NCBI GenBank assembly: GCA_937859595.1
Contig: CALMAH010000014.1
Location: forward strand, 124,001 to 188,000
Length of the DNA: 64,000 bases
Source: an uncultured Acidobacteriota bacterium
GTDB taxonomy: Bacteria > Acidobacteriota > Blastocatellia > Pyrinomonadales > Pyrinomonadaceae
Direction of reading: 5' to 3'
Shown: positions 1 to 64,000 of the stretch, in pieces
How the letters are laid out: each line of letters opens with the position of its first letter
How positions within the stretch are numbered: the stretch's first letter is position 1
Position numbers and translations under genes: made by a program
The notes under the pieces: generated by a model
What the model saw: only the letters and a program-made list of their open reading frames with translations
What the model was told of the DNA's origin: nothing
Database searches by the model: none

Positions 1-2
1 TC

Positions 3-530
3 TTAAAGGTTATCGACCGAAGAAAATTTAATCCCGACGGGTCCTTGAAAGAGGGAGTTTCGATCGAAGGGGACTCGTCGCGGACGACAAACCCTGCCCC
101 GAGTTCAGATCTGTCGAGGTCTGAAGAACGTTCAGACGTCGTGTCTGCTGAAAGTTCTACCGTGGATGGTCCGGCAGCGGCTGAGGGTACGGCAGACGAT
201 GATCTGATAGGCTCGGACGACCCCGCAAGCTTTGTTAATTTTCTTTCGACACTGGCAACCAACGCTGCGGCAGCTCTTGGTGCGGTCCCCCACCCGGTCA
301 CGGGACAGCGATCCGTAGACCTGGAAACTGGCAAATACTGGCTTGATGTCCTTGGAATGTTGCGGGAAAAAACGAAGGGCAATCTGCACACCCAGGAATC
401 CCACCTTTTAGAAGGGTTGCTTGCCGACCTTCGAATGCAGTACGTGACAATGGTGCGTGCGACAGAGGAAAAACTCAAAGCCCAAGCCGCAAAGAAATTC
501 TCCGGTGCGGACATTCTGGGTAAGAACTAA
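3..530 (+). CDS. DUF1844 domain protein, 5' end cut by window edge
   Basis: The reading frame is open from base 3, so the gene begins before the window; the first in-window start codon (TTG at 45) is probably internal. The frame upstream of it reads KVIDRRKFNPDGSLKEG, which resembles the conserved N-terminus of acidobacterial DUF1844 proteins. A Ser/Glu/Ala-rich linker follows, then a helical C-terminal part (FVNFLSTLATNAAAALG, then LDVLGMLREKTKGNL) typical of DUF1844. Biochemical function is unknown. It lies about 90 bp upstream of an MBL-fold hydrolase on the same strand, possibly the same transcription unit. The family call is from memory of the sequence pattern. Confidence 0.8.
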   Translation, partial: LKVIDRRKFNPDGSLKEGVSIEGDSSRTTNPAPSSDLSRSEERSDVVSAESSTVDGPAAAEGTADDDLIGSDDPASFVNFLSTLATNAAAALGAVPHPVTGQRSVDLETGKYWLDVLGMLREKTKGNLHTQESHLLEGLLADLRMQYVTMVRATEEKLKAQAAKKFSGADILGKN

Positions 531-544
531 GTGAAAGATGTTTT

Positions 545-600
545 GACGCAGAGACCGCAGCGTCCGCAGAGTGTTGTTTGGCCCTCTCTGCGTTCTTCGC
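545..600. repeat. inverted repeat between DUF1844 and MBL genes
   Basis: ACGCAGAGA at 546-554 is matched exactly by TCTCTGCGT at 585-593, with further CGCAG / CTGCG units inside and after. It resembles the degenerate CGCAGAG-type dispersed repeats seen in many bacterial intergenic regions. It could fold in the mRNA between the two genes; no T-run follows, so it is not a clear terminator. Confidence 0.5.
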
Positions 601-619
601 GTTCCCTGCGTTTAATTTT

Positions 620-1378
620 ATGAAACTAACATTTCTCGGCACCGGAACCTCTACCGGCGTTCCCTCCATAGCCTGCGATTGCGAAACCTGCCGTTCGGAC
701 GACCCCCGCGATAAACGGCTAAGAGTTTCGGTACTGATCGAGCATGCAGGTAAGACCATCCTTGTCGATACGTCCTCAGATTTCCGTCAACAGGCTCTCC
801 GCGCAAACATACGCCATCTGGACGCCGTTCTGATCACTCACTGCCACGTTGATCATGTGTTCGGTCTGGATGACATCCGCCCTTTGAACTTCCGTTACGG
901 AGCTATGCCGATCTTCGCCAACGAGATAGCCTGGATAGACCTTCGCCGGATCTTCAAGTATATCTTCGAGCCATCTCACATTGGCGGCGGGTTGCCGCAA
1001 TTGATACCGCATACGGTGGTTCACAATGCACCTTTCTGCATAGGCGATGTCGAGATTACACCGCTCGAGGTGATACATGGCAAACTGCCGGTTATCGCCT
1101 ACCGCTTCAATGATTTCGCCTATGCCACCGACCTCAAGATAATTCCACCGGATTCGATGGACGGCCTTCGCGATCTGGATGTTCTCGTGCTCGACTGCGT
1201 TCGGATCAAACCCCACACAACGCACCTGCATCTTGACGAAGCTCTGGCCATTATCGAAGATCTAAGGCCAAAGCGGGCTTTTCTCACTCACCTGAACCAC
1301 GACATCCTCCACGCCCGAGACTCGCGACTTCTGCCGAACAACGTTGAGTTTTCGTATGACGGACTGGTAGTCGAATGA
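620..1378 (+). CDS. MBL-fold metallo-hydrolase (PhnP-like)
   Basis: This is a metallo-beta-lactamase-fold hydrolase of about 252 residues. It opens with a typical first strand (MKLTFLGTGTSTGVP) and a cysteine-rich insert (CDCETC) like that of PhnP-type phosphodiesterases. The metal motif HCHVDHVFGLDD (HxHxDH) is present, and later histidines (KPHTTHLHLDEA, LTHLNHDILHA) complete the two-metal site. The start is placed at ATG 620 because the open frame to 578 adds 14 hydrophobic residues encoded by the intergenic repeat. The fold makes a cyclic phosphodiesterase plausible, but the substrate is not readable from sequence. Confidence 0.88.
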   Translation: MKLTFLGTGTSTGVPSIACDCETCRSDDPRDKRLRVSVLIEHAGKTILVDTSSDFRQQALRANIRHLDAVLITHCHVDHVFGLDDIRPLNFRYGAMPIFANEIAWIDLRRIFKYIFEPSHIGGGLPQLIPHTVVHNAPFCIGDVEITPLEVIHGKLPVIAYRFNDFAYATDLKIIPPDSMDGLRDLDVLVLDCVRIKPHTTHLHLDEALAIIEDLRPKRAFLTHLNHDILHARDSRLLPNNVEFSYDGLVVE

Positions 1379-1399
1379 TCTTTTTCGGTATTTGCTCTC

Positions 1400-1415
1400 C
1401 TACAATATATTGTGT
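1400..1415. promoter_or_regulatory. NrdR-type box 1
   Basis: CTACAATATATTGTGT matches the NrdR consensus (acaCwATATATwGtgt) at 14 of 16 positions by eye and contains the perfect 12-bp palindrome ACAATATATTGT (1402-1413). It lies about 100 bp upstream of a closer pair of boxes and upstream of nrdA. NrdR boxes normally repress ribonucleotide reductase genes when dATP is high. The nrdR gene is not in the window. Confidence 0.75.
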
Positions 1416-1514
1416 AGCAGGAAAAGATGGAGAATGTTGAACGATTTTAACCTGTTACATTATATGGCGCGCGCTAAGTGCGGCAAATAAATGGCTTGTG
1501 GGCTCCGGAAAAAA

Positions 1515-1562
1515 CCACTACATTTTGTGTTGACAAATTGTTACTAACACAATATAGTCTAT
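1515..1562 (+). promoter_or_regulatory. nrdAB promoter overlapped by two NrdR-type boxes
   Basis: TTGACA at 1530-1535 and TATAGT at 1553-1558 are separated by exactly 17 bp, a near-consensus sigma-70 promoter. Two 16-mers matching the NrdR consensus at 13/16 each lie at 1515-1530 (ending at the -35) and 1547-1562 (covering the -10). Their starts are 32 bp apart, about three helical turns, the usual spacing for cooperative NrdR binding. Transcription would start near 1565 and give a leader of about 185 nt before nrdA. Confidence 0.8.
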
Positions 1563-1583
1563 TACCACTGCAGGGCACAGACC

Positions 1584-1619
1584 TTTGATTTTGCGCTAAG
1601 GCCCCGCCTGCAAATCAAA
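1584..1619 (+). promoter_or_regulatory. stem-loop in nrdA mRNA leader
   Basis: TTTGATTT (1584-1591) pairs with AAATCAAA (1612-1619). Inside it, GC pairs with GC across one bulged T, and GGC/GCC (1600-1608) form an apical hairpin. The rest of the leader (1620-1748) holds a second possible hairpin (CACCC / GGGTG near 1650-1670). I do not recognise a known riboswitch. It may affect nrdA expression or be incidental. Confidence 0.45.
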
Positions 1620-1748
1620 ACGAAAGATAGAAAAAGATATGACAAACGCACCCAGATATCGTGTGGGTGTGTCGGGGACTTCACTCCCTAAATTTTGGGG
1701 CCGGCCCTTTAGAAGGTTTTAGACATTAGAGTACGGAGTCAACAATCT

Positions 1749-4166
1749 ATGGAAACATTTGTCGGATCTAGCTCAACCGCCGCCGCTCGTCAGCTCGATG
1801 ATGCCGCTCAGACCCAGATGCGTGTTACGAAACGCAACGGCTCGCATGAACCGGTCGATATAAACAAGATCGTTCGAGCCATCTCTCGCTGCTGCCCCGG
1901 CCTTCCCAACGTTGACAGTATGAGGATCGCCACAAAGACGATCAGCGGCCTCTACGATGGCGCGACCACCAAAGAACTCGACAAACTTTCCATACAAACG
2001 GCCGCAGGCCTCATCTTTGAAGAGCCCGAATATTCGCGGCTCGCCGCTCGCCTTCTCAATCAGTACATCGAAAAGGAAGTAAGAAACCAAGAGATCCACT
2101 CCTTTTCTCAATCTATCGCTTTCGGCGTCAAGGAGGGCCTCATCGCCCCCCGTGTCGTCAAGTTCGTTTCGGAGAACAGCCGCAAGCTCAATGACGCTAT
2201 AGACCAGACCCGCAACGATCTGTTCGAGTTTTTTGGCCTACGCACACTTTACGATCGTTACCTTCTGAAAAGTCCGGAAACACGTGACGTTATCGAGACC
2301 CCGCAGTTCTTCTGGATGCGTGTCGCTTGCGGCCTCTCCGAAACGCCTCAGGAGGCAATAGAACTCTATAATCTGTTTTCCTCGCTTGAGTATGTGCCTT
2401 CAACACCGACTCTGTTCAATTCCGGCACGCGCCACGAACAGCTCTCGTCATGTTTCTTATTGGATTCACCGCAGGACAGCCTGGAGAGCATATATAAGAA
2501 ATATTCTGACGTGGCGATGCTTTCAAAGTTTTCGGGCGGCATTGGCATCGCATATTCGCGGGTACGTTCGCAGGGTTCGCTGATAAGAGGCACGAACGGC
2601 CATTCGAACGGTATCGTGCCTTGGCTGAAAACGCTGGATTCGTCGGTCGCGGCCGTGAATCAGGGCGGAAAGCGGAAAGGTGCCGCATGCGTTTATCTCG
2701 AGACCTGGCATGCCGACATTGAAGATTTTCTCGAACTTCGCGATAACACCGGCGACGAGGCTCGCCGGACCCATAATCTAAACACGGCCAACTGGATACC
2801 GGACCTATTCATGCGACGAGTGGAGAAGGACGAGATGTGGTCTCTTTTCGACCCCAAAGTGGTGCCCAATTTCCCGGACATTTTCGGCGAAGAGTTCGAA
2901 CGCGAGTACGAAAAGGCCGAGGCCGAAGGCCTTTACAAGACCCAGGTCAAGGCACGCGATCTATACGCCAAAATGATGCGGACACTCGCCCAGACCGGCA
3001 ACGGCTGGATGACATTCAAGGATTCGTGCAACAAGAAGTCAAATCAAACCGGCAGGCCCGAGAATGTGGTGCACCTATCAAATCTCTGCACCGAGATCGT
3101 CGAGGTCACCAGCGACGGCGAGACCGCAGTTTGCAATCTTGGTTCGGTCAATGTAGCCAGATATGTCAGAGATGGAGAGTTTGAATTCGAAAAGCTTCGT
3201 CGAAATGTGGGCCTTGCCGTTCGCCAGCTAGATCGCGTCATTGATCTCAACTATTACGCTATCCCGAGCACCAAGGACTCGAATATGCGGTGGCGAAATA
3301 TCGGGCTCGGCGTGATGGGTTTGCAGGATGTCTTCTTCCAACTTCGTCTGCCCTTCGACAGCGACGAAGCGAGAAAGGTATCTGCAAAGATACAGGAAGA
3401 GATCTACTACGCCGCTCTCGATGCCTCTTGCGACTTGGCCAGAGCCAAAGGTGCGCATCCCGCCTTCCCGGAAACAAAAGCCGCATTGGGCGTCTTGCAG
3501 TTTGACCTTTGGGGAGTAGTGCCCGACGATGCGGAACGCTGGGACGCTCTTCGTGAAAAGATCAGGGAACACGGGCTTCGCAACAGCCTGATGATCGCCA
3601 TCGCTCCGACGGCTACGATCGCCGCAATTGCCGGTAGCTACGAGTGCATCGAGCCGCAGGTCTCGAACCTTTTCAAACGCGAAACCCTCTCAGGTGATTT
3701 CATACAGATAAACAAATATCTGGTCAAGGAACTAAAGGCGACCGGACTTTGGACGAGCGAGATCCGGCAAAAAATAAAGCTGGGCGAGGGCTCGATCCAG
3801 GAGATCGAAGAGATACCCGCCGAGCTTCGCCGGATCTATCGAACAGCTTGGGAGATCCCGATGCGTTCGCTGATCGACATGGCGGCAGATCGAGGGGCGT
3901 TCATAGATCAGAGCGGGTCGCTAAACCTGTTTATGGAAAGCCCGTCGATCGGCAAGCTTTCGTCGATGTATATGTACTGCTGGCAGAAGGGGCTGAAGAC
4001 GACCTATTATCTCCGCTCGCGGCCGGCAACGAAGATCAACCAAGTGACGGCCGAATACAAGACCGATGAACTTATTCCATCTGAGCCCGATGTTCGTGCT
4101 TATTCCGACGAGGAAGCTCTGGCGTGTTCGCTCGAGAACCCGGAATCGTGTGACGCTTGTCAATAA
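1749..4166 (+). CDS. nrdA: ribonucleoside-diphosphate reductase, alpha subunit
   Basis: This is the class I ribonucleotide reductase large subunit, 805 residues, which makes dNDPs from NDPs together with NrdB. An ATP-cone domain for allosteric control occupies roughly residues 25-110 (MRVTKRNGSHEPVDINKI). Catalytic features are visible: LSSCFLL (first redox Cys), NLCTEIVEV (the Asn-Cys-Glu active site), AVCNLGSVN (partner Cys), and the radical-path tyrosines in KTTYYLRSRPA. The C-terminal tail SCDACQ carries the cysteines that pass electrons from thioredoxin or glutaredoxin. ATG 1749 is preceded by GGAG. nrdB follows after 20 bp. Control by NrdR is indicated by the upstream boxes. Confidence 0.97.
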   Translation: METFVGSSSTAAARQLDDAAQTQMRVTKRNGSHEPVDINKIVRAISRCCPGLPNVDSMRIATKTISGLYDGATTKELDKLSIQTAAGLIFEEPEYSRLAARLLNQYIEKEVRNQEIHSFSQSIAFGVKEGLIAPRVVKFVSENSRKLNDAIDQTRNDLFEFFGLRTLYDRYLLKSPETRDVIETPQFFWMRVACGLSETPQEAIELYNLFSSLEYVPSTPTLFNSGTRHEQLSSCFLLDSPQDSLESIYKKYSDVAMLSKFSGGIGIAYSRVRSQGSLIRGTNGHSNGIVPWLKTLDSSVAAVNQGGKRKGAACVYLETWHADIEDFLELRDNTGDEARRTHNLNTANWIPDLFMRRVEKDEMWSLFDPKVVPNFPDIFGEEFEREYEKAEAEGLYKTQVKARDLYAKMMRTLAQTGNGWMTFKDSCNKKSNQTGRPENVVHLSNLCTEIVEVTSDGETAVCNLGSVNVARYVRDGEFEFEKLRRNVGLAVRQLDRVIDLNYYAIPSTKDSNMRWRNIGLGVMGLQDVFFQLRLPFDSDEARKVSAKIQEEIYYAALDASCDLARAKGAHPAFPETKAALGVLQFDLWGVVPDDAERWDALREKIREHGLRNSLMIAIAPTATIAAIAGSYECIEPQVSNLFKRETLSGDFIQINKYLVKELKATGLWTSEIRQKIKLGEGSIQEIEEIPAELRRIYRTAWEIPMRSLIDMAADRGAFIDQSGSLNLFMESPSIGKLSSMYMYCWQKGLKTTYYLRSRPATKINQVTAEYKTDELIPSEPDVRAYSDEEALACSLENPESCDACQ

Positions 4167-4186
4167 CTTTTTGAGAGAGGAAGATA

Positions 4187-5185
4187 ATGCTGCTAGCCCC
4201 TGGATTTAACCTCACACTCCGGCCGATGAAGTATCCGGACTTTTATGAAATGTACCGGAACGCCATCAAGAACACGTGGACAGTAGAGGAAGTCGATTTT
4301 TCGATGGACGTTACCGATCTGCGTGCCAAGATGACACCGGCGGAGCGGCATTTGATCAATCGTTTGGTGGCGTTCTTTGCGACGGGTGATTCCATTGTTG
4401 CGAACAATCTGGTGCTTAATCTCTACAAGCACATTAACGCGCCTGAAGCCAGAATGTATCTTTCGAGGCAGCTTTATGAAGAGGCTCTGCACGTGCAGTT
4501 CTATCTAACGCTACTCGATACATACATACCGGAGCACAAGGAACGCGAGGCGGCCTTTGCGGCCATCGAGAACATTCCGTCGATCCGCAAAAAGGGTGAA
4601 TTCTGTCTGAAATGGATCGATTCGATAAACGATCTGCACACGCTGGAGACTAAAGAAGACCGGCGAAAGTTTTTGCTCAACCTGATCTGCTTCGCGGCGT
4701 GTATCGAGGGGCTCTTTTTCTTTGCGGCGTTCGCGTATGTTTACTTCTTGCGGTCAAAGGGCCTGCTTCACGGACTCGCATCCGGGACCAATTGGGTCTT
4801 CCGCGACGAATCCGCTCATATGAATTTTGCATTTGAGGTGGTCAAGACCGTCCGAAACGAGGAGCCGGACCTCTTCGATGCCGAACTCGAACGCCAGATC
4901 GCGATGATGCTCGATGAAGCCGTCGAATGTGAGATGCAGTTTGCCGAAGATATCCTTTCGGGCGGGGTCGCCGGACTTTCCGTAGCGGATATGAAGCAAT
5001 ATCTCGAATTCATTGCCGACCAACGCCTCGCCATGCTTGGCATCCCGAAGGTTTACAAGGTCAAGAATCCTTTCTCTTTCATGGATCTCCAGGACGTTCA
5101 GGAACTCACAAACTTCTTCGAACGCCGCGTCGCCGCCTATCAGGTAGCCGTTGCAGGCGAAGTGAGCTTCGGCGAGGCGTTCTAG
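4187..5185 (+). CDS. nrdB: ribonucleoside-diphosphate reductase, beta subunit
   Basis: This is the radical-generating small subunit, 332 residues, forming the dimetal centre that partners NrdA. By eye alignment with E. coli R2 the ligands are present: D68 (TGDSIV), E99 and H102 (YEEALH), a Glu in CIEGLFFF, and E/H in RDESAHMNF. The tyrosyl-radical position (E. coli Y122, four after the ligand His) is also Tyr (Y106, HVQFY), so this is not the Chlamydia-type Phe variant. A GAGAGAGGAAG ribosome site precedes ATG 4187. It forms an operon with nrdA. Confidence 0.96.
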   Translation: MLLAPGFNLTLRPMKYPDFYEMYRNAIKNTWTVEEVDFSMDVTDLRAKMTPAERHLINRLVAFFATGDSIVANNLVLNLYKHINAPEARMYLSRQLYEEALHVQFYLTLLDTYIPEHKEREAAFAAIENIPSIRKKGEFCLKWIDSINDLHTLETKEDRRKFLLNLICFAACIEGLFFFAAFAYVYFLRSKGLLHGLASGTNWVFRDESAHMNFAFEVVKTVRNEEPDLFDAELERQIAMMLDEAVECEMQFAEDILSGGVAGLSVADMKQYLEFIADQRLAMLGIPKVYKVKNPFSFMDLQDVQELTNFFERRVAAYQVAVAGEVSFGEAF

Positions 5186-5198
5186 TTTACGGGCATCA

Positions 5199-5798
5199 CT
5201 ATGGTGCCGTCCAGACCGAGCCGTCCTTGAAAGTGATGCTTTTGATGACCACTTCCTCTTTATAGCGGTCGCTCGGTTTGAGGTCGTTGCCGGTTGCGGC
5301 GACCACGCTTGTCGGCGGCGACGATGAGCGGACGGTCACGGTACGGGTCCTTCCGGCCCCGATGCGAACTTCGCTTTCAAATTGCCGACGCCCCAGCTCA
5401 TCGTCGGTCCCCGGTTCGTAGAACACATATTCCCAGGTGAATGAGCGGATCTCCTGGCTTCCGGTGTTCTTCACTTTGATCTCATACAGGTAAGTAACGG
5501 CGATCCCTGAAGGCCCAGTGTCCGCTCGAGGGGTTCGGACGGGAGGATTGTTCACTGGCATTCCCTGTTCGCGCAGTTTTTCGTTCGTACGCTCAGCCTC
5601 TATCCGTCGAAACTCATCGCGGCCGCGTGCTGCCTCCTCGCTGAGAATGTCGCGGTCAAGCCTTGGGTTGCGGACCTGGCTGCGCCATTTCATTTCGATG
5701 ACTGTGAGAGCAGCGATTTCGGATCTATCGGCCTCGCCCTGTGCTGAAACATAAAGGGGGGACAAATTGATGACGATAAAAAATAAAAGAAACTTCAT
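5199..5798 (-). CDS. secreted protein of unknown function
   Basis: A protein of about 199 residues with a signal peptide (MKFLLFFIVINLSPLYVSAQG), so exported. The mature part has an arginine/glutamate-rich helical stretch (DEFRRIEAERTNEKLREQG) and then a beta-rich segment (VTYLYEIKVKNTGSQEIRSFTWEYVFYE) that looks like an immunoglobulin-like fold. The start at 5798 is chosen because GGGAGG lies just upstream and the signal peptide begins there; the longer frame to 5963 lacks such support. It is convergent with nrdB. I recognise no family. Confidence 0.7.
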   Translation of the reverse strand: MKFLLFFIVINLSPLYVSAQGEADRSEIAALTVIEMKWRSQVRNPRLDRDILSEEAARGRDEFRRIEAERTNEKLREQGMPVNNPPVRTPRADTGPSGIAVTYLYEIKVKNTGSQEIRSFTWEYVFYEPGTDDELGRRQFESEVRIGAGRTRTVTVRSSSPPTSVVAATGNDLKPSDRYKEEVVIKSITFKDGSVWTAP

Positions 5799-5929
5799 AA
5801 GCTGGCCTCCCGGATAGCTTTGATGCAGAAGAGTGCGTTCGCGATCACCCTCGATCTGGCCATCAAACGATTCTCGTTGCGGAATTGATACTACCAGATG
5901 TCCGGCCCATTTCCCGACAACTGAGCCCG

Positions 5930-6262
5930 TCATGCTATTTTCAGCCGATGTCTCCGGCTCCATTCGATGATCGCCAACGTGCCGACATAAACGCCTTCAA
6001 TGACAAAATGAACGAACCCGAAAAGGGTCGCTGTGCCAAAGATTGCCGCCGCAAAAACAAAGCAAAAAAGTGCCCAAGCTCCATTTGCGAAGACGAGAAG
6101 TTTTATCAACACGAGTTGTCTTGGGCTTTGGACGGCGAGCGAAAGCGAATACCCTCCGTATGCCAAATGGACGAACGCGTGCGAGACAACGAACCACTGC
6201 GGCAGGCCGTAGAACGGGCCGATCCAACAGCTCAAAGCTAACAAGAGTACGCCCGTGATCAA
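5930..6262 (-). CDS. small membrane protein
   Basis: About 110 residues with three to four hydrophobic segments (MITGVLLLALSCWIG, FVVSHAFVHLAYGGYSLSLAV, LIKLLVFANGAWALFCFVFAAAIFG, FGFVHFVIEGVYVGTLAIIEW). The start is a TTG at 6262 or slightly upstream and no strong ribosome site is visible. The regular membrane pattern and a position between two same-strand genes favour a real gene. Function unknown. Confidence 0.55.
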   Translation of the reverse strand: MITGVLLLALSCWIGPFYGLPQWFVVSHAFVHLAYGGYSLSLAVQSPRQLVLIKLLVFANGAWALFCFVFAAAIFGTATLFGFVHFVIEGVYVGTLAIIEWSRRHRLKIA

Positions 6263-6321
6263 CGCCCCGATGCAATCTATTCATAGAACGTTTTTCAGGA
6301 GGCTCTGCATCATATCAATGG

Positions 6322-6864
6322 CTATGTCGAACTGCGAGGCCTTCGCCCGGCGGTCATTACGGCGATAAGAATGAACAAGATCGCCGAAGGCAGCCAGACC
6401 CAGAGCATTTCGCTCGCGACCACACGCCAGCCGCGAAGACCGAGAAACTCCCAAAGGCTAAGCGGCGAAACCACGATCGGTCGCCACGGGAAAAACATCC
6501 GTTCGCTTGCATACGGCCAAAGCAGTGCGACTCCGAGTCCTCCATTTGTCAGCATATCTAACAGTCCATGCGAAGCTGCAGAAATTGTGACGAAGAGAAA
6601 CGCATTGAGTCGTTTCGCACGCAGAAATGGGGCGGCCAATGCGGCAATGAAACCGAGCACTGCGGCAAACGCAAGCGAATGGCTGGCACCACGATGGCCT
6701 AGATCGTGCGAATAGGCAACATCAAGCCTAAAGGCCAGCACATCCAGATCAGGGACCACCGATGCAACTATACCCGCTGCGATCAATCGCGGAGGAATAA
6801 TGTTTCTGCCAAGCCCGAATCCGATGGCGATAGGAACAACACTGTGTGTGAAGATCGTAGGCAT
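6322..6864 (-). CDS. membrane-bound metal-dependent hydrolase, YdjM/DUF457 family
   Basis: A 180-residue integral membrane protein. The N-terminal MPTIFTHSVVPIA, followed by VVPDLDVLAF and HDLGHRGASHSLAFA, is the His/Asp pattern of the YdjM (LexA-regulated, membrane-bound metal-dependent hydrolase) family. SAASHGLLDMLTNGG supplies another His-Asp pair. About five hydrophobic segments are present. The real substrate is unknown for the family. No LexA box is apparent at its start. Confidence 0.85.
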   Translation of the reverse strand: MPTIFTHSVVPIAIGFGLGRNIIPPRLIAAGIVASVVPDLDVLAFRLDVAYSHDLGHRGASHSLAFAAVLGFIAALAAPFLRAKRLNAFLFVTISAASHGLLDMLTNGGLGVALLWPYASERMFFPWRPIVVSPLSLWEFLGLRGWRVVASEMLWVWLPSAILFILIAVMTAGRRPRSST

Positions 6865-6915
6865 TACGGCAGCTATGTTGATTATATTCCCTACTTGCGA
6901 ATATCATCTACCTAA

Positions 6916-6999
6916 ATGAACGAACAAATTGCTGATTTCTTAAAGCATCACTGTCGGCATTTTAAGGCGGCGGCGTTAGTCGTTGGACTGAATTTTTGA
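6916..6999 (+). pseudogene. truncated 5' copy of the downstream deoxyhypusine-synthase-like gene
   Basis: ATG 6916 opens a 27-codon frame whose first 22 codons match the start of the gene at 7480. Identical residues include the pattern DFxKHHxRHFxAAALV, and about 49 of 66 bases agree by eye, many differences being third-position. After codon 22 the similarity stops and a TGA follows. Upstream flanks of the two copies do not match. It is either the stump of a former tandem paralogue or an old partial duplication; the gene at 7018 now lies between the two copies. Confidence 0.75.
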
Positions 7000-7017
7000 T
7001 GGGAGACAAATGAAGGT

Positions 7018-7458
7018 ATGGGGATTTTCAACCGCATATTTGGTTCATTTGGCGGAGGGCCGAGAATCGCACGTCGATTAACAATCAATGACCTGTCGAG
7101 TGAGCTAGATAAACTAAAGAGTGGGTACACCGAATTTGATTTTCTTGGCATCACGTCAAATGGCACAGACTGCATTTATTTTGTTCAGGCCGGTGAGAAA
7201 TTTCACATCGAGTATGAAGCGATGACCACAGAACAACTGCCATATATCGAGAAACTGAAGACGTTTGGGGAGGCAAATGGCTTCGAAACTTCTATGTCTT
7301 CTTACGGGAATAAGCCTCACTTTGCCTCAGTTGAAGATGCCCCGGTTATATCTATTAAAACAGATTCCGATATCACCATGACCGTTGAAATAGCAAGATC
7401 GATCCAGAATACTGTGTTCTGCAACGATGATACGACGGAATATGACGTAGTTCCTTAG
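7018..7458 (+). CDS. uncharacterised protein between two DHS-like 5' ends
   Basis: A 146-residue protein that I do not recognise. It starts MGIFNRIFGSFGGG and continues with an alpha/beta pattern (YTEFDFLGITSNGTDCIYFVQAGEKFHIEYEAM) resembling small intracellular immunity-type or stress-associated domains, but with no motif that decides this. It has no signal peptide and no membrane segment. GGGAG at 7001-7005 could serve the ATG at 7018. AT content is higher than in the adjacent DHS-like gene. Its position between a truncated and an intact copy of the same gene start suggests it arrived with a local rearrangement. Confidence 0.65.
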   Translation: MGIFNRIFGSFGGGPRIARRLTINDLSSELDKLKSGYTEFDFLGITSNGTDCIYFVQAGEKFHIEYEAMTTEQLPYIEKLKTFGEANGFETSMSSYGNKPHFASVEDAPVISIKTDSDITMTVEIARSIQNTVFCNDDTTEYDVVP

Positions 7459-7479
7459 ATTAAGGGCCTCCCCTAGCAT

Positions 7480-8457
7480 ATGAAAAATAACATTACCGAT
7501 TTCATCAAACATCACTATCGACATTTTAATGCAGCGGCATTGGTTGACGCGGCGGAGGGGTATAAGCGGCACCTGGACGCAGGCGGGAAGATGATGATCA
7601 CGCTTGCGGGTGCGATGTCGACGGCGGAGTTGGGCCTGTCGCTGGCGGAGATGATCCGGCAGGACAAGGTGCAGATCATCTCCTGTACGGGAGCGAACCT
7701 TGAGGAGGACCTGTTCAACCTGGTCGCCCATGATTTCTACGAACGCGTGCCGAATTACCGCGACCTGACCGCCGAGGACGAGCAGGCGTTGCTTGACCGG
7801 CACATGAACCGCGTGACGGACACCTGCATACCGGAGCACGAGGCGATGCGGCGGCTGGAGAAGGCGATGGTCGAGGTCTGGACGCGGGCGGAAGCAGAAG
7901 GACAGCGATATTTTCCGCACGAATTTATGTATCAGGTGCTCAGAAACGGCTCGCTCGAAGAGCATTACCAGATCGACGTAAAAGACAGCTGGATGTACGC
8001 CGCGGCGGAGAAGAACCTGCCGATGGTCGTGCCGGGCTGGGAAGATTCGACGATGGGCAATATGTTCGCCGGCCACGTGATCACCGGTGACATCGAGAAC
8101 GTACATACGGTACGCACCGGTATCGAATACATGACGATGCTCGCCGAATGGTACACCGCGAATGCGAGCGACGATTCGACCATCGGTTTTTTCCAGATCG
8201 GCGGCGGAATAGCGGGTGATTTTCCGATCTGCGTTGTTCCGATGCTCCACCAGGACCTGCAGCGAGAGAACGTCCCCGTCTGGGGCTACTTTTGCCAGAT
8301 CTCGGATTCGACCACCTCGTACGGCTCGTATTCAGGCGCCGTCCCCAACGAAAAAATAACCTGGGGCAAACTCGAAGCCTCAACCCCAAAATTCATCGTC
8401 GAAAGCGACGCCTCAATAGTCGCCCCGCTGATGTTTGCGTATATTTTGGGTTGGTAA
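7480..8457 (+). CDS. deoxyhypusine synthase family protein lacking the usual catalytic Lys
   Basis: A 325-residue deoxyhypusine-synthase-fold protein. The NAD-binding segment SCTGANLEEDLFNLVAHDFY (residues 69-88) and the glycine-rich loop GGGIAGDF (241-248) identify the family. In eukaryotic DHS and bacterial homospermidine-forming relatives the loop carries the imine-forming lysine (GGGxxK). Here that position is Gly246, so the canonical aminobutyl transfer chemistry is doubtful. The protein ends in VAPLMFAYILGW, a complete C-terminus. Bacteria lack eIF5A, so the substrate is unknown; polyamine-related chemistry is only a family-based guess. A palindromic repeat element begins 1 bp after its stop codon. 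Confidence 0.85.
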   Translation: MKNNITDFIKHHYRHFNAAALVDAAEGYKRHLDAGGKMMITLAGAMSTAELGLSLAEMIRQDKVQIISCTGANLEEDLFNLVAHDFYERVPNYRDLTAEDEQALLDRHMNRVTDTCIPEHEAMRRLEKAMVEVWTRAEAEGQRYFPHEFMYQVLRNGSLEEHYQIDVKDSWMYAAAEKNLPMVVPGWEDSTMGNMFAGHVITGDIENVHTVRTGIEYMTMLAEWYTANASDDSTIGFFQIGGGIAGDFPICVVPMLHQDLQRENVPVWGYFCQISDSTTSYGSYSGAVPNEKITWGKLEASTPKFIVESDASIVAPLMFAYILGW

Positions 8458-8458
8458 C

Positions 8459-8589
8459 GGAGCGCGGACACTCATGTCCGCATCGCCGGTTCCTCCGACG
8501 AGAAAAGCCCGAATCGATCGACGAGTGAAGGATTTCAGAGCCTCTTCGCGCCGGGGCGACGCTCATGCGGACGGGAGTGTCCGCCCTCC
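8459..8589. repeat. REPIN-like inverted repeat pair, family I
   Basis: Two palindromes face each other. GCGGACA-CTCA-TGTCCGC lies at 8464-8481 and GCGGAC-GGGAG-TGTCCGC at 8567-8584, flanked by GGAGC and GCCCTCC ends. The inner arms carry CATCGCCGGTTCCTCCG and CGACGCTCATG sequences shared with the element at 27024-27135. The two-headed layout matches REPIN elements. It fills the gap between the DHS-like gene and a monooxygenase stump. Confidence 0.85.
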
Positions 8590-8594
8590 GGATT

Positions 8595-8765
8595 ATGGAA
8601 CATTTCGACAACTTGATCATCGGTGCGGGGCTTTCGGGCGTTGGGGCCGGGGCTCGGGTGCGGATGGACTGTCCGGGGAAGACGTTTGCGATACTTGAGG
8701 GGCGTGAGCGAAGCGGCGGGACTTGGGATCTGTTTCGGTATCCGGGCGTGCGTTCGAATAATTGA
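8595..8765 (+). pseudogene. flavin monooxygenase N-terminal remnant
   Basis: ATG 8595 opens a 56-codon frame reading [20 protein letters not shown], then [29 protein letters not shown]. This is the start of an FAD-dependent (FMO / Baeyer-Villiger type) monooxygenase with the GxGxxG dinucleotide-binding motif and the GGTWD motif. Full-length relatives have about 480 residues. The frame stops at 8765, three bases into the hldD upstream region, so about 90% of the gene is gone. The repeat element ends five bases before its ATG, suggesting repeat-associated rearrangement. Confidence 0.85.
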
Positions 8766-8791
8766 CCTTTGTAGCTGTATCATCGGATTGT

Positions 8792-9772
8792 ATGCGAATC
8801 ATTGTTACAGGCGGGGCGGGGTTTATCGGGAGCGCTGTTGTTTGGCGGCTGAATGAGCTGGGGTTTGACGATATTTTGATCGTGGACCGGATGGATGAGA
8901 CGGACAAGTGGAAAAATCTCGCGCCGCTGAAATTTGCCGACTATGTAGATGCGGACGATTTCGCTGATGAGCTTGATCTGCACGAAGATGCGGACTGTGT
9001 ATTTCATCTTGGGGCGTGTTCATCGACGACCGAAACCGACGCGGACTATATGTTCCGCAATAATTTTGAATATACAAAACTGCTTGCTTTGTGGACGCTC
9101 GAGAACGATAGGCGGTTTATCTATGCTTCATCGGCTGCGACCTACGGCGACGGCTCGGCAGGAATGGAGGACGGCACCGACGGCCTGGCCCGGCTTCGGC
9201 CGCTGAACGTTTACGGCTATTCGAAGCATCTTTTTGATCAATGGGCGGCGCGGAACGGGCTGTTTGACCGGATTGTCGGGCTGAGGTATTTCAACGTATT
9301 CGGGCCGAATGAGAATCATAAAGGCGACATGCGTTCGCTGGTCAATAAAGCCTTCGGGCAAATAAATTCGACCGGCAAGCTCCAGCTTTTCAAAAGTGCA
9401 AACCCCGATTACGCCGATGGCGAATTCGGACGCGATTTTGTTTATGTAAAGGACGCTGTCGATATGACATTGCATTTTATGGAAAACGGTGTCGGGGGGC
9501 TCTTTAACGTCGGTTCGGGCCGAATGAATACCTGGAACGCCCTGGCCGATGCGATCTTCAGGGCGCTTGACCTGCCGAAAAATGTTGAATTCATCGATAT
9601 GCCGGAGCATCTGCGTGATCGCTATCAATACCACACATTAGCCGATCTCACCCGCATCCGCGATGCCGGATATACCGCTGAGACCATCCCGCTTGACGAG
9701 GCCGTTGCCGATTATGTAAGGAACTATCTTGTCCCGGGCAGGCACCTCGGCGACCAGATCCGCGACGAATGA
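8792..9772 (+). CDS. hldD: ADP-L-glycero-D-manno-heptose-6-epimerase
   Basis: An extended SDR epimerase of about 326 residues. It converts ADP-D-glycero- to ADP-L-glycero-D-manno-heptose for the lipopolysaccharide inner core. MRIIVTGGAGFIGSAVV is the NAD(P)-binding start, HLGACSSTTETD and YASSAATYGDG are hallmark HldD segments, and YGYSKHLFD carries the catalytic Tyr-Lys. RYFNVFGPNENHKGDM is diagnostic. The start at 8792 is preferred over the longer frame from 8762, which adds ten unrelated residues. The stop overlaps the next gene by 4 bp. It implies an outer membrane with heptose-containing LPS. Confidence 0.94.
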   Translation: MRIIVTGGAGFIGSAVVWRLNELGFDDILIVDRMDETDKWKNLAPLKFADYVDADDFADELDLHEDADCVFHLGACSSTTETDADYMFRNNFEYTKLLALWTLENDRRFIYASSAATYGDGSAGMEDGTDGLARLRPLNVYGYSKHLFDQWAARNGLFDRIVGLRYFNVFGPNENHKGDMRSLVNKAFGQINSTGKLQLFKSANPDYADGEFGRDFVYVKDAVDMTLHFMENGVGGLFNVGSGRMNTWNALADAIFRALDLPKNVEFIDMPEHLRDRYQYHTLADLTRIRDAGYTAETIPLDEAVADYVRNYLVPGRHLGDQIRDE

Positions 9773-10584
9773 CCCAGGCAAATTCGAAAGTGAAAAAAAA
9801 GGCCAATCCCGGATGGCAGGGCACGGTGTTTCTCTGGGAGGAGCATGGCCTGTTCGTCGGTAATGCCGGTGACGCCGAACTGCATGAGTCACCGGCGATA
9901 AAAATTTGTATCTCGATCGACGGCGGATTCCGGCTTCGGCAATCCGAAGCGGAAAAATGGGAAGCCTTTAACGCTGCGATAATTCCGGCAGGCTCTTCTC
10001 ATGCCATCAATGGCGGCGGCAATCGGATGGCAATGGTGCTTCTCGCTCCTGAAGGCCGGCTCGGCAAGAGCATTTTCGGCCTGGCAAAAGGCGATGCGAT
10101 CATCCCGATTGAGGGCGATGTGCGGGAAAGACTGCGTTCGGGGTCATTTTTCAATACAGCATGGACCGACGGCACCGACATAGACCGGAAAACGGGCGAG
10201 ATAGTCGCTCTGCTCAAGGAGCATCTTGCTGTCGATGCTCAGCAGGAGGGCATCGATCCGCGTGTCGAACAGAGTATCGAGTGGATACGCGCAGGCCGCG
10301 AAAATGGCATCCTGGTACGCGACATAGCCGCGGAGGTCGATCTTTCCGAAAGCCGGTTCTCGCACCTTTTTTCCGAACACGTTCGCGTTCCCGTCCGCCG
10401 TTATTTGCTTTGGCTGCGGCTGCGTGATGCGCTTCACCTGCTGGCGTCTGCCGATTCGCTTACCGAGGCGGCACATTCGGCCGGATTTGCAGATTCTTCT
10501 CATCTTACGCGTACATTTCGCACCGCACTTGGCATTGCTCCTTCCGATCTGGTTCGCGAGAGCCGTCTCATCTCTTTCCTTTAA
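9769..10584 (+). CDS. AraC-family transcriptional regulator
   Basis: A 271-residue regulator. The N-terminal half is a cupin-like sensor (AIKICISIDGGFRLR, then AAIIPAGSSHAINGGGNRMAMVLLAPEGR). The C-terminal 100 residues contain the two helix-turn-helices of AraC proteins: IAAEVDLSESRFSHLFSEHV, then LTEAAHSAGFADSSHLTRTF ending in GIAPSDLVRES. It overlaps hldD by ATGA, so the two are probably co-transcribed. It stands just upstream of the ether-lipid genes, which it could control. Ligand unknown. Confidence 0.88.
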   Translation: MTQANSKVKKKANPGWQGTVFLWEEHGLFVGNAGDAELHESPAIKICISIDGGFRLRQSEAEKWEAFNAAIIPAGSSHAINGGGNRMAMVLLAPEGRLGKSIFGLAKGDAIIPIEGDVRERLRSGSFFNTAWTDGTDIDRKTGEIVALLKEHLAVDAQQEGIDPRVEQSIEWIRAGRENGILVRDIAAEVDLSESRFSHLFSEHVRVPVRRYLLWLRLRDALHLLASADSLTEAAHSAGFADSSHLTRTFRTALGIAPSDLVRESRLISFL

Positions 10585-10634
10585 TAGCAGATTCGTTCAA
10601 GCGCGGTTCCGCGGCCGCGGGTTAATATCTCTTC

Positions 10635-12404
10635 GTGGAAAAAAGAGGGCGTATCTATCCCGAGCCTGTAACGATCGGGGCTAATGAAGTGGAAAGTCTT
10701 GAAAACTGGGGCTTTCGCGACACTTCATTTGCGATAAACGAAAATGGAAATGTAACGATACTTGGAAACCGCTACGAACTCAGCGGCAAGGAACTTCCGC
10801 GCCTTTTGCCATGGATACGGGAGACACTTGATATTGATCCGGATATCAATGACCGCTTTGAGCCGCGCTATCCCCCGGAAATACCTGAGCCCGTGGATAA
10901 TGCCGACTTTGTCGGTTCCATATCGGATTTTCTCGCACCGGAACAAATAGAAAGGGACGCTGACAGCCGCATACGCCATGGCCACGGCCATACGCAGGAA
11001 GAGATGTTTGCCATCAAATATGGCAACCTGGGCCGCGTTCCCGACCTTGTGGTCTATCCCGAAACCGAAGAACAGGTGGCAATGCTGGTCGATGCAGCAA
11101 AGCGGACAAATGTGGTCCTCATTCCTTTTGGCGGTGGAACGAATGTAACGGACGCTCTTCGCTGCCGTGAAAACGAATCGAGGATGATAGTTTCGGTCGA
11201 TATGCGGCGTCTGAGTCGGATAGTCTGGATAGACAAGGAAAATATGATCGCCTCGATTCAGGCCGGCGCGGTTGGACGCCACTTAATGCAGCAGCTTGCC
11301 GAATATGGCGTCACCATGGGGCATGAACCCGATAGTGTCGAATTTTCCACGCTGGGCGGCTGGATCGCCACAAATGCCAGCGGGATGAAAAAGAACAAAT
11401 ATGGCAACATAGAGGACATCGTGGTCGATATCGCGGTCGCTACGGCAGATGGCCGGCTCGAACGCCTGAATCTGGCCCCTCGTGAATCCGTCGGATCGGA
11501 TATGAGGCGGCTGATATTTGGTTCGGAGGGGACGCTGGGTATCGTCACTTCAGCCACTGTAAAACTCTTTCCTCTGCCCGAAGCTCAGGAATATGGCTCC
11601 GTGCTTTTTCCCAGCTATGAGGAAGGATTTGCATTTATGCAGGAGCTTGTCCGGACCTCCCGGCCCCCTGCGAGCTGTCGGCTGGTCGATAATCTTCAGT
11701 TTCAGTTTGGCCTTGCGCTCAAACCCGCAGCCAGCGGTACCGCCGCCCTAAAAGGCAGGATAGAAAAATTCTTTGTTACTAAGATAAAAGGGTTTCAGCC
11801 TTATAAGATGGTCGCTCTGACGCTTGTATTCGAGGGCACCAGGGCCGACGTGGAACAGCAGAAACGAGATGTTTACCGCATTGCAGCCAGGCACGGCGGT
11901 ATGAAGGCCGGCAGCGAGAACGGCCGGCGGGGGTACCAGCTTACATATAGCATTGCCTATATTCGCGATTTTCTGATGAATTACTACATCATCGCGGAAT
12001 CGTTTGAAACAAGCTGTGCCTGGAGCGATGCATTGGCGGTCTGTGACAACGTCAAACGTGTTCTTACCGAGGAGTATAAAAAACGCGGCCTGCCCGGAAA
12101 GCCGTTTATAACATCGCGGATCACGCAACTTTATCAGACCGGCGTAGCTATTTATTTCTATTTCGGATTCTACTTCAAGGGGGTTGAAGCACCGTCACAG
12201 GTCTATCTGGAGCTTGAGAATATCGCACGGGCTGAGATACTTCGGTCGGGGGGGTCGCTGTCGCATCATCACGGTGTGGGCAAGATACGCGAGGGCTTTC
12301 TTTCGGAAATAATGTCCGAAACTTCGCTGAAATGGAAAAAGGCTGTGAAAGCGAGTCTCGATCCCGACAATATCTTTGGTGCCGGAAATCAAAACCTGGG
12401 TTGA
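10635..12404 (+). CDS. alkyldihydroxyacetonephosphate synthase (AGPS-type)
   Basis: An FAD enzyme of 589 residues. It matches eukaryotic alkyl-DHAP synthase along its whole length as I recall that sequence: WGFRDTSF, the PCMH-type FAD segment IPFGGGTNVTDAL, GHEPDSVEFSTLGGWIATNASGM, NKYGNIEDIVVDI, FGSEGTLGIVTSATVK, LTYSIAYIRDF, ESFETSCAW, and GGSLSHHHGVGK (about 539-550). The enzyme swaps the acyl chain of acyl-DHAP for a fatty alcohol, creating the glycerol ether bond. The length suits the mature enzyme without a peroxisomal leader. The start is a GTG at 10635 with no strong ribosome site. An acyltransferase follows after 9 bp. Confidence 0.92.
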   Translation: MEKRGRIYPEPVTIGANEVESLENWGFRDTSFAINENGNVTILGNRYELSGKELPRLLPWIRETLDIDPDINDRFEPRYPPEIPEPVDNADFVGSISDFLAPEQIERDADSRIRHGHGHTQEEMFAIKYGNLGRVPDLVVYPETEEQVAMLVDAAKRTNVVLIPFGGGTNVTDALRCRENESRMIVSVDMRRLSRIVWIDKENMIASIQAGAVGRHLMQQLAEYGVTMGHEPDSVEFSTLGGWIATNASGMKKNKYGNIEDIVVDIAVATADGRLERLNLAPRESVGSDMRRLIFGSEGTLGIVTSATVKLFPLPEAQEYGSVLFPSYEEGFAFMQELVRTSRPPASCRLVDNLQFQFGLALKPAASGTAALKGRIEKFFVTKIKGFQPYKMVALTLVFEGTRADVEQQKRDVYRIAARHGGMKAGSENGRRGYQLTYSIAYIRDFLMNYYIIAESFETSCAWSDALAVCDNVKRVLTEEYKKRGLPGKPFITSRITQLYQTGVAIYFYFGFYFKGVEAPSQVYLELENIARAEILRSGGSLSHHHGVGKIREGFLSEIMSETSLKWKKAVKASLDPDNIFGAGNQNLG

Positions 12405-12413
12405 TGTTAAGAA

Positions 12414-13268
12414 ATGCTTAGAGCCGAAAGACTTATTGAGATCATCCGCAATAGCGTTCCTGCACGCAAGATTTCCGATCCGCCGCTCTGGCAGATCGAA
12501 AAGACACGTTTTCAGGCGAATGTCTGCCGAGTGTTGCTTCTTCCGCTCGGAGGCATATTGATCGTTCTGATGAGATATTTCCGAGGTTATAGCATCGAGA
12601 ACATGGCGGAGACTCGCCGGCAATTCAGGGAAATATGGAAAGAGAAGGAACTGAAAGGCGTCCCGCTGCTGATATGCGCCAATCACCTTACATTTATCGA
12701 CTCCGCTCTGCTGATCTGGGCATTCGGTTCGAACATCTGGTACTTGTTCAACTATCGGGCCTTTATGTGGAATTTACCGGCAGGCGATTTCTTCAAGAAA
12801 AGATTCATTTATCATGCGGTCCTGTATCTGACAAAATGTATATTTATTGACCGCAATGGGTCTTCGGCCCATAAGAACGCGGTGCTCAATCTGTGCCGGT
12901 ATCTGCTTGAGAAAGGAAACGTGGTGCTCATCTTTCCCGAAGGGCAGCGCAGCCGGACAGGCCTCTTCGATGTTGAAAGACTCCGTTTCGGTGCCGGAAA
13001 GATAATTACGGCCTTGGGCGATGCAAAAGTGCTGTGTGTGTATATCCGAAGTCCGCTGCAGAAAGGTTATTCGAATTACCCGCCGAGAGGGTCTCGTTTT
13101 CAGATACAAATGAAGGTGATATCACCGGAGGTTTCCACTGAAACTTCGCCAAGACGCGCCAGCATCTCCGCTGTATACCAGATAGGCAGGGCGATCAGTG
13201 AAATGGAAGAAAACTTTTTTGCTCGTAACCCGGACGCCCGCCCTCCGATCCCGTTATCCGATGTCTGA
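12414..13268 (+). CDS. PlsC-type glycerolipid acyltransferase
   Basis: A 284-residue acyltransferase. The catalytic motif NHLTFID (HxxxxD) is near residue 88 and the substrate motif FPEGQRSRTG near 180. A hydrophobic segment near residues 38-60 suggests membrane attachment. It starts 9 bp after the alkyl-DHAP synthase and overlaps the next gene by 8 bp. In this setting it could acylate DHAP (giving the synthase its substrate) or acylate the 1-alkyl-glycerol-3-phosphate product; sequence alone does not decide. Confidence 0.88.
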   Translation: MLRAERLIEIIRNSVPARKISDPPLWQIEKTRFQANVCRVLLLPLGGILIVLMRYFRGYSIENMAETRRQFREIWKEKELKGVPLLICANHLTFIDSALLIWAFGSNIWYLFNYRAFMWNLPAGDFFKKRFIYHAVLYLTKCIFIDRNGSSAHKNAVLNLCRYLLEKGNVVLIFPEGQRSRTGLFDVERLRFGAGKIITALGDAKVLCVYIRSPLQKGYSNYPPRGSRFQIQMKVISPEVSTETSPRRASISAVYQIGRAISEMEENFFARNPDARPPIPLSDV

Positions 13269-14049
13269 GACCGCACCATTGGCCATGATAACCGGCGCAT
13301 CATCTGGAATAGGCCGGGAGATATCGGCAGAATTTGCCCGTTTGGGTTATCGGACATTTTTGACCGGCAGAGATGAGGCAAGATTGAATGAGGTCGCTCT
13401 TGAACTTGGCAAGAAGTTTGGGACCGAATCTTATGTTCAATGTGCCGACCTGGCCAACGGCAATGACAGAGAAAAGCTGGTGGAAAAAGCAGCCGAGCTT
13501 GCCCCGAATGTGCTTGTAAATAATGCAGGATTTGGTGTGAAAGGTGTTTTTTCGGAGACCTCGCTCTCGGCCGAACTGGATATGATAGAGGTGCAGATCG
13601 CGGCCATGCTCGCGCTTACAAAAGCTGTTCTTCCCGGTATGAAAATCAGAAAAGAGGGCCTGATCCTGAATGTCGCCTCGGTCTATTCTTTTTCGCCGGT
13701 TCCCCAGCAGGCAGCCTATGCTGCAGCAAAATCGTTTATCTTCTCCTTTTCAACCTCGCTTAGAGATGAGTTGAAAGCGGACGGGATAATGGTCTCTGTC
13801 CTTGCTCCCGGCATCACACAGACCGAATTTCGTGCACGTGCCGGCATTCCCGATATGAAAGATAGCGGTATGTCGGCCTGTGAAGTAGCCAGGATAGGTG
13901 TAGGTCAGGCATTGAAAGGAAAGCCGCTGATAGTTCCCGGTTGGCAAAACAAACTGTTCGTATTTCTCGTCAGACATTTCCCGGTAGATCTTTCCATAGC
14001 CCTGATAAATCTAATAAATTCCAAGCGTGGTGTCCGTACTAAAACCTGA
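13261..14049 (+). CDS. short-chain dehydrogenase, candidate alkyl/acyl-DHAP reductase
   Basis: A classical SDR of about 262 residues: cofactor loop TGASSGIG near residue 12, NNAG near 84, and catalytic YAAAK near 150. ATG 13261 overlaps the acyltransferase stop by 8 bp, so the two are translationally coupled. The ether-lipid pathway needs an NADPH-dependent reductase of 1-alkyl-DHAP, and the mammalian enzyme for this step (DHRS7B) is also an SDR. Assignment to that step is from context. A hydrophobic C-terminal part (KLFVFLVRHFPVDLSIALINLI) may place it at the membrane. Confidence 0.85.
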   Translation: MSETAPLAMITGASSGIGREISAEFARLGYRTFLTGRDEARLNEVALELGKKFGTESYVQCADLANGNDREKLVEKAAELAPNVLVNNAGFGVKGVFSETSLSAELDMIEVQIAAMLALTKAVLPGMKIRKEGLILNVASVYSFSPVPQQAAYAAAKSFIFSFSTSLRDELKADGIMVSVLAPGITQTEFRARAGIPDMKDSGMSACEVARIGVGQALKGKPLIVPGWQNKLFVFLVRHFPVDLSIALINLINSKRGVRTKT

Positions 14050-14216
14050 CGCCGAGAGCTCCCTGCTAATGTTCTATTCGGTTCTGCTTATCTCTTAGCA
14101 TGTTGTAAAAGCCTCTTTTTCTACTGTATTGGGATCGGGTACGTTCAACAAAGCGGCCGGTTTTGTGCAAAACTATACTTGTTGGAAGAAAGTGCGATAA
14201 TTTTAAATCGGAGGTT

Positions 14217-15233
14217 ATGCTTATATTACACCTTTCTGTAAATGCGGTCCGGTGGGCCTTAAAGATCAGCATTCTAGCCGCCATCGTTGCCGTTTCGCTT
14301 TTCTTTGCAAACAGCCAACTGATCGTCGCCGAACCGATCATTGCTACAGCCGTTACGATAGACCTCATTCTCACTTTGCCGGTCGCCTATTATTTCTTTA
14401 TTCGAAACTCGGCTATTCCCAGAATAACGGTTGTTCCGGTTTTTCTTGCCGCAGTGCTTTTAGCGTCGTTCATCTTGCCTTCTGATGATCGAATCCTACT
14501 GGGTCTTGCGGTCGCCTATGCGGTCCCGGCAGCCGAACTTTTTGTACTTGGGTATCTTGGATACCGGGTTTATCTCACTCGAAGGGCATTCGGTAAGCTG
14601 GCCAGGACCGGCCGCGATCTGATGGAGCGTCTCCGCATGGCTTTTGTCTCCGAACTGAAGCCTGCTGTTGTCGCCCGGGCCGCAGCTTTTGAGATCGGAG
14701 TGTTTTTCCTGATCTTGTTTGTCTGGCAAAGGCCCTCAACGGCCGGGTTCTCTTACCATCGAAATAACTGCGCGATCCCGATCCTGATAGTCCTGCTGTT
14801 CCTGCTCATAGCTGAGACAATTGTCGCTCACTTCCTGCTTGCTATGTTTAGCCCGATAGCAGCGTGGATAGCAACCGGTGTCAGTATTTATTTAGCTATA
14901 CAGGTCATTGCACATTTCAAGGCTCTTTTTATGAGGCCCATCGTTGTCACAGAAGATGCGGTCCTGCTTCGATGTGGGATCATGGGAGATGCTTTTATCG
15001 AGAGGGGATCTATCGCCCGAGTCGAAAAGCTCTCTCGATTTCCGCAGAACACAACAAACGAGATAGCTATTTCACCACTCGGCTCGCTTGTCCAGCCTAA
15101 CGTGAGGATCGAGATGAAGCAGGTAACAGCCTTTTACAGCATATACGGTCTTAAGAAGGAATATTCTGCGATTTCGTTCAGCGTAGATGAACCCGACAGA
15201 TTTCTTGCATTGCTCGAACAAAGATCGCATTAA
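14217..15233 (+). CDS. multi-pass membrane protein with PH-like tail
   Basis: A protein of about 338 residues with roughly six hydrophobic segments (for example LILHLSVNAVRWALKISILAAIVAVSLFF and ILIVLLFLLIAETIVAHFLLAMF). It ends in a soluble part beginning RPIVVTEDAVLLRCGIMGDAFIERGSIARVEKL that resembles bacterial PH-like domains. The start is ATG 14217 behind GGAGG; the frame to 14163 is longer but unsupported. It lies 167 bp after the SDR and 3 bp before ribF. Function unknown. Confidence 0.75.
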   Translation: MLILHLSVNAVRWALKISILAAIVAVSLFFANSQLIVAEPIIATAVTIDLILTLPVAYYFFIRNSAIPRITVVPVFLAAVLLASFILPSDDRILLGLAVAYAVPAAELFVLGYLGYRVYLTRRAFGKLARTGRDLMERLRMAFVSELKPAVVARAAAFEIGVFFLILFVWQRPSTAGFSYHRNNCAIPILIVLLFLLIAETIVAHFLLAMFSPIAAWIATGVSIYLAIQVIAHFKALFMRPIVVTEDAVLLRCGIMGDAFIERGSIARVEKLSRFPQNTTNEIAISPLGSLVQPNVRIEMKQVTAFYSIYGLKKEYSAISFSVDEPDRFLALLEQRSH

Positions 15234-15236
15234 TAC

Positions 15237-16190
15237 ATGAAAATATTTCACGGCACGGACAATGCCAATATACAAAAACCGACCGTTCTGACGCTGGGCG
15301 TTTTTGACGGCCTGCATCTCGGTCACCAAAGGATAATGCATACGGTGGTCGAAAGGGCCAGAGTTGCAGATGCGGCCGCGACCGCGATCACATTCGATCC
15401 GCATCCTCGATCTGTTCTGCATCCGGATACCGCCCCGCCACTGCTGCAGACCCTGGACCAGCGGCTGGCGAATTTCGAAGTTCTTGGGATCGACCAGGCG
15501 ATCGTTATCCAGTTTGACGAAGAATTTGCCGGCCAGCCAGCCGAGATCTTTATCTCGGAGATCATTCATGAGCGATTGCAGGCCGTTGAGGTTCATCTCG
15601 GAAAAGATTTTGCTTTTGGTAAGGGCCGCGGCGGCAATATCGACCTGCTTAGGCAAATGAGCAAAGAACTCGGATTTTTTGCGGACGAAGTTCCGGAGTT
15701 AAGGCTTCGCGGACAGCGGGTCAGCTCTTCAAAGATACGAAGTTTGCTCGCCGAGGGGAAGGTCAACCTGGTCCGGCGGATGCTCGACAGGCCCTACGGC
15801 GTGGAGGGCGTTATCGAACGCGGAGCGCGCCGTGGCCATACAATAGGGTTTCCCACTGCAAACCTCAAACCACATAATCGAGTCATCCCGAAGTTTGGCG
15901 TTTATGCGACAGCCACTTTGGTAGACGGCGTGTGGCGAAGGAGCATTACGAACATAGGCGTTCGTCCGACGTTCGAGAATGATGTCGAGCCCTCGATTGA
16001 GACATACATCTTTGATTTTGATGGCGACCTATATGGCGACGTGCTCCGCGTGCGTTTTCTCCATCGGATAAGGGACGAACGGAAATTTAACGGTATCGAA
16101 GAACTGCGGACACAGATCGAGAGAGACACGGCCCGTGCGTCGAACTATTTTCGGCACGAGGGCGTAAGGAATATGCTGGATGTTCTGTGA
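15237..16190 (+). CDS. ribF: bifunctional riboflavin kinase / FAD synthetase
   Basis: A 317-residue enzyme that makes FMN and then FAD. The N-terminal nucleotidyltransferase half has VLTLGVFDGLHLGHQRI, TFDPHP and SSSKIRSLL. The C-terminal kinase half has GHTIGFPTANL, FGVYA, SITNIGVRPTF and ETYIFDFDGDLYG. Both halves are complete. It starts 3 bp after the membrane protein gene and is followed 9 bp later by the UbiB-like gene. FAD supply is relevant to the nearby FAD-dependent alkyl-DHAP synthase, though the link may be incidental. Confidence 0.96.
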   Translation: MKIFHGTDNANIQKPTVLTLGVFDGLHLGHQRIMHTVVERARVADAAATAITFDPHPRSVLHPDTAPPLLQTLDQRLANFEVLGIDQAIVIQFDEEFAGQPAEIFISEIIHERLQAVEVHLGKDFAFGKGRGGNIDLLRQMSKELGFFADEVPELRLRGQRVSSSKIRSLLAEGKVNLVRRMLDRPYGVEGVIERGARRGHTIGFPTANLKPHNRVIPKFGVYATATLVDGVWRRSITNIGVRPTFENDVEPSIETYIFDFDGDLYGDVLRVRFLHRIRDERKFNGIEELRTQIERDTARASNYFRHEGVRNMLDVL

Positions 16191-16199
16191 TGCATTTGC

Positions 16200-17996
16200 A
16201 TGGGCCGGGCACGCATCGAATATGCGGCAAAAAGCGAATTCTGCTGGAAGATGAATAAGGGAAATGAAACAAAAGATTTGGCTGTGATCATACCCGCGGA
16301 ACTGGTCAAACAGACCGCCGAAAACGGCGCGCGAATAATGACAGCTACGGACTCGCTGCCGATCGCGAAATACGTGACAAATCAGCAGCGGGTAGCAGAG
16401 GAGAGGTTTCTGATCCAAAAAGAGGTCGAGGTCGAGCGGCGTTACTCTGGCGTGCGTGGATGGTTTCGGATCCTACACGTGTCAGCCGTGATCGGGAAGC
16501 TGGCTCTTTACCTGTACCTCGATCAATACGAAACACACCGGAAAGCTCATCTGCGCCACGCCGAGGAGCGAATGAAGACTGCAAGACGGCTAACCCGAGC
16601 GGCTGTCTATGGTGAAAAACTGTACGGCTTTCGCCTCTGGTTCTTTAATATTGCAGTGCTCGCTCTGCAGCGAATCTTCCTCGGGAGCGAATTGAATCGC
16701 GAGGTAAATCAGGAAAAACAGGCAGTTTGGCTAAAGGAAAAGCTTATAGAACTCGGACCGACCTTTATCAAGATAGGCCAGTCGATGGGAACCCGGGCAG
16801 ACCTGCTGCCGTTGCCATTCGTGATCGCTCTTGGTGAGCTGCAGGATCAGGTGCCGCCGTTTGAAAATGAGATCGCCTTTGCCCGGATCGAAAAGGACCT
16901 GGGAAAGAAGATAAACGAGGTCTATCGGGAATTTGAACTGGAACCTGTTGCGGCAGCATCTCTGGGCCAGGTCTATAGGGCGCGGCTCCATACAGGCGAG
17001 GAAGTCGCGGTCAAGGTGCAGCGTCCAAACCTCGAAGCGATCATAAAGGGTGATCTGGAAATATTGAACAGGGTAGCCACATTTGCCGAGCGCTTTCCAC
17101 AGTTGAACGAGAACGCGGATTGGCCGGGAATGCTCCGTGAATTTAACCAGACCATCCACGAAGAGATGGATTATGCCGCCGAGGGGCGAAACGCCGAGCG
17201 TTTCAGGGAGAATTTTGCGAACTGGAGCAATGTACACGTTCCTAAGATCTATTGGAGCTTCACCTCTCCGAAGGTCCTAACGATGGAGTACATCCACGGA
17301 AAAAAGGTAACCGATCTGGAAGGTCTGCGGGGTCAGAACATCTCACCGGAAAAGGTTAACCGTCTGCTTATCCGTACATATCTCAAACAGCTGTTAGAAG
17401 ATGGTTTTTTCCACGCAGATCCCCACCCGGGAAATTTGCTGGTAATGACGGATGGGCGGCTGGCGTTTTTCGATTTTGGAATGGTCGGCAGGATAACGCC
17501 CGAACTGCAGACCAAGATGATAGATGCGTTCTTCCACGTCGTGGGCAAAGACCCGGCGGGCATCGCTCAAGATCTGATCGATCTGGATTTCCTTAAACCG
17601 GGCACGAATCCATCGGTGGTACGGCCGGTGGTGGAAAAGATGTTCGAGTTCCATCTGAACCTGAAACTCAAGGACGTTAATTTCAAGGAGCTCACCTACG
17701 ACCTTGCTGACGTCATGTATGATTACCCGTTTCGGCTTCCCTCGAATTTTACTTATATAATGCGTGCACTGATGACGCTGGAGGGTATCGGTATAATTAC
17801 CGATCCCGAATTCAATTTCTTCGAAACGGCAAAGCCCTATGCGAAGGAATTTATGCTCAAGCGAGAGGGACGTGATTTTCGCAAGATGTTCGTCGATAGG
17901 CTTATGGGCAGGGACAACGGCGGCAAGATCGACTGGGACCGCACATGGAAACTTGCGAAAATGGCGATGAAGACGGTGTTGAATACCGGTAAATAG
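16200..17996 (+). CDS. ABC1/UbiB-family atypical kinase
   Basis: Up to 598 residues with the hallmarks of the UbiB/ADCK family: the KxGQ-type motif FIKIGQSMGTRADLLP, the Ala-rich loop AAASLGQVYRA, the lysine in EEVAVKVQRP, EEMDYAAEGRNAERF, the catalytic HADPHPGNLLV and the metal-binding FFDFGMVG. UbiB relatives support ubiquinone or other lipid metabolism through ATPase activity. The N-terminal 100 or so residues are charged and variable; starts at 16251 or 16335 are possible because none has a clear ribosome site. It follows ribF closely. Confidence 0.92.
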   Translation: MGRARIEYAAKSEFCWKMNKGNETKDLAVIIPAELVKQTAENGARIMTATDSLPIAKYVTNQQRVAEERFLIQKEVEVERRYSGVRGWFRILHVSAVIGKLALYLYLDQYETHRKAHLRHAEERMKTARRLTRAAVYGEKLYGFRLWFFNIAVLALQRIFLGSELNREVNQEKQAVWLKEKLIELGPTFIKIGQSMGTRADLLPLPFVIALGELQDQVPPFENEIAFARIEKDLGKKINEVYREFELEPVAAASLGQVYRARLHTGEEVAVKVQRPNLEAIIKGDLEILNRVATFAERFPQLNENADWPGMLREFNQTIHEEMDYAAEGRNAERFRENFANWSNVHVPKIYWSFTSPKVLTMEYIHGKKVTDLEGLRGQNISPEKVNRLLIRTYLKQLLEDGFFHADPHPGNLLVMTDGRLAFFDFGMVGRITPELQTKMIDAFFHVVGKDPAGIAQDLIDLDFLKPGTNPSVVRPVVEKMFEFHLNLKLKDVNFKELTYDLADVMYDYPFRLPSNFTYIMRALMTLEGIGIITDPEFNFFETAKPYAKEFMLKREGRDFRKMFVDRLMGRDNGGKIDWDRTWKLAKMAMKTVLNTGK

Positions 17997-17998
17997 TA

Positions 17999-19252
17999 AT
18001 GGTTACATTTGTTCGAGATCTTTGTTTCGTTTATCTATTGATGGCGGCGGTGCAGTTTGCCGTAGGACAAACCCCCACCGCTAAACCCGGGTATTCCGAC
18101 TTGTTTGTTTCCGTTTGGGAAACGGTAAATGAACGATTTTACGATCCCGAGTTCAATGGGGTTGACTGGAAAGCCGTAGGGGAGCGCTATCGCCCGTTGG
18201 CAGCGAAGGCCAAAACCGACGCTGAATTTCATGGCCTAATGCAGAAAATGCTGGGCGAATTACCTGTGTCGCACCTGGGCCTCGGGATGCCCGGCCAGCA
18301 AGGACACATTGGCATTGGCGTTCGCACCCATAACATTGATGGCCGCCAGACGGTCACCTTCGTACACCCTGGATCGGATGCTCAGCGGCGAGGCATACGC
18401 ACCGGCGATGTATTTCTTGACGCTTCGCGGGTCTCCGGGCCGTTGGGGTCCAATGCAGAAATTCGCTTGAGGGGCTGCGATGGGCGGACCCGAACAATAA
18501 AGGTTCGCCGCGAGTCGCACTCACAGCCCGAGCGGCCGTCAATTCGATGGAGGACATTCATAATAGGCGAAGGTGAGCGGATAGGTTACCTTCGTGCTGT
18601 TCGCTTCGACGACGATGTTGCTCCTTCTGTCGATAGGGCAATGGGCGAACTGAAGGATACAAAAGGCCTCATTATTGATGTGCGTGACAATACCGGTGGA
18701 AATATGTCATTCATACGTCTGAGCAGTTACTTAAGCTCAGGTGAGCATTTGGTCGCGGCCCTACTAACAAGACACTACCTCGAAGCGAAGGGGCACACTC
18801 CAGGTCAGATTGACCCGACCCAACTGCCAAGAACTGTCGGTTCGTATACAAATGAAAAGATCTATGAAGCTATGAAAAGCAACGGCGGTGCGGTGTCTTT
18901 TTTCAGCGAGGACCTAGGCGAAAGAAAGTATTCCGGTAAGGTGGTCGTATTGATAAATGATGAGACTGCCAGCGCGGCCGAAGGATTTGCATGGCATATG
19001 AAACTGATGACCGCAGCGACCCTGGTTGGAAGGAAGACAGCCGGGGCTTTGCTAGGTGCCGAGTATTTCACTCTGCCCGGCGGCTGGCGTCTCGCAGTTC
19101 CAACCCATTCGGGCTGGGGGCCGGACGGAAAGCCCGTGATAGACCAACCGGTGGTCCCGCATATCGAAACAGAATGGACCGCAAATGACGTCTGTTCCGG
19201 AACCGACCCGGACCTTGCCAAAGCTCTGGATATAATTGCCGGAGACAACTGA
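17999..19252 (+). CDS. S41-family C-terminal processing peptidase, secreted
   Basis: A 417-residue exported protease with a signal peptide ending near GQTPT. A helical tail-binding domain (SDLFVSVWETVNERFYDPEFNGVDW) comes first, a PDZ domain lies around residues 95-175, then the catalytic core. The nucleophile is in NDETASAAEGF and the general-base lysine in GRKTAGALLG. It is a Tricorn/CtpA-type enzyme. It starts 2 bp after the UbiB-like gene, so may share its transcript. Confidence 0.9.
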   Translation: MVTFVRDLCFVYLLMAAVQFAVGQTPTAKPGYSDLFVSVWETVNERFYDPEFNGVDWKAVGERYRPLAAKAKTDAEFHGLMQKMLGELPVSHLGLGMPGQQGHIGIGVRTHNIDGRQTVTFVHPGSDAQRRGIRTGDVFLDASRVSGPLGSNAEIRLRGCDGRTRTIKVRRESHSQPERPSIRWRTFIIGEGERIGYLRAVRFDDDVAPSVDRAMGELKDTKGLIIDVRDNTGGNMSFIRLSSYLSSGEHLVAALLTRHYLEAKGHTPGQIDPTQLPRTVGSYTNEKIYEAMKSNGGAVSFFSEDLGERKYSGKVVVLINDETASAAEGFAWHMKLMTAATLVGRKTAGALLGAEYFTLPGGWRLAVPTHSGWGPDGKPVIDQPVVPHIETEWTANDVCSGTDPDLAKALDIIAGDN

Positions 19253-19334
19253 CCACGCACATAGCCTTTCGCGTGTAAATCTTCCGTTTGTCACTTGAAT
19301 TTCCGGTTACAATCAGGTTTAATCCTCATTTAAT

Positions 19335-20060
19335 ATGAGACTTCAAGGGACAATCGTTCTCTCAACCTTACTTTGCTGTTTTCTTGCCACGGCCGTAATA
19401 GAGGCAATGCCGCCAATGCAGAATACCGACCGTTATCAGGTTGTTCGTGCGGAAAAGGATTTCCGGATCAATGAGCTCGACAATCCGCAATGGCAGACGG
19501 CACGTGCGGTGTTGATAGATCGTTATTGGTCTGGCGAGACAGCCCCAATGTCCAGGCACTTTATTGTACGTATGCTATGGACCCGCAGATCGCTATACAT
19601 GAAGTGTGAGGCAACTCAGCAGGAGCCGCTTGTAGTATCACTAACACCTAAAACCGAATCCAAGGCTATGGGCCTTTGGGGGCGCGATGTTTGCGAGCTC
19701 TTCATTGCGCCGATCCGTGAACTGCCGGAGAAATACTTCGAGTTTGAAGTGGCTCCCAATGGCGAGTGGCTGGACTTGGCGATAGACGTAACAAGCGGCA
19801 CAAGAGTCACTGATTGGGACTTTGCGTCTGGCATGCTTGCGGCGGCAAGGGTTGACGAAGGCAGCGTGACAATGGCCTTTAAGGTTGATTTTAAGGCATT
19901 TGACAAAACCCCAAGGCCTGGTGAGATCTGGCTTGGTAATTTTTTCCGTGCAGTTGGCCGTGATCCGGACAGGGGGTATCTCGCCTGGCGGCCGACTATG
20001 ACGCCAAAACCTGACTTTCACGTTCCGTCAAAATTTGGTGAGATAGAATTTCTTCGCTAA
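19335..20060 (+). CDS. secreted CBM9-like (carbohydrate-binding) protein
   Basis: A 241-residue protein with an N-terminal signal sequence (MRLQGTIVLSTLLCCFLATAVIEA). The body follows the CBM9-like family seen in Bacteroidetes and Acidobacteria: WGRDVCELFIAP, EKYFEFEVAPNGEWLDLAID, and an ending that describes a W-rich sheet (YLAWRPTMTPKPDFHVPSKFGEIEF). It has no catalytic partner domain. It probably binds a sugar or peptide ligand outside the cytoplasm; ligand unknown. Confidence 0.82.
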   Translation: MRLQGTIVLSTLLCCFLATAVIEAMPPMQNTDRYQVVRAEKDFRINELDNPQWQTARAVLIDRYWSGETAPMSRHFIVRMLWTRRSLYMKCEATQQEPLVVSLTPKTESKAMGLWGRDVCELFIAPIRELPEKYFEFEVAPNGEWLDLAIDVTSGTRVTDWDFASGMLAAARVDEGSVTMAFKVDFKAFDKTPRPGEIWLGNFFRAVGRDPDRGYLAWRPTMTPKPDFHVPSKFGEIEFLR

Positions 20061-20128
20061 ACACTACATAAGTGGTTAGGACCGTCGGCGACTGTCGGCA
20101 GTTTTTGCCTGGCCGATGATTGGTTCCG

Positions 20129-20902
20129 TTATGCTGTCATGCCCCCATCGATCGCGATGGTTTGGCCGGTGACATAGCTGGAAGCCTCCGAAGCCAGAAA
20201 AACTACGATCCCTTTGAGCTCGCCGGGTCGACCGATCCGCGGCAGCATGTTGTTTTCCTGTATAGAACGTTCATAGATCTCGATTGCCGAATCGGCAAGC
20301 CGAGAATGGAAAAAGCCGGGGGCGATCGCGTTTACGCGGATTCCCCGCCGTCCCCAACTGGCAGCGAGTTCCCGAGTGAGGCCTATCAACCCTGCCTTGC
20401 TGGCAACATATCCTGCATAGAAAGGCCCGTTCGCAGATGACGTCAATCCCGAGATAGAAGTGATGTTGATGATCGAGCCGCTTTCCTGTTTGAGCATTTG
20501 CCTTGCCGCTGCCTGAGCCACCAGGAAACAGCCCGTCAGATTTACGTCAATGACCTTCTGCCATTTTTCCAGCGGCATATCTTCCGGCATTTCGGCCCAC
20601 GAGACCCCGGCGTTGTTAACGAGAATATCCAGAGAGCCGAAACGCTTTACGGTTTCATCAACCAATCCGGCAACCTCATCAGGATGTGAGACGTCACACA
20701 AAAGGCCGGCGGCCTTAAGACCCCTCGCGGCAAACTCTGCGACCGTCTCGTCAAGCCATTCGCTGCGACGAGCGCACAGCATAAGTGAGGCACCCGCTTC
20801 GCCAAGTGCCTCAGCCATCTCCTTGCCGATACCTCGGGAACCTCCGGTGACGATGGCCGTCTTACCCGTGAGATCAAATAGATCCTTCACACTTTTTGTC
20901 AT
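20129..20902 (-). CDS. SDR-family oxidoreductase (gluconate/3-oxoacyl reductase-like)
   Basis: A complete 257-residue classical SDR: TGGSRGIG near residue 19, NNAG near 96, catalytic Ser in ITSISG, YVASK near 165, and the C-terminal YVTGQTIAIDGGMTA typical of gluconate 5-dehydrogenase and FabG-like enzymes. It is cytoplasmic. No neighbouring sugar operon is present, so substrate is open. It is divergent from the gene at 21060. Confidence 0.88.
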   Translation of the reverse strand: MTKSVKDLFDLTGKTAIVTGGSRGIGKEMAEALGEAGASLMLCARRSEWLDETVAEFAARGLKAAGLLCDVSHPDEVAGLVDETVKRFGSLDILVNNAGVSWAEMPEDMPLEKWQKVIDVNLTGCFLVAQAAARQMLKQESGSIINITSISGLTSSANGPFYAGYVASKAGLIGLTRELAASWGRRGIRVNAIAPGFFHSRLADSAIEIYERSIQENNMLPRIGRPGELKGIVVFLASEASSYVTGQTIAIDGGMTA

Positions 20903-21059
20903 GTTTTAAATGTATCGTCGATGTTCCTTGTTCATTACAAGTATAGGGCCTAAACACCGGAGTTTGCCAAGTAGTTCGGATTTTCGCTTCGGATCGAGCA
21001 AACTGTCTACAAGCAGGATAGCATTGGACTGATCCATCCGGTTGGAGTTAAATAACGCT

Positions 21060-21854
21060 ATGGGCAGATCAGAGAGAGAGCTTGCATTTTTGAGAGACCT
21101 ACACATTACCGACGACTATACTACCCGGTTTACAGAACTTGCGGACCGGCATATTTCGCTTGACCAAGTGGAGGGGCTTCTCTACCTGAATGTCGGTACC
21201 GGAAATCACTGTCTGGCACTTTGCGAATCTGCCGAAGGAAAGGCAGCAGTTCACGGTATTTGCGAGAACTCCGAGCTCCTGAGCATTGCGCGCGACAAGG
21301 CTGCGGCCGTTGGATCCGACGTAAGATTCTCGGTTGGAGCGGCAGTCCTCGGAGCTTTCGATGCGGTAATTGCGGACGCCAGCCTTACGCCGCCGGATCT
21401 TTTCGAGCAGGTAATGAAACAGGCTGTTCAATACGGTAGATCAGGTGCGCGGTTCTATTTCATGCTTCCGAGCTCGGGGAGTTTTGGTGAGATCTTCTCG
21501 GTGCTCTGGGAAGCCCTCTCCAACACAGGTTCCGGCAGCGGGGCAGCGATCATAGAAAACATGATCAGCTCGCTGCCAACGACAAGCAAGCTTGAGGAGC
21601 TGGCGAATGCTGCAGGGCTTGCGGGTGTTGAGACTCATGTTGGCCGGGAGATCTTTGAATATGCTGACGGCTCGGCCCTCGCCGCATCACCGCTTATCGC
21701 CGACTTTTTCATACCGGCATGGCTGAAAGGGCTCAGCGAGACGGAGCGAGACGAGATCTTGGACGCGGTTTCGCGGCTTATCGACGCCGAGGGAGGGGAT
21801 CTGACCTTTAGATTCTCGGTGAAACCGACGCTCCTAACCGGCACGAAGGAATGA
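21060..21854 (+). CDS. SAM-dependent methyltransferase-like protein
   Basis: About 264 residues with a Rossmann methyltransferase layout. LLYLNVGTGNHCLALCESAEGKAAVHGICENSELL looks like the SAM-binding motif I region, followed by FDAVIADASL (motif II/IV) and a C-terminal all-helical part. ATG 21060 lies 12 bp after GGAG; a TTG at 21042 is the alternative. It overlaps the formate/nitrite channel gene by 4 bp, implying co-expression. Methylation substrate unknown. Confidence 0.75.
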   Translation: MGRSERELAFLRDLHITDDYTTRFTELADRHISLDQVEGLLYLNVGTGNHCLALCESAEGKAAVHGICENSELLSIARDKAAAVGSDVRFSVGAAVLGAFDAVIADASLTPPDLFEQVMKQAVQYGRSGARFYFMLPSSGSFGEIFSVLWEALSNTGSGSGAAIIENMISSLPTTSKLEELANAAGLAGVETHVGREIFEYADGSALAASPLIADFFIPAWLKGLSETERDEILDAVSRLIDAEGGDLTFRFSVKPTLLTGTKE

Positions 21855-22729
21855 TCAAGGAAAACAAAGAAACGCGATATGTCGATTCCCTGCTGCCGCC
21901 GGAAATGGCCAAACGGGCGGAAGACCTGGGTGTGGCAAAGTCGTCGATGGAATTCAGCCGGCTCTTTGTATTGTCCGTTCTCGCGGGAGCTTTTATCGGT
22001 TTCGGAGCGGTTTTGGCCACCGTGACGGCGACCGGCGCGGATGTAGTGCTTTCTTATGGAATCGCTCGGTTATTGACCGGTTTTGTTTTTTCGCTTGGAC
22101 TCGTGCTTGTTGTGATCGGGGGTGCCGAACTGTTCACGGGCAACAATCTTATCGTCATGGCATGGGCAAACCGGCGAGTCGCGACTGTCCAGATGCTGCG
22201 AAACTGGCTGATCGTCTTCCTTGGGAATTTTGTTGGTGCAGCGGGCCTGGCCGCGGCCGTGTTCGTGAGCGGTCACTACCTTTTTGGTCGAGGACAGGTC
22301 GGCGCAACAGCCCTGCTGATAGCATCTGGAAAGTCCGGCCTTGGATTCTTCGAGGCTGCAATGCTTGGAATTCTTTGCAATGTATTGGTTTGTCTAGCGG
22401 TCTGGATGAGCTATAGCGGGCGAACAACGATCGATAAGATGGCCGCCGTCGTGCCGCCTATCACGGCCTTTGTCGCTCTCGGCTTTGAACACAGCATCGC
22501 AAACATGTATTTCATTCCGGCAGGGCTTCTTCTTAAATGGTTTGGGCCCGAGACCTTGATCATTCAGAGCAAGCTCTTGGGGGCCCAGCCGGAACTGATA
22601 ACCGTTGAACGGTTTCTTTTGGGAAATCTGGTGCCTGTAACGATCGGTAATGTGATCGGCGGTGCAGTATTGGTGGGTATCGTGTATTGGTTCGTCTATT
22701 TGAGGGAACCGGAAGGAACCGACGAATAG
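21851..22729 (+). CDS. formate/nitrite transporter family channel
   Basis: A 292-residue FocA/NirC-family protein with six membrane segments. AGAFIGFGAVLATV, GLVLVVIGGAELFTGNNLIVMAWA and GNFVGAAGLAAA are family signatures, and FVALGFEHSIANMYFIPAGLL contains the central-pore histidine. FNT channels move small monovalent anions such as formate, nitrite or hydrosulfide. It is translationally coupled to a methyltransferase-like gene. Confidence 0.93.
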   Translation: MIKENKETRYVDSLLPPEMAKRAEDLGVAKSSMEFSRLFVLSVLAGAFIGFGAVLATVTATGADVVLSYGIARLLTGFVFSLGLVLVVIGGAELFTGNNLIVMAWANRRVATVQMLRNWLIVFLGNFVGAAGLAAAVFVSGHYLFGRGQVGATALLIASGKSGLGFFEAAMLGILCNVLVCLAVWMSYSGRTTIDKMAAVVPPITAFVALGFEHSIANMYFIPAGLLLKWFGPETLIIQSKLLGAQPELITVERFLLGNLVPVTIGNVIGGAVLVGIVYWFVYLREPEGTDE

Positions 22730-22804
22730 CGGCGACTGGTGCCGTGCCAACGAATGCTGATAGACGCAATCACCCCCGCGGTCCTTCATGGACAAAACGT
22801 CCGG

Positions 22805-23068
22805 TCAATTGGTTTTTGCCTCGCTTCGGCGACGCATCTCTCTTGAAATCTCCTCATCGCTCATTTCTGCAAGCTTTGAGGCTCCCGATCCTGATAGCAG
22901 ATTCCCGGAATAATCCTCGTCTTCGGCCTCTCGCATCCCTTCCTTGAATGCCTTGCGCGACTGTCCCAGGGCCTTTGCTAGCTGTGGCAGTCTGGTGGCA
23001 CCAAAAAGAAGAAAAAGCACAGCAACGATTAGAATTATCTCTGTCGTTCCCAAAGCAATTGCAAACAT
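22805..23068 (-). CDS. tatA: twin-arginine translocase subunit TatA/E
   Basis: An 87-residue protein with one N-terminal membrane helix (GTTEIILIVAVLFLLFGATRLPQLAKALGQS), the FG motif and an amphipathic helix, then an acidic tail. GAGG lies before its ATG. TatA forms the pore that exports folded proteins with RR signals; the asparaginase at 29314 carries such a signal. tatC is not in this window. Confidence 0.93.
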   Translation of the reverse strand: MFAIALGTTEIILIVAVLFLLFGATRLPQLAKALGQSRKAFKEGMREAEDEDYSGNLLSGSGASKLAEMSDEEISREMRRRSEAKTN

Positions 23069-23131
23069 ATCAAGTCCTCACGAGGTCAGATGTTAACGGC
23101 TCGAATCAGAATTATATCATAATCGCCGTGA

Positions 23132-24085
23132 TCAAAGCCCCGCGGTACGCAGGCGGTCCATTGCGTCAACAAGAGCCGAGGTAATGCCTTTCTCGGAAAC
23201 CGAATGCCCCGAATCAGGAACAACGATAAAATCGGCCTCGGGCAACGCTTGGTGAAGTTCCCATGCTGACCGCATGGGACAGACAACGTCGTATCGGCCC
23301 TGCACTATCACAATCGGCAGGTGTCGTATCTTGTTCACATTGTCCAACAAATAGTTATCACCGGGGAAAAAAGATCCATTCACAAAATAGTGGCTTTCGA
23401 TGCGGGCAAGGCTGAGCGCCTCGTGCTCGCCTTCCCAATGATCGACCAGTTCCTGATCCGGAAAAAGCTTTGAGGTCGCTCCTTCCCACGTGCTCCAGGC
23501 CCTGGCGGCAGAGAGCCTTACGGTCTCATTATCGCTCGTTAGGCGTTTGTGATAGGCAGTCATGAAATCCCCGCGTTCATGGTCGGGTATAGCGTCACGA
23601 TAGCGCTCCCAGAAATCCGGGAATATCTCTGACGCACCATACTGATAGAACCAATCCAGTTCTTTCTTGCGGGTAAGAAAAATGCCCCGAAGTATCAGCC
23701 CGAGACAACGGTCAGGATGGTTTATTCCATAGGCCAGGCTCAGCGTGCTGCCCCACGACCCGCCGAAAACGTACCATTTGTCGATGCCAAATTTTTCCCT
23801 CAAAGCCTCAATATCGCTTATCAGATCCCAGGTCGTGTTTTCGCGCAGTTCGGCGTGCGGGGTTGACTGGCCCGATCCGCGCTGGTCAAAGAGAATGACG
23901 TGATATGCCTCGGGGTCAAAAAACTGCCGGTACATCGGGATCAGCCCGCCGCCGGGGCCGCCGTGTAGAAATACAACCGGAATTCCTTCGGGGTTACCGA
24001 CACGTTCCCAATAGATCTCGTGGATATCAGAAACCTTGAGCATGCCCGACTCAAATGGCTCGATCTCAGGGTAAAGGGTTTTCAT
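23132..24085 (-). CDS. pip: prolyl aminopeptidase
   Basis: A 317-residue alpha/beta hydrolase that removes N-terminal proline from peptides. The oxyanion region HGGPGGG (near residue 41), the nucleophile GGSWGSTLSLAY (near 108) and the C-terminal QGRYDVVCPM and DSGHS segments (Asp and His of the triad) are all present. It has no signal peptide, so it is cytoplasmic. It sits alone between tatA and a divergent gene. Confidence 0.95.
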   Translation of the reverse strand: MKTLYPEIEPFESGMLKVSDIHEIYWERVGNPEGIPVVFLHGGPGGGLIPMYRQFFDPEAYHVILFDQRGSGQSTPHAELRENTTWDLISDIEALREKFGIDKWYVFGGSWGSTLSLAYGINHPDRCLGLILRGIFLTRKKELDWFYQYGASEIFPDFWERYRDAIPDHERGDFMTAYHKRLTSDNETVRLSAARAWSTWEGATSKLFPDQELVDHWEGEHEALSLARIESHYFVNGSFFPGDNYLLDNVNKIRHLPIVIVQGRYDVVCPMRSAWELHQALPEADFIVVPDSGHSVSEKGITSALVDAMDRLRTAGL

Positions 24086-24291
24086 ATGTTTTAATGATAC
24101 GTGAATTAGCTCTACTGTGGAAACCCGATGATGTTGGTGGCGTTGTCAAGGTTCAGAGAGCCTGACGGCTAGTGCGGTGAATGCCGTGATTCAGGTTCAG
24201 CATACATCCAAAAACGTGGGTCTCGCATCATTATATTCTGGAGAGCGTAAAGTGGATAGACAATTATCGATATGAGGTTTCGGTTTTTCGA

Positions 24292-24305
24292 GTTCAGATC
24301 TGAAC
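24292..24305. promoter_or_regulatory. 14-bp perfect palindrome just before a start codon
   Basis: GTTCAGATCTGAAC is a perfect palindrome ending 7 bp before the GTG at 24313. It could be an operator or an mRNA hairpin near the ribosome site AAGAGG. No protein is assigned. Confidence 0.4.
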
Positions 24306-24312
24306 GAAAGAG

Positions 24313-25767
24313 GTGATCTTTTTGGAGCTTTTTCGATTTTTCAGTATTAAGAAGTTCTTAATGACAACCTTCGGTATTTCTCGGATTCTAGTGGCGACCG
24401 GATTTATTAAGTTCGCGTCCCTGACAACGATCTTTGCCTGTTCATATGCGGATGGAGCTTTGTTTCCTACGCATTACGACCACATTAGAGCTACCCCGGT
24501 TATACTACTCGCAGAGCCGCATACAAAGAACGGAAACAAAGTCGATTTCCACATAAGGGAAGTCCTGAAAGGCGAATTCGCGGCTCAGGAGTTCTCTGCT
24601 TCGGAAGTGAATACCAGTTGTACGGAGATCAGATTTTTGCTTGAGTGGGAAACAACTCTTCCTCCTATTCTGGCAGCGAAACTACCCAGAAGGGTCCCAG
24701 GGTACCTGCTTTTTCTTGAGAGAGCAAAAGACAACTTGAGACTATCAATCAACGCAACCGAAAGGATGAATTCTCCCATCTGGGATTGGCAATCGTCAGA
24801 ATACCTAACGGCTATCAAGCATTTGATCAGTGTTAGTGAACGAAACGATTACGAAGCAGAGAAACGGGAGATGAAAGAGATCCTTCGAGTTGCTAAACGT
24901 GGGCGACAGCCAGAAAATTATCCAAAATCGTTGATCAAGTTGATCGAAGATTACCTGAACACACCAACGCCTGATAAGACCTTCAAAGATCTGGTTGAGA
25001 TCTTTCGACGTTCTAACTCCAAAGTGAAAAGGGATGTGCTTTGGGCATTCGCCTGGGGAGGTCATAGGGAGGCCGCAGAATTTTTCGAGAATATGCTCGA
25101 CTCCCCGATTCCTTTAAGCTATATAGGCCCGATCAGCCAATACATCACTACGACACGGCATGAGGCTTTGTTGGTTAGGCTTGGAAGGAACTACCCCAAA
25201 TTGAATAGATCAAGTCGCTGGCCATTAATGTGGGCTTTGATCAAAACCGCTGATGAAAGGCACATAGATCTCATGATGCAAGCATTGAGGTCTGCGAACA
25301 GAGAGGAGGCGGGCAGGCTGGCCGAATGGTTTGTCCGCTTCCCGAACGCCGAGGCAACAGAGATCGTGAAGAACCTTGTCGGTGGCGAGTACCAAGAAAA
25401 CTGGGAATTAACGTTTAGTCTTGCCGGCATGGGAGATAAGAACACTATCTTATGGGCCAAAGAGAATATGAATACCGATGACAAAGATCGGTGGGTCGCT
25501 TTCTATACAATTGCTCACTCACCTCTGCCCGAGGCCGATATCTTAGCAAGGGGTATTATTGAGGGTTCAGACAAAGCCGGACTCACAGCGCTTATTCAGG
25601 GATATAGGGATTCGCATAACCCACACAGGCACAATAGGTTACTAGACATCATCAGACTACCTGGAAAAGATGCCGAAGTTGTACATTGGTTGAAGAGAAC
25701 TCTCTTTTCGATGTGTCAAGATGGCGATGCTCGCTCATCCGAGTTGTTAAGCTTGCTGGAAAATTAG
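24313..25767 (+). CDS. secreted HEAT-like repeat protein, unrecognised
   Basis: Up to 484 residues. GTG 24313 overlaps an AAAGAGG ribosome site; ATG 24361 (MTTFGISRIL) is an equally possible start and would give a cleaner signal or lipoprotein segment (ASLTTIFAC). After an exported N-terminal domain of about 110 residues, the C-terminal 280 residues consist of irregular helical pairs resembling HEAT repeats (KVKRDVLWAFAWGGHREAAEFFENML; TEIVKNLVGGEYQENW). No enzyme motif is visible. Base composition is AT-richer than neighbouring genes. A strong terminator follows directly, so it is monocistronic. Confidence 0.75.
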   Translation: MIFLELFRFFSIKKFLMTTFGISRILVATGFIKFASLTTIFACSYADGALFPTHYDHIRATPVILLAEPHTKNGNKVDFHIREVLKGEFAAQEFSASEVNTSCTEIRFLLEWETTLPPILAAKLPRRVPGYLLFLERAKDNLRLSINATERMNSPIWDWQSSEYLTAIKHLISVSERNDYEAEKREMKEILRVAKRGRQPENYPKSLIKLIEDYLNTPTPDKTFKDLVEIFRRSNSKVKRDVLWAFAWGGHREAAEFFENMLDSPIPLSYIGPISQYITTTRHEALLVRLGRNYPKLNRSSRWPLMWALIKTADERHIDLMMQALRSANREEAGRLAEWFVRFPNAEATEIVKNLVGGEYQENWELTFSLAGMGDKNTILWAKENMNTDDKDRWVAFYTIAHSPLPEADILARGIIEGSDKAGLTALIQGYRDSHNPHRHNRLLDIIRLPGKDAEVVHWLKRTLFSMCQDGDARSSELLSLLEN

Positions 25768-25789
25768 AACGTCATGCTGACGTTTTTTT
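25768..25789 (+). terminator. intrinsic terminator
   Basis: AACGTCA-TGC-TGACGTT is a perfect 7-bp stem with a 3-nt loop, followed by five more T residues. It begins one base after the stop codon of the HEAT-like gene. Confidence 0.88.
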
Positions 25790-25807
25790 GGCCTATCCAA
25801 TGATTGA

Positions 25808-27814
25808 TCACGAAATAGGAAAAGAAGAAAAGCAGGAACTTAAGCCGTTAGGAACGAAGTTGTCCGTCCAGATTTGGAAGACAAGCAAAGTCCAAAGCTC
25901 CTTATGATGAGAAGCAGCGGCGGATTCGTGTTCATATATCAGTTTTTGCACATATTCGGCATTGAACAGGCCCTGCTTTTTTAGTCTGTCGGGCGAGAGC
26001 ATTTCACGCATCAGCGGGTTGAGCCGCCCCTTGAGCCATTCGGCGATGGGTATGCCAAAGCCCTTTTTGGGGCGGTGAAGTATGTCGTGCGGAAGTATTT
26101 CCTTCATCGCTTCTTTGAGAATGACCTTGCCGCTTTTGCCTTTGAGCTTGTATTCCACTGGTATCGAGGCGGCAAATTGGCCGATTCGCGGGTCGAGAAA
26201 AGGAGCGCGTGTTTCGAGACTGACGGCCATTGCCGCACGGTCAACCTTGGTCAGAATGTCCTCAGCCAGATAATAGTTGATGTCGGCATACTGCATCTGC
26301 TCGATGATGTTCTTTGCATCCGAACCGCCGACAAGTTCACGAACGCCGCGATAGACATCGGCATCAGTGTGTTCAAGAACGTCATTCGTGAAAAGCTGTT
26401 CGTGCTGGTCAAGCGAAAACGAGCCGAACCAGGAATGGTGCCTTGCGACCTCGTCATACTTCGAGGCGCGAACGAATCGTTTTGCCTTATATTCGAACGA
26501 GAGATTTTTTGTCGAAACGGGAAGAGCATTCACTAGCGGCTCTATCAAGCCGCTGCGTATGATCGCAGGCAGCGCCAGGTATCTCGCCGCGACCTTGTGG
26601 CCGTAGTACATCGGGTAACCCGCGAAAAGTTCGTCGCCGCCGTCTCCGCCCAGCGCGACCGTAACATGCTTGCGAACAAATCTTGCCAGCAAATATGTCG
26701 GAATAAGCGAGCCGTCAGACATCGGTTCATCCAGCCATTTGCCTATCTCAGATATTAGATCGCCAGCCTTTTCGGCGGACAGACGATCTTCATAATGCTC
26801 TGTATTCAGGTGGTTTGCGACCCGGCGTGCATATTTTGATTCGTCAAAGCTGTCTTCCTCAAAACCGATAGAAAAGGTTTTTACCCGTTCGGTCGCGTGC
26901 TGAACGGCAAAGGCCGCGACCGTCGACGAATCGATGCCACCTGAGAGTAGAATGCCGAGCGGGACGTCTGAGACAAGCCGCATGCGGACGGCGTCGGAGA
27001 GGAGGTCTTTAAGCTCTTCGGACGGAGCGCGGACGCTCTTGTCCGCATCGCCGGTTCCTCCGGCGATGCTAACTTGGCCATTCGGGTCTCTTCGCGTCGA
27101 AGCGACGCTCATGCGGACAGGAGTGTCCGCGCTCCAGTTTAAGTCCCAATAGCGACGTGCTTTTACTTCACCGTTTTCGACCGCCAGAACATGAGCGGCC
27201 GGGAGTTTTTGGATGCCTTGGTAGATGGACATCGGTGCCGGCACATAGTCGAATGAAATGTAGTGGCGGAGCGCGTTCAGGTCGAGTTCCGGCTTGACGG
27301 AAGGATGGGCAAGCATCGCCTTGGGCTCCGAAGCCCACATCAATTTCCCGTCAAAGACCCCGTAATAAAGCGGCTTTTCACCAAAGCGGTCGCGTGCGAT
27401 GATCAGCTTTTTCGCCCGGGTGTCCCAAAGCGAAAACGCGTACATGCCGTTGATATGATCGAGCAGGCCTTCGCCGTATTCTTCGTAAAGATGCGGAAGT
27501 ATCTCGGTGTCTGACCGGGTTGTGAACTTGTGGCCTTTTTTTTCGAGCTCCGCGCGGACCTCGCGATAGTTATAAAGCTCGCCATTCATCATCACGACGA
27601 CCGAACGATCACAATTAAACACCGGCTGGTCGCCGGTCTTGAGATCGATGATTGAAAGCCGCCGCATCCCGAGCGCGACCCTATCATCAAGCCACAATCC
27701 CTCGCTGTCCGGCCCGCGATGCACGATCCGCTCGCACATCGAGTGCAGCACCGCCTCGGCGTCGTGGTTTGAGTCAGATTGTTTCAGGTTTATCCAACCG
27801 GTGATGCCGCACAT
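25808..27814 (-). CDS. asnB: asparagine synthetase (glutamine-hydrolysing) with repeat insertion
   Basis: A 668-residue class II amidotransferase. MCGITGWINL gives the N-terminal Cys nucleophile of the glutaminase domain (about 1-210). The synthetase domain has the ATP loop LLSGGIDSS (about 287-295) and LGGDGGDELFAGYPMY. It makes asparagine from aspartate, or amidates a cell-surface precursor, as AsnB relatives beside glycosyltransferases often do. Residues about 227-264 ([12 protein letters not shown] ... DKSVRAP) are encoded by a palindromic repeat element at 27024-27135 and interrupt the normal join between YWDLNW and SEELKDLL. The frame is kept. Confidence 0.93.
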   Translation of the reverse strand: MCGITGWINLKQSDSNHDAEAVLHSMCERIVHRGPDSEGLWLDDRVALGMRRLSIIDLKTGDQPVFNCDRSVVVMMNGELYNYREVRAELEKKGHKFTTRSDTEILPHLYEEYGEGLLDHINGMYAFSLWDTRAKKLIIARDRFGEKPLYYGVFDGKLMWASEPKAMLAHPSVKPELDLNALRHYISFDYVPAPMSIYQGIQKLPAAHVLAVENGEVKARRYWDLNWSADTPVRMSVASTRRDPNGQVSIAGGTGDADKSVRAPSEELKDLLSDAVRMRLVSDVPLGILLSGGIDSSTVAAFAVQHATERVKTFSIGFEEDSFDESKYARRVANHLNTEHYEDRLSAEKAGDLISEIGKWLDEPMSDGSLIPTYLLARFVRKHVTVALGGDGGDELFAGYPMYYGHKVAARYLALPAIIRSGLIEPLVNALPVSTKNLSFEYKAKRFVRASKYDEVARHHSWFGSFSLDQHEQLFTNDVLEHTDADVYRGVRELVGGSDAKNIIEQMQYADINYYLAEDILTKVDRAAMAVSLETRAPFLDPRIGQFAASIPVEYKLKGKSGKVILKEAMKEILPHDILHRPKKGFGIPIAEWLKGRLNPLMREMLSPDRLKKQGLFNAEYVQKLIYEHESAAASHHKELWTLLVFQIWTDNFVPNGLSSCFSSFPIS
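27024..27135. repeat. REPIN-like element, family I, inserted in asnB in frame
   Basis: Two facing palindromes, GCGGACG-CTCT-TGTCCGC (27029-27046) and GCGGACA-GGAG-TGTCCGC (27113-27130), lie between GGAGC and GCTCC ends. They share CATCGCCGGTTCCTCCG and CGACGCTCATGCGGAC with the element at 8459. It is translated as part of AsnB. Confidence 0.88.
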
Positions 27815-28210
27815 CTTTCAATGACGCCGAATTCAAATTTCGGGAAAGTGGTTAACTCAAAGCCGATTCTGGTTGGCAAGAGTCTGGTATCAAACCAATC
27901 GCTCTTATCCTCGTCATATATCTGCCAAAATCTGCTCGTTACTATTACTGAATCGTGGAATCTAAGGCTGCTAAACTCAGTTTCTGAAACAAATTCGACG
28001 TGGTCGCGGACTATGAAACACAAGTCGAGAAAAGGTTCTGTCGTTTGATCTTCGAATAAGCTAACCGCAATCAGACTTTCGTTCTCCCAAATGGTCAACT
28101 CCAGACGAATTGAACCGAAGACCTTTTGAAAGTAATGAGAGGTAAAGAATTCATCTGTCTCTGGCATGACGCCAAGACACTCGACAACCTCATAATCTTT
28201 CCATCTTAGT

Positions 28211-28218
<8 letters not shown>
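27790..28218 (-). CDS. uncharacterised small protein
   Basis: About 142 residues (MPKLRWKDYEVVECLGVMPETDEFF...), beginning at ATG 28218 or TTG 28224. It has alternating strands and no signal or membrane segment (RLELTIWENESLIAVSLFED; PFLDLCFIVRDHVEF). The AT-rich codon use differs from asnB and the glycosyltransferase on either side. Its 3' end overlaps the asnB start by 25 bp and its 5' end overlaps the glycosyltransferase end by 8 bp. It resembles single-domain immunity-type proteins in style but I recognise no family. Confidence 0.65.
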
Positions 28219-29215
<997 letters not shown>

Positions 29216-29313
29216 GGTAAACGATACTATTTAGAATCATCACGCTGGAAAATTCAATTTGCAGACTCAGTTTTATGAGTCTAAACTCCTTCGAAACGGA
29301 GAGAATTTATTCA

Positions 29314-30360
29314 ATGAACAGACGCAACTTCATTTCGTTACCGCTTTTCGGAGTCCCACTACTGCTTGGCTCCCGAGCAAGTGCGCAGAAGAAGTTCGAA
29401 ACGAGATCAACAATGCGGGTTCGTTTGCCGGCGATCGTTTCGACGTGGGACAGCGGCGTAAAGGCGAATGCGGCGGCGTGGCCGTTACTGCAGAAGGGCG
29501 GACGGGCATTGGATGCGGTCGAGGCGGCGGGGCGGGCGTCCGAAGAAGAGATAAGCTGCTGCGTGGGTCTGGGCGGCAATCCCGACCGCGACGGTAAGGT
29601 GACCCTCGACGCCTGCATCATGGACGGCAACGGCGATTGCGGCGGCGTTTCATTTCTTGAGCGAATAAAACACCCTGTTTCGGTGGCCCGCAAGGTAATG
29701 GAAACCACGCCGCACGTGCTGCTTTCGGGCGAAGGCGCGCGGCAGTTTGCCATTGAGAACGGCTTTCCGCTGGAAAGCGGCGAACTCTCGCCCGACGCAG
29801 AAAAGGCGTGGAAAGAATGGCTTAAAAGATCGGAATACAAGCCGGTTATCAATATAGAGAATTTAAAACCGCGGGCGATGTCGCGCGGGTTTGCCCCGTA
29901 TGTTTTCGACGACGGCTCGTTCAATCATGACACGATGGGAACCGTCGCGATCGACGCGAAAAACAATCTTTCCGGCATGGTCACAACAAGCGGCATGGGC
30001 TTTAAGATGCGGGGCCGTGTGGGCGATTCGCCTATAATCGGAGCCGGGCTTTTTGTCGATAACGAGGTTGGCGCGGCGACCAGCTCCGGCGTCGGCGAAG
30101 AGGTGATACGCATCTGCGGCACGCATACCGTCATCGAACAAATGCGCGCTGGCCGCTCGCCCGAACAGGCCTGCCGAGAGGCCATCCGCCGCATCGTAAA
30201 ACGCGACCCGGCAAAGGCCAAGGAATTTCAGGTCGGATTTCTCGCTCTATCAAGAAAAGGAGAGATCGGGGCGTTTGCCATACAAAAAGGATTTACTTTT
30301 TCCTTAACAAACTCGCAGTTTCCTGAAGGGAAAGTGTTTGAGGCGAAGAGTTATTTTTAG
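29314..30360 (+). CDS. N4-(beta-N-acetylglucosaminyl)-L-asparaginase / isoaspartyl peptidase family, Tat-exported
   Basis: A protein of about 348 residues with a twin-arginine signal (MNRRNFISLPLFGVPLLLGSRASA). It belongs to the Ntn-hydrolase asparaginase-2 family. The precursor would self-cleave before the threonine in FNHDTMGTVAID, which then becomes the nucleophile. GGRALDAVEAAGRASEE and MVTTSGMGFKMRGRVGDSPIIGAG are typical of glycosylasparaginases. ATG 29314 is chosen because the Tat signal begins there and CGGAGAG lies upstream. Its stop codon lies inside a bidirectional terminator. Confidence 0.92.
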   Translation: MNRRNFISLPLFGVPLLLGSRASAQKKFETRSTMRVRLPAIVSTWDSGVKANAAAWPLLQKGGRALDAVEAAGRASEEEISCCVGLGGNPDRDGKVTLDACIMDGNGDCGGVSFLERIKHPVSVARKVMETTPHVLLSGEGARQFAIENGFPLESGELSPDAEKAWKEWLKRSEYKPVINIENLKPRAMSRGFAPYVFDDGSFNHDTMGTVAIDAKNNLSGMVTTSGMGFKMRGRVGDSPIIGAGLFVDNEVGAATSSGVGEEVIRICGTHTVIEQMRAGRSPEQACREAIRRIVKRDPAKAKEFQVGFLALSRKGEIGAFAIQKGFTFSLTNSQFPEGKVFEAKSYF

Positions 30361-30416
30361 CCACAGAGCACACAAAGAAAAACCAATAAGATCTCTGTGC
30401 CCTCTGTGGCTAAAGC
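30354..30416. terminator. bidirectional hairpin terminator / repeat
   Basis: TTAGCCACAGAG (30357-30368) and CTCTGTGGCTAA (30402-30413) are a perfect 12-bp inverted repeat between two convergent genes. T and A runs lie on the outer flanks. The asparaginase stop TAG is part of the left arm. Similar GCCACAGAG repeats are common between genes in many bacteria, and the fragment TTAGCCACGAATTGCACG near 63756 is of the same style. Confidence 0.75.
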
Positions 30417-30737
30417 TCACCTTATCTGCGCGCCGGAACTAACATGAAAATGCAGATGCTTTGAATCCTGATAATTTCCCAGGTTTGTCAAAACTCGCGC
30501 TGCTCCGGTTTCCTGATAGATCTTTGCCGATACCTGTTTTATTACTTCAAAGATCTCGATCAAAAGCTCGTTGTCGGCTTCTAGCACGGAAGCCACGTGC
30601 CGCTTAGGCACCACGACGATATGCACCGGCCAAAAGGGCCTGGTGTGGTGATAGGCCAGGACGTTGTCGGTCTCGATCACCTTTTCGACAGGTGTTTTAC
30701 CGGAAAACACTTCGTCACAGTAAAAATCGTCAGTCAT
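30417..30737 (-). CDS. HIT-family nucleotide hydrolase
   Basis: A 106-residue histidine-triad protein with HLHFHVSS (HxHxH) near its end and VHIVVVPKRHVASVLE before it. HIT proteins cleave nucleoside phosphoramidates and related nucleotides. The Zn-binding Cys pair found in some members is absent. Its start overlaps the preceding same-strand methyltransferase's end by 8 bp, so they are co-transcribed. Confidence 0.9.
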   Translation of the reverse strand: MTDDFYCDEVFSGKTPVEKVIETDNVLAYHHTRPFWPVHIVVVPKRHVASVLEADNELLIEIFEVIKQVSAKIYQETGAARVLTNLGNYQDSKHLHFHVSSGAQIR

Positions 30738-31494
30738 TTTTTCTCGCCACGATAACGATCGATACCCCGAATGGAAAATTGAACTTTTTAAGCCACAGTC
30801 GTTCCGCAGAAAATATCCTGCCGAAGAGGCCGTTAAGGGCCGAGATGTTTACGTTGTTCTCAGATTCGGGTTTGATGCCCGTTATCCGCATTAGCGTACG
30901 ACCGCCGAGTATTGGGGCAAAGAACGTAAAATTTGCGTATGTTGCACGTTCTACCTTAAAACCAGCCTTTTCCAGCCGCTCGACGATCTGCTTTTTGGTG
31001 TACCGGATACGGTGGTTCGAAATATCGTCCTGGACACCCCAGAGCCACATAAATGCGGGTACAAAGATCAGCGAATAACCGCCGGCTTTAGTAACGCGGT
31101 GCATTTCTTTTAGTCCGGCGACGTCATCGTCAAGATGTTCGACCACGTCGAGTGCCGTCGTTATATCGAATGTCTCATCCTCATATGGGAGAGTCTCGGC
31201 CAGGCCTTTTTGCACGGTCAAGCCTTTTTGACGGCAAAATTCGAGCGCCTCGTCCGAAACATCGACACCCTCTGCATTACCATACTGAGCCAACATCTCC
31301 AGATTGGCACCGGTGCCGCAGCCGACGTCCAGAATTTTGAATGACGAGTGACGAGTAACGAGTAACGAAGAAATTTTCTTTAGAAAAGTTTCGAGGATCG
31401 CCCGGCGGCCAACAAACCACCAATGCTTGTCCTCCACGCGATCCATTATCGCGTAGGTATGCTGCTCCATCTCCTGCGGAAGTGAGGAACTCAT
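30730..31494 (-). CDS. class I SAM-dependent methyltransferase
   Basis: A 254-residue methyltransferase. FKILDVGCGTGANLEML is motif I, ITTALDVVEHLDDD motif II, and GGYSLIFVPAFMWLWG follows. The C-terminal part has a hydrophobic stretch (TYANFTFFAPILGG; LKKFNFPFGVSIVIVARKND) like methyltransferases that act near membranes or on glycolipids. It is coupled to the HIT gene. Substrate unknown. Confidence 0.87.
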   Translation of the reverse strand: MSSSLPQEMEQHTYAIMDRVEDKHWWFVGRRAILETFLKKISSLLVTRHSSFKILDVGCGTGANLEMLAQYGNAEGVDVSDEALEFCRQKGLTVQKGLAETLPYEDETFDITTALDVVEHLDDDVAGLKEMHRVTKAGGYSLIFVPAFMWLWGVQDDISNHRIRYTKKQIVERLEKAGFKVERATYANFTFFAPILGGRTLMRITGIKPESENNVNISALNGLFGRIFSAERLWLKKFNFPFGVSIVIVARKND

Positions 31495-31568
31495 TTCAAT
31501 ATTTTGCCATAGTTGCGAGAAAGAAGCCTTAAGATCATTATTCGAGTGACCCTTAACTCAAGAGGATT

Positions 31569-33320
31569 TCACCATATATTAAGATCCAGGCACCTTTTTA
31601 GGCTTGATGCAAGTTGACGATCGATGCTCCTTAGAGTTTCGTAATATCCCACGGCCTCATCACGAAAACCGAGCTTAAGAGCAAGAACACCGGCATTAAA
31701 TAATGTGGACGAATTTCTCGGCATTATCGATAGCGAGCGCCTGTACATTGCCATTGCTTCCTGTCTCTTGCCGTTATCTCGCAGGTGATTCGCAAAGGCT
31801 AGCATTATATTCGGTGTGTCTGGTTTGAGGTCTATCACTCGGGCGTAAGCCGCCGAAGCTGCGTCAATTTCACCCCTTGACTGATGAATAATAGCCATCC
31901 CGAGGTAAGCTCCGGGATAATCACCTTTTATCGACGATCGTCTGTAGGCATCAAAAGCCTTATCATTCAGACCTGCTTCTGCGTAAACAACACCGATCAT
32001 TTGATATATCGCCGGATCTGGGGGATCGAGTTCGTATATCTCCGAAACATACTTTTCTGCTTCCACAATTCGATTCATTTGGCCGAGCAGTCGAATAAGA
32101 TCAAGCCTTTTTTGCACGTCCTTAGGTGTTGATTCGACCTCGATAGTAAGGTCATTGATCCTACCGGAGTTCATCTGCCTTGACCTTGCAACTCGAAGAA
32201 ACATTTGAAGTATCTCTTCATCGGGACTTTTCACAAGCGCAGCTTCAAAGTATTTGATCGCATTCTCAAAATCGGCTATGGACATATAGGCGGTTCCCAA
32301 CCCGGCGAGAACATATGTGTCGTCTGGACTAATCTCATATGCCTTCTGAAAAGCTCTGATAGCTTCTTCTTTGCGATGAAGAGTGGAAAGGTTCTTGGCA
32401 AGCTCGAGTTGAAATGTGGGGTTAGAAGGTACCCTAGAGACAAGTTCGTTCAATAAATCTACAGCTTCCTGCGGCCGTCCCATTCGGGAAAGGCTTACAG
32501 CTCTGTAATATGCTGCATCACCTATCCTTCTGGTCGATGTCGGAACCCTGGAAAAGGATTCGGCAGCTTCTCTATGTTGTCCAAGCTCGAAAAAGATCAA
32601 TCCCATGGCATAATTGCCGTACGGGTCATCTCTATTTAGCTCAAGTGCACGCCGTGCCTGCTCAAGAGATTCAGTGTCTCTTCCCAAACGAAGATAGACC
32701 TCGGCCAGGCGTCCGTGAAATGGAGCTACACCAGGGCGAAACAAAATGAGACTTTCGAGAAGATTTGCAGCATGAGGAAGATTTTTTGCGATCAGGTGGA
32801 GTTCTATAGCCGTGATCAGGATCAACTCGCTTTGACGAAATCTTGAGACTGCTTTGTCGGCTATGGCTAATATCTCATTGAAATTATGGCCTGAATGTTC
32901 CAAAGCCTGCAGTCTGGCTGCGTGGACCCTTTCGGAATCCGGACTCAGACGTATACCCGTATCACATGCATCGAGTGCATCGATGTGCTTTTTCTGCATA
33001 CTTAGAGCAGTGCACAACCCGCCATAAAACTCACCGTTTTGGGGATCAAGATCAATCGCTCTTCTATATGCCGACTCCGCCCCCTCCGGTTCGTTAAGTG
33101 CTAATAGCACCGCGCCAATATTCGCATGGGTTGAGGGCTGGCGACTGTCCATCGAGGCACTTTTCTGAAAGACCGCAAGTGCATTCTGATAATCTCGTTC
33201 GCGTAGGAGCCTTATCCCTTCATTGAAAAGATCTTCTGCCGTTGCCTGAAATTCACCTTGTCCAGAGACAGATACGCACGAAACAACGACAATAAAGTAC
33301 AGTAAATAGGGTCTTTTCAT
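31569..33320 (-). CDS. secreted tetratricopeptide repeat protein
   Basis: About 583 residues with a signal peptide (MKRPYLLYFIVVVSCVSVSG). Nearly the whole mature part is TPR repeats of 34 residues, roughly 13-15 of them; examples are ALAVFQKSASMDSRQPSTHANIGAV and GSAYRRAIDLDP-like units. TPR arrays bind partner proteins, here outside the cytoplasm. ATG 33320 fits the signal peptide better than 33335. The gene is AT-rich compared with neighbours. No enzymatic domain is seen. Confidence 0.88.
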   Translation of the reverse strand: MKRPYLLYFIVVVSCVSVSGQGEFQATAEDLFNEGIRLLRERDYQNALAVFQKSASMDSRQPSTHANIGAVLLALNEPEGAESAYRRAIDLDPQNGEFYGGLCTALSMQKKHIDALDACDTGIRLSPDSERVHAARLQALEHSGHNFNEILAIADKAVSRFRQSELILITAIELHLIAKNLPHAANLLESLILFRPGVAPFHGRLAEVYLRLGRDTESLEQARRALELNRDDPYGNYAMGLIFFELGQHREAAESFSRVPTSTRRIGDAAYYRAVSLSRMGRPQEAVDLLNELVSRVPSNPTFQLELAKNLSTLHRKEEAIRAFQKAYEISPDDTYVLAGLGTAYMSIADFENAIKYFEAALVKSPDEEILQMFLRVARSRQMNSGRINDLTIEVESTPKDVQKRLDLIRLLGQMNRIVEAEKYVSEIYELDPPDPAIYQMIGVVYAEAGLNDKAFDAYRRSSIKGDYPGAYLGMAIIHQSRGEIDAASAAYARVIDLKPDTPNIMLAFANHLRDNGKRQEAMAMYRRSLSIMPRNSSTLFNAGVLALKLGFRDEAVGYYETLRSIDRQLASSLKRCLDLNIW

Positions 33321-33440
33321 AGAGCTTACTCGCACTCAGCAAAAAAGCCGGTGCCAAAACAATAGACCTGTTTCGAGAATTATAGATAAAAAATGCAGTC
33401 AATGGAAGATTCTTTGCAGATGATATAGTAAACCGCCGAT

Positions 33441-34088
33441 TCAGTCGTATTTTAGTCCGAGCAATTCACTTACCAGCGGACCTTCGTTCCGGCCGCGTTC
33501 AAGGCCATAGCTTTGTCGGAGCCGGCGGGCAATGCCGTCTTCGTCGACGAAATAGATTCCGTTCTCATTTTCTCGGCCCAGTATCATCAGTTGCAGGCCC
33601 TCTTCGAGATATTCGTCTTTATTTATACACAGCATATACTCGGCCGAGGTACGATGGGCGTCCCATTCAAGCTCGAATAGCGTCGGGTCAAAAAGGCTCA
33701 GCGGATTTGTGCCCGCACGCGAAAGACTTTCTATCACCCTGGCAAAATCGTAGGCATGGCGACCCTCGTGAACGAACGTGCCCTCACATCCGCGTCGCCC
33801 TCCATTGTCAATTGTCTCTTCGGCGATCGTGATGTACACCTGGCCTAGTGCTTCGCGGAGGCTCAATGCCCCCTCCGCGATGCTTTCGTTTGTTGTCGAA
33901 CGATCGATCAGGCCGGTGATACCGGAGGCCTTTACTTTGCTGACAGGCTTTACGCAAACAAGCATTTCCGACCCAAGAATATGCTCCGCAACCATCCGAT
34001 GAGAGTTATTGCCGCGTACAGCTATAGTCTCAAGCGCATCCTCGACCGAACCGCGGTACTCCTTCGCAATGCCCTTTTCAAATTTCAA
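33441..34088 (-). CDS. uncharacterised protein with HExxH motif
   Basis: A 215-residue protein that I do not recognise. It contains FVHEGRHAYDFA (H107, E108, H111), the zinc-protease signature HExxH, and a downstream ELEWDAHRTSAEY segment that could supply the third ligand. No signal peptide or membrane segment is seen. The C-terminal half includes IYFVDEDGIARRLRQSYG. A cytoplasmic metallopeptidase or metal-binding protein is plausible from the motif only. Confidence 0.7.
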   Translation of the reverse strand: MKFEKGIAKEYRGSVEDALETIAVRGNNSHRMVAEHILGSEMLVCVKPVSKVKASGITGLIDRSTTNESIAEGALSLREALGQVYITIAEETIDNGGRRGCEGTFVHEGRHAYDFARVIESLSRAGTNPLSLFDPTLFELEWDAHRTSAEYMLCINKDEYLEEGLQLMILGRENENGIYFVDEDGIARRLRQSYGLERGRNEGPLVSELLGLKYD

Positions 34089-34116
34089 GACTTTTGTTCC
34101 GTCTGGACATCAGAAT

Positions 34117-34533
34117 CTAGCTAAACCAACCAAATAAAAGAACTCCCGCAAGAAGCACAGTTATTGAAATGAGATAAATTTCTAATAGCACGATCAGAAG
34201 ATTCAATTTAGTCAATGATGTTATCGATTCCGTCATCTCATCAAGTCTATTTAAATTGACTCCTCGTTTACGGACCCAGCTAAAAAGCATTAGAGAAACA
34301 GCGGCCATCACAAAGACGACAAATCCTGAGATCAATAATCGTGTCGAAATAAGGAAAACAAATACGAGAAAGAGAATAAATCCGAGCCACCATGAAAAAA
34401 GAGTTGTCACAAAGATAGCGGCGGCGAAAATAGAATAAAGCAGCGTTTGGATAACATGATCTTTCAAAGACGCCAGGAGATCTTTATCATCTGCATGATT
34501 CTTATGAGACGAATCAATATTCATACGGAACAC
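34117..34533 (-). CDS. small membrane protein
   Basis: Up to 138 residues (GTG 34533 or ATG 34524). Three to four hydrophobic segments: TLLYSIFAAAIFVTTLFSWWLGFILFLVFVFLI, SGFVVFVMAAVSLMLFSWV, and LIVLLEIYLISITVLLAGVLLFGWF. A hydrophilic helix between them (NLNRLDEMTESITSLTKLN) may form a coil. AT-rich. It lies between a possible metalloprotein and a methyltransferase, all on the minus strand. Function unknown. Confidence 0.65.
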   Translation of the reverse strand: MFRMNIDSSHKNHADDKDLLASLKDHVIQTLLYSIFAAAIFVTTLFSWWLGFILFLVFVFLISTRLLISGFVVFVMAAVSLMLFSWVRKRGVNLNRLDEMTESITSLTKLNLLIVLLEIYLISITVLLAGVLLFGWFS

Positions 34534-34537
34534 TCAC

Positions 34538-35530
34538 CTACAATCTTCCAAATCCGCACCAGCTATTCCGATTATGCCAGATGATCTCTACGTTCTCGGC
34601 ATTTATTTCCTGCCACCATTCTTCGAATTCCTCCCTGGAGATATAGAACGCCGTCGGTGCGACCAGGTGGTCAAAGACGATGTTGTGCTGTTCGCGCCAG
34701 CCGAATGTGCCGAGGTGATTGAGGTAATCGTTGTAGAAGAGCTTTGACGCGACCGGTTTTGCGATGATGTTCGCCGGCCGATAAATGAGTTTTGTGGTCA
34801 GAAACAGCGAGAGAGTCGGCAGCTTAGAAAGCTGATAGAGCATCGGCTGCGACATCTTTGAGGTGAAGCTTTCGCGGATGGGATTAATATATTTGATGAT
34901 CCATTTGTTATTTTCAGCACCGTAAACCCACGCGGAAATGTGGCCGCCTTTCTGCACCTTTGAGGCGAGCGAAAGGAATGCCTTTTTCGGGTCGGGCGTG
35001 TGGTGAAGCACGCCGACGCTGTAGGCGTAGTCAAACGCCTTCTTGAGCGGTAGTTTGAAAATATCACACTGGACGATGTGGGCATTCGGCAGGTCGCGGG
35101 TCAATGCAAATGCCGACTCCACACCGTCGCCAAGGTCGATCCCGACCACCTCTTTTGCTCCCCATTCGGCGGCCAATTTTGTATGACGACCCTTGCCGCA
35201 GCCGCCCTCGAGCACCGTTTTGCCTTCGAAAAAGTCTGGCTTTACGGGCTGGAGCCACCCCAGAAACTGCTCATTATACTTTGGGTCTTCCTGAGTGAAA
35301 TGTGTCCACTGCCAGCCGAAATTCCCAGCCGTCTCGGCCTTGTCCGCCTCGATCCTCCCAAGATCGGCAAAGCGGGGAACACCGCGGACGACCCGGTATT
35401 CGCGGTCGCACTTTTTGCAGGTCAAAACGCCTTCGATAATCTCTTTGTCTTCATACTTGCTTCCGTATGCCAGCAGAATGTCTCCGCCGCACTTTGGACA
35501 AGCAAGAAGGTCTAACAGTTTTTCTTTCAT
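34538..35530 (-). CDS. methyltransferase with N-terminal Trm112-like zinc ribbon
   Basis: About 330 residues. An N-terminal Trm112-type zinc ribbon (LLACPKCGGDIL ... LTCKKCDREYRVVRGVPRF, four cysteines) is fused to a class I methyltransferase. Motif I is VLEGGCGKGRHTKLA, the acidic loop VVGIDLGDG, and the post-motif YSVGVLHHTPDPKKAF. A C-terminal extension of about 100 residues includes WGAWVYG-like and W/F-rich segments. The architecture is common among glycan- and lipid-modifying methyltransferases. ATG 35530 is preferred over 35539. Confidence 0.86.
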   Translation of the reverse strand: MKEKLLDLLACPKCGGDILLAYGSKYEDKEIIEGVLTCKKCDREYRVVRGVPRFADLGRIEADKAETAGNFGWQWTHFTQEDPKYNEQFLGWLQPVKPDFFEGKTVLEGGCGKGRHTKLAAEWGAKEVVGIDLGDGVESAFALTRDLPNAHIVQCDIFKLPLKKAFDYAYSVGVLHHTPDPKKAFLSLASKVQKGGHISAWVYGAENNKWIIKYINPIRESFTSKMSQPMLYQLSKLPTLSLFLTTKLIYRPANIIAKPVASKLFYNDYLNHLGTFGWREQHNIVFDHLVAPTAFYISREEFEEWWQEINAENVEIIWHNRNSWCGFGRL

Positions 35531-35616
35531 TAAAAGCAAAAACGTACCAAACCCAGTTTGATACGAATGGAAATGATATCAATTTCGCCGCGTGTCGACC
35601 ATTCGAAACCACCGAT

Positions 35617-36078
35617 CTAAGTGTACAGCTTTTCAAAAAGGCAACCCTGAAGTTGGCGAAGATGTCTCCCCCAATGCCATGAATATGGCTCCTTGAAGTG
35701 CCACAGAGCATTGTCAACGCTCGTGTTCTCCCAGCACCAAAGAACCTCCTCCATGTGACCTGCGATATCGCAAATATCATCTATGGCATCTCCGACCGCA
35801 GGTTCGCATTCACCGATCTTCTCGTTGATATCAAGAACAACATTATACAAGCCAAGATTCGGGAAATTGGGACCAACCAGATCTCTAAGAGTGGAATAGT
35901 CTCTTGTTACTGCTTCAGGGTATTCGATCTCGTCGAAAGTATAGTCAGCGAAATGGAAGACTAGAGCAAGCCGGTCGAGCGCGAAATAGAGCTTTTCTTC
36001 TCGTTCCTCAACCGGATGATCACCAAGGATCACATCCATGAAAAACTGGATCGCTTGGTGTATCTCCTCCCGAGTCAT
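35617..36078 (-). CDS. DUF5063-like protein
   Basis: A 153-residue all-helical protein. It starts MTREEIHQAIQFFMDVILGD and ends in a W/H-rich segment (VLWCWENTSVDNALWHFKEPYSWHWGRHLRQLQGCLFE) that matches my memory of DUF5063. Function unknown. Its start overlaps the upstream gene's stop by 4 bp (ATGA), so the pair is translated together. Confidence 0.7.
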   Translation of the reverse strand: MTREEIHQAIQFFMDVILGDHPVEEREEKLYFALDRLALVFHFADYTFDEIEYPEAVTRDYSTLRDLVGPNFPNLGLYNVVLDINEKIGECEPAVGDAIDDICDIAGHMEEVLWCWENTSVDNALWHFKEPYSWHWGRHLRQLQGCLFEKLYT

Positions 36079-36551
36079 GTCGTCTTCGCCTTAAATTCCT
36101 CGTACTCCTCAAATGGAAACGGCTGGCGCCAGTTGGATTCGAATTCGTCCGTGTCGCGGTCTTCGTAGAGCTGATGGAAGGTCTCGGCGAAGGCGGCAAT
36201 GACGTCGCGCAGCGGGCCTGTAAAGGAATAAACAAGCTCGCGTTCGGCGGCATCGCGCTCCTCGGTCGGGTATTGATAGATGTTGATAGTCAATTCGGTG
36301 CCGTTGCGGATGAAATGAAAATCGAATTCCTCGGGGTCGCGGTTCCATTTAAGTGTATATTCGTCCGATCCACCCTCCCTACCGGTCTGGTCTCCGCCGC
36401 CGTCGGCGAGTGCGGTGAGGATGCTCATCAGATCAGGCAGAGCGGTCTCGTGGGGCGAATACGCGGTAGTCGTGTGAAATTCGTTCACGCCATCAGAAAA
36501 TCCGATAGACATCCAACCGCATTGGGGCGAATTGAAACTCACTTCCAACAT
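36075..36551 (-). CDS. uncharacterised protein paired with DUF5063 gene
   Basis: A 158-residue acidic protein (MLEVSFNSPQCGWMSIGFSD, then a beta-rich middle YTLKWNRDPEEFDFHFIRNGTELTINIYQYP and a helical end). It has no signal peptide and no known motif. Linkage to the DUF5063 gene by a 4-bp overlap suggests a functional pair. Such pairs are frequent in polymorphic-toxin immunity loci, but no toxin is visible here. Confidence 0.65.
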   Translation of the reverse strand: MLEVSFNSPQCGWMSIGFSDGVNEFHTTTAYSPHETALPDLMSILTALADGGGDQTGREGGSDEYTLKWNRDPEEFDFHFIRNGTELTINIYQYPTEERDAAERELVYSFTGPLRDVIAAFAETFHQLYEDRDTDEFESNWRQPFPFEEYEEFKAKTT

Positions 36552-36555
36552 AGTA

Positions 36556-36664
36556 GTAAATTGTAAACAGTAAATTGTGAATAGTGAATTGTAAACACTG
36601 GGTGAATAGGGGTCTTAACGGGCCGACTTGCTTACTGATCACTGTTTACGATTTACTATTCACT
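36556..36664. repeat. AT-rich repeat cluster with inverted ends
   Basis: Units of the type AGTAAATTGTAAAC, AGTAAATTGTGAAT and AGTGAATTGTAAAC are repeated head to tail. The inverted form (GTTTACGATTTACTATTCACT) stands about 50 bp later, just before thyA. The two arms could form a long hairpin in the thyA leader. Confidence 0.7.
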
Positions 36665-36667
36665 AGA

Positions 36668-37513
36668 ATGAAGCAATATCACGATCTCTTACGGCACATT
36701 TTAGCTACCGGAACTCCGCACGAGGATCGCACCGGAGTCGGGACGATCTCGGCGTTTGGCTATCAGACGCGGTTCGATCTGCGTGAGGGATTTCCGATAG
36801 TAACTACAAAGCGGGTGCCGTTTCGCTGGGTGGCTGAGGAGCTTTTTTGGTTTCTGAGCGGTTCGACCGATGAGGCGGATCTGCGTGCGAGGGGAGTCGA
36901 TATTTGGGAGGAATGGGCAACCGCCGAGCAAACGGCACGGTTCGGCCGGAACGAGGGTGACCTCGGGCCGGTGTATGGCTATCTTTGGCGGTCGTTCGGC
37001 GGCGATTACCCGAAGATGAACGGAATAGATCAAATAGCCCGGTTGATAAGAGAAATTGAGACAAACCCCAACTCGCGCCGGCTGATCGTAACGGGTTGGA
37101 ATCCCGAAACCTGCGATAATGTCGCTCTGCCGCCCTGTCATACCTTGTTCCAATTCAAGATAGATGATGGTAAAACTCTGCATTGCCAGCTTTACCAACG
37201 TTCGGCCGATGCCTTCCTCGGCGTGCCGTTCAATATCTCAAGCTACGCTTTGATGACCCATCTTATCGCGCACGTCTGTGGATTGGAGGCAGGTCAATTT
37301 ATTCACACCTTCGGCGATTTGCACATCTATTCTAATCACCTTGAGCAAGTAGAAGAACTGCTTTCGCGCGCACCGTTCCCGCTTCCAAGCCTCGAAATAA
37401 AGAACGCCGAGCACCTTAAGGGACTCGACGGACTGCTGAACTTCACATTTGATAATTTGGAATTGGCGAATTACCAACACCACGGAAAGATCGCCGCGCC
37501 AGTAGCCGTTTGA
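36668..37513 (+). CDS. thyA: thymidylate synthase
   Basis: A 281-residue ThyA that methylates dUMP to dTMP with methylene-tetrahydrofolate. Visible are the opening [23 protein letters not shown], the catalytic cysteine in [36 protein letters not shown], and [19 protein letters not shown] 36668 is chosen because upstream codons are encoded by the AT-rich repeat. With nrdAB in the same window it represents DNA-precursor synthesis, though the loci are 31 kb apart. Confidence 0.96.
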
Positions 37514-37519
37514 GACGTT

Positions 37520-38749
37520 TTATTCCTTGACTATCGAATATTCGATACGACGGTTCTGAAACTTTCCAAATACCGTATCATTTGTTGTTTTCGGACGCTT
37601 TGCTCCGTAACCCCGTGCCTCGAGAACCTCCGGCCTGACACCAAAACCAACCAGAGCGTCTTTGACGGCTTTTGCGCGATTATCAGATAGGGGCTGGTTC
37701 GTTGCATCAGTGCCGTCGCTATCAGTATGCCCACCTATCTCAAGGACGACTGATGATGGCAGTTTCTGGATGTATGTGGCACCTTTTCTTAGTGCTTCTA
37801 GCCTTCGAGGCGGAACATCAAATCTATTGGTCTCGAAGTTTATGATCAGAATGTTCAGCGCGTCGACCAGTTCCTTGGCTGTAAACTCCGGTTTCAGGGC
37901 GGCGAGAGCAATGTTGTAACAACGTTCCGCCCTATCTTCTTCACCAGGCCCGATTTTTGAACAATCTTCGCCTTTAGTGACCTCAGCCGGACGGCACTGG
38001 GCGGTTACAACCTCCTTGGGGTTGTCCCTCGAAACCGTGGCCTGCCGAGGCTCGCAAGTGAAGCTCGGATGGTCGATCGTGATCGTTTTTCGACCTTCAC
38101 GCAAATTCTGCAGAACAACAGATCCGTCAGGTCGTGTCACAGGCCAATCTACTCCATCTACTCTGACGGTACTACCACGCGGAGCACTCTGAACGACGAT
38201 CTCAAAACCGGTCGGAGGAATAAACCACAGATATACGACCAGAAGCACCAGAACGGCAAACATGAACATCGTAGTCAATCCGGCTAGTACCCATACCCAT
38301 CCCGGTATTCCGCCTTGTTTGCTTTTTTCTTTTTCCTCTTGTGCAGCCTGTTCGGTAGGTGTGGGCGGCAAATTCTGATATTTCAGACGTTCTGCTTCTG
38401 GAAGTTGAAAGTACGGGGTCGTCTTCTCAAATCCGCCTTCGGGCAGATCTGCGGGCGTACCGAAATCGGTATCGGGCACACGGAGGTTCGCCTGTGTCGC
38501 CCCCCAGTCCGCCTCGGGCACCGATCCGGATCCCGGGATCATTGTCTTTCCGAAATCATGGCCCTCGGTGTCGATCGGTTTTATATTTGTGACCGTCTTG
38601 CCCCATTCATCGGGGTTCGGCTGCTTCTGGATATTATAGTTGGTCTTGTCCCAATCGTTCGAGCCGCTGTCGCCGGGCACATCAATATTCGGAACGGTCT
38701 TTGAAAAATCGTCCGGCGGCGGTCCTGGATTGTTCTCAGAATTGCTCAC
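37520..38749 (-). CDS. OmpA-family inner-membrane protein with [D/E][F/W]xKT repeats
   Basis: A 409-residue protein with one membrane helix (about 151-178). The N-terminal 110 residues, expected in the cytoplasm, carry seven short repeats ending in threonine: DDFSKT, NDWDKT, DEWGKT, HDFGKT, ADWGAT, DTDFGT and GGFEKT, at residues 13-110 and spaced 12-18 apart. After the helix comes a PEGA-like beta domain (FEIVVQSAPRGSTVRVDG), then an OmpA C-terminal peptidoglycan-binding domain (LEIGGHTDSDG ... LSDNRAKAV ... ARGYG). It may link the cell wall to a cytoplasmic partner. The threonines look like kinase or FHA-docking sites (inference). Confidence 0.85.
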   Translation of the reverse strand: MSNSENNPGPPPDDFSKTVPNIDVPGDSGSNDWDKTNYNIQKQPNPDEWGKTVTNIKPIDTEGHDFGKTMIPGSGSVPEADWGATQANLRVPDTDFGTPADLPEGGFEKTTPYFQLPEAERLKYQNLPPTPTEQAAQEEKEKSKQGGIPGWVWVLAGLTTMFMFAVLVLLVVYLWFIPPTGFEIVVQSAPRGSTVRVDGVDWPVTRPDGSVVLQNLREGRKTITIDHPSFTCEPRQATVSRDNPKEVVTAQCRPAEVTKGEDCSKIGPGEEDRAERCYNIALAALKPEFTAKELVDALNILIINFETNRFDVPPRRLEALRKGATYIQKLPSSVVLEIGGHTDSDGTDATNQPLSDNRAKAVKDALVGFGVRPEVLEARGYGAKRPKTTNDTVFGKFQNRRIEYSIVKE

Positions 38750-38858
38750 TAACTAACTCCTCGGAAGCGAAGGAGACGAACCAGCGTACACTGCAAATTA
38801 GTCTAACACAACTGTTAAACGTGCGTGTATTACACGTCGCTCGCTACGCATTAAGCGT

Positions 38859-39767
38859 TTATTTGATGTTAGGCGGCTGAAAAGCCTTGGTCCTGACCTT
38901 GATACCCTCATCGGCTACCAGGAATACCCGTTTCGGGTCATATGTAGAGGTGTTGAGCGGCAAATAAGAAAGCAGGTAGCGATTTCTTCGAAGCTCGTCA
39001 CAGATGATGCGGGCGGCTTCTTGAGCCTCGTCAAACGGAAATGCCTTGCCGCCGGTAGCTTCGGTCAACTGTGATATCACTGCCGCCGGTTTGGGCATAT
39101 TTCGTCGAAAGGCCCCGCCGGTCCGGTCCGGGAGCTGTAACCCGTAAACCGTGATATTGTGAAACTGCAGATCGGAAAGCAGTTTGTCAAAATTCGTCAC
39201 GCTTCCACGATCAAGCCCGTCGCCAATGATCACGATGGCCGTCTTCCGAGTTCCAGGCATCAGCGGAAGCAGGACCTCCCGCATCGCAGAGTCGATAGCG
39301 TCAAACAGGTGAGGATTCCCCTTTTTCCGAAAAGTGGTAAACGATTCTTGCATCCGGGCCGCATTGTCTGTCCATTCCTGAATTATTTCCGGTTTCTCGT
39401 CGTAGGCAATAACGAAGAGTTGATCGCCATCAAATATCTCGTAGGCAAACTCCATGGCTGCACCTTTAAGCCTTTCGATATCCGTTGGCAGCGTCTGAGA
39501 ATTGTCTACGATCAGGACGATTCGCGACGGCGAAGGATCGTGGGAAAAATTTCTTATTCTCTGCTCGATCCCATCCTCGTAAAGATTAAGATTCGAAACG
39601 CTGATCGGCAGCTCATTGCCGTCCGTCCGAATAGCGGTGACGTTTAACACGGCTCCCTCGAGGTCACCCGTTCGGATGGCATGACGCGATTGCGCCGCCG
39701 AAGGCGCCGCCACTACTAGTAGTAAGCAACAAACGACCAAGGAATGTATGTAGAAGTTCCCTTTCAC
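38859..39767 (-). CDS. secreted von Willebrand factor A (VWFA-type) protein
   Basis: A 302-residue protein with a signal peptide (MKGNFYIHSLVVCCLLLVVAAPSAAQ). The VWA domain starts RIVLIVDNSQT (metal-site motif, DxSxT variant) and continues with AIVIIGDGLDRGS. This arrangement, with a preceding beta domain (VTAIRTDGNELPISVSNLNLYEDG), matches the VWFA-related family abundant in Acidobacteria. It overlaps the FmdB-like gene by 4 bp. It probably works in protein binding outside the inner membrane. Confidence 0.88.
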   Translation of the reverse strand: MKGNFYIHSLVVCCLLLVVAAPSAAQSRHAIRTGDLEGAVLNVTAIRTDGNELPISVSNLNLYEDGIEQRIRNFSHDPSPSRIVLIVDNSQTLPTDIERLKGAAMEFAYEIFDGDQLFVIAYDEKPEIIQEWTDNAARMQESFTTFRKKGNPHLFDAIDSAMREVLLPLMPGTRKTAIVIIGDGLDRGSVTNFDKLLSDLQFHNITVYGLQLPDRTGGAFRRNMPKPAAVISQLTEATGGKAFPFDEAQEAARIICDELRRNRYLLSYLPLNTSTYDPKRVFLVADEGIKVRTKAFQPPNIK

Positions 39768-40087
39768 TTCTCTTTCTTCGAATCTGCGGGTGACGAGGAT
39801 ACCGGAGAATCATTTTTTGAGGACTTTGATGCAGTTTTTCCGGCGGAGGTTGATTCAGTATTCACACTTTTCTCCACACCGTCGTCGTCAGTGGCCTTTG
39901 GGGAACGGTTCTTGGAGTAGTCGGTAACATACCACCCCTCGCCCTTGAAATGGAATCCCGAAAGCGACCACTGCTTTTCGAGATCACCACCGCATTCTGC
40001 ACAGGTTGCTAGCGGCGGGTCGGTCACCGCTTGACGTCGTTCAAGACGAACCCCGCACTGTTTACAAAGATATTCGTAGATCGGCAT
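39764..40087 (-). CDS. FmdB-family zinc ribbon protein
   Basis: A 107-residue protein: MPIYEYLCKQCG ... CAECGG forms the FmdB/CxxC_CxxC zinc ribbon, and the GFHFKGEGWYVTDY segment is the usual second half. The tail is Ser/Lys/Asp-rich and probably unstructured. It is a putative regulatory protein of unknown action. It overlaps the VWA gene by ATGA. Confidence 0.9.
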   Translation of the reverse strand: MPIYEYLCKQCGVRLERRQAVTDPPLATCAECGGDLEKQWSLSGFHFKGEGWYVTDYSKNRSPKATDDDGVEKSVNTESTSAGKTASKSSKNDSPVSSSPADSKKEK

Positions 40088-40242
40088 TCTCTGGAATTAA
40101 TTTCTAATATTTGACGTGCGGATAATCCGGGCCGCTCTTCTTTCGAGCCTTGCCCAGATTGCATCCATCGATATTTTATACACGAAACCGCTATTGGCGA
40201 AACCATTAGGTCGAATCTGAATATGTTTTGCAGGATGAAATT

Positions 40243-40821
40243 ATGAATCTTGTTATTGTCAGTTTAATATTTGTTTTCGCCGTTCCGGTACTTAGCCAGA
40301 GGAACGGCCAAGACCTTAGAGCAATTCCAGACCTTGACCTATCGCGATATAGCGGCAGATGGTTCGAGGTCGCGAAATACCCGAATCGGTTCCAGCGGCG
40401 TTGCGTGTCTGACACGACGGCCACCTATACCACTAAGCCGAATGGCCGGTTCGAAGTGGTGAATCGGTGTCGAACCGGCGATGGATCAATTTTAACGGCC
40501 AAAGGGGAGGCAAAAACCGCAGACAAAACATCGAACTCGCGACTGAAGGTTAGGTTTGCCCCGGGCTTTTTGTCGTTTCTCCCATTTGTTTGGGCCGATT
40601 ATTGGGTGATCGGTCTGGGGGAGGATTATCAATATGCCGTGGTCGGCGAACCAAACCGGAAGTACTTCTGGATACTAAGCCGAACCCCTGATATAGACGA
40701 CGCAAAGCTCAACGAGATACTTGAGCAGGCCGAGAAGATGGGGTTCGATCCGTCGCGGGTCGAGCGGACACGGCACTCATCGGCGCTATCTTCGGACGGT
40801 GCCGGGCCCGCACAAAAATGA
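40243..40821 (+). CDS. bacterial lipocalin (Blc-like)
   Basis: A 192-residue secreted lipocalin. After a signal peptide (MNLVIVSLIFVFAVPVLSQ) it shows the first lipocalin signature LSRYSGRWFEVAKYPNRFQRRC, then VVNRCRTGDGSILTAKGEA, DYWVIGLGEDYQYAVVGEPNRKYFWILSRTP (second signature). Lipocalins carry lipids or other hydrophobic compounds. The start at 40243 has an AGGATG ribosome site. A 23-residue tail beyond the fold is Ser/Arg-rich. Confidence 0.92.
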   Translation: MNLVIVSLIFVFAVPVLSQRNGQDLRAIPDLDLSRYSGRWFEVAKYPNRFQRRCVSDTTATYTTKPNGRFEVVNRCRTGDGSILTAKGEAKTADKTSNSRLKVRFAPGFLSFLPFVWADYWVIGLGEDYQYAVVGEPNRKYFWILSRTPDIDDAKLNEILEQAEKMGFDPSRVERTRHSSALSSDGAGPAQK

Positions 40822-40828
40822 TCGAACA

Positions 40829-41833
40829 TCAGTAGTTGGAGGCGGTGTTCTCGACAACATCGCCATCATGGTCAGCAAGGAACCGCTCCGCGTCGATGGC
40901 GGCCATGCAACCGGTCCCTGCTGCGGTCACCGCCTGGCGGTAATAGGAATCCTGAGCATCTCCGCATGCGAACACTCCGGGAATGTTGGTCCTCATCGTT
41001 CGCCCCTCTGTCTTGATGTATCCGACCTCGTCCATATCCAGAACGCCTCTGAAAAGATCGGTGTTCGGGCGATGACCGATCGCGATGAACACACCTTCGG
41101 TCGGAAAGTCGTATGTCTCATTAGAAACATTGTTGTAGAGTGTGACGCCGGTGACCCCCGATTCTTTGGAACCTTTTATCTCTCGCACTTCTGTGTTCCA
41201 GATCACGTTGATCTTCTCATGTGACATCACTCTGTCCGCCATGATCTTCGATGCGCGAAACTCGTCGCGACGGTGAACGACATTTACCTCAGACGCAAAC
41301 TTTGTCAGGAACAGTGCCTCTTCCATGGCAGTGTCCCCACCGCCGACCACCGTTATCGGCTTGTTGCGGAAAAAGAATCCGTCACACGTGGCACAGGCCG
41401 ACACTCCATTGCCGCCATAGCCCTCCGGGATAGGGGCCTCGCCCGGAATGCCAAGCCATTTCGCCGACGCTCCTGTGGCAACTATCAGCGTATCAGCCAG
41501 GATCTTTGCGGTGATCTCCTCGGAATCCTGGCTTTCCTTCCCAAACAAAGTGAACGGCCGCTTGGAAAGATCGACGCTGTCTATCCAGACGTTAATTATC
41601 TCCGTCCCGAACCGCTCAGCCTGCGATCGGAAGCTTTCCATAAGCGCGGGGCCCATTATCCCATCGGCAAAACCCGGATAGTTCTCGACATCAGTAGTGA
41701 TGGTCAATTGGCCACCAGGCTGCGGGCCATCTATGACCAGCGGGTCTAGCTGTGCACGGGACGCATATATAGCGGCGGTCAATCCGGCGGGGCCGGAACC
41801 GAGAATGACTGTTTTTCTTTTTATTTCCTTCAT
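40829..41833 (-). CDS. trxB: thioredoxin reductase
   Basis: A 334-residue NADPH/FAD flavoprotein that reduces thioredoxin, and so can feed ribonucleotide reductase. FAD motif ILGSGPAGLTAAIYASRA, redox-active CATCDG (near 145), NADPH motif VVGGGDTAMEEALFLTKFA, and C-terminal GVFACGDAQDSYYRQAVTAAGTG are complete. The start has no clear ribosome site. A 16-bp palindrome lies 11 bp upstream. Confidence 0.96.
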   Translation of the reverse strand: MKEIKRKTVILGSGPAGLTAAIYASRAQLDPLVIDGPQPGGQLTITTDVENYPGFADGIMGPALMESFRSQAERFGTEIINVWIDSVDLSKRPFTLFGKESQDSEEITAKILADTLIVATGASAKWLGIPGEAPIPEGYGGNGVSACATCDGFFFRNKPITVVGGGDTAMEEALFLTKFASEVNVVHRRDEFRASKIMADRVMSHEKINVIWNTEVREIKGSKESGVTGVTLYNNVSNETYDFPTEGVFIAIGHRPNTDLFRGVLDMDEVGYIKTEGRTMRTNIPGVFACGDAQDSYYRQAVTAAGTGCMAAIDAERFLADHDGDVVENTASNY

Positions 41834-41843
41834 CTTGGTGCGA

Positions 41844-41859
41844 TCCGCAAATTTGCGGA
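41844..41859. promoter_or_regulatory. 16-bp perfect palindrome upstream of trxB
   Basis: TCCGCAAATTTGCGGA is perfectly palindromic and ends 11 bp before the trxB start codon. It sits where a repressor operator or an mRNA hairpin would affect trxB translation. No regulator can be assigned. Confidence 0.5.
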
Positions 41860-42080
41860 AATCGAACAGTAGTTTGAACTTAGCGACTGATTTATAGTAT
41901 AACTAGCTGTTGTCAACTTAGTCGAATTCGGACGATAACAGTCCCGTTTTTGGAAGGATCAAAGTTGTCGAAGTTTCACAAACCGAGACCCATCAGAGTG
42001 GATCAGCGAACCTTGGGCACCTGCTCCCCAGGTTAACGTTAAATTACAGGAAGGCCCTTGAAGAAACCGGTCTGCAGAGA

Positions 42081-42458
42081 ATGGTGACCACAACCCAACC
42101 CAAGTTCGAGGAAAAACGATTTGCCCTCAGGATGGCTCTTCGGCTGCCGATCGTCGTTTCAGGTCGTACGGAGGACGGCGCGGCGTGGAGCGAACCTACC
42201 GAGACCGACGACATTTCGACGCTCGGAGCCCTTTTTCAGCTCAATCAGGAGGTTGAGCAGGGCGATACGCTTTATCTTCGGTCCCATCGACCAGATGGTG
42301 TCCCGGTAGAGGTGAAGGCAAAAGTGGTTAGGTTAAACGCCGCAAGCTATGGAGCCACACGCGTCGGCGTTTCAATAATTGAAGCTCAGGAAAGCTGGCT
42401 GCGACTTTTCGTTGCGTGGATAGCCGACGATAATGTGGCCGAAGGCGTGGAAGAATAA
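42081..42458 (+). CDS. PilZ-domain protein
   Basis: A 125-residue single-domain protein. RFALRMALRLPIVVSG gives an arginine-rich start (PilZ RxxxR region), and TDDISTLGALFQLNQ gives the D/NxSxxG motif; both bind cyclic di-GMP in canonical members. It is followed by a beta-barrel pattern (VKAKVVRLNAASYGATRVGVSI). It is probably a small c-di-GMP effector. It stands alone between trxB and the enoyl-CoA hydratase. Confidence 0.82.
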   Translation: MVTTTQPKFEEKRFALRMALRLPIVVSGRTEDGAAWSEPTETDDISTLGALFQLNQEVEQGDTLYLRSHRPDGVPVEVKAKVVRLNAASYGATRVGVSIIEAQESWLRLFVAWIADDNVAEGVEE

Positions 42459-42529
42459 CCGTCGTAACCACGCGGGACTATCAAGTATAGGGAGATGACA
42501 GGCTCACTGCCTGTCATAAATCTTTAAAG

Positions 42530-43312
42530 ATGGGTGATTTCGAAACGATCTCATTGGAAATGCACGGCCGCGTTGCCATGGTGACCATAAATCGGCCCGA
42601 AAAGCTCAACGCGTTGAACTCTAAGGTGCACCGCGAGGGCGCCGCCGTCCTCGACGAGCTGAAAGACGATAACGAGGTGCGGGTCGTGGTGATCACGGGA
42701 GCCGGTGAAAAGGCATTCATCGCCGGAGCTGACATCAGCGAATTTGAAGGCAAAACACCGGTAACTCAGCGAGCGGTCTTCCAAGAGCGGACTTTGTTCA
42801 ATTCGATCGACAGTTTCCCAAAACCGGTGATCGCAATGGTCAACGGGTTTTGCCTGGGCGGCGGCAATGAACTTGCCCTTGCGTGTGACCTGAGAATCTG
42901 CAGTGAAAACGCTAAGTTCTCTCAGCCGGAGATCAATCTCGGGATAATGCCCGGAGGAGGAGGCACGCAGAGGCTAACGCGGCTGATAGGCGAGGGCCGC
43001 TCGATGGAAATGATGTTGACGGGTGACATGATCGACGCGGAAACGGCGCATAGCTTCGGCTTGGTCAATCATGTGTACCCCGCCGACCAGCTTTTGGAAA
43101 AGACCCTCGAGCTTGCCAGCAAGATCGCGGAAAAAGCCCCGATCGCACTCCAACTCTGCAAGGAGGCGGTGAAGTTTGCCTCTCGCTCAAATCTTGACGA
43201 AGGGTTGCGCCGAGAGGTGGACCTTTTCGCCATTTGTTTCTCGACCGAAGACAAACAGGAAGGCGTTTCGGCATTTCTCGAGAAACGAAAGCCGGAGTTC
43301 AAGGGCCGGTGA
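42530..43312 (+). CDS. enoyl-CoA hydratase / isomerase
   Basis: A 260-residue crotonase-fold enzyme. AFIAGADISEFEG holds the first oxyanion-hole segment, VNGFCLGGGNELALACDLRI the second with the catalytic-site glycines, and FSQPEINLGIMPGGGGTQRLTRLIG carries the catalytic Glu. It hydrates 2-enoyl-CoA in fatty-acid beta-oxidation. The following C-terminal helices are complete. No other beta-oxidation genes are near. Confidence 0.94.
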   Translation: MGDFETISLEMHGRVAMVTINRPEKLNALNSKVHREGAAVLDELKDDNEVRVVVITGAGEKAFIAGADISEFEGKTPVTQRAVFQERTLFNSIDSFPKPVIAMVNGFCLGGGNELALACDLRICSENAKFSQPEINLGIMPGGGGTQRLTRLIGEGRSMEMMLTGDMIDAETAHSFGLVNHVYPADQLLEKTLELASKIAEKAPIALQLCKEAVKFASRSNLDEGLRREVDLFAICFSTEDKQEGVSAFLEKRKPEFKGR

Positions 43313-43410
43313 TCACGGCCGGTTCGGTATTAGCGTCGGCTCGCCGAGTGGCTTGACGGAGGGAACGGATTTCGATAGATTCAAGATTCACCTGATCGGG
43401 TGAAGATCCT

Positions 43411-43487
<77 letters not shown>

Positions 43488-43496
43488 TTAGTTCTA

Positions 43497-43533
43497 AAGG
43501 CTGTTCGCTTGAACGGCCTTATTGCTTTCTTTC
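43497..43533 (+). terminator. hairpin after tRNA-Ala
   Basis: AAGGC-T-GTTC pairs with GAAC-G-GCCTT around a GCTT loop, followed by ATTGCTTTCTTTC. A likely intrinsic terminator for the tRNA transcript, though the T-run is interrupted. Confidence 0.65.
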
Positions 43534-43655
43534 GATAATCTCTCGCCGATATCGAAGTCCATCCAGCATCAAGGTCCCCATATCATATATCGCAGTATAG
43601 AACGCACGACCGGCTCCTGCTATAATCTCTGAAAATTCAGGATCTCGTCAAAATT

Positions 43656-45599
43656 ATGAGGAAAGTACTGTTTCTGCTTCTGTTCCTTTTCCCGGCTTCG
43701 CTGCTGTTTGGCCAACCCTACAACATTCAGCAATACCTGAGCATAAAGTCTGCGGGCGGGCCATCGTTTTCGCCCGACGGAAAGCGGCTGGCCTATACGA
43801 CCAATACGACGGGAACGTCACAAGTCTGGGTGATAGACCTTCCCGACGGAAAGCCGGTCCAGTTAACCGACTATGAGGACAACGTCGGTTTCGTCCGTTG
43901 GCTGTCTGATGGCAGCGGGCTTATCTTTGGGAAGGCTCGCGGCGGCGACGAGAACACGCAGTTCTTCTTTATGACGGCGGACGGCAGCGGTGTTCGCGAA
44001 CTGACAAGCGATCCGCGAGTTCGGCACAATTTCGGGGAGATCTCACCTGACGGAAAAACGATCCACTACGCCTCGAACAAGCGAAACCGCAACTATTTCG
44101 ACATTTACAAGATGGACATCGCCTCAGGGAAAGAGGAGATGATCTATCAATACGACAGCAATAATAGTGTTGCCGCGGTGGATGCATCCGGGAAATGGCT
44201 GATAGTATCGCGCTCGGGCGGCGAGTTGTCGCTTGATAACAACCTGTTCCTGATCGAGCTTGAGACGGGCAAAGAGACGTTGCTGACGCCGCATAAGGGC
44301 TCGGCTCAATTTGGAAACGTTGGTTTTCTGCCGGACGGAAGTTCGGTGCTATTTGCACAAAATAATGATCGTGAGTTCATGAGCCTTTCGCATATGCGGC
44401 TTCGCAACCCGGCGCGGTCCAGCGACTGGAGCGACGCGAACCGCGAAGTTCGCATTCTGGACGACACCCAGTGGGATGTTTCGAGCGTGGCTTTGCCCGA
44501 TAACGCCAAAAGGTTTGCATACGTGATCAACCGTGAGGGGTTTTCTGAGCTCTATTTCGATGAGATCAAGACCGAAGGCAAACCTCTCCAGACCAAATTC
44601 CCGAACAGGAGAACAAAGGTCGAACTTCCCGCCCAGGGAATAGTCGGCGGTGTGACTTTTTCAAAAGACCAAGCGAAGATCGCTTTCTCTTTCAGCTCTT
44701 CAAAACATAACGGCGATATATGGCTCTACGACATCAGGTCGAAAAAACTCTCGCAAGTAACACAGAGCGATCGAGCAGGTATCGATCCAAATACGTTCGT
44801 AGCACCCGAGTTGATCAAATTTAAAACGTTTGATGGAAGGAACATCCCGGCGTGGTATTATCGGCCGACCATCCGACAAGTTCGAATTGAATCGTCAATC
44901 AAGGCCACAGAAATGCCTCTTCGAGTGATCGTCTCCATCCATGGCGGGCCTGAAGGCCAGTCGCGGCCGGGTTTCAATCCGTTGTTCCAATACTATCTGT
45001 CTCGCGGTTATGCGGTTCTCGACCCGAACGTCCGCGGGTCGACCGGCTACGGCAAAACCTATACGCATCTTGACGATGTGGAAAAGCGTGAAGATTCGGT
45101 AAAGGACATTGCCGCCGCTCACGAGTGGCTTGTAAAGCAAGGGGGCGCCGACCCGAAACGCATCGCGGTGATGGGGGGCAGTTACGGCGGTTATATGACG
45201 ATGGCGGCGATCACGCTTTATCCTGATCTTTGGGCGGCAGCGGTGAACACCGTCGGTATCGTAAATTGGGAGACTTTTCTGCAGAATACGTCCGGGTATC
45301 GACGGCGTCAACGCGAGGTCGAATATGGCCGGCTGGACCGCGACATCGAATTTTTGCGAAGGATATCGCCGATACGAAGGGTCGATCAGATCAAGACACC
45401 ACTCTTTGTCATTCATGGGAAGAACGACCCGCGCGTTCCCTATACGGAGGCTGAGCAACTGGTAGAGGCATTGAAAAAACGCGGTGTCAGCGTCGAATAC
45501 AAACTCTTTGACGACGAAGGCCACGGCATCTCAAAACTGAAGAACCGGCTAGAGCTTTATCCGCTCGTTGCCGATTTTCTTGATAGGCATATGAAATAG
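43656..45599 (+). CDS. S9-family prolyl oligopeptidase, secreted
   Basis: A 647-residue exported peptidase. A signal peptide (MRKVLFLLLFLFPASLLFGQ) precedes a WD40/TolB-like beta-propeller (about 25-370; for example SFSPDGKRLAYTTNTTGTSQVWVID). The alpha/beta-hydrolase domain follows, with nucleophile GGSYGGYMT, the Asp in HGKNDPRVPYTEAE, and the His in DDEGHGISK. It is an acylaminoacyl-peptidase-type enzyme that degrades peptides in the periplasm. Confidence 0.94.
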   Translation: MRKVLFLLLFLFPASLLFGQPYNIQQYLSIKSAGGPSFSPDGKRLAYTTNTTGTSQVWVIDLPDGKPVQLTDYEDNVGFVRWLSDGSGLIFGKARGGDENTQFFFMTADGSGVRELTSDPRVRHNFGEISPDGKTIHYASNKRNRNYFDIYKMDIASGKEEMIYQYDSNNSVAAVDASGKWLIVSRSGGELSLDNNLFLIELETGKETLLTPHKGSAQFGNVGFLPDGSSVLFAQNNDREFMSLSHMRLRNPARSSDWSDANREVRILDDTQWDVSSVALPDNAKRFAYVINREGFSELYFDEIKTEGKPLQTKFPNRRTKVELPAQGIVGGVTFSKDQAKIAFSFSSSKHNGDIWLYDIRSKKLSQVTQSDRAGIDPNTFVAPELIKFKTFDGRNIPAWYYRPTIRQVRIESSIKATEMPLRVIVSIHGGPEGQSRPGFNPLFQYYLSRGYAVLDPNVRGSTGYGKTYTHLDDVEKREDSVKDIAAAHEWLVKQGGADPKRIAVMGGSYGGYMTMAAITLYPDLWAAAVNTVGIVNWETFLQNTSGYRRRQREVEYGRLDRDIEFLRRISPIRRVDQIKTPLFVIHGKNDPRVPYTEAEQLVEALKKRGVSVEYKLFDDEGHGISKLKNRLELYPLVADFLDRHMK

Positions 45600-45643
45600 C
45601 CGAAAGAAAGCTCAGCGTTCAGGCCTGTTGGTATTTACTGCAT

Positions 45644-46729
45644 TCATGCGGACAGGAGTGTCCGCGCTCCATTTGTGCTAGATTCGCGGGCGGCGTCGAG
45701 AACGCGTTGGACGCTGAGGCCGTCTTCGAACGTGGCGGCATGTTCGATCTTCGTGCTGCCATTTCGAATCGCTTCTATTATCTTTGGTGCGAACGCCATG
45801 AAACCGCTCGGAAATCCCGATTCGAAAACTCCTGAAATGCTCGGCGGATACTCGACATCGACCACGGTCATTTCAGTTTCACCGCGCTTCGCTATTTGAA
45901 CGTCGCCGCGGTGACCGACCCGCATCCATCCTTCGGTTCCAACAAATTCGATCTTGTTCACGTATTCGGGCCCCTCGATCATTGACACAGAAACGATGCC
46001 AGTGGCGTCCGAGGTTAGTTCGGAATCCGTAAATCTTAGAAGCATATTTGCTTCGTCGTCTGTCGTCACGTCACGCATTTCGCCGTTATTCAGCCGCTGC
46101 TTGATGTGGGTTTGGAGCTGACAATAGACGGACGAGATCTCGGTACCGAGAAACCAATTGAACGAATCAATGACGTGTGAGTTTATCGCTCCCAGGGCGC
46201 CACCTCCGGCCTCGATGTCTGACCACCAGTTCCAGGGCACGGCTGGATCGGCACGGTGCGGGGCGCGGAGATCATATTTTGCGTGAAGCACCTTGCCGAT
46301 CACGCCATCGCGAAGCATCTGATATGCCTTTTGACGGCCCGGCAGGAAACGGAGCTCGTGGTCGATCAAAGCAAGTACGCTTTTTCCCTTAGCCGCGTCG
46401 GTCATTTCTTCGGCCTCGGCGACGTTCATTGCCATCGGTTTTTCTGCGAGGATGTGTTTTCCTGCATCGAGTGCGGCAAGCACCATTTCGCGATGGAGGT
46501 TTGGCGGGGTGGTGATGCAAACGAGATCGACATCGTCGCGGGCAATGGTCTCGCGCCAATCGTTGCTAAAATGCTCGATGTCGAATTCTTCGGCGGCAGC
46601 CTTGGCATTTGCGAGCGTTCCGCTTGAGACGGAGACAAGCCTGGCGCCCTCACACTGTGAAAAAGCCGGGATCTGCACCCTGCGTGCAAACCCGGCCCCG
46701 ACAATTCCGATCCCGACGGTTTTCTCCAT
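45644..46729 (-). CDS. Gfo/Idh/MocA-family oxidoreductase with repeat-encoded tail
   Basis: A 361-residue NAD(P)-dependent sugar-type oxidoreductase. The N-terminal Rossmann fold is GIGIVGAGFARRVQIPAF, with TTPPNLHREMVLAALDAGKHILAEKPMAMN (the EKP motif) and a C-terminal dehydrogenase domain including WWSDIEAGGGALGAINSHVIDSFNW. The last nine residues (GARTLLSA and the residue before) and the stop codon are encoded by a family I palindrome at 45645-45670, so the natural C-terminus was replaced. Substrate unknown. Confidence 0.9.
   Translation of the reverse strand: MEKTVGIGIVGAGFARRVQIPAFSQCEGARLVSVSSGTLANAKAAAEEFDIEHFSNDWRETIARDDVDLVCITTPPNLHREMVLAALDAGKHILAEKPMAMNVAEAEEMTDAAKGKSVLALIDHELRFLPGRQKAYQMLRDGVIGKVLHAKYDLRAPHRADPAVPWNWWSDIEAGGGALGAINSHVIDSFNWFLGTEISSVYCQLQTHIKQRLNNGEMRDVTTDDEANMLLRFTDSELTSDATGIVSVSMIEGPEYVNKIEFVGTEGWMRVGHRGDVQIAKRGETEMTVVDVEYPPSISGVFESGFPSGFMAFAPKIIEAIRNGSTKIEHAATFEDGLSVQRVLDAARESSTNGARTLLSA
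45645..45670. repeat. single family I palindrome at the Gfo/Idh stop codon
   Basis: GCGGACA-GGAG-TGTCCGC (45648-45665) with the same TCAT start and GCGCTCC end as the right half of the asnB element at 27110-27135. Only one half of the two-headed unit is present. Confidence 0.85.
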
Positions 46730-46743
46730 ATGTTCGGCGCTGC

Positions 46744-47631
46744 TCAGGCTGCCGTTCCCTGTGAGGTTTCAGATGTCCAGTTCGCCGCCGTCTCGGCTGC
46801 AAAATCCTCAAACCTTCTCGGCTCATGTCCGAGAACCGTGGCCAAACGTTCAAGATCTTCTTCGGTAGCAAGGAGCCCGGACTTCTGGAAATGTTCATAC
46901 ATCAGCCTGAAATCAAACGCCATCCATGGCGGCAGCATCGCTCTGGCTTGCTCTTCCCAGGCGTCCATATCGTCACCACCATATACGATGTCCCTGCCCA
47001 ACGCTGTGCTCCATATCTCTGCGGTCCGCTGGCCCGTTAATGCTTCCGGCCCGGCAATGTGATAGGTCTTGCCGTCGTGGCCGCTTTCTGAAAAGGCCTT
47101 TCTAGCGACTTCGGCGATATCTCGAACATCTACCCGGTTAGCCCCAACACTGCCGAGAGGCTGGGGATAGATACCGTAACCGGTGATCACATCTCTGAAC
47201 CAATGATCGTTCTGATAGAAATTATTCGGCCGCAGTATCGTGAAAGGGATATCTGATCGCTTTATCGCGTATTCCACCGCGAGTTTTGAACCGAAATGTG
47301 GTAAATGTGGTGCGTCTTCGATCTCAGGAACCGAAAGATATACGATCTTTTTAGCCCCCGCCAATTTTGCACCGTTGAGTGCCATCAGGCCCTCGTTCGT
47401 CTCCGTCGGCGAAACCGCATTTAGGACAAAAACGCCTTCTTTGTCGCGAAAAACGTTTCGAATGGTGGCCGGATCCTGGAGATCCCCGATCTCGGGTTTT
47501 ACACCTTCGGGCAGCTTTTTCGCTCTCTCTTTGTTTCTGGTCAATACACTTACATCCGCCCCTTCATCCAAAAGTTCCCGTACAACATTTGAACCGACAG
47601 TACCGGTTCCTCCAAGTACCAATATCTTCAT
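46744..47631 (-). CDS. NmrA-like NAD(P)-binding protein
   Basis: A 295-residue atypical SDR. ILVLGGTGTVGSNVVREL is the cofactor-binding start, and VFVLNAVSPTETNEGLMALNGAKLAGAKKIVYLSV and PFTILRPNNFYQN are typical of NmrA/HSCARG and triphenylmethane-reductase relatives. It ends 14 bp before the Gfo/Idh gene start on the same strand, so an operon is likely. Substrate unknown; may be a redox sensor. Confidence 0.88.
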   Translation of the reverse strand: MKILVLGGTGTVGSNVVRELLDEGADVSVLTRNKERAKKLPEGVKPEIGDLQDPATIRNVFRDKEGVFVLNAVSPTETNEGLMALNGAKLAGAKKIVYLSVPEIEDAPHLPHFGSKLAVEYAIKRSDIPFTILRPNNFYQNDHWFRDVITGYGIYPQPLGSVGANRVDVRDIAEVARKAFSESGHDGKTYHIAGPEALTGQRTAEIWSTALGRDIVYGGDDMDAWEEQARAMLPPWMAFDFRLMYEHFQKSGLLATEEDLERLATVLGHEPRRFEDFAAETAANWTSETSQGTAA

Positions 47632-47740
47632 AATTTAACCTCCATGGCGGTCAACCCGCCGAAAATGAACCGACAGTGAGAACGGCCCAAAAAATAAGTT
47701 TCTGTTATGACCCTATGATACACGCTGTACGACACGAGAC

Positions 47741-47768
47741 AAAAAAAGGCCGGACGCAGCGGACCGGC
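47741..47768 (-). terminator. minus-strand terminator for PilZ gene
   Basis: On the minus strand GCCGG and CCGGC form a stem around ten bases, followed by C and seven T residues (the A-run 47741-47747 on the plus strand). It lies about 30 bp past the stop of the PilZ-like gene. Confidence 0.65.
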
Positions 47769-47798
47769 ACTTATGCTCGAATTGAAGGGATGACCAGC

Positions 47799-48263
47799 TC
47801 AATTTTTGCCCATTTCAAGGCTAGGCGAGGCGGCCTTTTTTCGTTTGCCAAACTTTAGAAAATGTTCGTAAGCCTCTCGGTTTTCCTTGTCGATATCGAT
47901 GATCTCAGCACCAATGAGAAACTTCTCCGTCGATAGGTGCACGCCGACCTTTTCATACCGGCGGCCTACTATTTTCATCCTGACCTTTCCGCTCGGCAGA
48001 TCGATCTCCGCAGTCAGCGGGCGTTCCTGGCCGACCAGATAGTTCTCACGAACACGGATCGAAGAGACGATGAAACCAATGCCTGAGCGGCTTAGGTCGT
48101 GGGTTTCGCCCGAAATGTAGAGCTTTTCACCGGGGGTGTTCAGCCGTCCGGTGCTGTAAAGCGGCTCGAAAGTGACCTTGATGGGAAAGTTATGCTTTTT
48201 CCGTGCCGAGTGAGAGGTCTCGGCCATGAATCCCGTCAACTTTTGTACAAGGTCTCTGATCAT
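47799..48263 (-). CDS. PilZ-like domain protein
   Basis: A 154-residue protein. A Lys/Arg-rich start (SARKKHNFPIKVTF) is followed by THDLSRSGIGFIV (D/NxSxxG PilZ motif) and a beta barrel (VRMKIVGRRYEKVGVHLS). The canonical RxxxR is weak, so c-di-GMP binding is less certain than for the gene at 42081. The C-terminus is basic. Confidence 0.75.
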   Translation of the reverse strand: MIRDLVQKLTGFMAETSHSARKKHNFPIKVTFEPLYSTGRLNTPGEKLYISGETHDLSRSGIGFIVSSIRVRENYLVGQERPLTAEIDLPSGKVRMKIVGRRYEKVGVHLSTEKFLIGAEIIDIDKENREAYEHFLKFGKRKKAASPSLEMGKN

Positions 48264-48352
48264 GTGTTTTGTCCGTTGTCCGATCTGTCACCGAAGACGA
48301 CCGTTTTCAAAACAACCCCTGTACAGTGAACGCGGCGAGCGCCTGCGGGGTA

Positions 48353-49243
48353 TCACTTTCGGAGCGGAGCCCCATTGTTGTCGCGGCCCGTAACCAACGG
48401 GAGCCCCTGCTCACGCGGTTCGAGGATATACGAATTTCTGCCCGTCTTGCCGTAAACAGCCGGCGTAGCAGTAGCAAAATAGGTCTTTCTGCCTTCACCT
48501 AGGTGAAGGGCATAAACATAACCGGTGGATTCAGACGAACTGACATCCGCCGGGACGTAGCCGATCTCGACGAGTTCGGCGAGGGTGGCGAAGCTGCCCT
48601 GATTTTGAGCGGCAAAAGCGATCTGGGCCTTTGCTACACGTTCGAGCATCTTCTTCGCTTCTTCCTGGTGTGTCTCTATTTTAAGCTTGTAAAAATATGC
48701 CTTGCCGTCCCTTTTTATCAGTTTTTCCGATTCCTCGTCGGCACTGATAATTATCCAGTATTCGCCTTCCCTTCTTAAGTTTAATTCCTGAAGTTCCGGA
48801 TCTTCACCCGGTTCGCTGGGCAGAAGAGCCGTAACGGTGGCTCGGTCTCCTGAGATTATCTCGCCATTTATGCGGATCTCGGTCGGGACCTTTTTGGCGA
48901 TGGCTTCAAAATCTACCGAAAATTCCTTTAGCTCATCGTCCGTCAGGCCTTCGATAGCAGGACGCAGATTTGTAAGGTGAATGGCCTCGCGAATGCGGCC
49001 TTCGCGAAGTTTTGTATAAAAGCTGCGAACAGTATCGGCGGGCGAATTGGGCTGAATCTCTATCAACGGGCCGCCGGATCCGGAACCCGTTTCGGGCCGG
49101 GCTGATGCATCAGATGACGATGGGCCGCCGGGTTCGGAGTGCGCCTGGGACGTATTTGCCGAACATGCCACGCCGGAAGACAAAGCCAAGGCACAGAGGC
49201 AGAACAACACGTATCGGAGGGATGGCGAAGAACTAACTGTCAT
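48353..49243 (-). CDS. lipoprotein with DUF4878-like and pilin-like parts
   Basis: A 296-residue probable lipoprotein (signal LFCLCALALSSGVACSAN, lipobox VAC). A Ser/Gly/Pro linker leads to a helical-sheet domain (SPADTVRSFYTKLREGRIREAIHL) like DUF4878 NTF2-type folds. The last 100 residues (RVAKAQIAFAAQNQGSFATLAELVEIGYVPADVSSS ... YFATATPAVYGKTGRNSYIL) look like the C-terminal half of a type II secretion pseudopilin without its methylation signal. Function unknown. It is an unusual combination. Confidence 0.75.
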   Translation of the reverse strand: MTVSSSPSLRYVLFCLCALALSSGVACSANTSQAHSEPGGPSSSDASARPETGSGSGGPLIEIQPNSPADTVRSFYTKLREGRIREAIHLTNLRPAIEGLTDDELKEFSVDFEAIAKKVPTEIRINGEIISGDRATVTALLPSEPGEDPELQELNLRREGEYWIIISADEESEKLIKRDGKAYFYKLKIETHQEEAKKMLERVAKAQIAFAAQNQGSFATLAELVEIGYVPADVSSSESTGYVYALHLGEGRKTYFATATPAVYGKTGRNSYILEPREQGLPLVTGRDNNGAPLRK

Positions 49244-49920
49244 AAATTGGTCAATGGGTGAACTTTACCGGCATTTCCGGAATAGGCCCGATGGGCAAGT
49301 TTGCTTCCATTAGTGCGTGCAGGAAGCAGAAGAAAAGGCGCAGCACGCGTTTAGCATTATACGCATCTTTCTCCAAAAGGTAAAACAAAATTTCACACTG
49401 CGTAACTTTTGCTAAATCCTTGGTGTGGGTTTTAGCAAAGAACGGGCCATGGGCGAGTGGGCAAGCCAGAAAAAAACAGTCAATCAATAACCGGACCCAG
49501 TGGGAGAACCATGGGGAAAGACACCAGGTCCTTACGCCCAGACCCGCGTACCTTTTCAATGTGCGGATCATGCGGAGTTCCGGGTGTTCACCCGGGGGTT
49601 CACCCACGGCCCGGCTCGATGGGGAATCTCGTGTCGCCCGGAATGGCTCGTCGGGTCACCCGCCGCCGGAGACATCGGATTGGGGGAGCGCGCCGACATT
49701 TGATCCTCCTTTCCCGCCGGAAGATGCTCGCGGGCCATGCAAATCGTGCAAATCATGCAAATCGTGCATCCATTTTTGGCGGAAGTATGGAAAATGGTTG
49801 CGGGCGGGGCGGCCAAGGCCCTTGAGATGGCGGGAACGTGCAGATCCAGGGCAGAAAGTCTTTCAATACAGAATGAAATCAATTAGAATGACGAAAATCT
49901 TTTCGGGAAAACGGTAAACA
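49244..49920. other. 670-bp gene-poor stretch with hairpins and tandem 9-mers
   Basis: Open frames here (49251-49607 minus, 49420-49917 plus) have no recognisable protein pattern. Visible structure: TTTGCTAAA / TTTAGCAAA inverted repeat (49408-49439); a double GTTCACCC direct repeat with a CCGGGTG / CACCCGG hairpin near 49580-49600; and a tandem 9-mer array at 49736-49771. GC content rises sharply between about 49500 and 49740. No gene is called. Confidence 0.6.
49736..49771. repeat. tandem 9-bp repeat array
   Basis: CATGCAAAT, CGTGCAAAT, CATGCAAAT, CGTGCATCC: almost four 9-bp units that alternate in a CA/CG pattern, giving an 18-bp higher-order period. On the reverse strand it reads ATTTGCATG, an octamer-like motif. 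Confidence 0.85.
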
Positions 49921-52350
49921 ATGAAATATATCTCTGCCTCTATTCGTCTATGCGGGCTGCTGCTGGCGGCGGCGCTCGTCACATTTGCTCAGGTGCCGAC
50001 GCCGAAGGACGTGCTGGGCTTTACGCCAGGTGATGATCGAAAGCTCGCGAGTTGGGCCCAGGTGGTGGATTATTTCCAGAAATTGGGGGCGGCCTCGGAC
50101 CGGGTAATGTTCGAGGAGATCGGCAAATCGACGATGGGGGCTCCGTTTGTTTATGTTGCGATCAGTTCCCCCGGGAATCTGAAGAACCTCGAGCAGTTTA
50201 AACAGATAAACAAAAAGCTGGCTGACCCGAGGTTGATAAAGAGCAACGATGCCGAGGCAAAAAAGCTTATAGCCCAAGGCAAGACTATAGTCCTGAACAC
50301 ATACGGAATCCACTCGACCGAGGTCGGCAGCTATCTTTCGTCGATGCTGGTCGCACACGAGCTGGCAAGCTCGAACGAGCCGCGCATCAGGAAGATCCTG
50401 GACAACACGATCATTCTGCTGGTGCCTTCGCTAAATCCGGACGGTGTTGACATCGTCAAGAACTGGTATGACAAAACGCTCGGGACGCCATATGAAGGTA
50501 CGAATCCGCCGGAGCTTTATCACAAATATGTCGGCCACGATAACAACCGCGACTGGTATGCCTTTACACAGGTCGAAACGCAGCTTACGGTCGACAAAAT
50601 CCACAACGTTTGGCATCCGCAGATCGTGCTTGACGTGCATCAGCAGGGCATCTACGGAGCGAGGCAATTTTTACCGCCATATATGCCGCCGGTCGAACCA
50701 AATGTGCCGAAACAGATAGTCGAGGGCTTTACCGAACTCGGCACCTACATCGCGAACGACCTGCGAAAGAAAGGTTTTCAGGGCATAACGACCGGGACGA
50801 CCTACGACGCCTGGACGCCCGCACGCGCCTATTCGCATTACCACGGCGGCGTGCGAATTTTGAGCGAAACTGCGTCCGCTCGCCTCGCAACGCCGGTCAC
50901 CGTTAAAGCCGAAGAGCTTCGCGGCGGCCGCGGCGTCAACCCGCACAAAGACGACGCCAACAACGGACCTGCCTGGAAAGGCGGAGAATGGAAACTCCGC
51001 AACATCACCGACTACATGACCGCCACAGCGTTTAGTCTTCTGGATCACGCAGCGGATAATCGCGAAAAATGGCTGTCGAGGTTTTATGAGATCGGGAAGG
51101 AAGCCGTCCGGCCGAGGAAGGATGGTGAATTACGAGCATTTGTCCTGCCGCCTCTTCCGACAAAAGAGGGCGAACTACGTCGGATGAATTTTATTGGCCT
51201 TCTTTCGCGTGCCGGTGTGATTGGAGGATTTGTTGATCCAAGCAACATCAAGTCGCCGGAGTTTGTGGAATTCATGCGGCTCGCTATACCAATCCTGCAA
51301 AACAAAAAGGACATTTCCGAATTGGCTTTCGTCGTTCCTATAGACCAGCCATACGGTGGCTTCGCAAAAGCCCTCCTTGAGCGACAAACTTATCCTGATC
51401 TGAACGATGCACAGGGTAATCCCATTCCGCCTTACGACGTCACGGCCCACACTTTACCATTGTTAATGGAGGTCCGATCGATTCCTCTTTACGAGCCATT
51501 CACTTATCGAACACCAGCTACTCCTAAATCTCTGCAAAGACCCGACGGCTGCAGCCATCCACCAAAACACGGACTTTACCGATCCCATATTCCGAGCATG
51601 GACGAGGGGTGGACTCGGTGGCTATTTGAAGAAGCTTCACAGGCTGCTTTAATATGTGCTGATTTCGTGTCGATCATTGGCCAAATACCGGCTGTTGAAT
51701 TACTACGCCAAGAACATCGCCTGAATCGTCTCAACACAATAGTCTTCCCCGACCAATCCGCCAGCCAGATCCTAAACGGTTACACAAAAGGCACGATGCC
51801 GGATGAGTATGTGGGCGGGGTTGGGAAAGAGGGTGTTGAGAATTTGAAGAAATTTGTGGAGGCGGGCGGGACGCTTGTGTTTCTGAACCGCTCATCGCTG
51901 TTTGCGATCGAGCAGTTCAAGCTTCCGATCGTGAATGTCACCGAGGGGCTTGATCGAAAAGATTTCTTCATACCCGGGTCGATCCTTCGCACGGAGCTTG
52001 ACACAAGTCATCCCATCGCGAAAGGAATGCCCGAACAGTCGATCGCGTGGTTTGAGCAATCGCCCGTCTTTGAGATTCTCTCTACCACCCCGTCAGCCGA
52101 AGCGGCTGCCACCCCTCCTATCCAGGAGGGGAGCTTTGGGAACGTTCGCATCATCGCCCGATACCCCTCCGACCCGAAGCAGATACTGCTTTCGGGTTGG
52201 GCGCTGGGAGCGGAAAAGATCGCCGGAAAAGCGGCGCTCGTAGAGGTGACGGTGGGCAAGGGCAAGATCATCCTGTTCGGTTTTCGCCCGCAGTACCGTG
52301 GGCAGAGCCTGGCGACATTCCCGCTGTTGTTCAATGCGATCGCACAATAG
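49921..52350 (+). CDS. M14-family zinc carboxypeptidase, secreted
   Basis: A 809-residue exported peptidase. Signal peptide MKYISASIRLCGLLLAAALVTFAQ. The M14 domain (about 40-370) has GIHSTEVGS (zinc ligands HxxE) and VLDVHQQG (third ligand). A long C-terminal part includes GLYRSHIPSMDEGWTRWLFE and LNGYTKGTMPDEYVGGVGKEGV, typical of the large acidobacterial M14 proteins. Residues about 722-742 (STTPSAEAAATPPIQEGSFG) are encoded by two palindromes at 52095-52131, another in-frame repeat. Codon use between about 51140 and 51780 is visibly AT-richer than the rest. The stop is followed at once by a RAYT-type REP. Confidence 0.92.
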   Translation: MKYISASIRLCGLLLAAALVTFAQVPTPKDVLGFTPGDDRKLASWAQVVDYFQKLGAASDRVMFEEIGKSTMGAPFVYVAISSPGNLKNLEQFKQINKKLADPRLIKSNDAEAKKLIAQGKTIVLNTYGIHSTEVGSYLSSMLVAHELASSNEPRIRKILDNTIILLVPSLNPDGVDIVKNWYDKTLGTPYEGTNPPELYHKYVGHDNNRDWYAFTQVETQLTVDKIHNVWHPQIVLDVHQQGIYGARQFLPPYMPPVEPNVPKQIVEGFTELGTYIANDLRKKGFQGITTGTTYDAWTPARAYSHYHGGVRILSETASARLATPVTVKAEELRGGRGVNPHKDDANNGPAWKGGEWKLRNITDYMTATAFSLLDHAADNREKWLSRFYEIGKEAVRPRKDGELRAFVLPPLPTKEGELRRMNFIGLLSRAGVIGGFVDPSNIKSPEFVEFMRLAIPILQNKKDISELAFVVPIDQPYGGFAKALLERQTYPDLNDAQGNPIPPYDVTAHTLPLLMEVRSIPLYEPFTYRTPATPKSLQRPDGCSHPPKHGLYRSHIPSMDEGWTRWLFEEASQAALICADFVSIIGQIPAVELLRQEHRLNRLNTIVFPDQSASQILNGYTKGTMPDEYVGGVGKEGVENLKKFVEAGGTLVFLNRSSLFAIEQFKLPIVNVTEGLDRKDFFIPGSILRTELDTSHPIAKGMPEQSIAWFEQSPVFEILSTTPSAEAAATPPIQEGSFGNVRIIARYPSDPKQILLSGWALGAEKIAGKAALVEVTVGKGKIILFGFRPQYRGQSLATFPLLFNAIAQ
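52085..52137. repeat. palindromic element, family III, inside M14 peptidase
   Basis: AGCCG-AAG-CGGCT (52095-52107) and CCCCTCC-TATCCA-GGAGGGG (52112-52131) lie in tandem. The string CACCCCGTCAGCC ... AGGGGAG resembles a dispersed element common in other bacteria. It is translated in frame as TPSAEAAATPPIQEGS. Confidence 0.75.
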
Positions 52351-52382
52351 GTCAGAACCACCTGCGTGAGCGGGTGGGTTCC
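52351..52382. repeat. REP sequence, family II, copy 1
   Basis: GTCAGAACCACCTGCGTGAGCGGGTGGGTTCC. Stem CCACC / GGTGG with inner GC pairs. It starts directly after the M14 stop codon and is inverted relative to copies 2-4. Confidence 0.85.
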
Positions 52383-52408
52383 TAGACAGAGGTCGCAAAA
52401 AGAACCTG

Positions 52409-52432
52409 CCCGCTTACTTAGGCGGTTCTGAT
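52409..52432. repeat. REP sequence, family II, copy 2 (inverted)
   Basis: AAAGAACCTGCCCGCTTACTTAGGCGGTTCTGAT is the reverse-complement form of copy 1 with a few changes. Copies 1 and 2 make a head-to-head REPIN upstream of the transposase gene. Confidence 0.8.
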
Positions 52433-52447
52433 CTAAGGACATTGGCT

Positions 52448-53008
52448 ATGGCTAAATGGAACGACACCGACACGCCACTTGCCTATCTTATTACGGTGCG
52501 CAGCTATGGTACGTGGCTCCACGGCGACGAGCGCGGTTCGATCGATCGATCCATGAACAAATACGGGTCTCCAAAAATTCCGCATCGTCCTGAACGTCGA
52601 AATTACAACGAGAGCATAATGCGTTCGGGACCGGTTTATCTGGATGCTCCAAGACGACATGTTGTTGAAGATGCGATCCGTGAGGTCTGTGTTTATAGGA
52701 ATTGGGGATTGCCTGCTCTCAATGTTCGAACCAATCATTTTCATGCGGTCACCATAACCCCGGGCTTGAAGCCTTTTCGTGCGCTGAATTCGTTCAAAGC
52801 CTATGCGACACGAAGAATGAGAGCATTCGGTCTTTGGACATCAGATCGGTTTCCGTGGGCAGATAAGGGAAGCGAAAGGTGGTTGTGGACGGAAGAGTCG
52901 GTAGCCAACGCGTGCGATTACGTGATAAACGGACAAGGCTGCGATCTAAATGATCTAGAGACTTGGGAAGCTCTACATGGATACGAAAATGAAGAACCCA
53001 CCCGCTAA
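52448..53008 (+). CDS. REP-associated tyrosine transposase (RAYT, IS200-like Y1)
   Basis: A 186-residue Y1-type HUH endonuclease. TNHFHAVTI (near residue 97) is the HUH metal motif and the tyrosine in ANACDYVINGQG (near 158) is the likely nucleophile. LITVRSYGTWLHGDERGS is the usual RAYT start. It is flanked by four REP sequences, the defining context of RAYT genes, which mobilise or maintain REPs. The final residues EEPTR and the stop TAA lie inside REP copy 3. ATG 52448 is chosen over the TTG at 52442. Length and motifs suggest it is intact. Confidence 0.9.
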   Translation: MAKWNDTDTPLAYLITVRSYGTWLHGDERGSIDRSMNKYGSPKIPHRPERRNYNESIMRSGPVYLDAPRRHVVEDAIREVCVYRNWGLPALNVRTNHFHAVTITPGLKPFRALNSFKAYATRRMRAFGLWTSDRFPWADKGSERWLWTEESVANACDYVINGQGCDLNDLETWEALHGYENEEPTR

Positions 53009-53024
53009 CGCAGGTGGTCCTGAC
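52994..53024. repeat. REP sequence, family II, copy 3
   Basis: GAACCCACCCGCTAACGCAGGTGGTCCTGAC. It overlaps the last codons and stop of the transposase gene, and is a near-perfect direct repeat of copy 4. Confidence 0.88.
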
Positions 53025-53044
53025 TTGAGACGACGATGGAGGAA

Positions 53045-53075
53045 GAACCCACCCGCTAACGCAGGTGGTTCTGAC
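53045..53075. repeat. REP sequence, family II, copy 4
   Basis: GAACCCACCCGCTAACGCAGGTGGTTCTGAC differs from copy 3 by one base and is 51 bp downstream in the same orientation, with the same GAA- and -TTG flanks. Confidence 0.88.
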
Positions 53076-53136
53076 TTGCAAAGCGGTGTATGATGTCTCA
53101 AACCATTAAACAGCCTTACCTGAGGAGAAGACCTGA

Positions 53137-53679
53137 ATGGACTTTCTTTCGAGTATAAATCTTGTGATGCTTTTTGCGATAATCGGCGGCCTTGGGTTCG
53201 TTTTTCTGCTGGCTTCGCTGATACTGGGCGACATCTTTGAGATGTTCGGCGCCGATGCCGATATTGGCGGCGACGCTGCGGATTTTGGACTTTTCGACAG
53301 CCGTGTGATCGCTGTTTTTATGACGGCCTTTGGCGGATTCGGACTGATAGGCGCGTGGTCGGGGCTTGGTGCGGTGACGAGTTCGCTGACGGGGCTTCTC
53401 GGCGGGGTAATATTCGGCGGAGTGGTCTCGGCGTTTGGACGCTTTCTTATCGGGCAGCAATCTTCCAGCAGCGTAACGGACAGTGACCTGATCGGACGGA
53501 CCGCGCAGGTCACGGTTACGATAAAGCCCGGCGAACTCGGGCAGATCTCAGCCCGCATCGGCGACGAACGGGTAGAGAAACTGGCCCGGACCAACGGCAG
53601 CGAAGAGATCAAGCCCGGCTCGATAGTAAAGATATCCGCTATCGCGGGCGACTCCGTGATCGTAAATATAGAAGGGTAA
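53137..53679 (+). CDS. NfeD-like membrane protein
   Basis: A 180-residue protein with two to three membrane segments (MLFAIIGGLGFVFLLASLILGDIF; VIAVFMTAFGGFGLIGAWSGLGAV; TGLLGGVIFGGVVSAFG) and a C-terminal OB-fold (DLIGRTAQVTVTIKPGELGQISARIGDE). This is the NfeD layout without the protease part. AGGAG precedes ATG. It stands 34 bp before a flotillin gene, the standard NfeD-flotillin operon that shapes membrane microdomains. Confidence 0.9.
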   Translation: MDFLSSINLVMLFAIIGGLGFVFLLASLILGDIFEMFGADADIGGDAADFGLFDSRVIAVFMTAFGGFGLIGAWSGLGAVTSSLTGLLGGVIFGGVVSAFGRFLIGQQSSSSVTDSDLIGRTAQVTVTIKPGELGQISARIGDERVEKLARTNGSEEIKPGSIVKISAIAGDSVIVNIEG

Positions 53680-53713
53680 CAGACTGTTTTTGACTTTTTG
53701 AGGAAATAAACCA

Positions 53714-55354
53714 ATGCCTGATCTAACAAACCTTACAAGCATCATCATCGTCCTGGCAATTCTTCTGGTGGTGGTCGGCGCGCTGATCGCGATAATGCTG
53801 ATAAGCCGAAACTATATAAAGGTATCGCCAAACCAGGCGGCCGTCATTTCCGGCCGCGGCCGGAAACTGGACGACGGCACAAAGGTCGGATACCGCCTTG
53901 TGCGCGGCGGCGCTACGCTCGTTTTTCCCTTCCTTGAAAAGGTCGAATATCTGAACCTGAACGTGATAACGGTGCCGCTGGCGACGTCGCGGGCCTATAC
54001 GGTTCAGGGTGTACCGGTGTCGGTCAAAGCAGTGGCGAACGTAAAGATCAAGGGCGACGATGCGAGCCTGCGGGCGGCGGCCGAGCGGTTTCTCGGGATG
54101 CCGCAGCAGGAATTTCACCGGCTTATATTTCAGACGCTGGAGGGCCACCTTCGTGCAATTCTCGGAACCCTGACGGTAGAGGAGATCAATAACGACCGCC
54201 TCAGCTTTGCCCAAAAGCTGACTACAGAGGCCGCCGGCGACCTCGAAAAGATGGGCATCGGGATGGATGCTCTAACTATCCAGGAAATATCGGACGAAGA
54301 AGGTTACCTAGACGCACTCGGCAAACGGCGGACAGCGGAGGTGAAGCGTGACGCCGAGATCGGCCAGGCCGAGGCCAACCGCGACTCGAAGATAAAGGCT
54401 TCGCTTGCATTGCAGGAAGGGGAAAAGGTCCGCCTCGAAACCGAAGCACAGATCGCCCAATCAAATCGTGAAACCGAGATTCAAAAAGCACAGGTTCAGG
54501 CGCAGATCGAAGCCGAACGCGCGAAAGCAAATCAGGCAGGCCCGCTCGCCGATGCAAGGGCACAGCAAGAGGTGACAGCGGAAGAGGTCCGGATCGAGCG
54601 CATCCGCACGCAGGAACAGATCTCAGTTCAAGAGCAGGAGGTCCTTCGTAAGGAAAAGGAACTCGAAGCGACCGTCGTGAAACAGGCCGAAGCCGACCGA
54701 AAGGCCGCCGTGCTTCGCGCTCAGGGCCTTCAGGAAGCAGCCATTCTCGAAGCCGAGGGCCGCAAACAGGCACAGATAGCGATCGCCGAAGCCGACGCAA
54801 AAACGCTGGAGCGTGAAGGCCAGGGACGTGCCGCCGCTGTCGCTGCCGAAGGTAAGGCAGAGGCCGAAAAGATCAGGGCCGTTGGCCTTGCGGAGGCCGA
54901 GAAACTTGAAGCAAAGGGCCTGGCCGAAGCGAAAGCGATCGAAGCCCAGGGACTTGCCGAAGCCGCCGCGATAAAAGAAAAAGCCGCCGCATGGCGCGAG
55001 TTCAACGACGCGGCTCGGCTGCAGACCGTTCTCGAAAAGCTCCCGGCGATAATAGAATCTTCGGCACCAGTTTTCCGTGCGGTCTCAGAACCGCTGGGCA
55101 AGATCGACAAGGTCGTAATGATCGACCAGGGCGGAAACGGACATGGTGAGCAAAGCGGCATCAACCGATTCGCACAGACCGGGCCGACGGTGATCTTCTC
55201 GCTGCTGCAGCAGCTTCAGGCACTGGGCATTAGCCTGCCGGAAGTGCTTGCTCAATTGGGCATAGAGCAAAATGGGGAACCGACGGAACCAAAGGTCGTA
55301 CATCGAACAGAGAAACAGCACCCTGTACCGAGACCTGAGCAGTCCGATACATAA
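53714..55354 (+). CDS. flotillin-like SPFH protein
   Basis: A 546-residue protein. An N-terminal membrane helix (TSIIIVLAILLVVVGALIAIMLISR) precedes the SPFH domain (about 40-215; VSPNQAAVISGRGRKLDDG). A long Glu/Ala/Lys-rich coiled coil (about 215-455) follows, with near-repeats such as GLAEAEKLEAKGLAEAKAIEAQGLAEAAAIKEK. The C-terminal tail is variable. Flotillins scaffold ordered membrane regions and act with NfeD proteins. GAGG is upstream. Confidence 0.94.
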   Translation: MPDLTNLTSIIIVLAILLVVVGALIAIMLISRNYIKVSPNQAAVISGRGRKLDDGTKVGYRLVRGGATLVFPFLEKVEYLNLNVITVPLATSRAYTVQGVPVSVKAVANVKIKGDDASLRAAAERFLGMPQQEFHRLIFQTLEGHLRAILGTLTVEEINNDRLSFAQKLTTEAAGDLEKMGIGMDALTIQEISDEEGYLDALGKRRTAEVKRDAEIGQAEANRDSKIKASLALQEGEKVRLETEAQIAQSNRETEIQKAQVQAQIEAERAKANQAGPLADARAQQEVTAEEVRIERIRTQEQISVQEQEVLRKEKELEATVVKQAEADRKAAVLRAQGLQEAAILEAEGRKQAQIAIAEADAKTLEREGQGRAAAVAAEGKAEAEKIRAVGLAEAEKLEAKGLAEAKAIEAQGLAEAAAIKEKAAAWREFNDAARLQTVLEKLPAIIESSAPVFRAVSEPLGKIDKVVMIDQGGNGHGEQSGINRFAQTGPTVIFSLLQQLQALGISLPEVLAQLGIEQNGEPTEPKVVHRTEKQHPVPRPEQSDT

Positions 55355-55457
55355 TGGCGGAACCGGAACGTTCTTTGACCATAACCGACCACCTTTGTTG
55401 ATGACGAAGTAAGACCAGTAAGTTGATTGCCGATGTAATATATAATACGGGGTGATT

Positions 55458-55709
55458 ATGAATCCGGAGTTAGCAAAAAAGATCAGTGACAAGATCGCGT
55501 CATTACCCGAAAACGAGCAGGAAATGGTTCTCGAATATATTGAGAGTCGGATCGAAATGCGGTCTCGGATCGAACGTGACAAGCGCCCGATCTGGGAAAT
55601 ACTAACGGAAATGAGCGACGTAATCCCGTTGGAGGAATGGGAAAAGCTGCCATCAGATGGTTCGGTAAACCATGATCACTATCTCTATGGGGCTCCAAAG
55701 AGATACTAA
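55458..55709 (+). CDS. antitoxin-like protein of a PIN toxin pair
   Basis: An 83-residue acidic, helical protein (MNPELAKKISDKIASLPENEQEMVLEYIESRI ...). Its start resembles DUF2281-type antitoxins that begin with a helix LxxxIxxLPExxxxEVLxYIE. ATG 55458 has GGGGTG upstream. The PIN-domain gene begins directly after its stop, so translation is coupled. Assignment as the antitoxin is from this pairing. Confidence 0.78.
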   Translation: MNPELAKKISDKIASLPENEQEMVLEYIESRIEMRSRIERDKRPIWEILTEMSDVIPLEEWEKLPSDGSVNHDHYLYGAPKRY

Positions 55710-56117
55710 ATGAATAAGGTATTTGCTGACTCTGTTTATTGGATCGCTTTGATCAATCCTCGTGATCAATGGCGTAAAGCCGCACTTGAGACAAGTCGCA
55801 AGCTCACCGATTGTACGATCTATACCACTGACGAGGTCTTGGTTGAGACACTGAACCATTTTGCAGAGGCCGGAAGTCATTTTCGGCAACTTGTCTCAAG
55901 GGAGATCGAACAAATTCTGCTTGCTCGGGAGATCTTTATATTGGATGCTACCCACGACAATTTTCTAAACGGCCTTGAAATGTTCAGAAACCGTCCAGAT
56001 AAGGGATACAGCGTTACCGATTGTATTTCAATGTTGGCAATGCGCGAGCATAGGATAATAAACGTGCTGACCCACGATGATCACTTCACCCAGGAAGGAT
56101 TTACCACTCTACTTTAA
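55710..56117 (+). CDS. PIN-domain ribonuclease toxin
   Basis: A 135-residue PIN domain. Acidic residues at D7 (FADSVYWIAL), E46 (VLVETLNHF), a later D in YSVTDCISM and D in LTHDDHF match the metal-binding set. It presumably cleaves RNA when released from the antitoxin encoded directly upstream. The two genes are contiguous with no gap. Confidence 0.88.
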   Translation: MNKVFADSVYWIALINPRDQWRKAALETSRKLTDCTIYTTDEVLVETLNHFAEAGSHFRQLVSREIEQILLAREIFILDATHDNFLNGLEMFRNRPDKGYSVTDCISMLAMREHRIINVLTHDDHFTQEGFTTLL

Positions 56118-56156
56118 TCAAACGCTCAGGAGTGTTAGTCTCTATCATTTCGCACG

Positions 56157-57431
56157 ATGAACGAAGAGATAAGAGAGACGCGGTTTGAGAATGGGCTAAC
56201 GGTGCTGACGGACAGGATGGCGGGGGTGCGGTCGGCGACGCTCGGGTTCTTTTATCGAGTTGGTTCACGGAATGAGCCTGACGAACTGAATGGCATTTCT
56301 CACTTCATCGAGCACACGGTCTTTAAGGGGACGGAGCGGCGCTCGGCGATGGAGATCGCTATCGAACAAGATCGTTTGGGCGGCAACCTGGATGCCTTTA
56401 CGACCCACGAAGAGACGGGATTCGCTATAAAGGTGATCGACAACCAGTTGCCGGCGGCATTTGACCTGCTTGCCGATCTGCTTTCGAACCCGAGATTTGA
56501 CGCGACCGATCTTGAGAACGAACAGCGGGTGATAATAGAAGAAATGAAGATGATGGAAGATTCGCCTGAGGAACATCTCAGCGACCTTTTTCATCGCGAG
56601 TTCTTCCCCGGCCATCCGTTAGGGCTTTCTATCGCAGGTACCCCTGAGACGGTTCGCACTTTTAACGGCGAAGCCACACGCTCTTACTTCAAGACAGCGT
56701 ATCGCCCTGCAAATCTCGTGATCACGGCGGCAGGAAATATCGACCACGACAGGTTTGTAGAGATGGTTGCCGAGACCGCACTTTGCTCAAGTGAAGCGAA
56801 TGAGCGCGAGAAGGACCCGATCCCGCCGACTCCCGCCGCTCCGATCATCATCTCAAAGAGGCCCGACCTGGAGCAGGCACATATGATCATTGCCGCACCT
56901 TTCCCGGATGCACGCAGCAAGGAGCGATATGCGGCCGACCTGCTGGCGAACATAATCGGCGGCGGAACCTCAAGCAGGCTTTGGCAGAAGGTTCGCGAGG
57001 AACGCGGACTGGCATACAGCGTCGGGGCTTCGGCTCTTATGTTCTTCGATAGCGGCATCTTCTCGGTCTTTGCAGGCACCTCACCAGAGCAGGTCGAAGA
57101 AGTGCTGGACATCGTACTGGATGAATTACGCTGGATAGTAAGAAATGGGATCTCGCCGGACGAACTGGAGTTGATGAAAGACCAGACACGCGCTTCGATC
57201 CTGCTCGGCCTGGAGGATTCGGCCGGACGTGCCGGCACGCTGGCACATATGGAAATGGTCCACGGACGCCAGATCCCGGTGGAGGAGACCCTTGCCGCGA
57301 TCGATGCGGTGACTGCAGAGGCCGTCGGCGAACTAGCCCGCGAGCATTTTACCACCGAGAAGATAGCGTTTGCGGCTCTTGGCGATCTTGACAAGCTTGA
57401 TATAGGCCGAGAACGGCTGACGATACGTTAG
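56157..57431 (+). CDS. M16-family zinc peptidase
   Basis: A 424-residue insulinase/processing-peptidase-type protein. The inverted zinc motif HFIEH (HxxEH) is near residue 46, with the distal Glu in EEMKMMEDSPEEHL. The second half (RGLAYSVGASALMFFDSGIF) is the inactive homologous domain. It has no signal peptide, so it is probably cytoplasmic. Start at ATG 56157 without a clear ribosome site; MNEEIRETRFENGL is the normal family start. Confidence 0.93.
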   Translation: MNEEIRETRFENGLTVLTDRMAGVRSATLGFFYRVGSRNEPDELNGISHFIEHTVFKGTERRSAMEIAIEQDRLGGNLDAFTTHEETGFAIKVIDNQLPAAFDLLADLLSNPRFDATDLENEQRVIIEEMKMMEDSPEEHLSDLFHREFFPGHPLGLSIAGTPETVRTFNGEATRSYFKTAYRPANLVITAAGNIDHDRFVEMVAETALCSSEANEREKDPIPPTPAAPIIISKRPDLEQAHMIIAAPFPDARSKERYAADLLANIIGGGTSSRLWQKVREERGLAYSVGASALMFFDSGIFSVFAGTSPEQVEEVLDIVLDELRWIVRNGISPDELELMKDQTRASILLGLEDSAGRAGTLAHMEMVHGRQIPVEETLAAIDAVTAEAVGELAREHFTTEKIAFAALGDLDKLDIGRERLTIR

Positions 57432-57438
57432 GGCCTAT

Positions 57439-58815
57439 TCAAATGCAGGGTTTTGCCGAAAACTCCTGTGATCCGCGACCAGGTTGGCAGCGCCATCCCC
57501 GCGAGGCTGCGGTAACCCGCCAATTCCCCTCAGCATCCTTTCGAAGCCGGAATCTGTATTGGGCCCCACGAACAGAATCATCTGCGTAGCCATCGTCAGT
57601 CACAACGACCGTCAACATCTCTGCGGCCTCAACGGAATCTGCCCTGACCTCGACCGAACGAGTCAGCATGTCCTCGAACGAGCCGACAAGAACCGAGATG
57701 ACACCAAGAGGGTCATCCGAGGCCCTGCCACCATCCAACCGCTTATTTAGTTCGGCGACATCCATTTGCTGGAAGTCATCCTCGGCTTCAGCCTTGCCCC
57801 GAAAGGCCTCATCAGCGAGCGTGCGTGCGGCCTCGTTCGCACCGGCGAGTTGAGCATTGACCTGACCATCAATGAACTCAAAACCCTTAAGGCCTTTTAC
57901 GACAAGAAACTGTCCCGGATCCGCGCCGGTGGTTCGATCGATACGTATTATCGCGGCAAAGGGCCTGCCGTCGGCCAAACGCCATTCGACCTTTCGGGTG
58001 CTGAGATCGTAGTCGAGGCCCTGGGAGGCAAGCCTGACGTTAAACTCTTCGTCCTCATTCTGAGCGTTGAACTCAAGCGTCGTGGCGCTGTCAAAATAGT
58101 GTATCTGGTAACCGGCCGGGCCAGGGCAGAAATGCGAGACGTGCCCGCCCTCATTGCCGCCATGCTCAGTGCAGCCGGTATCGAGCGCGGTGTAGCTGCT
58201 GGAGAAGCCTGCGGGCGCAGCTCCCTCGTCAACCGTATTGGCAGCTTTCCATCGGGTTACATTGATACTAAAAATATAAGCATTTGACGAATAGGCAGTT
58301 GTCTCGTTTGACCCGGAGGGATAAACACCGGCATCGCCACCCTTTCCCAACAGCCGGAACTCGATCCCGCTGGGGTGGTTGGTAAATTCAGCAAATTCGC
58401 GCGATTCGATCTCGCTCATCGTGATCTTTTTCACTTTGCCATAGATCTTTTCCGCACTAGCCAGAGTCATACCGGGGGAAACGCCGCGATCGGTCCTGTA
58501 GTTTTTGTCCCAAACCCAGATCTGCTCTATCTTTGCATTTTCGTCTATCTTCGCATCACGATCCTCTTCACCGGCATAGAGCGTCATGACCGTATCACGC
58601 CCACGCTTAACGCCTATCAGTGCCACGCCTTCGCCATCGCTCGACCGTTCGAGAACCAGCGGGGCGACCGCCTTACGAGCCTGTGCAACGGTCATTCCCA
58701 GCCTGACGTTACCGGCTGAATCTGACGTGATCGAATTAACGCCGGCTCCTTTTTGTGCGACGGCAAAAACGGACAAGGCAACAGTGAACATCGCACCAAG
58801 AATTAGTTTTTTCAT
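57439..58815 (-). CDS. secreted protein of unknown function
   Basis: A 458-residue exported protein (signal MKKLILGAMFTVALSVFAVAQ). The N-terminal 160 residues have two repeats of the type NVRLGMTVAQARKAVAP and GVSPGMTLASAEKIYGK. These GMTxxxAxKxxG motifs are seen in periplasmic proteins of several phyla. The C-terminal half is acidic with no known motif. It ends beside the M16 gene, convergent with it. Cysteines are few and may form one or two disulfides. Confidence 0.75.
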   Translation of the reverse strand: MKKLILGAMFTVALSVFAVAQKGAGVNSITSDSAGNVRLGMTVAQARKAVAPLVLERSSDGEGVALIGVKRGRDTVMTLYAGEEDRDAKIDENAKIEQIWVWDKNYRTDRGVSPGMTLASAEKIYGKVKKITMSEIESREFAEFTNHPSGIEFRLLGKGGDAGVYPSGSNETTAYSSNAYIFSINVTRWKAANTVDEGAAPAGFSSSYTALDTGCTEHGGNEGGHVSHFCPGPAGYQIHYFDSATTLEFNAQNEDEEFNVRLASQGLDYDLSTRKVEWRLADGRPFAAIIRIDRTTGADPGQFLVVKGLKGFEFIDGQVNAQLAGANEAARTLADEAFRGKAEAEDDFQQMDVAELNKRLDGGRASDDPLGVISVLVGSFEDMLTRSVEVRADSVEAAEMLTVVVTDDGYADDSVRGAQYRFRLRKDAEGNWRVTAASRGWRCQPGRGSQEFSAKPCI

Positions 58816-59056
58816 ATCTCCTCCTTAAAACGTCAGGTTAAAGTACTGATCGGTCACTCTTGGATCCGGGAGGCTTCGCAATCGGACCTTTCGTGTAAAC
58901 CTTTTATCTTCGTATACGTTTGTTTCATTTGAGTTCCTCCCGGATGTCAGCACTGTGCCGCACTCTAAGTGAACGTACCTTTGCCAGCCATCTTGCCCCC
59001 TGAGATCAGACATCTATGACGCGATTGTCAAAAGACGACCAGGTCAATTTGCCGGT
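58816..59056. other. intergenic region, nothing clear
   Basis: A 241-bp gap between two minus-strand secreted-protein genes. A 62-codon open frame (58825-59013) is present on the minus strand but has no signal, motif or ribosome site that I can support. Confidence 0.5.
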
Positions 59057-59701
59057 CTAGTTGCCAAAGTTGAAGTTGTTATTGCCGGGTTTTACGTCAA
59101 ATTTTGCCATACCGACAATTGAATGATCGCGGGTCGGACATTGGAGATCATCGGCATTGTCGATCTCGAACGAGTCCCGTGTCTTAATGCAAAATTTCGC
59201 GTCCGGGCTATCCCATTCGGTTCCATCGGGAGCCGACCCGTAAACGTAAACCGCTCCGGTATAATCCAGGTCCACGGGAACCTTGTCGCATTTGCCCGCC
59301 GGGATCCTAAACCAACCTCGTGTGACCCACCCGTACTGATCGTCAAACCACTGAGCGATCGCCGCATAGATCATTGGCCAAGAGGATCTGTTGCAAAGGC
59401 TAACGGTGGTCATCTTTCTGGTATCACGCGGAATGTGCCTCCCGGTGTTTGCATCGATCTGTGTCCTTGGCCCGACACACATTCCCAGACGAAAGTGTTC
59501 CTTTAGCCCCTTGTCGCACGAAGGGATCCGCTCCCATATCTTGCACGGGCGCTGACCCTCGGCCCCGCATTTTCTTTGCTGTGCCTCAGCGTCCGCCGAT
59601 AGGGTGAAGATCATCACAGCAGCGAACAGAGCAAAAAGCAGCACGTTACGTTTGCGATCGATCTTAGATATGAAAAACCGTTGAAATTCCGTGAATCCCA
59701 T
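59057..59701 (-). CDS. DUF1036-containing exported protein
   Basis: About 214 residues with a membrane or signal segment near residues 20-38 (NVLLFALFAAVMIFTLSADAEAQ). A cysteine-rich stretch (KCGAEGQRPCKIWERIPSC) follows, then VSLCNRSSWPMIYAAIAQWFDDQYGWVTRGWFRIPAGKC, which matches the DUF1036 pattern. It is probably a periplasmic protein with disulfides. Function unknown. Starts at 59701 or 59713. Confidence 0.78.
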   Translation of the reverse strand: MGFTEFQRFFISKIDRKRNVLLFALFAAVMIFTLSADAEAQQRKCGAEGQRPCKIWERIPSCDKGLKEHFRLGMCVGPRTQIDANTGRHIPRDTRKMTTVSLCNRSSWPMIYAAIAQWFDDQYGWVTRGWFRIPAGKCDKVPVDLDYTGAVYVYGSAPDGTEWDSPDAKFCIKTRDSFEIDNADDLQCPTRDHSIVGMAKFDVKPGNNNFNFGN

Positions 59702-59713
59702 CTTATCCTCCAA

Positions 59714-60018
59714 TTTTTGCTAATGATGTGAACTGCTTTTTTGGCCAGGCCGCCGATGCATACTGCAATTAGCCTGCCAGGGCAAACAGATAGTATTTCA
59801 ACACACTAAAATCAGGTGCCCGGATGAAATATTTCTCGAAAGATATCACAGTTCGGTATTAATGAAGCATATTTTTTCAACTGGGCCGCGACAGACGACA
59901 CACCATATCGTATATTAGTTGCCGGAATGTAGGCTAAAATGCGTCAATAGCTGACAGGCTCTTTTGCTTTTTCTTAGCTGGGCCACATTCAAGACTGATC
60001 GAGGTGGCTGTGTGAAAT
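59714..60018. other. divergent promoter region
   Basis: About 305 bp between divergent genes; AT-rich. No RNA gene or repeat was recognised. It must contain promoters for both flanking genes, but no strong -35/-10 pair stood out. GAGGTGG at 60001 is a fair ribosome site for the gene at 60019. Confidence 0.5.
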
Positions 60019-60687
60019 ATGAGACTTCGCAGTTTTTTTCTGAAACTTCTGATCGGTTCTGTCGCTGTTAGCTCTCTAATTGGTATCGGTGTCGTGCTAT
60101 TTGGCGATTTCGGCCACTTTGAGATTCGGGTTTTAATGACAACACTGACAATAACGGCCGCGAGCATACTCGGACTCACTTGCGGGGCGGCGCTTGAATC
60201 AGGTAAAGGGAATCTCCTGCCCAAAACAGGGATCGTATCTTCCGTCGTCGCGGCTATCTCGTATCAATTCATCATCTGGAATGCACTGGATCGAAATGAG
60301 ATCTTCATAAAATCTACACTTACGGTGACAGTTTTAGCTGTAGTTTGCTCGCATTTGTCGCTGCTTGCTTTGGCACGGCTTGATGGGCGATTTGTATGGT
60401 CGCGATGGGTGGGCTGGTTTTCTGACTGGCTGCTTGCTGGGTTGATACTTTTTTTAATGTGGTTCGAGCCCGAGGGAGAAAGCGACATCATCTTTCGATC
60501 GATCGCCGTGCTGTCGATCATTGTTGCGACAGTTACAGTGGTCACACCGGTTTTTCACAAGCTAAGCGCCGGTGAGCCGGATATCGGAAAGATCGATCTA
60601 GAGATCGAGCAGCTAAAGAAGCGAATTCTCGAGCTAGAACAAAAAAAGGCATCGATCAGTGCTGAGAAAGCGGATCGATCAATTTGA
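60019..60687 (+). CDS. membrane protein with C-terminal coiled coil
   Basis: A 222-residue protein with about six hydrophobic segments (LLIGSVAVSSLIGIGVVLFG, VLMTTLTITAASILGLTCGAAL, VVAAISYQFIIWNAL, TVLAVVCSHLSLLALA, WLLAGLILFLMW, SIAVLSIIVATVTVV). A charged coiled coil (KIDLEIEQLKKRILELEQKKASI) follows. The end overlaps the convergent vapC gene by 32 bp. I recognise no family. Confidence 0.75.
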   Translation: MRLRSFFLKLLIGSVAVSSLIGIGVVLFGDFGHFEIRVLMTTLTITAASILGLTCGAALESGKGNLLPKTGIVSSVVAAISYQFIIWNALDRNEIFIKSTLTVTVLAVVCSHLSLLALARLDGRFVWSRWVGWFSDWLLAGLILFLMWFEPEGESDIIFRSIAVLSIIVATVTVVTPVFHKLSAGEPDIGKIDLEIEQLKKRILELEQKKASISAEKADRSI

Positions 60688-61090
60688 GTCCATCGAAGAC
60701 CCTAAAATCTCTATCGGCAGATGCTACGGTCGCACCGTGCTCGATGGCAAGCGCTGCGATATGCGCGTCCGCCAACCGAGCCCCTGAGATACCGGAATCT
60801 AAAACCAATTGACGAAATATTCCGAAATGCCCGTCGCCGGGTATCAGCATCTTTGAAACCGGCGACCGAAGCAGTTCGTCCGCTATTTCCATTGCTTCGA
60901 CGGCGGAAAAGGGCCGAGGCACCATTCTGACGGTGGTAACGATCCGCACAAATCCCAGGATGGTGTGCCACGAAAAACAAACTGCGCTATCACCATTTAA
61001 TATCGATTCGAGCCATTCGGCACAACGTTCGTGATGCCTAGAGGCAGAGTTATAGGCGTAGATCAACACATTGACGTCAGGTAGGATCAT
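60656..61090 (-). CDS. vapC: VapC-type PIN toxin
   Basis: A 144-residue PIN-domain ribonuclease. D5 (LPDVNVLIYAYN), a middle Glu, D in ARLADAHIAAL and D in ASADRDFRVF give the acidic cluster. The order antitoxin then toxin, 13 bp apart, matches vapBC. It overlaps the convergent membrane gene's 3' end. Confidence 0.9.
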   Translation of the reverse strand: MILPDVNVLIYAYNSASRHHERCAEWLESILNGDSAVCFSWHTILGFVRIVTTVRMVPRPFSAVEAMEIADELLRSPVSKMLIPGDGHFGIFRQLVLDSGISGARLADAHIAALAIEHGATVASADRDFRVFDGLKLIDPLSQH

Positions 61091-61103
61091 GGGCAGGGCG
61101 ATA

Positions 61104-61379
61104 TCAATCAGTCTCCCGCGGACTTAAAATAAGCTCCTCGTCATCAAGCAAAGCAAGGAGCTCACTTGTCTTATCGTAATCGATATGCTCGTAAACCCCA
61201 AGGTTCTTTGCCCTTACCTCAAAGGGTTTCCGCTTGCTCGCTTTCCTATCTTCTCTGAAGAAACGACCAAGCCGAATCAGGTCGTTTACGGCATCCTTAA
61301 AGGTCTTGCCCTCACCTGACCTCATCTCTTCCCGGATCGTTTTTACAACGTCTTCATCCAATGTAAGGGTCGTCCTCAT
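61104..61379 (-). CDS. vapB: VapB-type antitoxin (ribbon-helix-helix)
   Basis: A 91-residue antitoxin. MRTTLTLDEDVVKTIREEM is a ribbon-helix-helix DNA-binding start, followed by TFKDAVNDLIRLG and an acidic tail that would block the toxin. RHH antitoxins repress their own operon. Confidence 0.88.
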   Translation of the reverse strand: MRTTLTLDEDVVKTIREEMRSGEGKTFKDAVNDLIRLGRFFREDRKASKRKPFEVRAKNLGVYEHIDYDKTSELLALLDDEELILSPRETD

Positions 61380-61425
61380 AATTGAATCTTAGGCCCTTTG
61401 ATGTAGTGATGTCAATCTACACACA

Positions 61426-62094
61426 TCATGATGCCTGATACTGGATCGGATCTTTGATGCCGGCCTGTTCAAAACCGCGAAGCCGGAGCGCGCATGAATC
61501 GCAGGTGCCGCAGGCAAGCTTTTCGCTGCGGTAGCATGACCACGTCAGATGAAGAGGGGCGTTTAGCTCGATCCCTTTTTTCACGATCTCGGCTTTTGAG
61601 AGATGGATGATCGGCGTGCGTATCTCGATGCGGGTGCCGGGTTTTATACCGGTATTTATTGTCTGTTGGAACGCCTCGAAGAATTCGGGCCGGCAATCGG
61701 GATAGCCGCTCGAATCTTCTGCGACAGCACCGATGTAGATGCTCGTCGCTCCGATCACTTCAGCCCAACTTGTCGCTATCGCGAGCATATTGGCGTTGCG
61801 AAAGGGGACGTAACTGGTCGGGATTTCTTTTGATCCGAGGTCGGCTTCTGTTACGGCGATCTGCTCATCGGTTATTGATGAGCCGCCGATCTTCGCAAGA
61901 TATTCGATAGATACGTCAAGCCGATCTTTGACCCCGTAGTGATCGGCAATATCTTTAAACGCTTTTCTCTCACGAGCCTCTGTCCGCTGGCCGTAGGAGA
62001 CGTGAAGGAAGGCCAGATCGCTGTTTTCTCGGAATGCAAGTGCAGCCGTGACGCACGAATCCATTCCGCCGGAAACGAGAACGACAGAAGTCAT
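61426..62094 (-). CDS. queC: 7-cyano-7-deazaguanine synthase
   Basis: A 222-residue ATP-dependent enzyme that makes preQ0 for queuosine tRNA modification. MTSVVLVSGGMDSCVTAALA holds the ATP loop, and WSCYRSEKLACGTCDSCALRLRGFEQAG holds the four zinc cysteines. ATG 62094 overlaps the upstream serine-hydrolase stop (ATGA). QueE, which makes its substrate, is in the same operon. queD and queF are not in the window. Confidence 0.95.
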   Translation of the reverse strand: MTSVVLVSGGMDSCVTAALAFRENSDLAFLHVSYGQRTEARERKAFKDIADHYGVKDRLDVSIEYLAKIGGSSITDEQIAVTEADLGSKEIPTSYVPFRNANMLAIATSWAEVIGATSIYIGAVAEDSSGYPDCRPEFFEAFQQTINTGIKPGTRIEIRTPIIHLSKAEIVKKGIELNAPLHLTWSCYRSEKLACGTCDSCALRLRGFEQAGIKDPIQYQAS

Positions 62095-62981
62095 CGAGCA
62101 AGTCCTTCCTGGAGTATCTGCGAGAGCCGCCAAATCATCGCGTTGCCCATGTCGTCCATAATGTATTGCACGACGGGCATGTCGTCCACGGTGATCGCCA
62201 TTGCGATGCGGCCGCGGCGGGTATAGACGATGCCGACGTCTGAGCGAAGGCGGTCGAGCGAGCCGGATTTGGAGGCGACCGGAACCGTATCGAGTGAATT
62301 GCGGCCGATGCCGTCCTTGTATTGCTGGCGGCGGAGAATGGCGATCATCTCGGCCGAAGCTTCTTTTGAAACGACCTCGCCCCTTTCGAGCATCTCAAGG
62401 AGGCGGACCATATCTTTCGGCGAGGAGCGGCCGATGCCGAACAGTTTGTTCAGCGGCTCGTCCCATGCCTTGGCATCGCCGCCGCCGCCGATCTTGCGAA
62501 GCGAGAGAGTATCATTCAGGCCAAGCTTTGCCATAAAATCGTTGACCGAATTGCTGGAGATATGGTCAAGGACAAGGTTTGTGGCCGTATTGTCCGAGAG
62601 CACTATCATGAGAACGGTCGCTGTTTTTAGGTCGATCTTTGAACCGGGCGAGAACTCTCTAAGTATGCCCGAACCTCCGGCTGTCTTTCCTGCCTCGATA
62701 GTGAATTCGTCCGTCCAGGCGATCTTGCCCTCGGCGACCTGACGAAACACCTCGACCATGATCGGCAGCTTTATGGTGGAAGCTGTTCGAACCTGTTCAT
62801 CGGCTCGGAGGCCGTATTCGGCGCCTGTATCAAGATTTTTTGCGTAGATCCAGACCTTGCCTTTGAAGTCGGCGATCTCGGCCATTATCTTTTCATTGAG
62901 CGCCGCTGATCGATCGGGCGCCTGTGCCGAGATCCCCAATCCGCAAAACAACAAAAAAGCAAAAGTAAGTGCGATCCTCAT
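62091..62981 (-). CDS. class A beta-lactamase-like serine hydrolase
   Basis: A 296-residue exported protein (signal MRIALTFAFLLFCGLGISAQ). Motifs sit at class A positions: S68-x-x-K71 (TASTIK), S129-D130-N131, and K238-S239-G240. In place of the omega-loop ExxxN it has DEPLN (E175, N178), one residue shorter than usual. It may be a beta-lactamase or a DD-peptidase-like enzyme. It is located between queE and queC and coupled to queC. Confidence 0.85.
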   Translation of the reverse strand: MRIALTFAFLLFCGLGISAQAPDRSAALNEKIMAEIADFKGKVWIYAKNLDTGAEYGLRADEQVRTASTIKLPIMVEVFRQVAEGKIAWTDEFTIEAGKTAGGSGILREFSPGSKIDLKTATVLMIVLSDNTATNLVLDHISSNSVNDFMAKLGLNDTLSLRKIGGGGDAKAWDEPLNKLFGIGRSSPKDMVRLLEMLERGEVVSKEASAEMIAILRRQQYKDGIGRNSLDTVPVASKSGSLDRLRSDVGIVYTRRGRIAMAITVDDMPVVQYIMDDMGNAMIWRLSQILQEGLAR

Positions 62982-63084
62982 AAAGTTTGTATTCTCCAAT
63001 TTCACGGTCGTTTCAGTATCTATACCAGATCCTAGTCGCAGAATTGATTAATAATTACTAATTGAATAATTAATAATCAGTATG

Positions 63085-63104
63085 CAGGGGGTCAAACTCC
63101 CCTG
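63085..63104 (-). terminator. hairpin at the queE stop codon
   Basis: CAGGGG / CCCCTG stem around a loop that contains the queE stop codon (63092-63094), followed on the minus strand by an AT-rich tract. It could attenuate transcription into the serine-hydrolase gene 110 bp downstream. No long T-run is present. Confidence 0.45.
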
Positions 63105-63745
63105 ACATCTACTCCCCAAATATATTTATGAAGCTGGAGATTTAGCCGGAGGGGAAGGCCGCTTGCGGCTATGGTCTCTGCGATCTCTGAAAGGTTTTCG
63201 ACGCCGTGGACTGGGGAGATCAATATTTCTCTAGCACGGTTGTTGAGATCGTATTTCTTGGTGATCTCTTTTGCGAACTCCCAATCAGCGAGATCGGCCA
63301 CGACGAACTTGACCTCGTCTTTTTCGGGGTTGAGACGTTCGAGGTTTGGCCAGTGGTTACGTTCAGCCTCGCCTGAGGCAGGACATTTTACGTCCAAAAT
63401 GATCTTTGCCCGCGGGTCCACTTGCTCGGTCGAAACGTAACCGCCGGTCTCGATAAGCACTTCATAACCGCGGTCGCAGAGCTCGGTGATAAATGGAAAT
63501 ACTTTCTTTTGCACCAGCGGTTCCCCGCCGGTCACCTCGACCAGCGGACAGCCGAATTCTTCGAGCTTTGCGAAGATATCCTCGAATGAGACCTTTTCGC
63601 CGCCGTGGAATGTATATTCGCTGTCGCACCAGACGCACCGCATCGGGCAGCCTGTTAGGCGGACGAACGAACACGGACGGCCTGCGTGGGACGATTCGCC
63701 CTGTATGGATAAGAATATCTCTGTGATACGAAGCGTGTTGCCCAC
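63092..63745 (-). CDS. queE: 7-carboxy-7-deazaguanine synthase
   Basis: A 217-residue radical-SAM enzyme that forms CDG from carboxy-tetrahydropterin in the preQ0 pathway. ITEIFLSIQGESSHAGRPCSFVRLTGCPMRCVWCDSEYTFHGG shows the CxxxCxxC iron-sulfur motif, and VTGGEPLVQ is the SAM-binding GGE motif. It is the first gene of a probable queE - hydrolase - queC unit. Confidence 0.95.
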   Translation of the reverse strand: MGNTLRITEIFLSIQGESSHAGRPCSFVRLTGCPMRCVWCDSEYTFHGGEKVSFEDIFAKLEEFGCPLVEVTGGEPLVQKKVFPFITELCDRGYEVLIETGGYVSTEQVDPRAKIILDVKCPASGEAERNHWPNLERLNPEKDEVKFVVADLADWEFAKEITKKYDLNNRAREILISPVHGVENLSEIAETIAASGLPLRLNLQLHKYIWGVDVRGV

Positions 63746-63755
63746 AAAGAGGATT

Positions 63756-63786
63756 TAGCCACGAATTGCACGAATTACACAAATAG
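63756..63786. repeat. GCCACGAATT-type dispersed repeat fragment
   Basis: TTAGCCACGAATTGCACGAATTACAC carries the ACGAATT unit twice. Its start TTAGCCAC matches that of the terminator repeat at 30357. Short repeats of this style occur between genes in many bacteria. Confidence 0.5.
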
Positions 63787-63910
63787 TGCGGTTCGGTTAA
63801 TTCGGATCTCAAAAGACAGAGCCTCATACTTAACTGCAAAGGCGGGAGATTTTTGCAGTCTCGGGCAGTTCGCGGCTGAAAAATCCCTCGATCTGGGCTA
63901 GACTAGCACT

Positions 63911-64000
63911 ATGCGAGAAAGCTTAAAGCGATTTATTGACCAGATGGAGGAAAACTCGGTTGCCGTGATACCAGCGGCACGCGAGAAGACGCGGAGTTAC
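63911..64000 (+). CDS. aminopeptidase P-like (M24) gene, 3' end cut by window edge
   Basis: ATG 63911 opens a frame that runs off the window: MRESLKRFIDQMEENSVAVIPAAREKTRSY. The VAVIPAAREKTRS segment is characteristic of the N-terminal domain of Xaa-Pro aminopeptidases. Only 30 codons are seen, so the call is based on that start alone. Confidence 0.7.
   Translation, partial: MRESLKRFIDQMEENSVAVIPAAREKTRSY

Follow-up and report, generated by a model that had tools for sequence, protein, structure and literature searches.

An AraC-associated alkyl-DHAP synthase cassette in Pyrinomonadaceae: a probable ether-lipid route beside ElbD

The closest described counterpart of the locus presented here is the three-gene AGPS operon of Myxococcus xanthus, MXAN_1676-1675-1674, which exists beside ElbD (PMC9131029). 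AGPS of M. xanthus shares about 42% identity with its human counterpart, an acyltransferase domain encoded in the operon has been called GNPAT-like in a review, and disruption of MXAN_1676 lowers the ether-lipid content only slightly (PMC9131029). ElbD of M. xanthus has been described as a protein with FAR, Sterile, AMP-binding, ACP and acyltransferase domains (PMC9131029). The mammalian peroxisomal set comprises GNPAT, AGPS, FAR1 and DHRS7B, the last being a reductase of the SDR class (PMC13200781). Cultured Pyrinomonas contains glyceryl ethers with iso-C15, iso-C17 and iso-diabolic chains (PMC4644332), and ether-bound iso-diabolic acid is present in members of subdivision 4 of the Acidobacteria (PMC4644332; PMC10087280). 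Homologues of agps have been mentioned in some subdivision 4 Acidobacteria, and the role of the elb and agps genes in acidobacterial ether lipids has not been conclusively shown (PMC11868695). The PlsA/Ger ester reductases likewise yield ether lipids from glycerolipids, by means of genes and chemistry unrelated to the cassette described below.

The host is an acidobacterium of the family Pyrinomonadaceae, subdivision 4. The window, i.e. the whole stretch of 64,000 nucleotides that was analysed, contains a cassette of four genes:

9769..10584, + strand: AraC-family transcriptional regulator, which opens the cassette (PF12833 HTH_18, E=6.5e-19)
10635..12404, + strand: AGPS (alkyl-DHAP synthase), FAD-linked, GTG start, 589 aa (PF01565 and PF02913)
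12414..13268, + strand: PlsC/AGPAT-type acyltransferase, 284 aa (PF01553, E=7.9e-14; motifs NHX4D and FPEGQRS)
13261..14049, + strand: classical SDR, putative alkyl-DHAP reductase, ATG start, 262 aa (PF00106, E=1.4e-43; motifs TGASSGIG, NNAG and YAAAK)

The initial annotation had described the last three genes as a compact trio. Their positions and spacing are as it gave them, with 9 bp between the AGPS and acyltransferase genes, an 8-bp overlap of the latter with the SDR gene, and all three on the + strand; the AGPS motifs that it listed (GGTNV, GHEPDSVEFSTLGGW, FETS and SHHHGVGK) are all found in the translated reading frame. The AraC-type gene directly upstream of AGPS, which was absent from that trio, is part of the unit and adjoins AGPS at every trio locus inspected. 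Two genes upstream of the cassette (window 7480-8457) lies a gene for a deoxyhypusine synthase-like protein (PF01916), 86-97% conserved in relatives; this is probably a polyamine enzyme, odd as the name sounds in a bacterium. Downstream, a membrane-type 356-aa reading frame (14163-15233) separates the cassette from ribF. As it has no family match in Pfam or NCBIfam and no counterpart in related loci, it was not counted as part of the cassette. A predicted 190-aa membrane protein is encoded near the cassette at four other loci (L036:8729-9301, L035:8621-9199, L034:4500-5021 and L077:8945-9493); it has no Pfam match, and the window has no counterpart of it close to the cassette. It is also encoded at a cassette-free site (L128:3128-3691) and was rejected as a cassette member, since it occurs without AGPS too.

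Several observations identify the flavoenzyme as a true AGPS. It contains both the FAD_binding_4 and the FAD-oxidase_C domain, and its nearest match is AGPS, not GlcD or lactate dehydrogenase. In phmmer searches of the PDB it matches mammalian AGPS (4bby) with 564 bits over residues 18-587 and Dictyostelium ADPS (2uuu) with 324 bits, whereas the top non-AGPS chain reaches merely 114 bits; its identity to the guinea-pig enzyme is 46%. In an alignment of 34 sequences, all nine positions that were checked (guinea-pig T309, N324, R419, R515, S527, Y578 and H615-617) are kept in the window AGPS. They are also kept across the acidobacterial AGPS set, bar one S/T swap in a second lineage, and this residue set is not kept in two FAD oxidases of the same genome (L001 and L002). 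We take R419, R515, S527, Y578 and H615-H617 to be active-site residues; two of these positions, 419 and 578, are those at which PDB chains 4bc7 and 4bca depart from 4bby, presumably through activity-relevant AGPS mutations. A generic glycolate or lactate oxidase is ruled out by the PDB bit scores, by the NCBIfam GlcD models (161 bits against a cut-off of 568) and by the maximum-likelihood tree, in which outgroup FAD oxidases lie far from AGPS. The assignment as a synthase made in the initial annotation thus holds, and we strongly infer from homology that the enzyme would form alkyl-DHAP.

The same annotation had singled the gene out as eukaryote-like. In the tree, however, the window AGPS falls within acidobacterial AGPS, in a region shared with sequences from Myxococcota and Deltaproteobacteria; a further acidobacterial lineage, whose members share 47-49% identity with the window AGPS, is separate. 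Identity to the guinea-pig enzyme is 42-48% for every acidobacterial, myxococcotal and deltaproteobacterial AGPS in the comparison, so that the term describes the family and not this gene. For the same reason a recent transfer from eukaryotes is unsupported; where the long eukaryotic branches belong in the tree is unsure. A plasmid search gave a single AGPS-like match, from Streptomyces (33%), which is nearer to the Dictyostelium enzyme.

The full AraC-AGPS-acyltransferase-SDR order is present in the window and at L034/L076, L037/L079 and L077, and the cassette minus the SDR at L035 and L036/L078. The trio is a real co-transmitted unit, but in its exact form a narrow one, limited to the host genus and one sister genus. 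The broadly conserved core is the AGPS-SDR pair. At loci of other Acidobacteriota (L038-L045 and L050) an SDR 46-55% identical to that of the window directly follows AGPS, and an SDR with 26-29% identity occupies this place in the second AGPS lineage (L082-L090). The adjacency thus spans two acidobacterial AGPS lineages and most acidobacterial AGPS loci. Within the Pyrinomonadaceae AGPS is absent from 58 of the 60 genomes sampled. At the corresponding site of 11 AGPS-negative congeners there is no match to the AraC, AGPS or acyltransferase gene and no SDR above 31% identity, and in four of them the matches to the flanking epimerase and ribF genes are 7 bp apart. As all cassette genes are missing together, the cassette comes and goes as a unit, present or absent as one block at one site. 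In the sister genus (L037/L079) it stands behind the same upstream genes, which suggests an old cassette that has been repeatedly lost rather than newly gained.

The SDR carries all classical motifs of its class. Its PDB matches are generic SDRs only, and its top named NCBIfam relative is a mycolate reductase, with a score below the cut-off. In the genomes searched, copies 49-60% identical to it occur in AGPS-positive genomes only, and AGPS-negative genomes have just paralogues of 31-39%. Its position beside AGPS across the phylum, its enzyme class and the SDR nature of DHRS7B suggest that it would reduce alkyl-DHAP.

The acyltransferase had been assigned the formation of acyl-DHAP in the initial annotation, a role that its motifs do not favour. 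Motif I reads NHLTFID and motif III PEGQRS, which is the PlsC/AGPAT type, and not the HRSxxDF and EGTRSR of the GPAT/GNPAT type; no PDB chain matched the protein. We favour, at about even odds, acylation of 1-alkyl-G3P at the sn-2 position over acyl-DHAP formation. The alternative, in which the protein is a DHAP acyltransferase and the trio a complete animal-type peroxisomal GNPAT-AGPS-reductase set, is somewhat doubtful, but several observations lend it weight. AGPS requires acyl-DHAP, and the acyltransferase gene lies only 9 bp downstream of it. Orthologues are strictly tied to AGPS: among 28 genomes searched they occur in five, exactly the AGPS-positive Pyrinomonadaceae. The threonine of motif III, a residue of the acceptor-binding motif (PMC4280512), is replaced by glutamine (PEGQRS) in all six aligned orthologues, where most of the family carries PEGT, and this hints at an unusual acceptor. 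Against a GNPAT function stand motif I, which differs from the HRSYxDF that accompanies FFIEGxRSR in the acyltransferase domain of myxococcotal FAR-AT fusions, and the lack of an acyltransferase at most AGPS-SDR loci. The host genome has six further PF01553 matches, one of them within ElbD, and these other proteins could supply the remaining acylation. No enzyme of the GNPAT kind could be assigned to acyl-DHAP formation, and this counts against the ether-lipid route outlined below.

The initial annotation had seen no fatty-alcohol-forming reductase in the window, and no fatty-acyl reductase (FAR) was found near the cassette. The host genome does encode a FAR domain, outside the window, in a 1500-aa ElbD (G000:C10:32820-37319) with FAR (NAD_binding_4), Sterile, AMP-binding, ACP and acyltransferase domains and no AGPS domain. 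The stand-alone system that had been proposed is thus not supported. Each of the 25 family genomes tested has ElbD, with or without AGPS, and in two of them it is in two pieces. Among 396 Acidobacteriota, a FAR of the ElbD type was found in 16 of the 17 genomes with AGPS and in 45 of the 379 without it (Fisher p 2e-13 with kinship ignored). Counted by family, 7 of the 8 AGPS families have it (p about 4e-5, assuming a total of at least 86 families). ElbD is encoded upstream of the AGPS-SDR pair at one locus (L089), and FAR genes lie close to the pair at three others (L040, L041 and L045). The FAR domain in the genome, its co-occurrence with AGPS and its proximity to AGPS-SDR loci indicate that a supply of fatty alcohol is available, and ElbD may release the alcohol used by AGPS. 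In the neighbourhood of ElbD (L059, G000:C10:24000-42592) a 165-aa membrane-type reading frame overlaps the ElbD start, and an M16 peptidase gene and an epimerase-type gene follow downstream. A 929-aa protein that resembles the AMP-binding/ACP/acyltransferase portion of ElbD but lacks the FAR domain is encoded at G000:C38:73737-76268 (L137). The PlsA/Ger domain DUF2229 has no match in the host genome, and the same search matched in four control genomes; PF10520, of the plasmalogen desaturase CarF/PEDS1, matched neither the host genome nor the control genomes.

By combining these observations, it is possible to outline a route. AGPS would replace the acyl chain in acyl-DHAP by a fatty alcohol, as its homology and fully conserved active site suggest. 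The alcohol would come from the FAR domain of the unlinked ElbD or from another FAR. The SDR, judged by its adjacency to AGPS across the phylum and its enzyme class, would then convert alkyl-DHAP to 1-alkyl-G3P. In the next step the acyltransferase would most likely attach an acyl chain at sn-2 of this product; a less likely role is to make acyl-DHAP. The regulator of the operon is probably the AraC protein. This route would run beside the family-wide ElbD route, as in Myxococcus xanthus.

That the cassette is a dedicated 1-O-alkyl glycerolipid route beside ElbD is, judged from the genes, probable. The identity of AGPS and its intact active-site residues speak for it, as do the AGPS-SDR adjacency in two lineages, the all-or-none occurrence of the cassette at one site, and the FAR domain of the host together with the co-occurrence of FAR and AGPS across the phylum. 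The glyceryl ethers of cultured Pyrinomonas (PMC4644332) and the minor in vivo effect that a bacterial AGPS has on the ether lipids of M. xanthus (PMC9131029) point the same way; in view of the latter, a secondary role for the acidobacterial cassette is unsurprising. On the other hand, since most Pyrinomonadaceae sampled are without AGPS, the known ether lipids of the family are explained more simply by ElbD. Moreover, L035 and L036 have no SDR beside AGPS, and the genome of L036 (G201) has none above 38% identity. It is quite unlikely that the cassette instead builds the ether bonds of membrane-spanning iso-diabolic (brGDGT-like) lipids, with the alcohol provided by a long diol or a hydroxy acid, in place of ordinary monoalkyl lipids. 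The ether-bound iso-diabolic acid of subdivision 4 members (PMC4644332; PMC10087280) would fit, but the cassette genes carry no information on chain type, and such lipids do not in general require an AGPS, since most members of the family lack one. A flavoenzyme that has drifted to another reaction, such as oxidation of a different lipid, in a cassette not for ether lipids at all, is very unlikely. The relation of the SDR to mycolate reductase might be cited in its favour; the nine kept positions, near-complete across the acidobacterial set, and the co-occurrence of FAR with AGPS argue against it.

The initial annotation had suggested an undescribed route, which is not supported with the M. 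xanthus operon (PMC9131029) and the subdivision 4 agps homologues (PMC11868695) in print. Like that three-gene operon, the trio starts with AGPS, includes an acyltransferase and a protein of the NAD(P)-dependent reductase type, and exists beside ElbD. The second gene of M. xanthus, however, is a FAR-GNPAT fusion, whereas the acidobacterial one encodes a stand-alone PlsC-type acyltransferase of 284 aa without a FAR domain. The third is an extended epimerase/dehydratase, whereas the acidobacterial protein is a classical SDR (PF00106) with no PF01370 match. The AraC gene is a further difference. The M. xanthus arrangement, i.e. AGPS, FAR-acyltransferase fusion and epimerase-type gene, recurs in other Myxococcota/Deltaproteobacteria (L046-L048). 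With the mammalian set the cassette shares the AGPS active-site residues and an SDR-class reductase; it differs from that set in its acyltransferase, which lacks a GNPAT-type motif I, in having no FAR, and in being a bacterial operon. The ElbD system, in the same host genome and with an epimerase-type gene nearby, is unlinked to the cassette. In the part of the literature covered, neither the AraC-AGPS-PlsC-SDR form nor AGPS-SDR as a conserved acidobacterial core was found to be described.

We propose tentatively that some acidobacteria owe an animal-like alkyl-DHAP route, additional to ElbD, to an AraC-regulated cassette that is gained or lost as one block. Its acyltransferase would have a new acceptor specificity (T to Q in motif III), and ElbD would supply the fatty alcohol. 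Next to the AGPS operon of Myxococcus, the cassette represents a second arrangement in bacteria, and it has a bearing on how the animal pathway arose. Since it is cleanly present or absent between congeners while ElbD is constant, what AGPS contributes can be tested directly, and the way in which acidobacteria form ether bonds matters for the interpretation of branched ether lipids as climate proxies.
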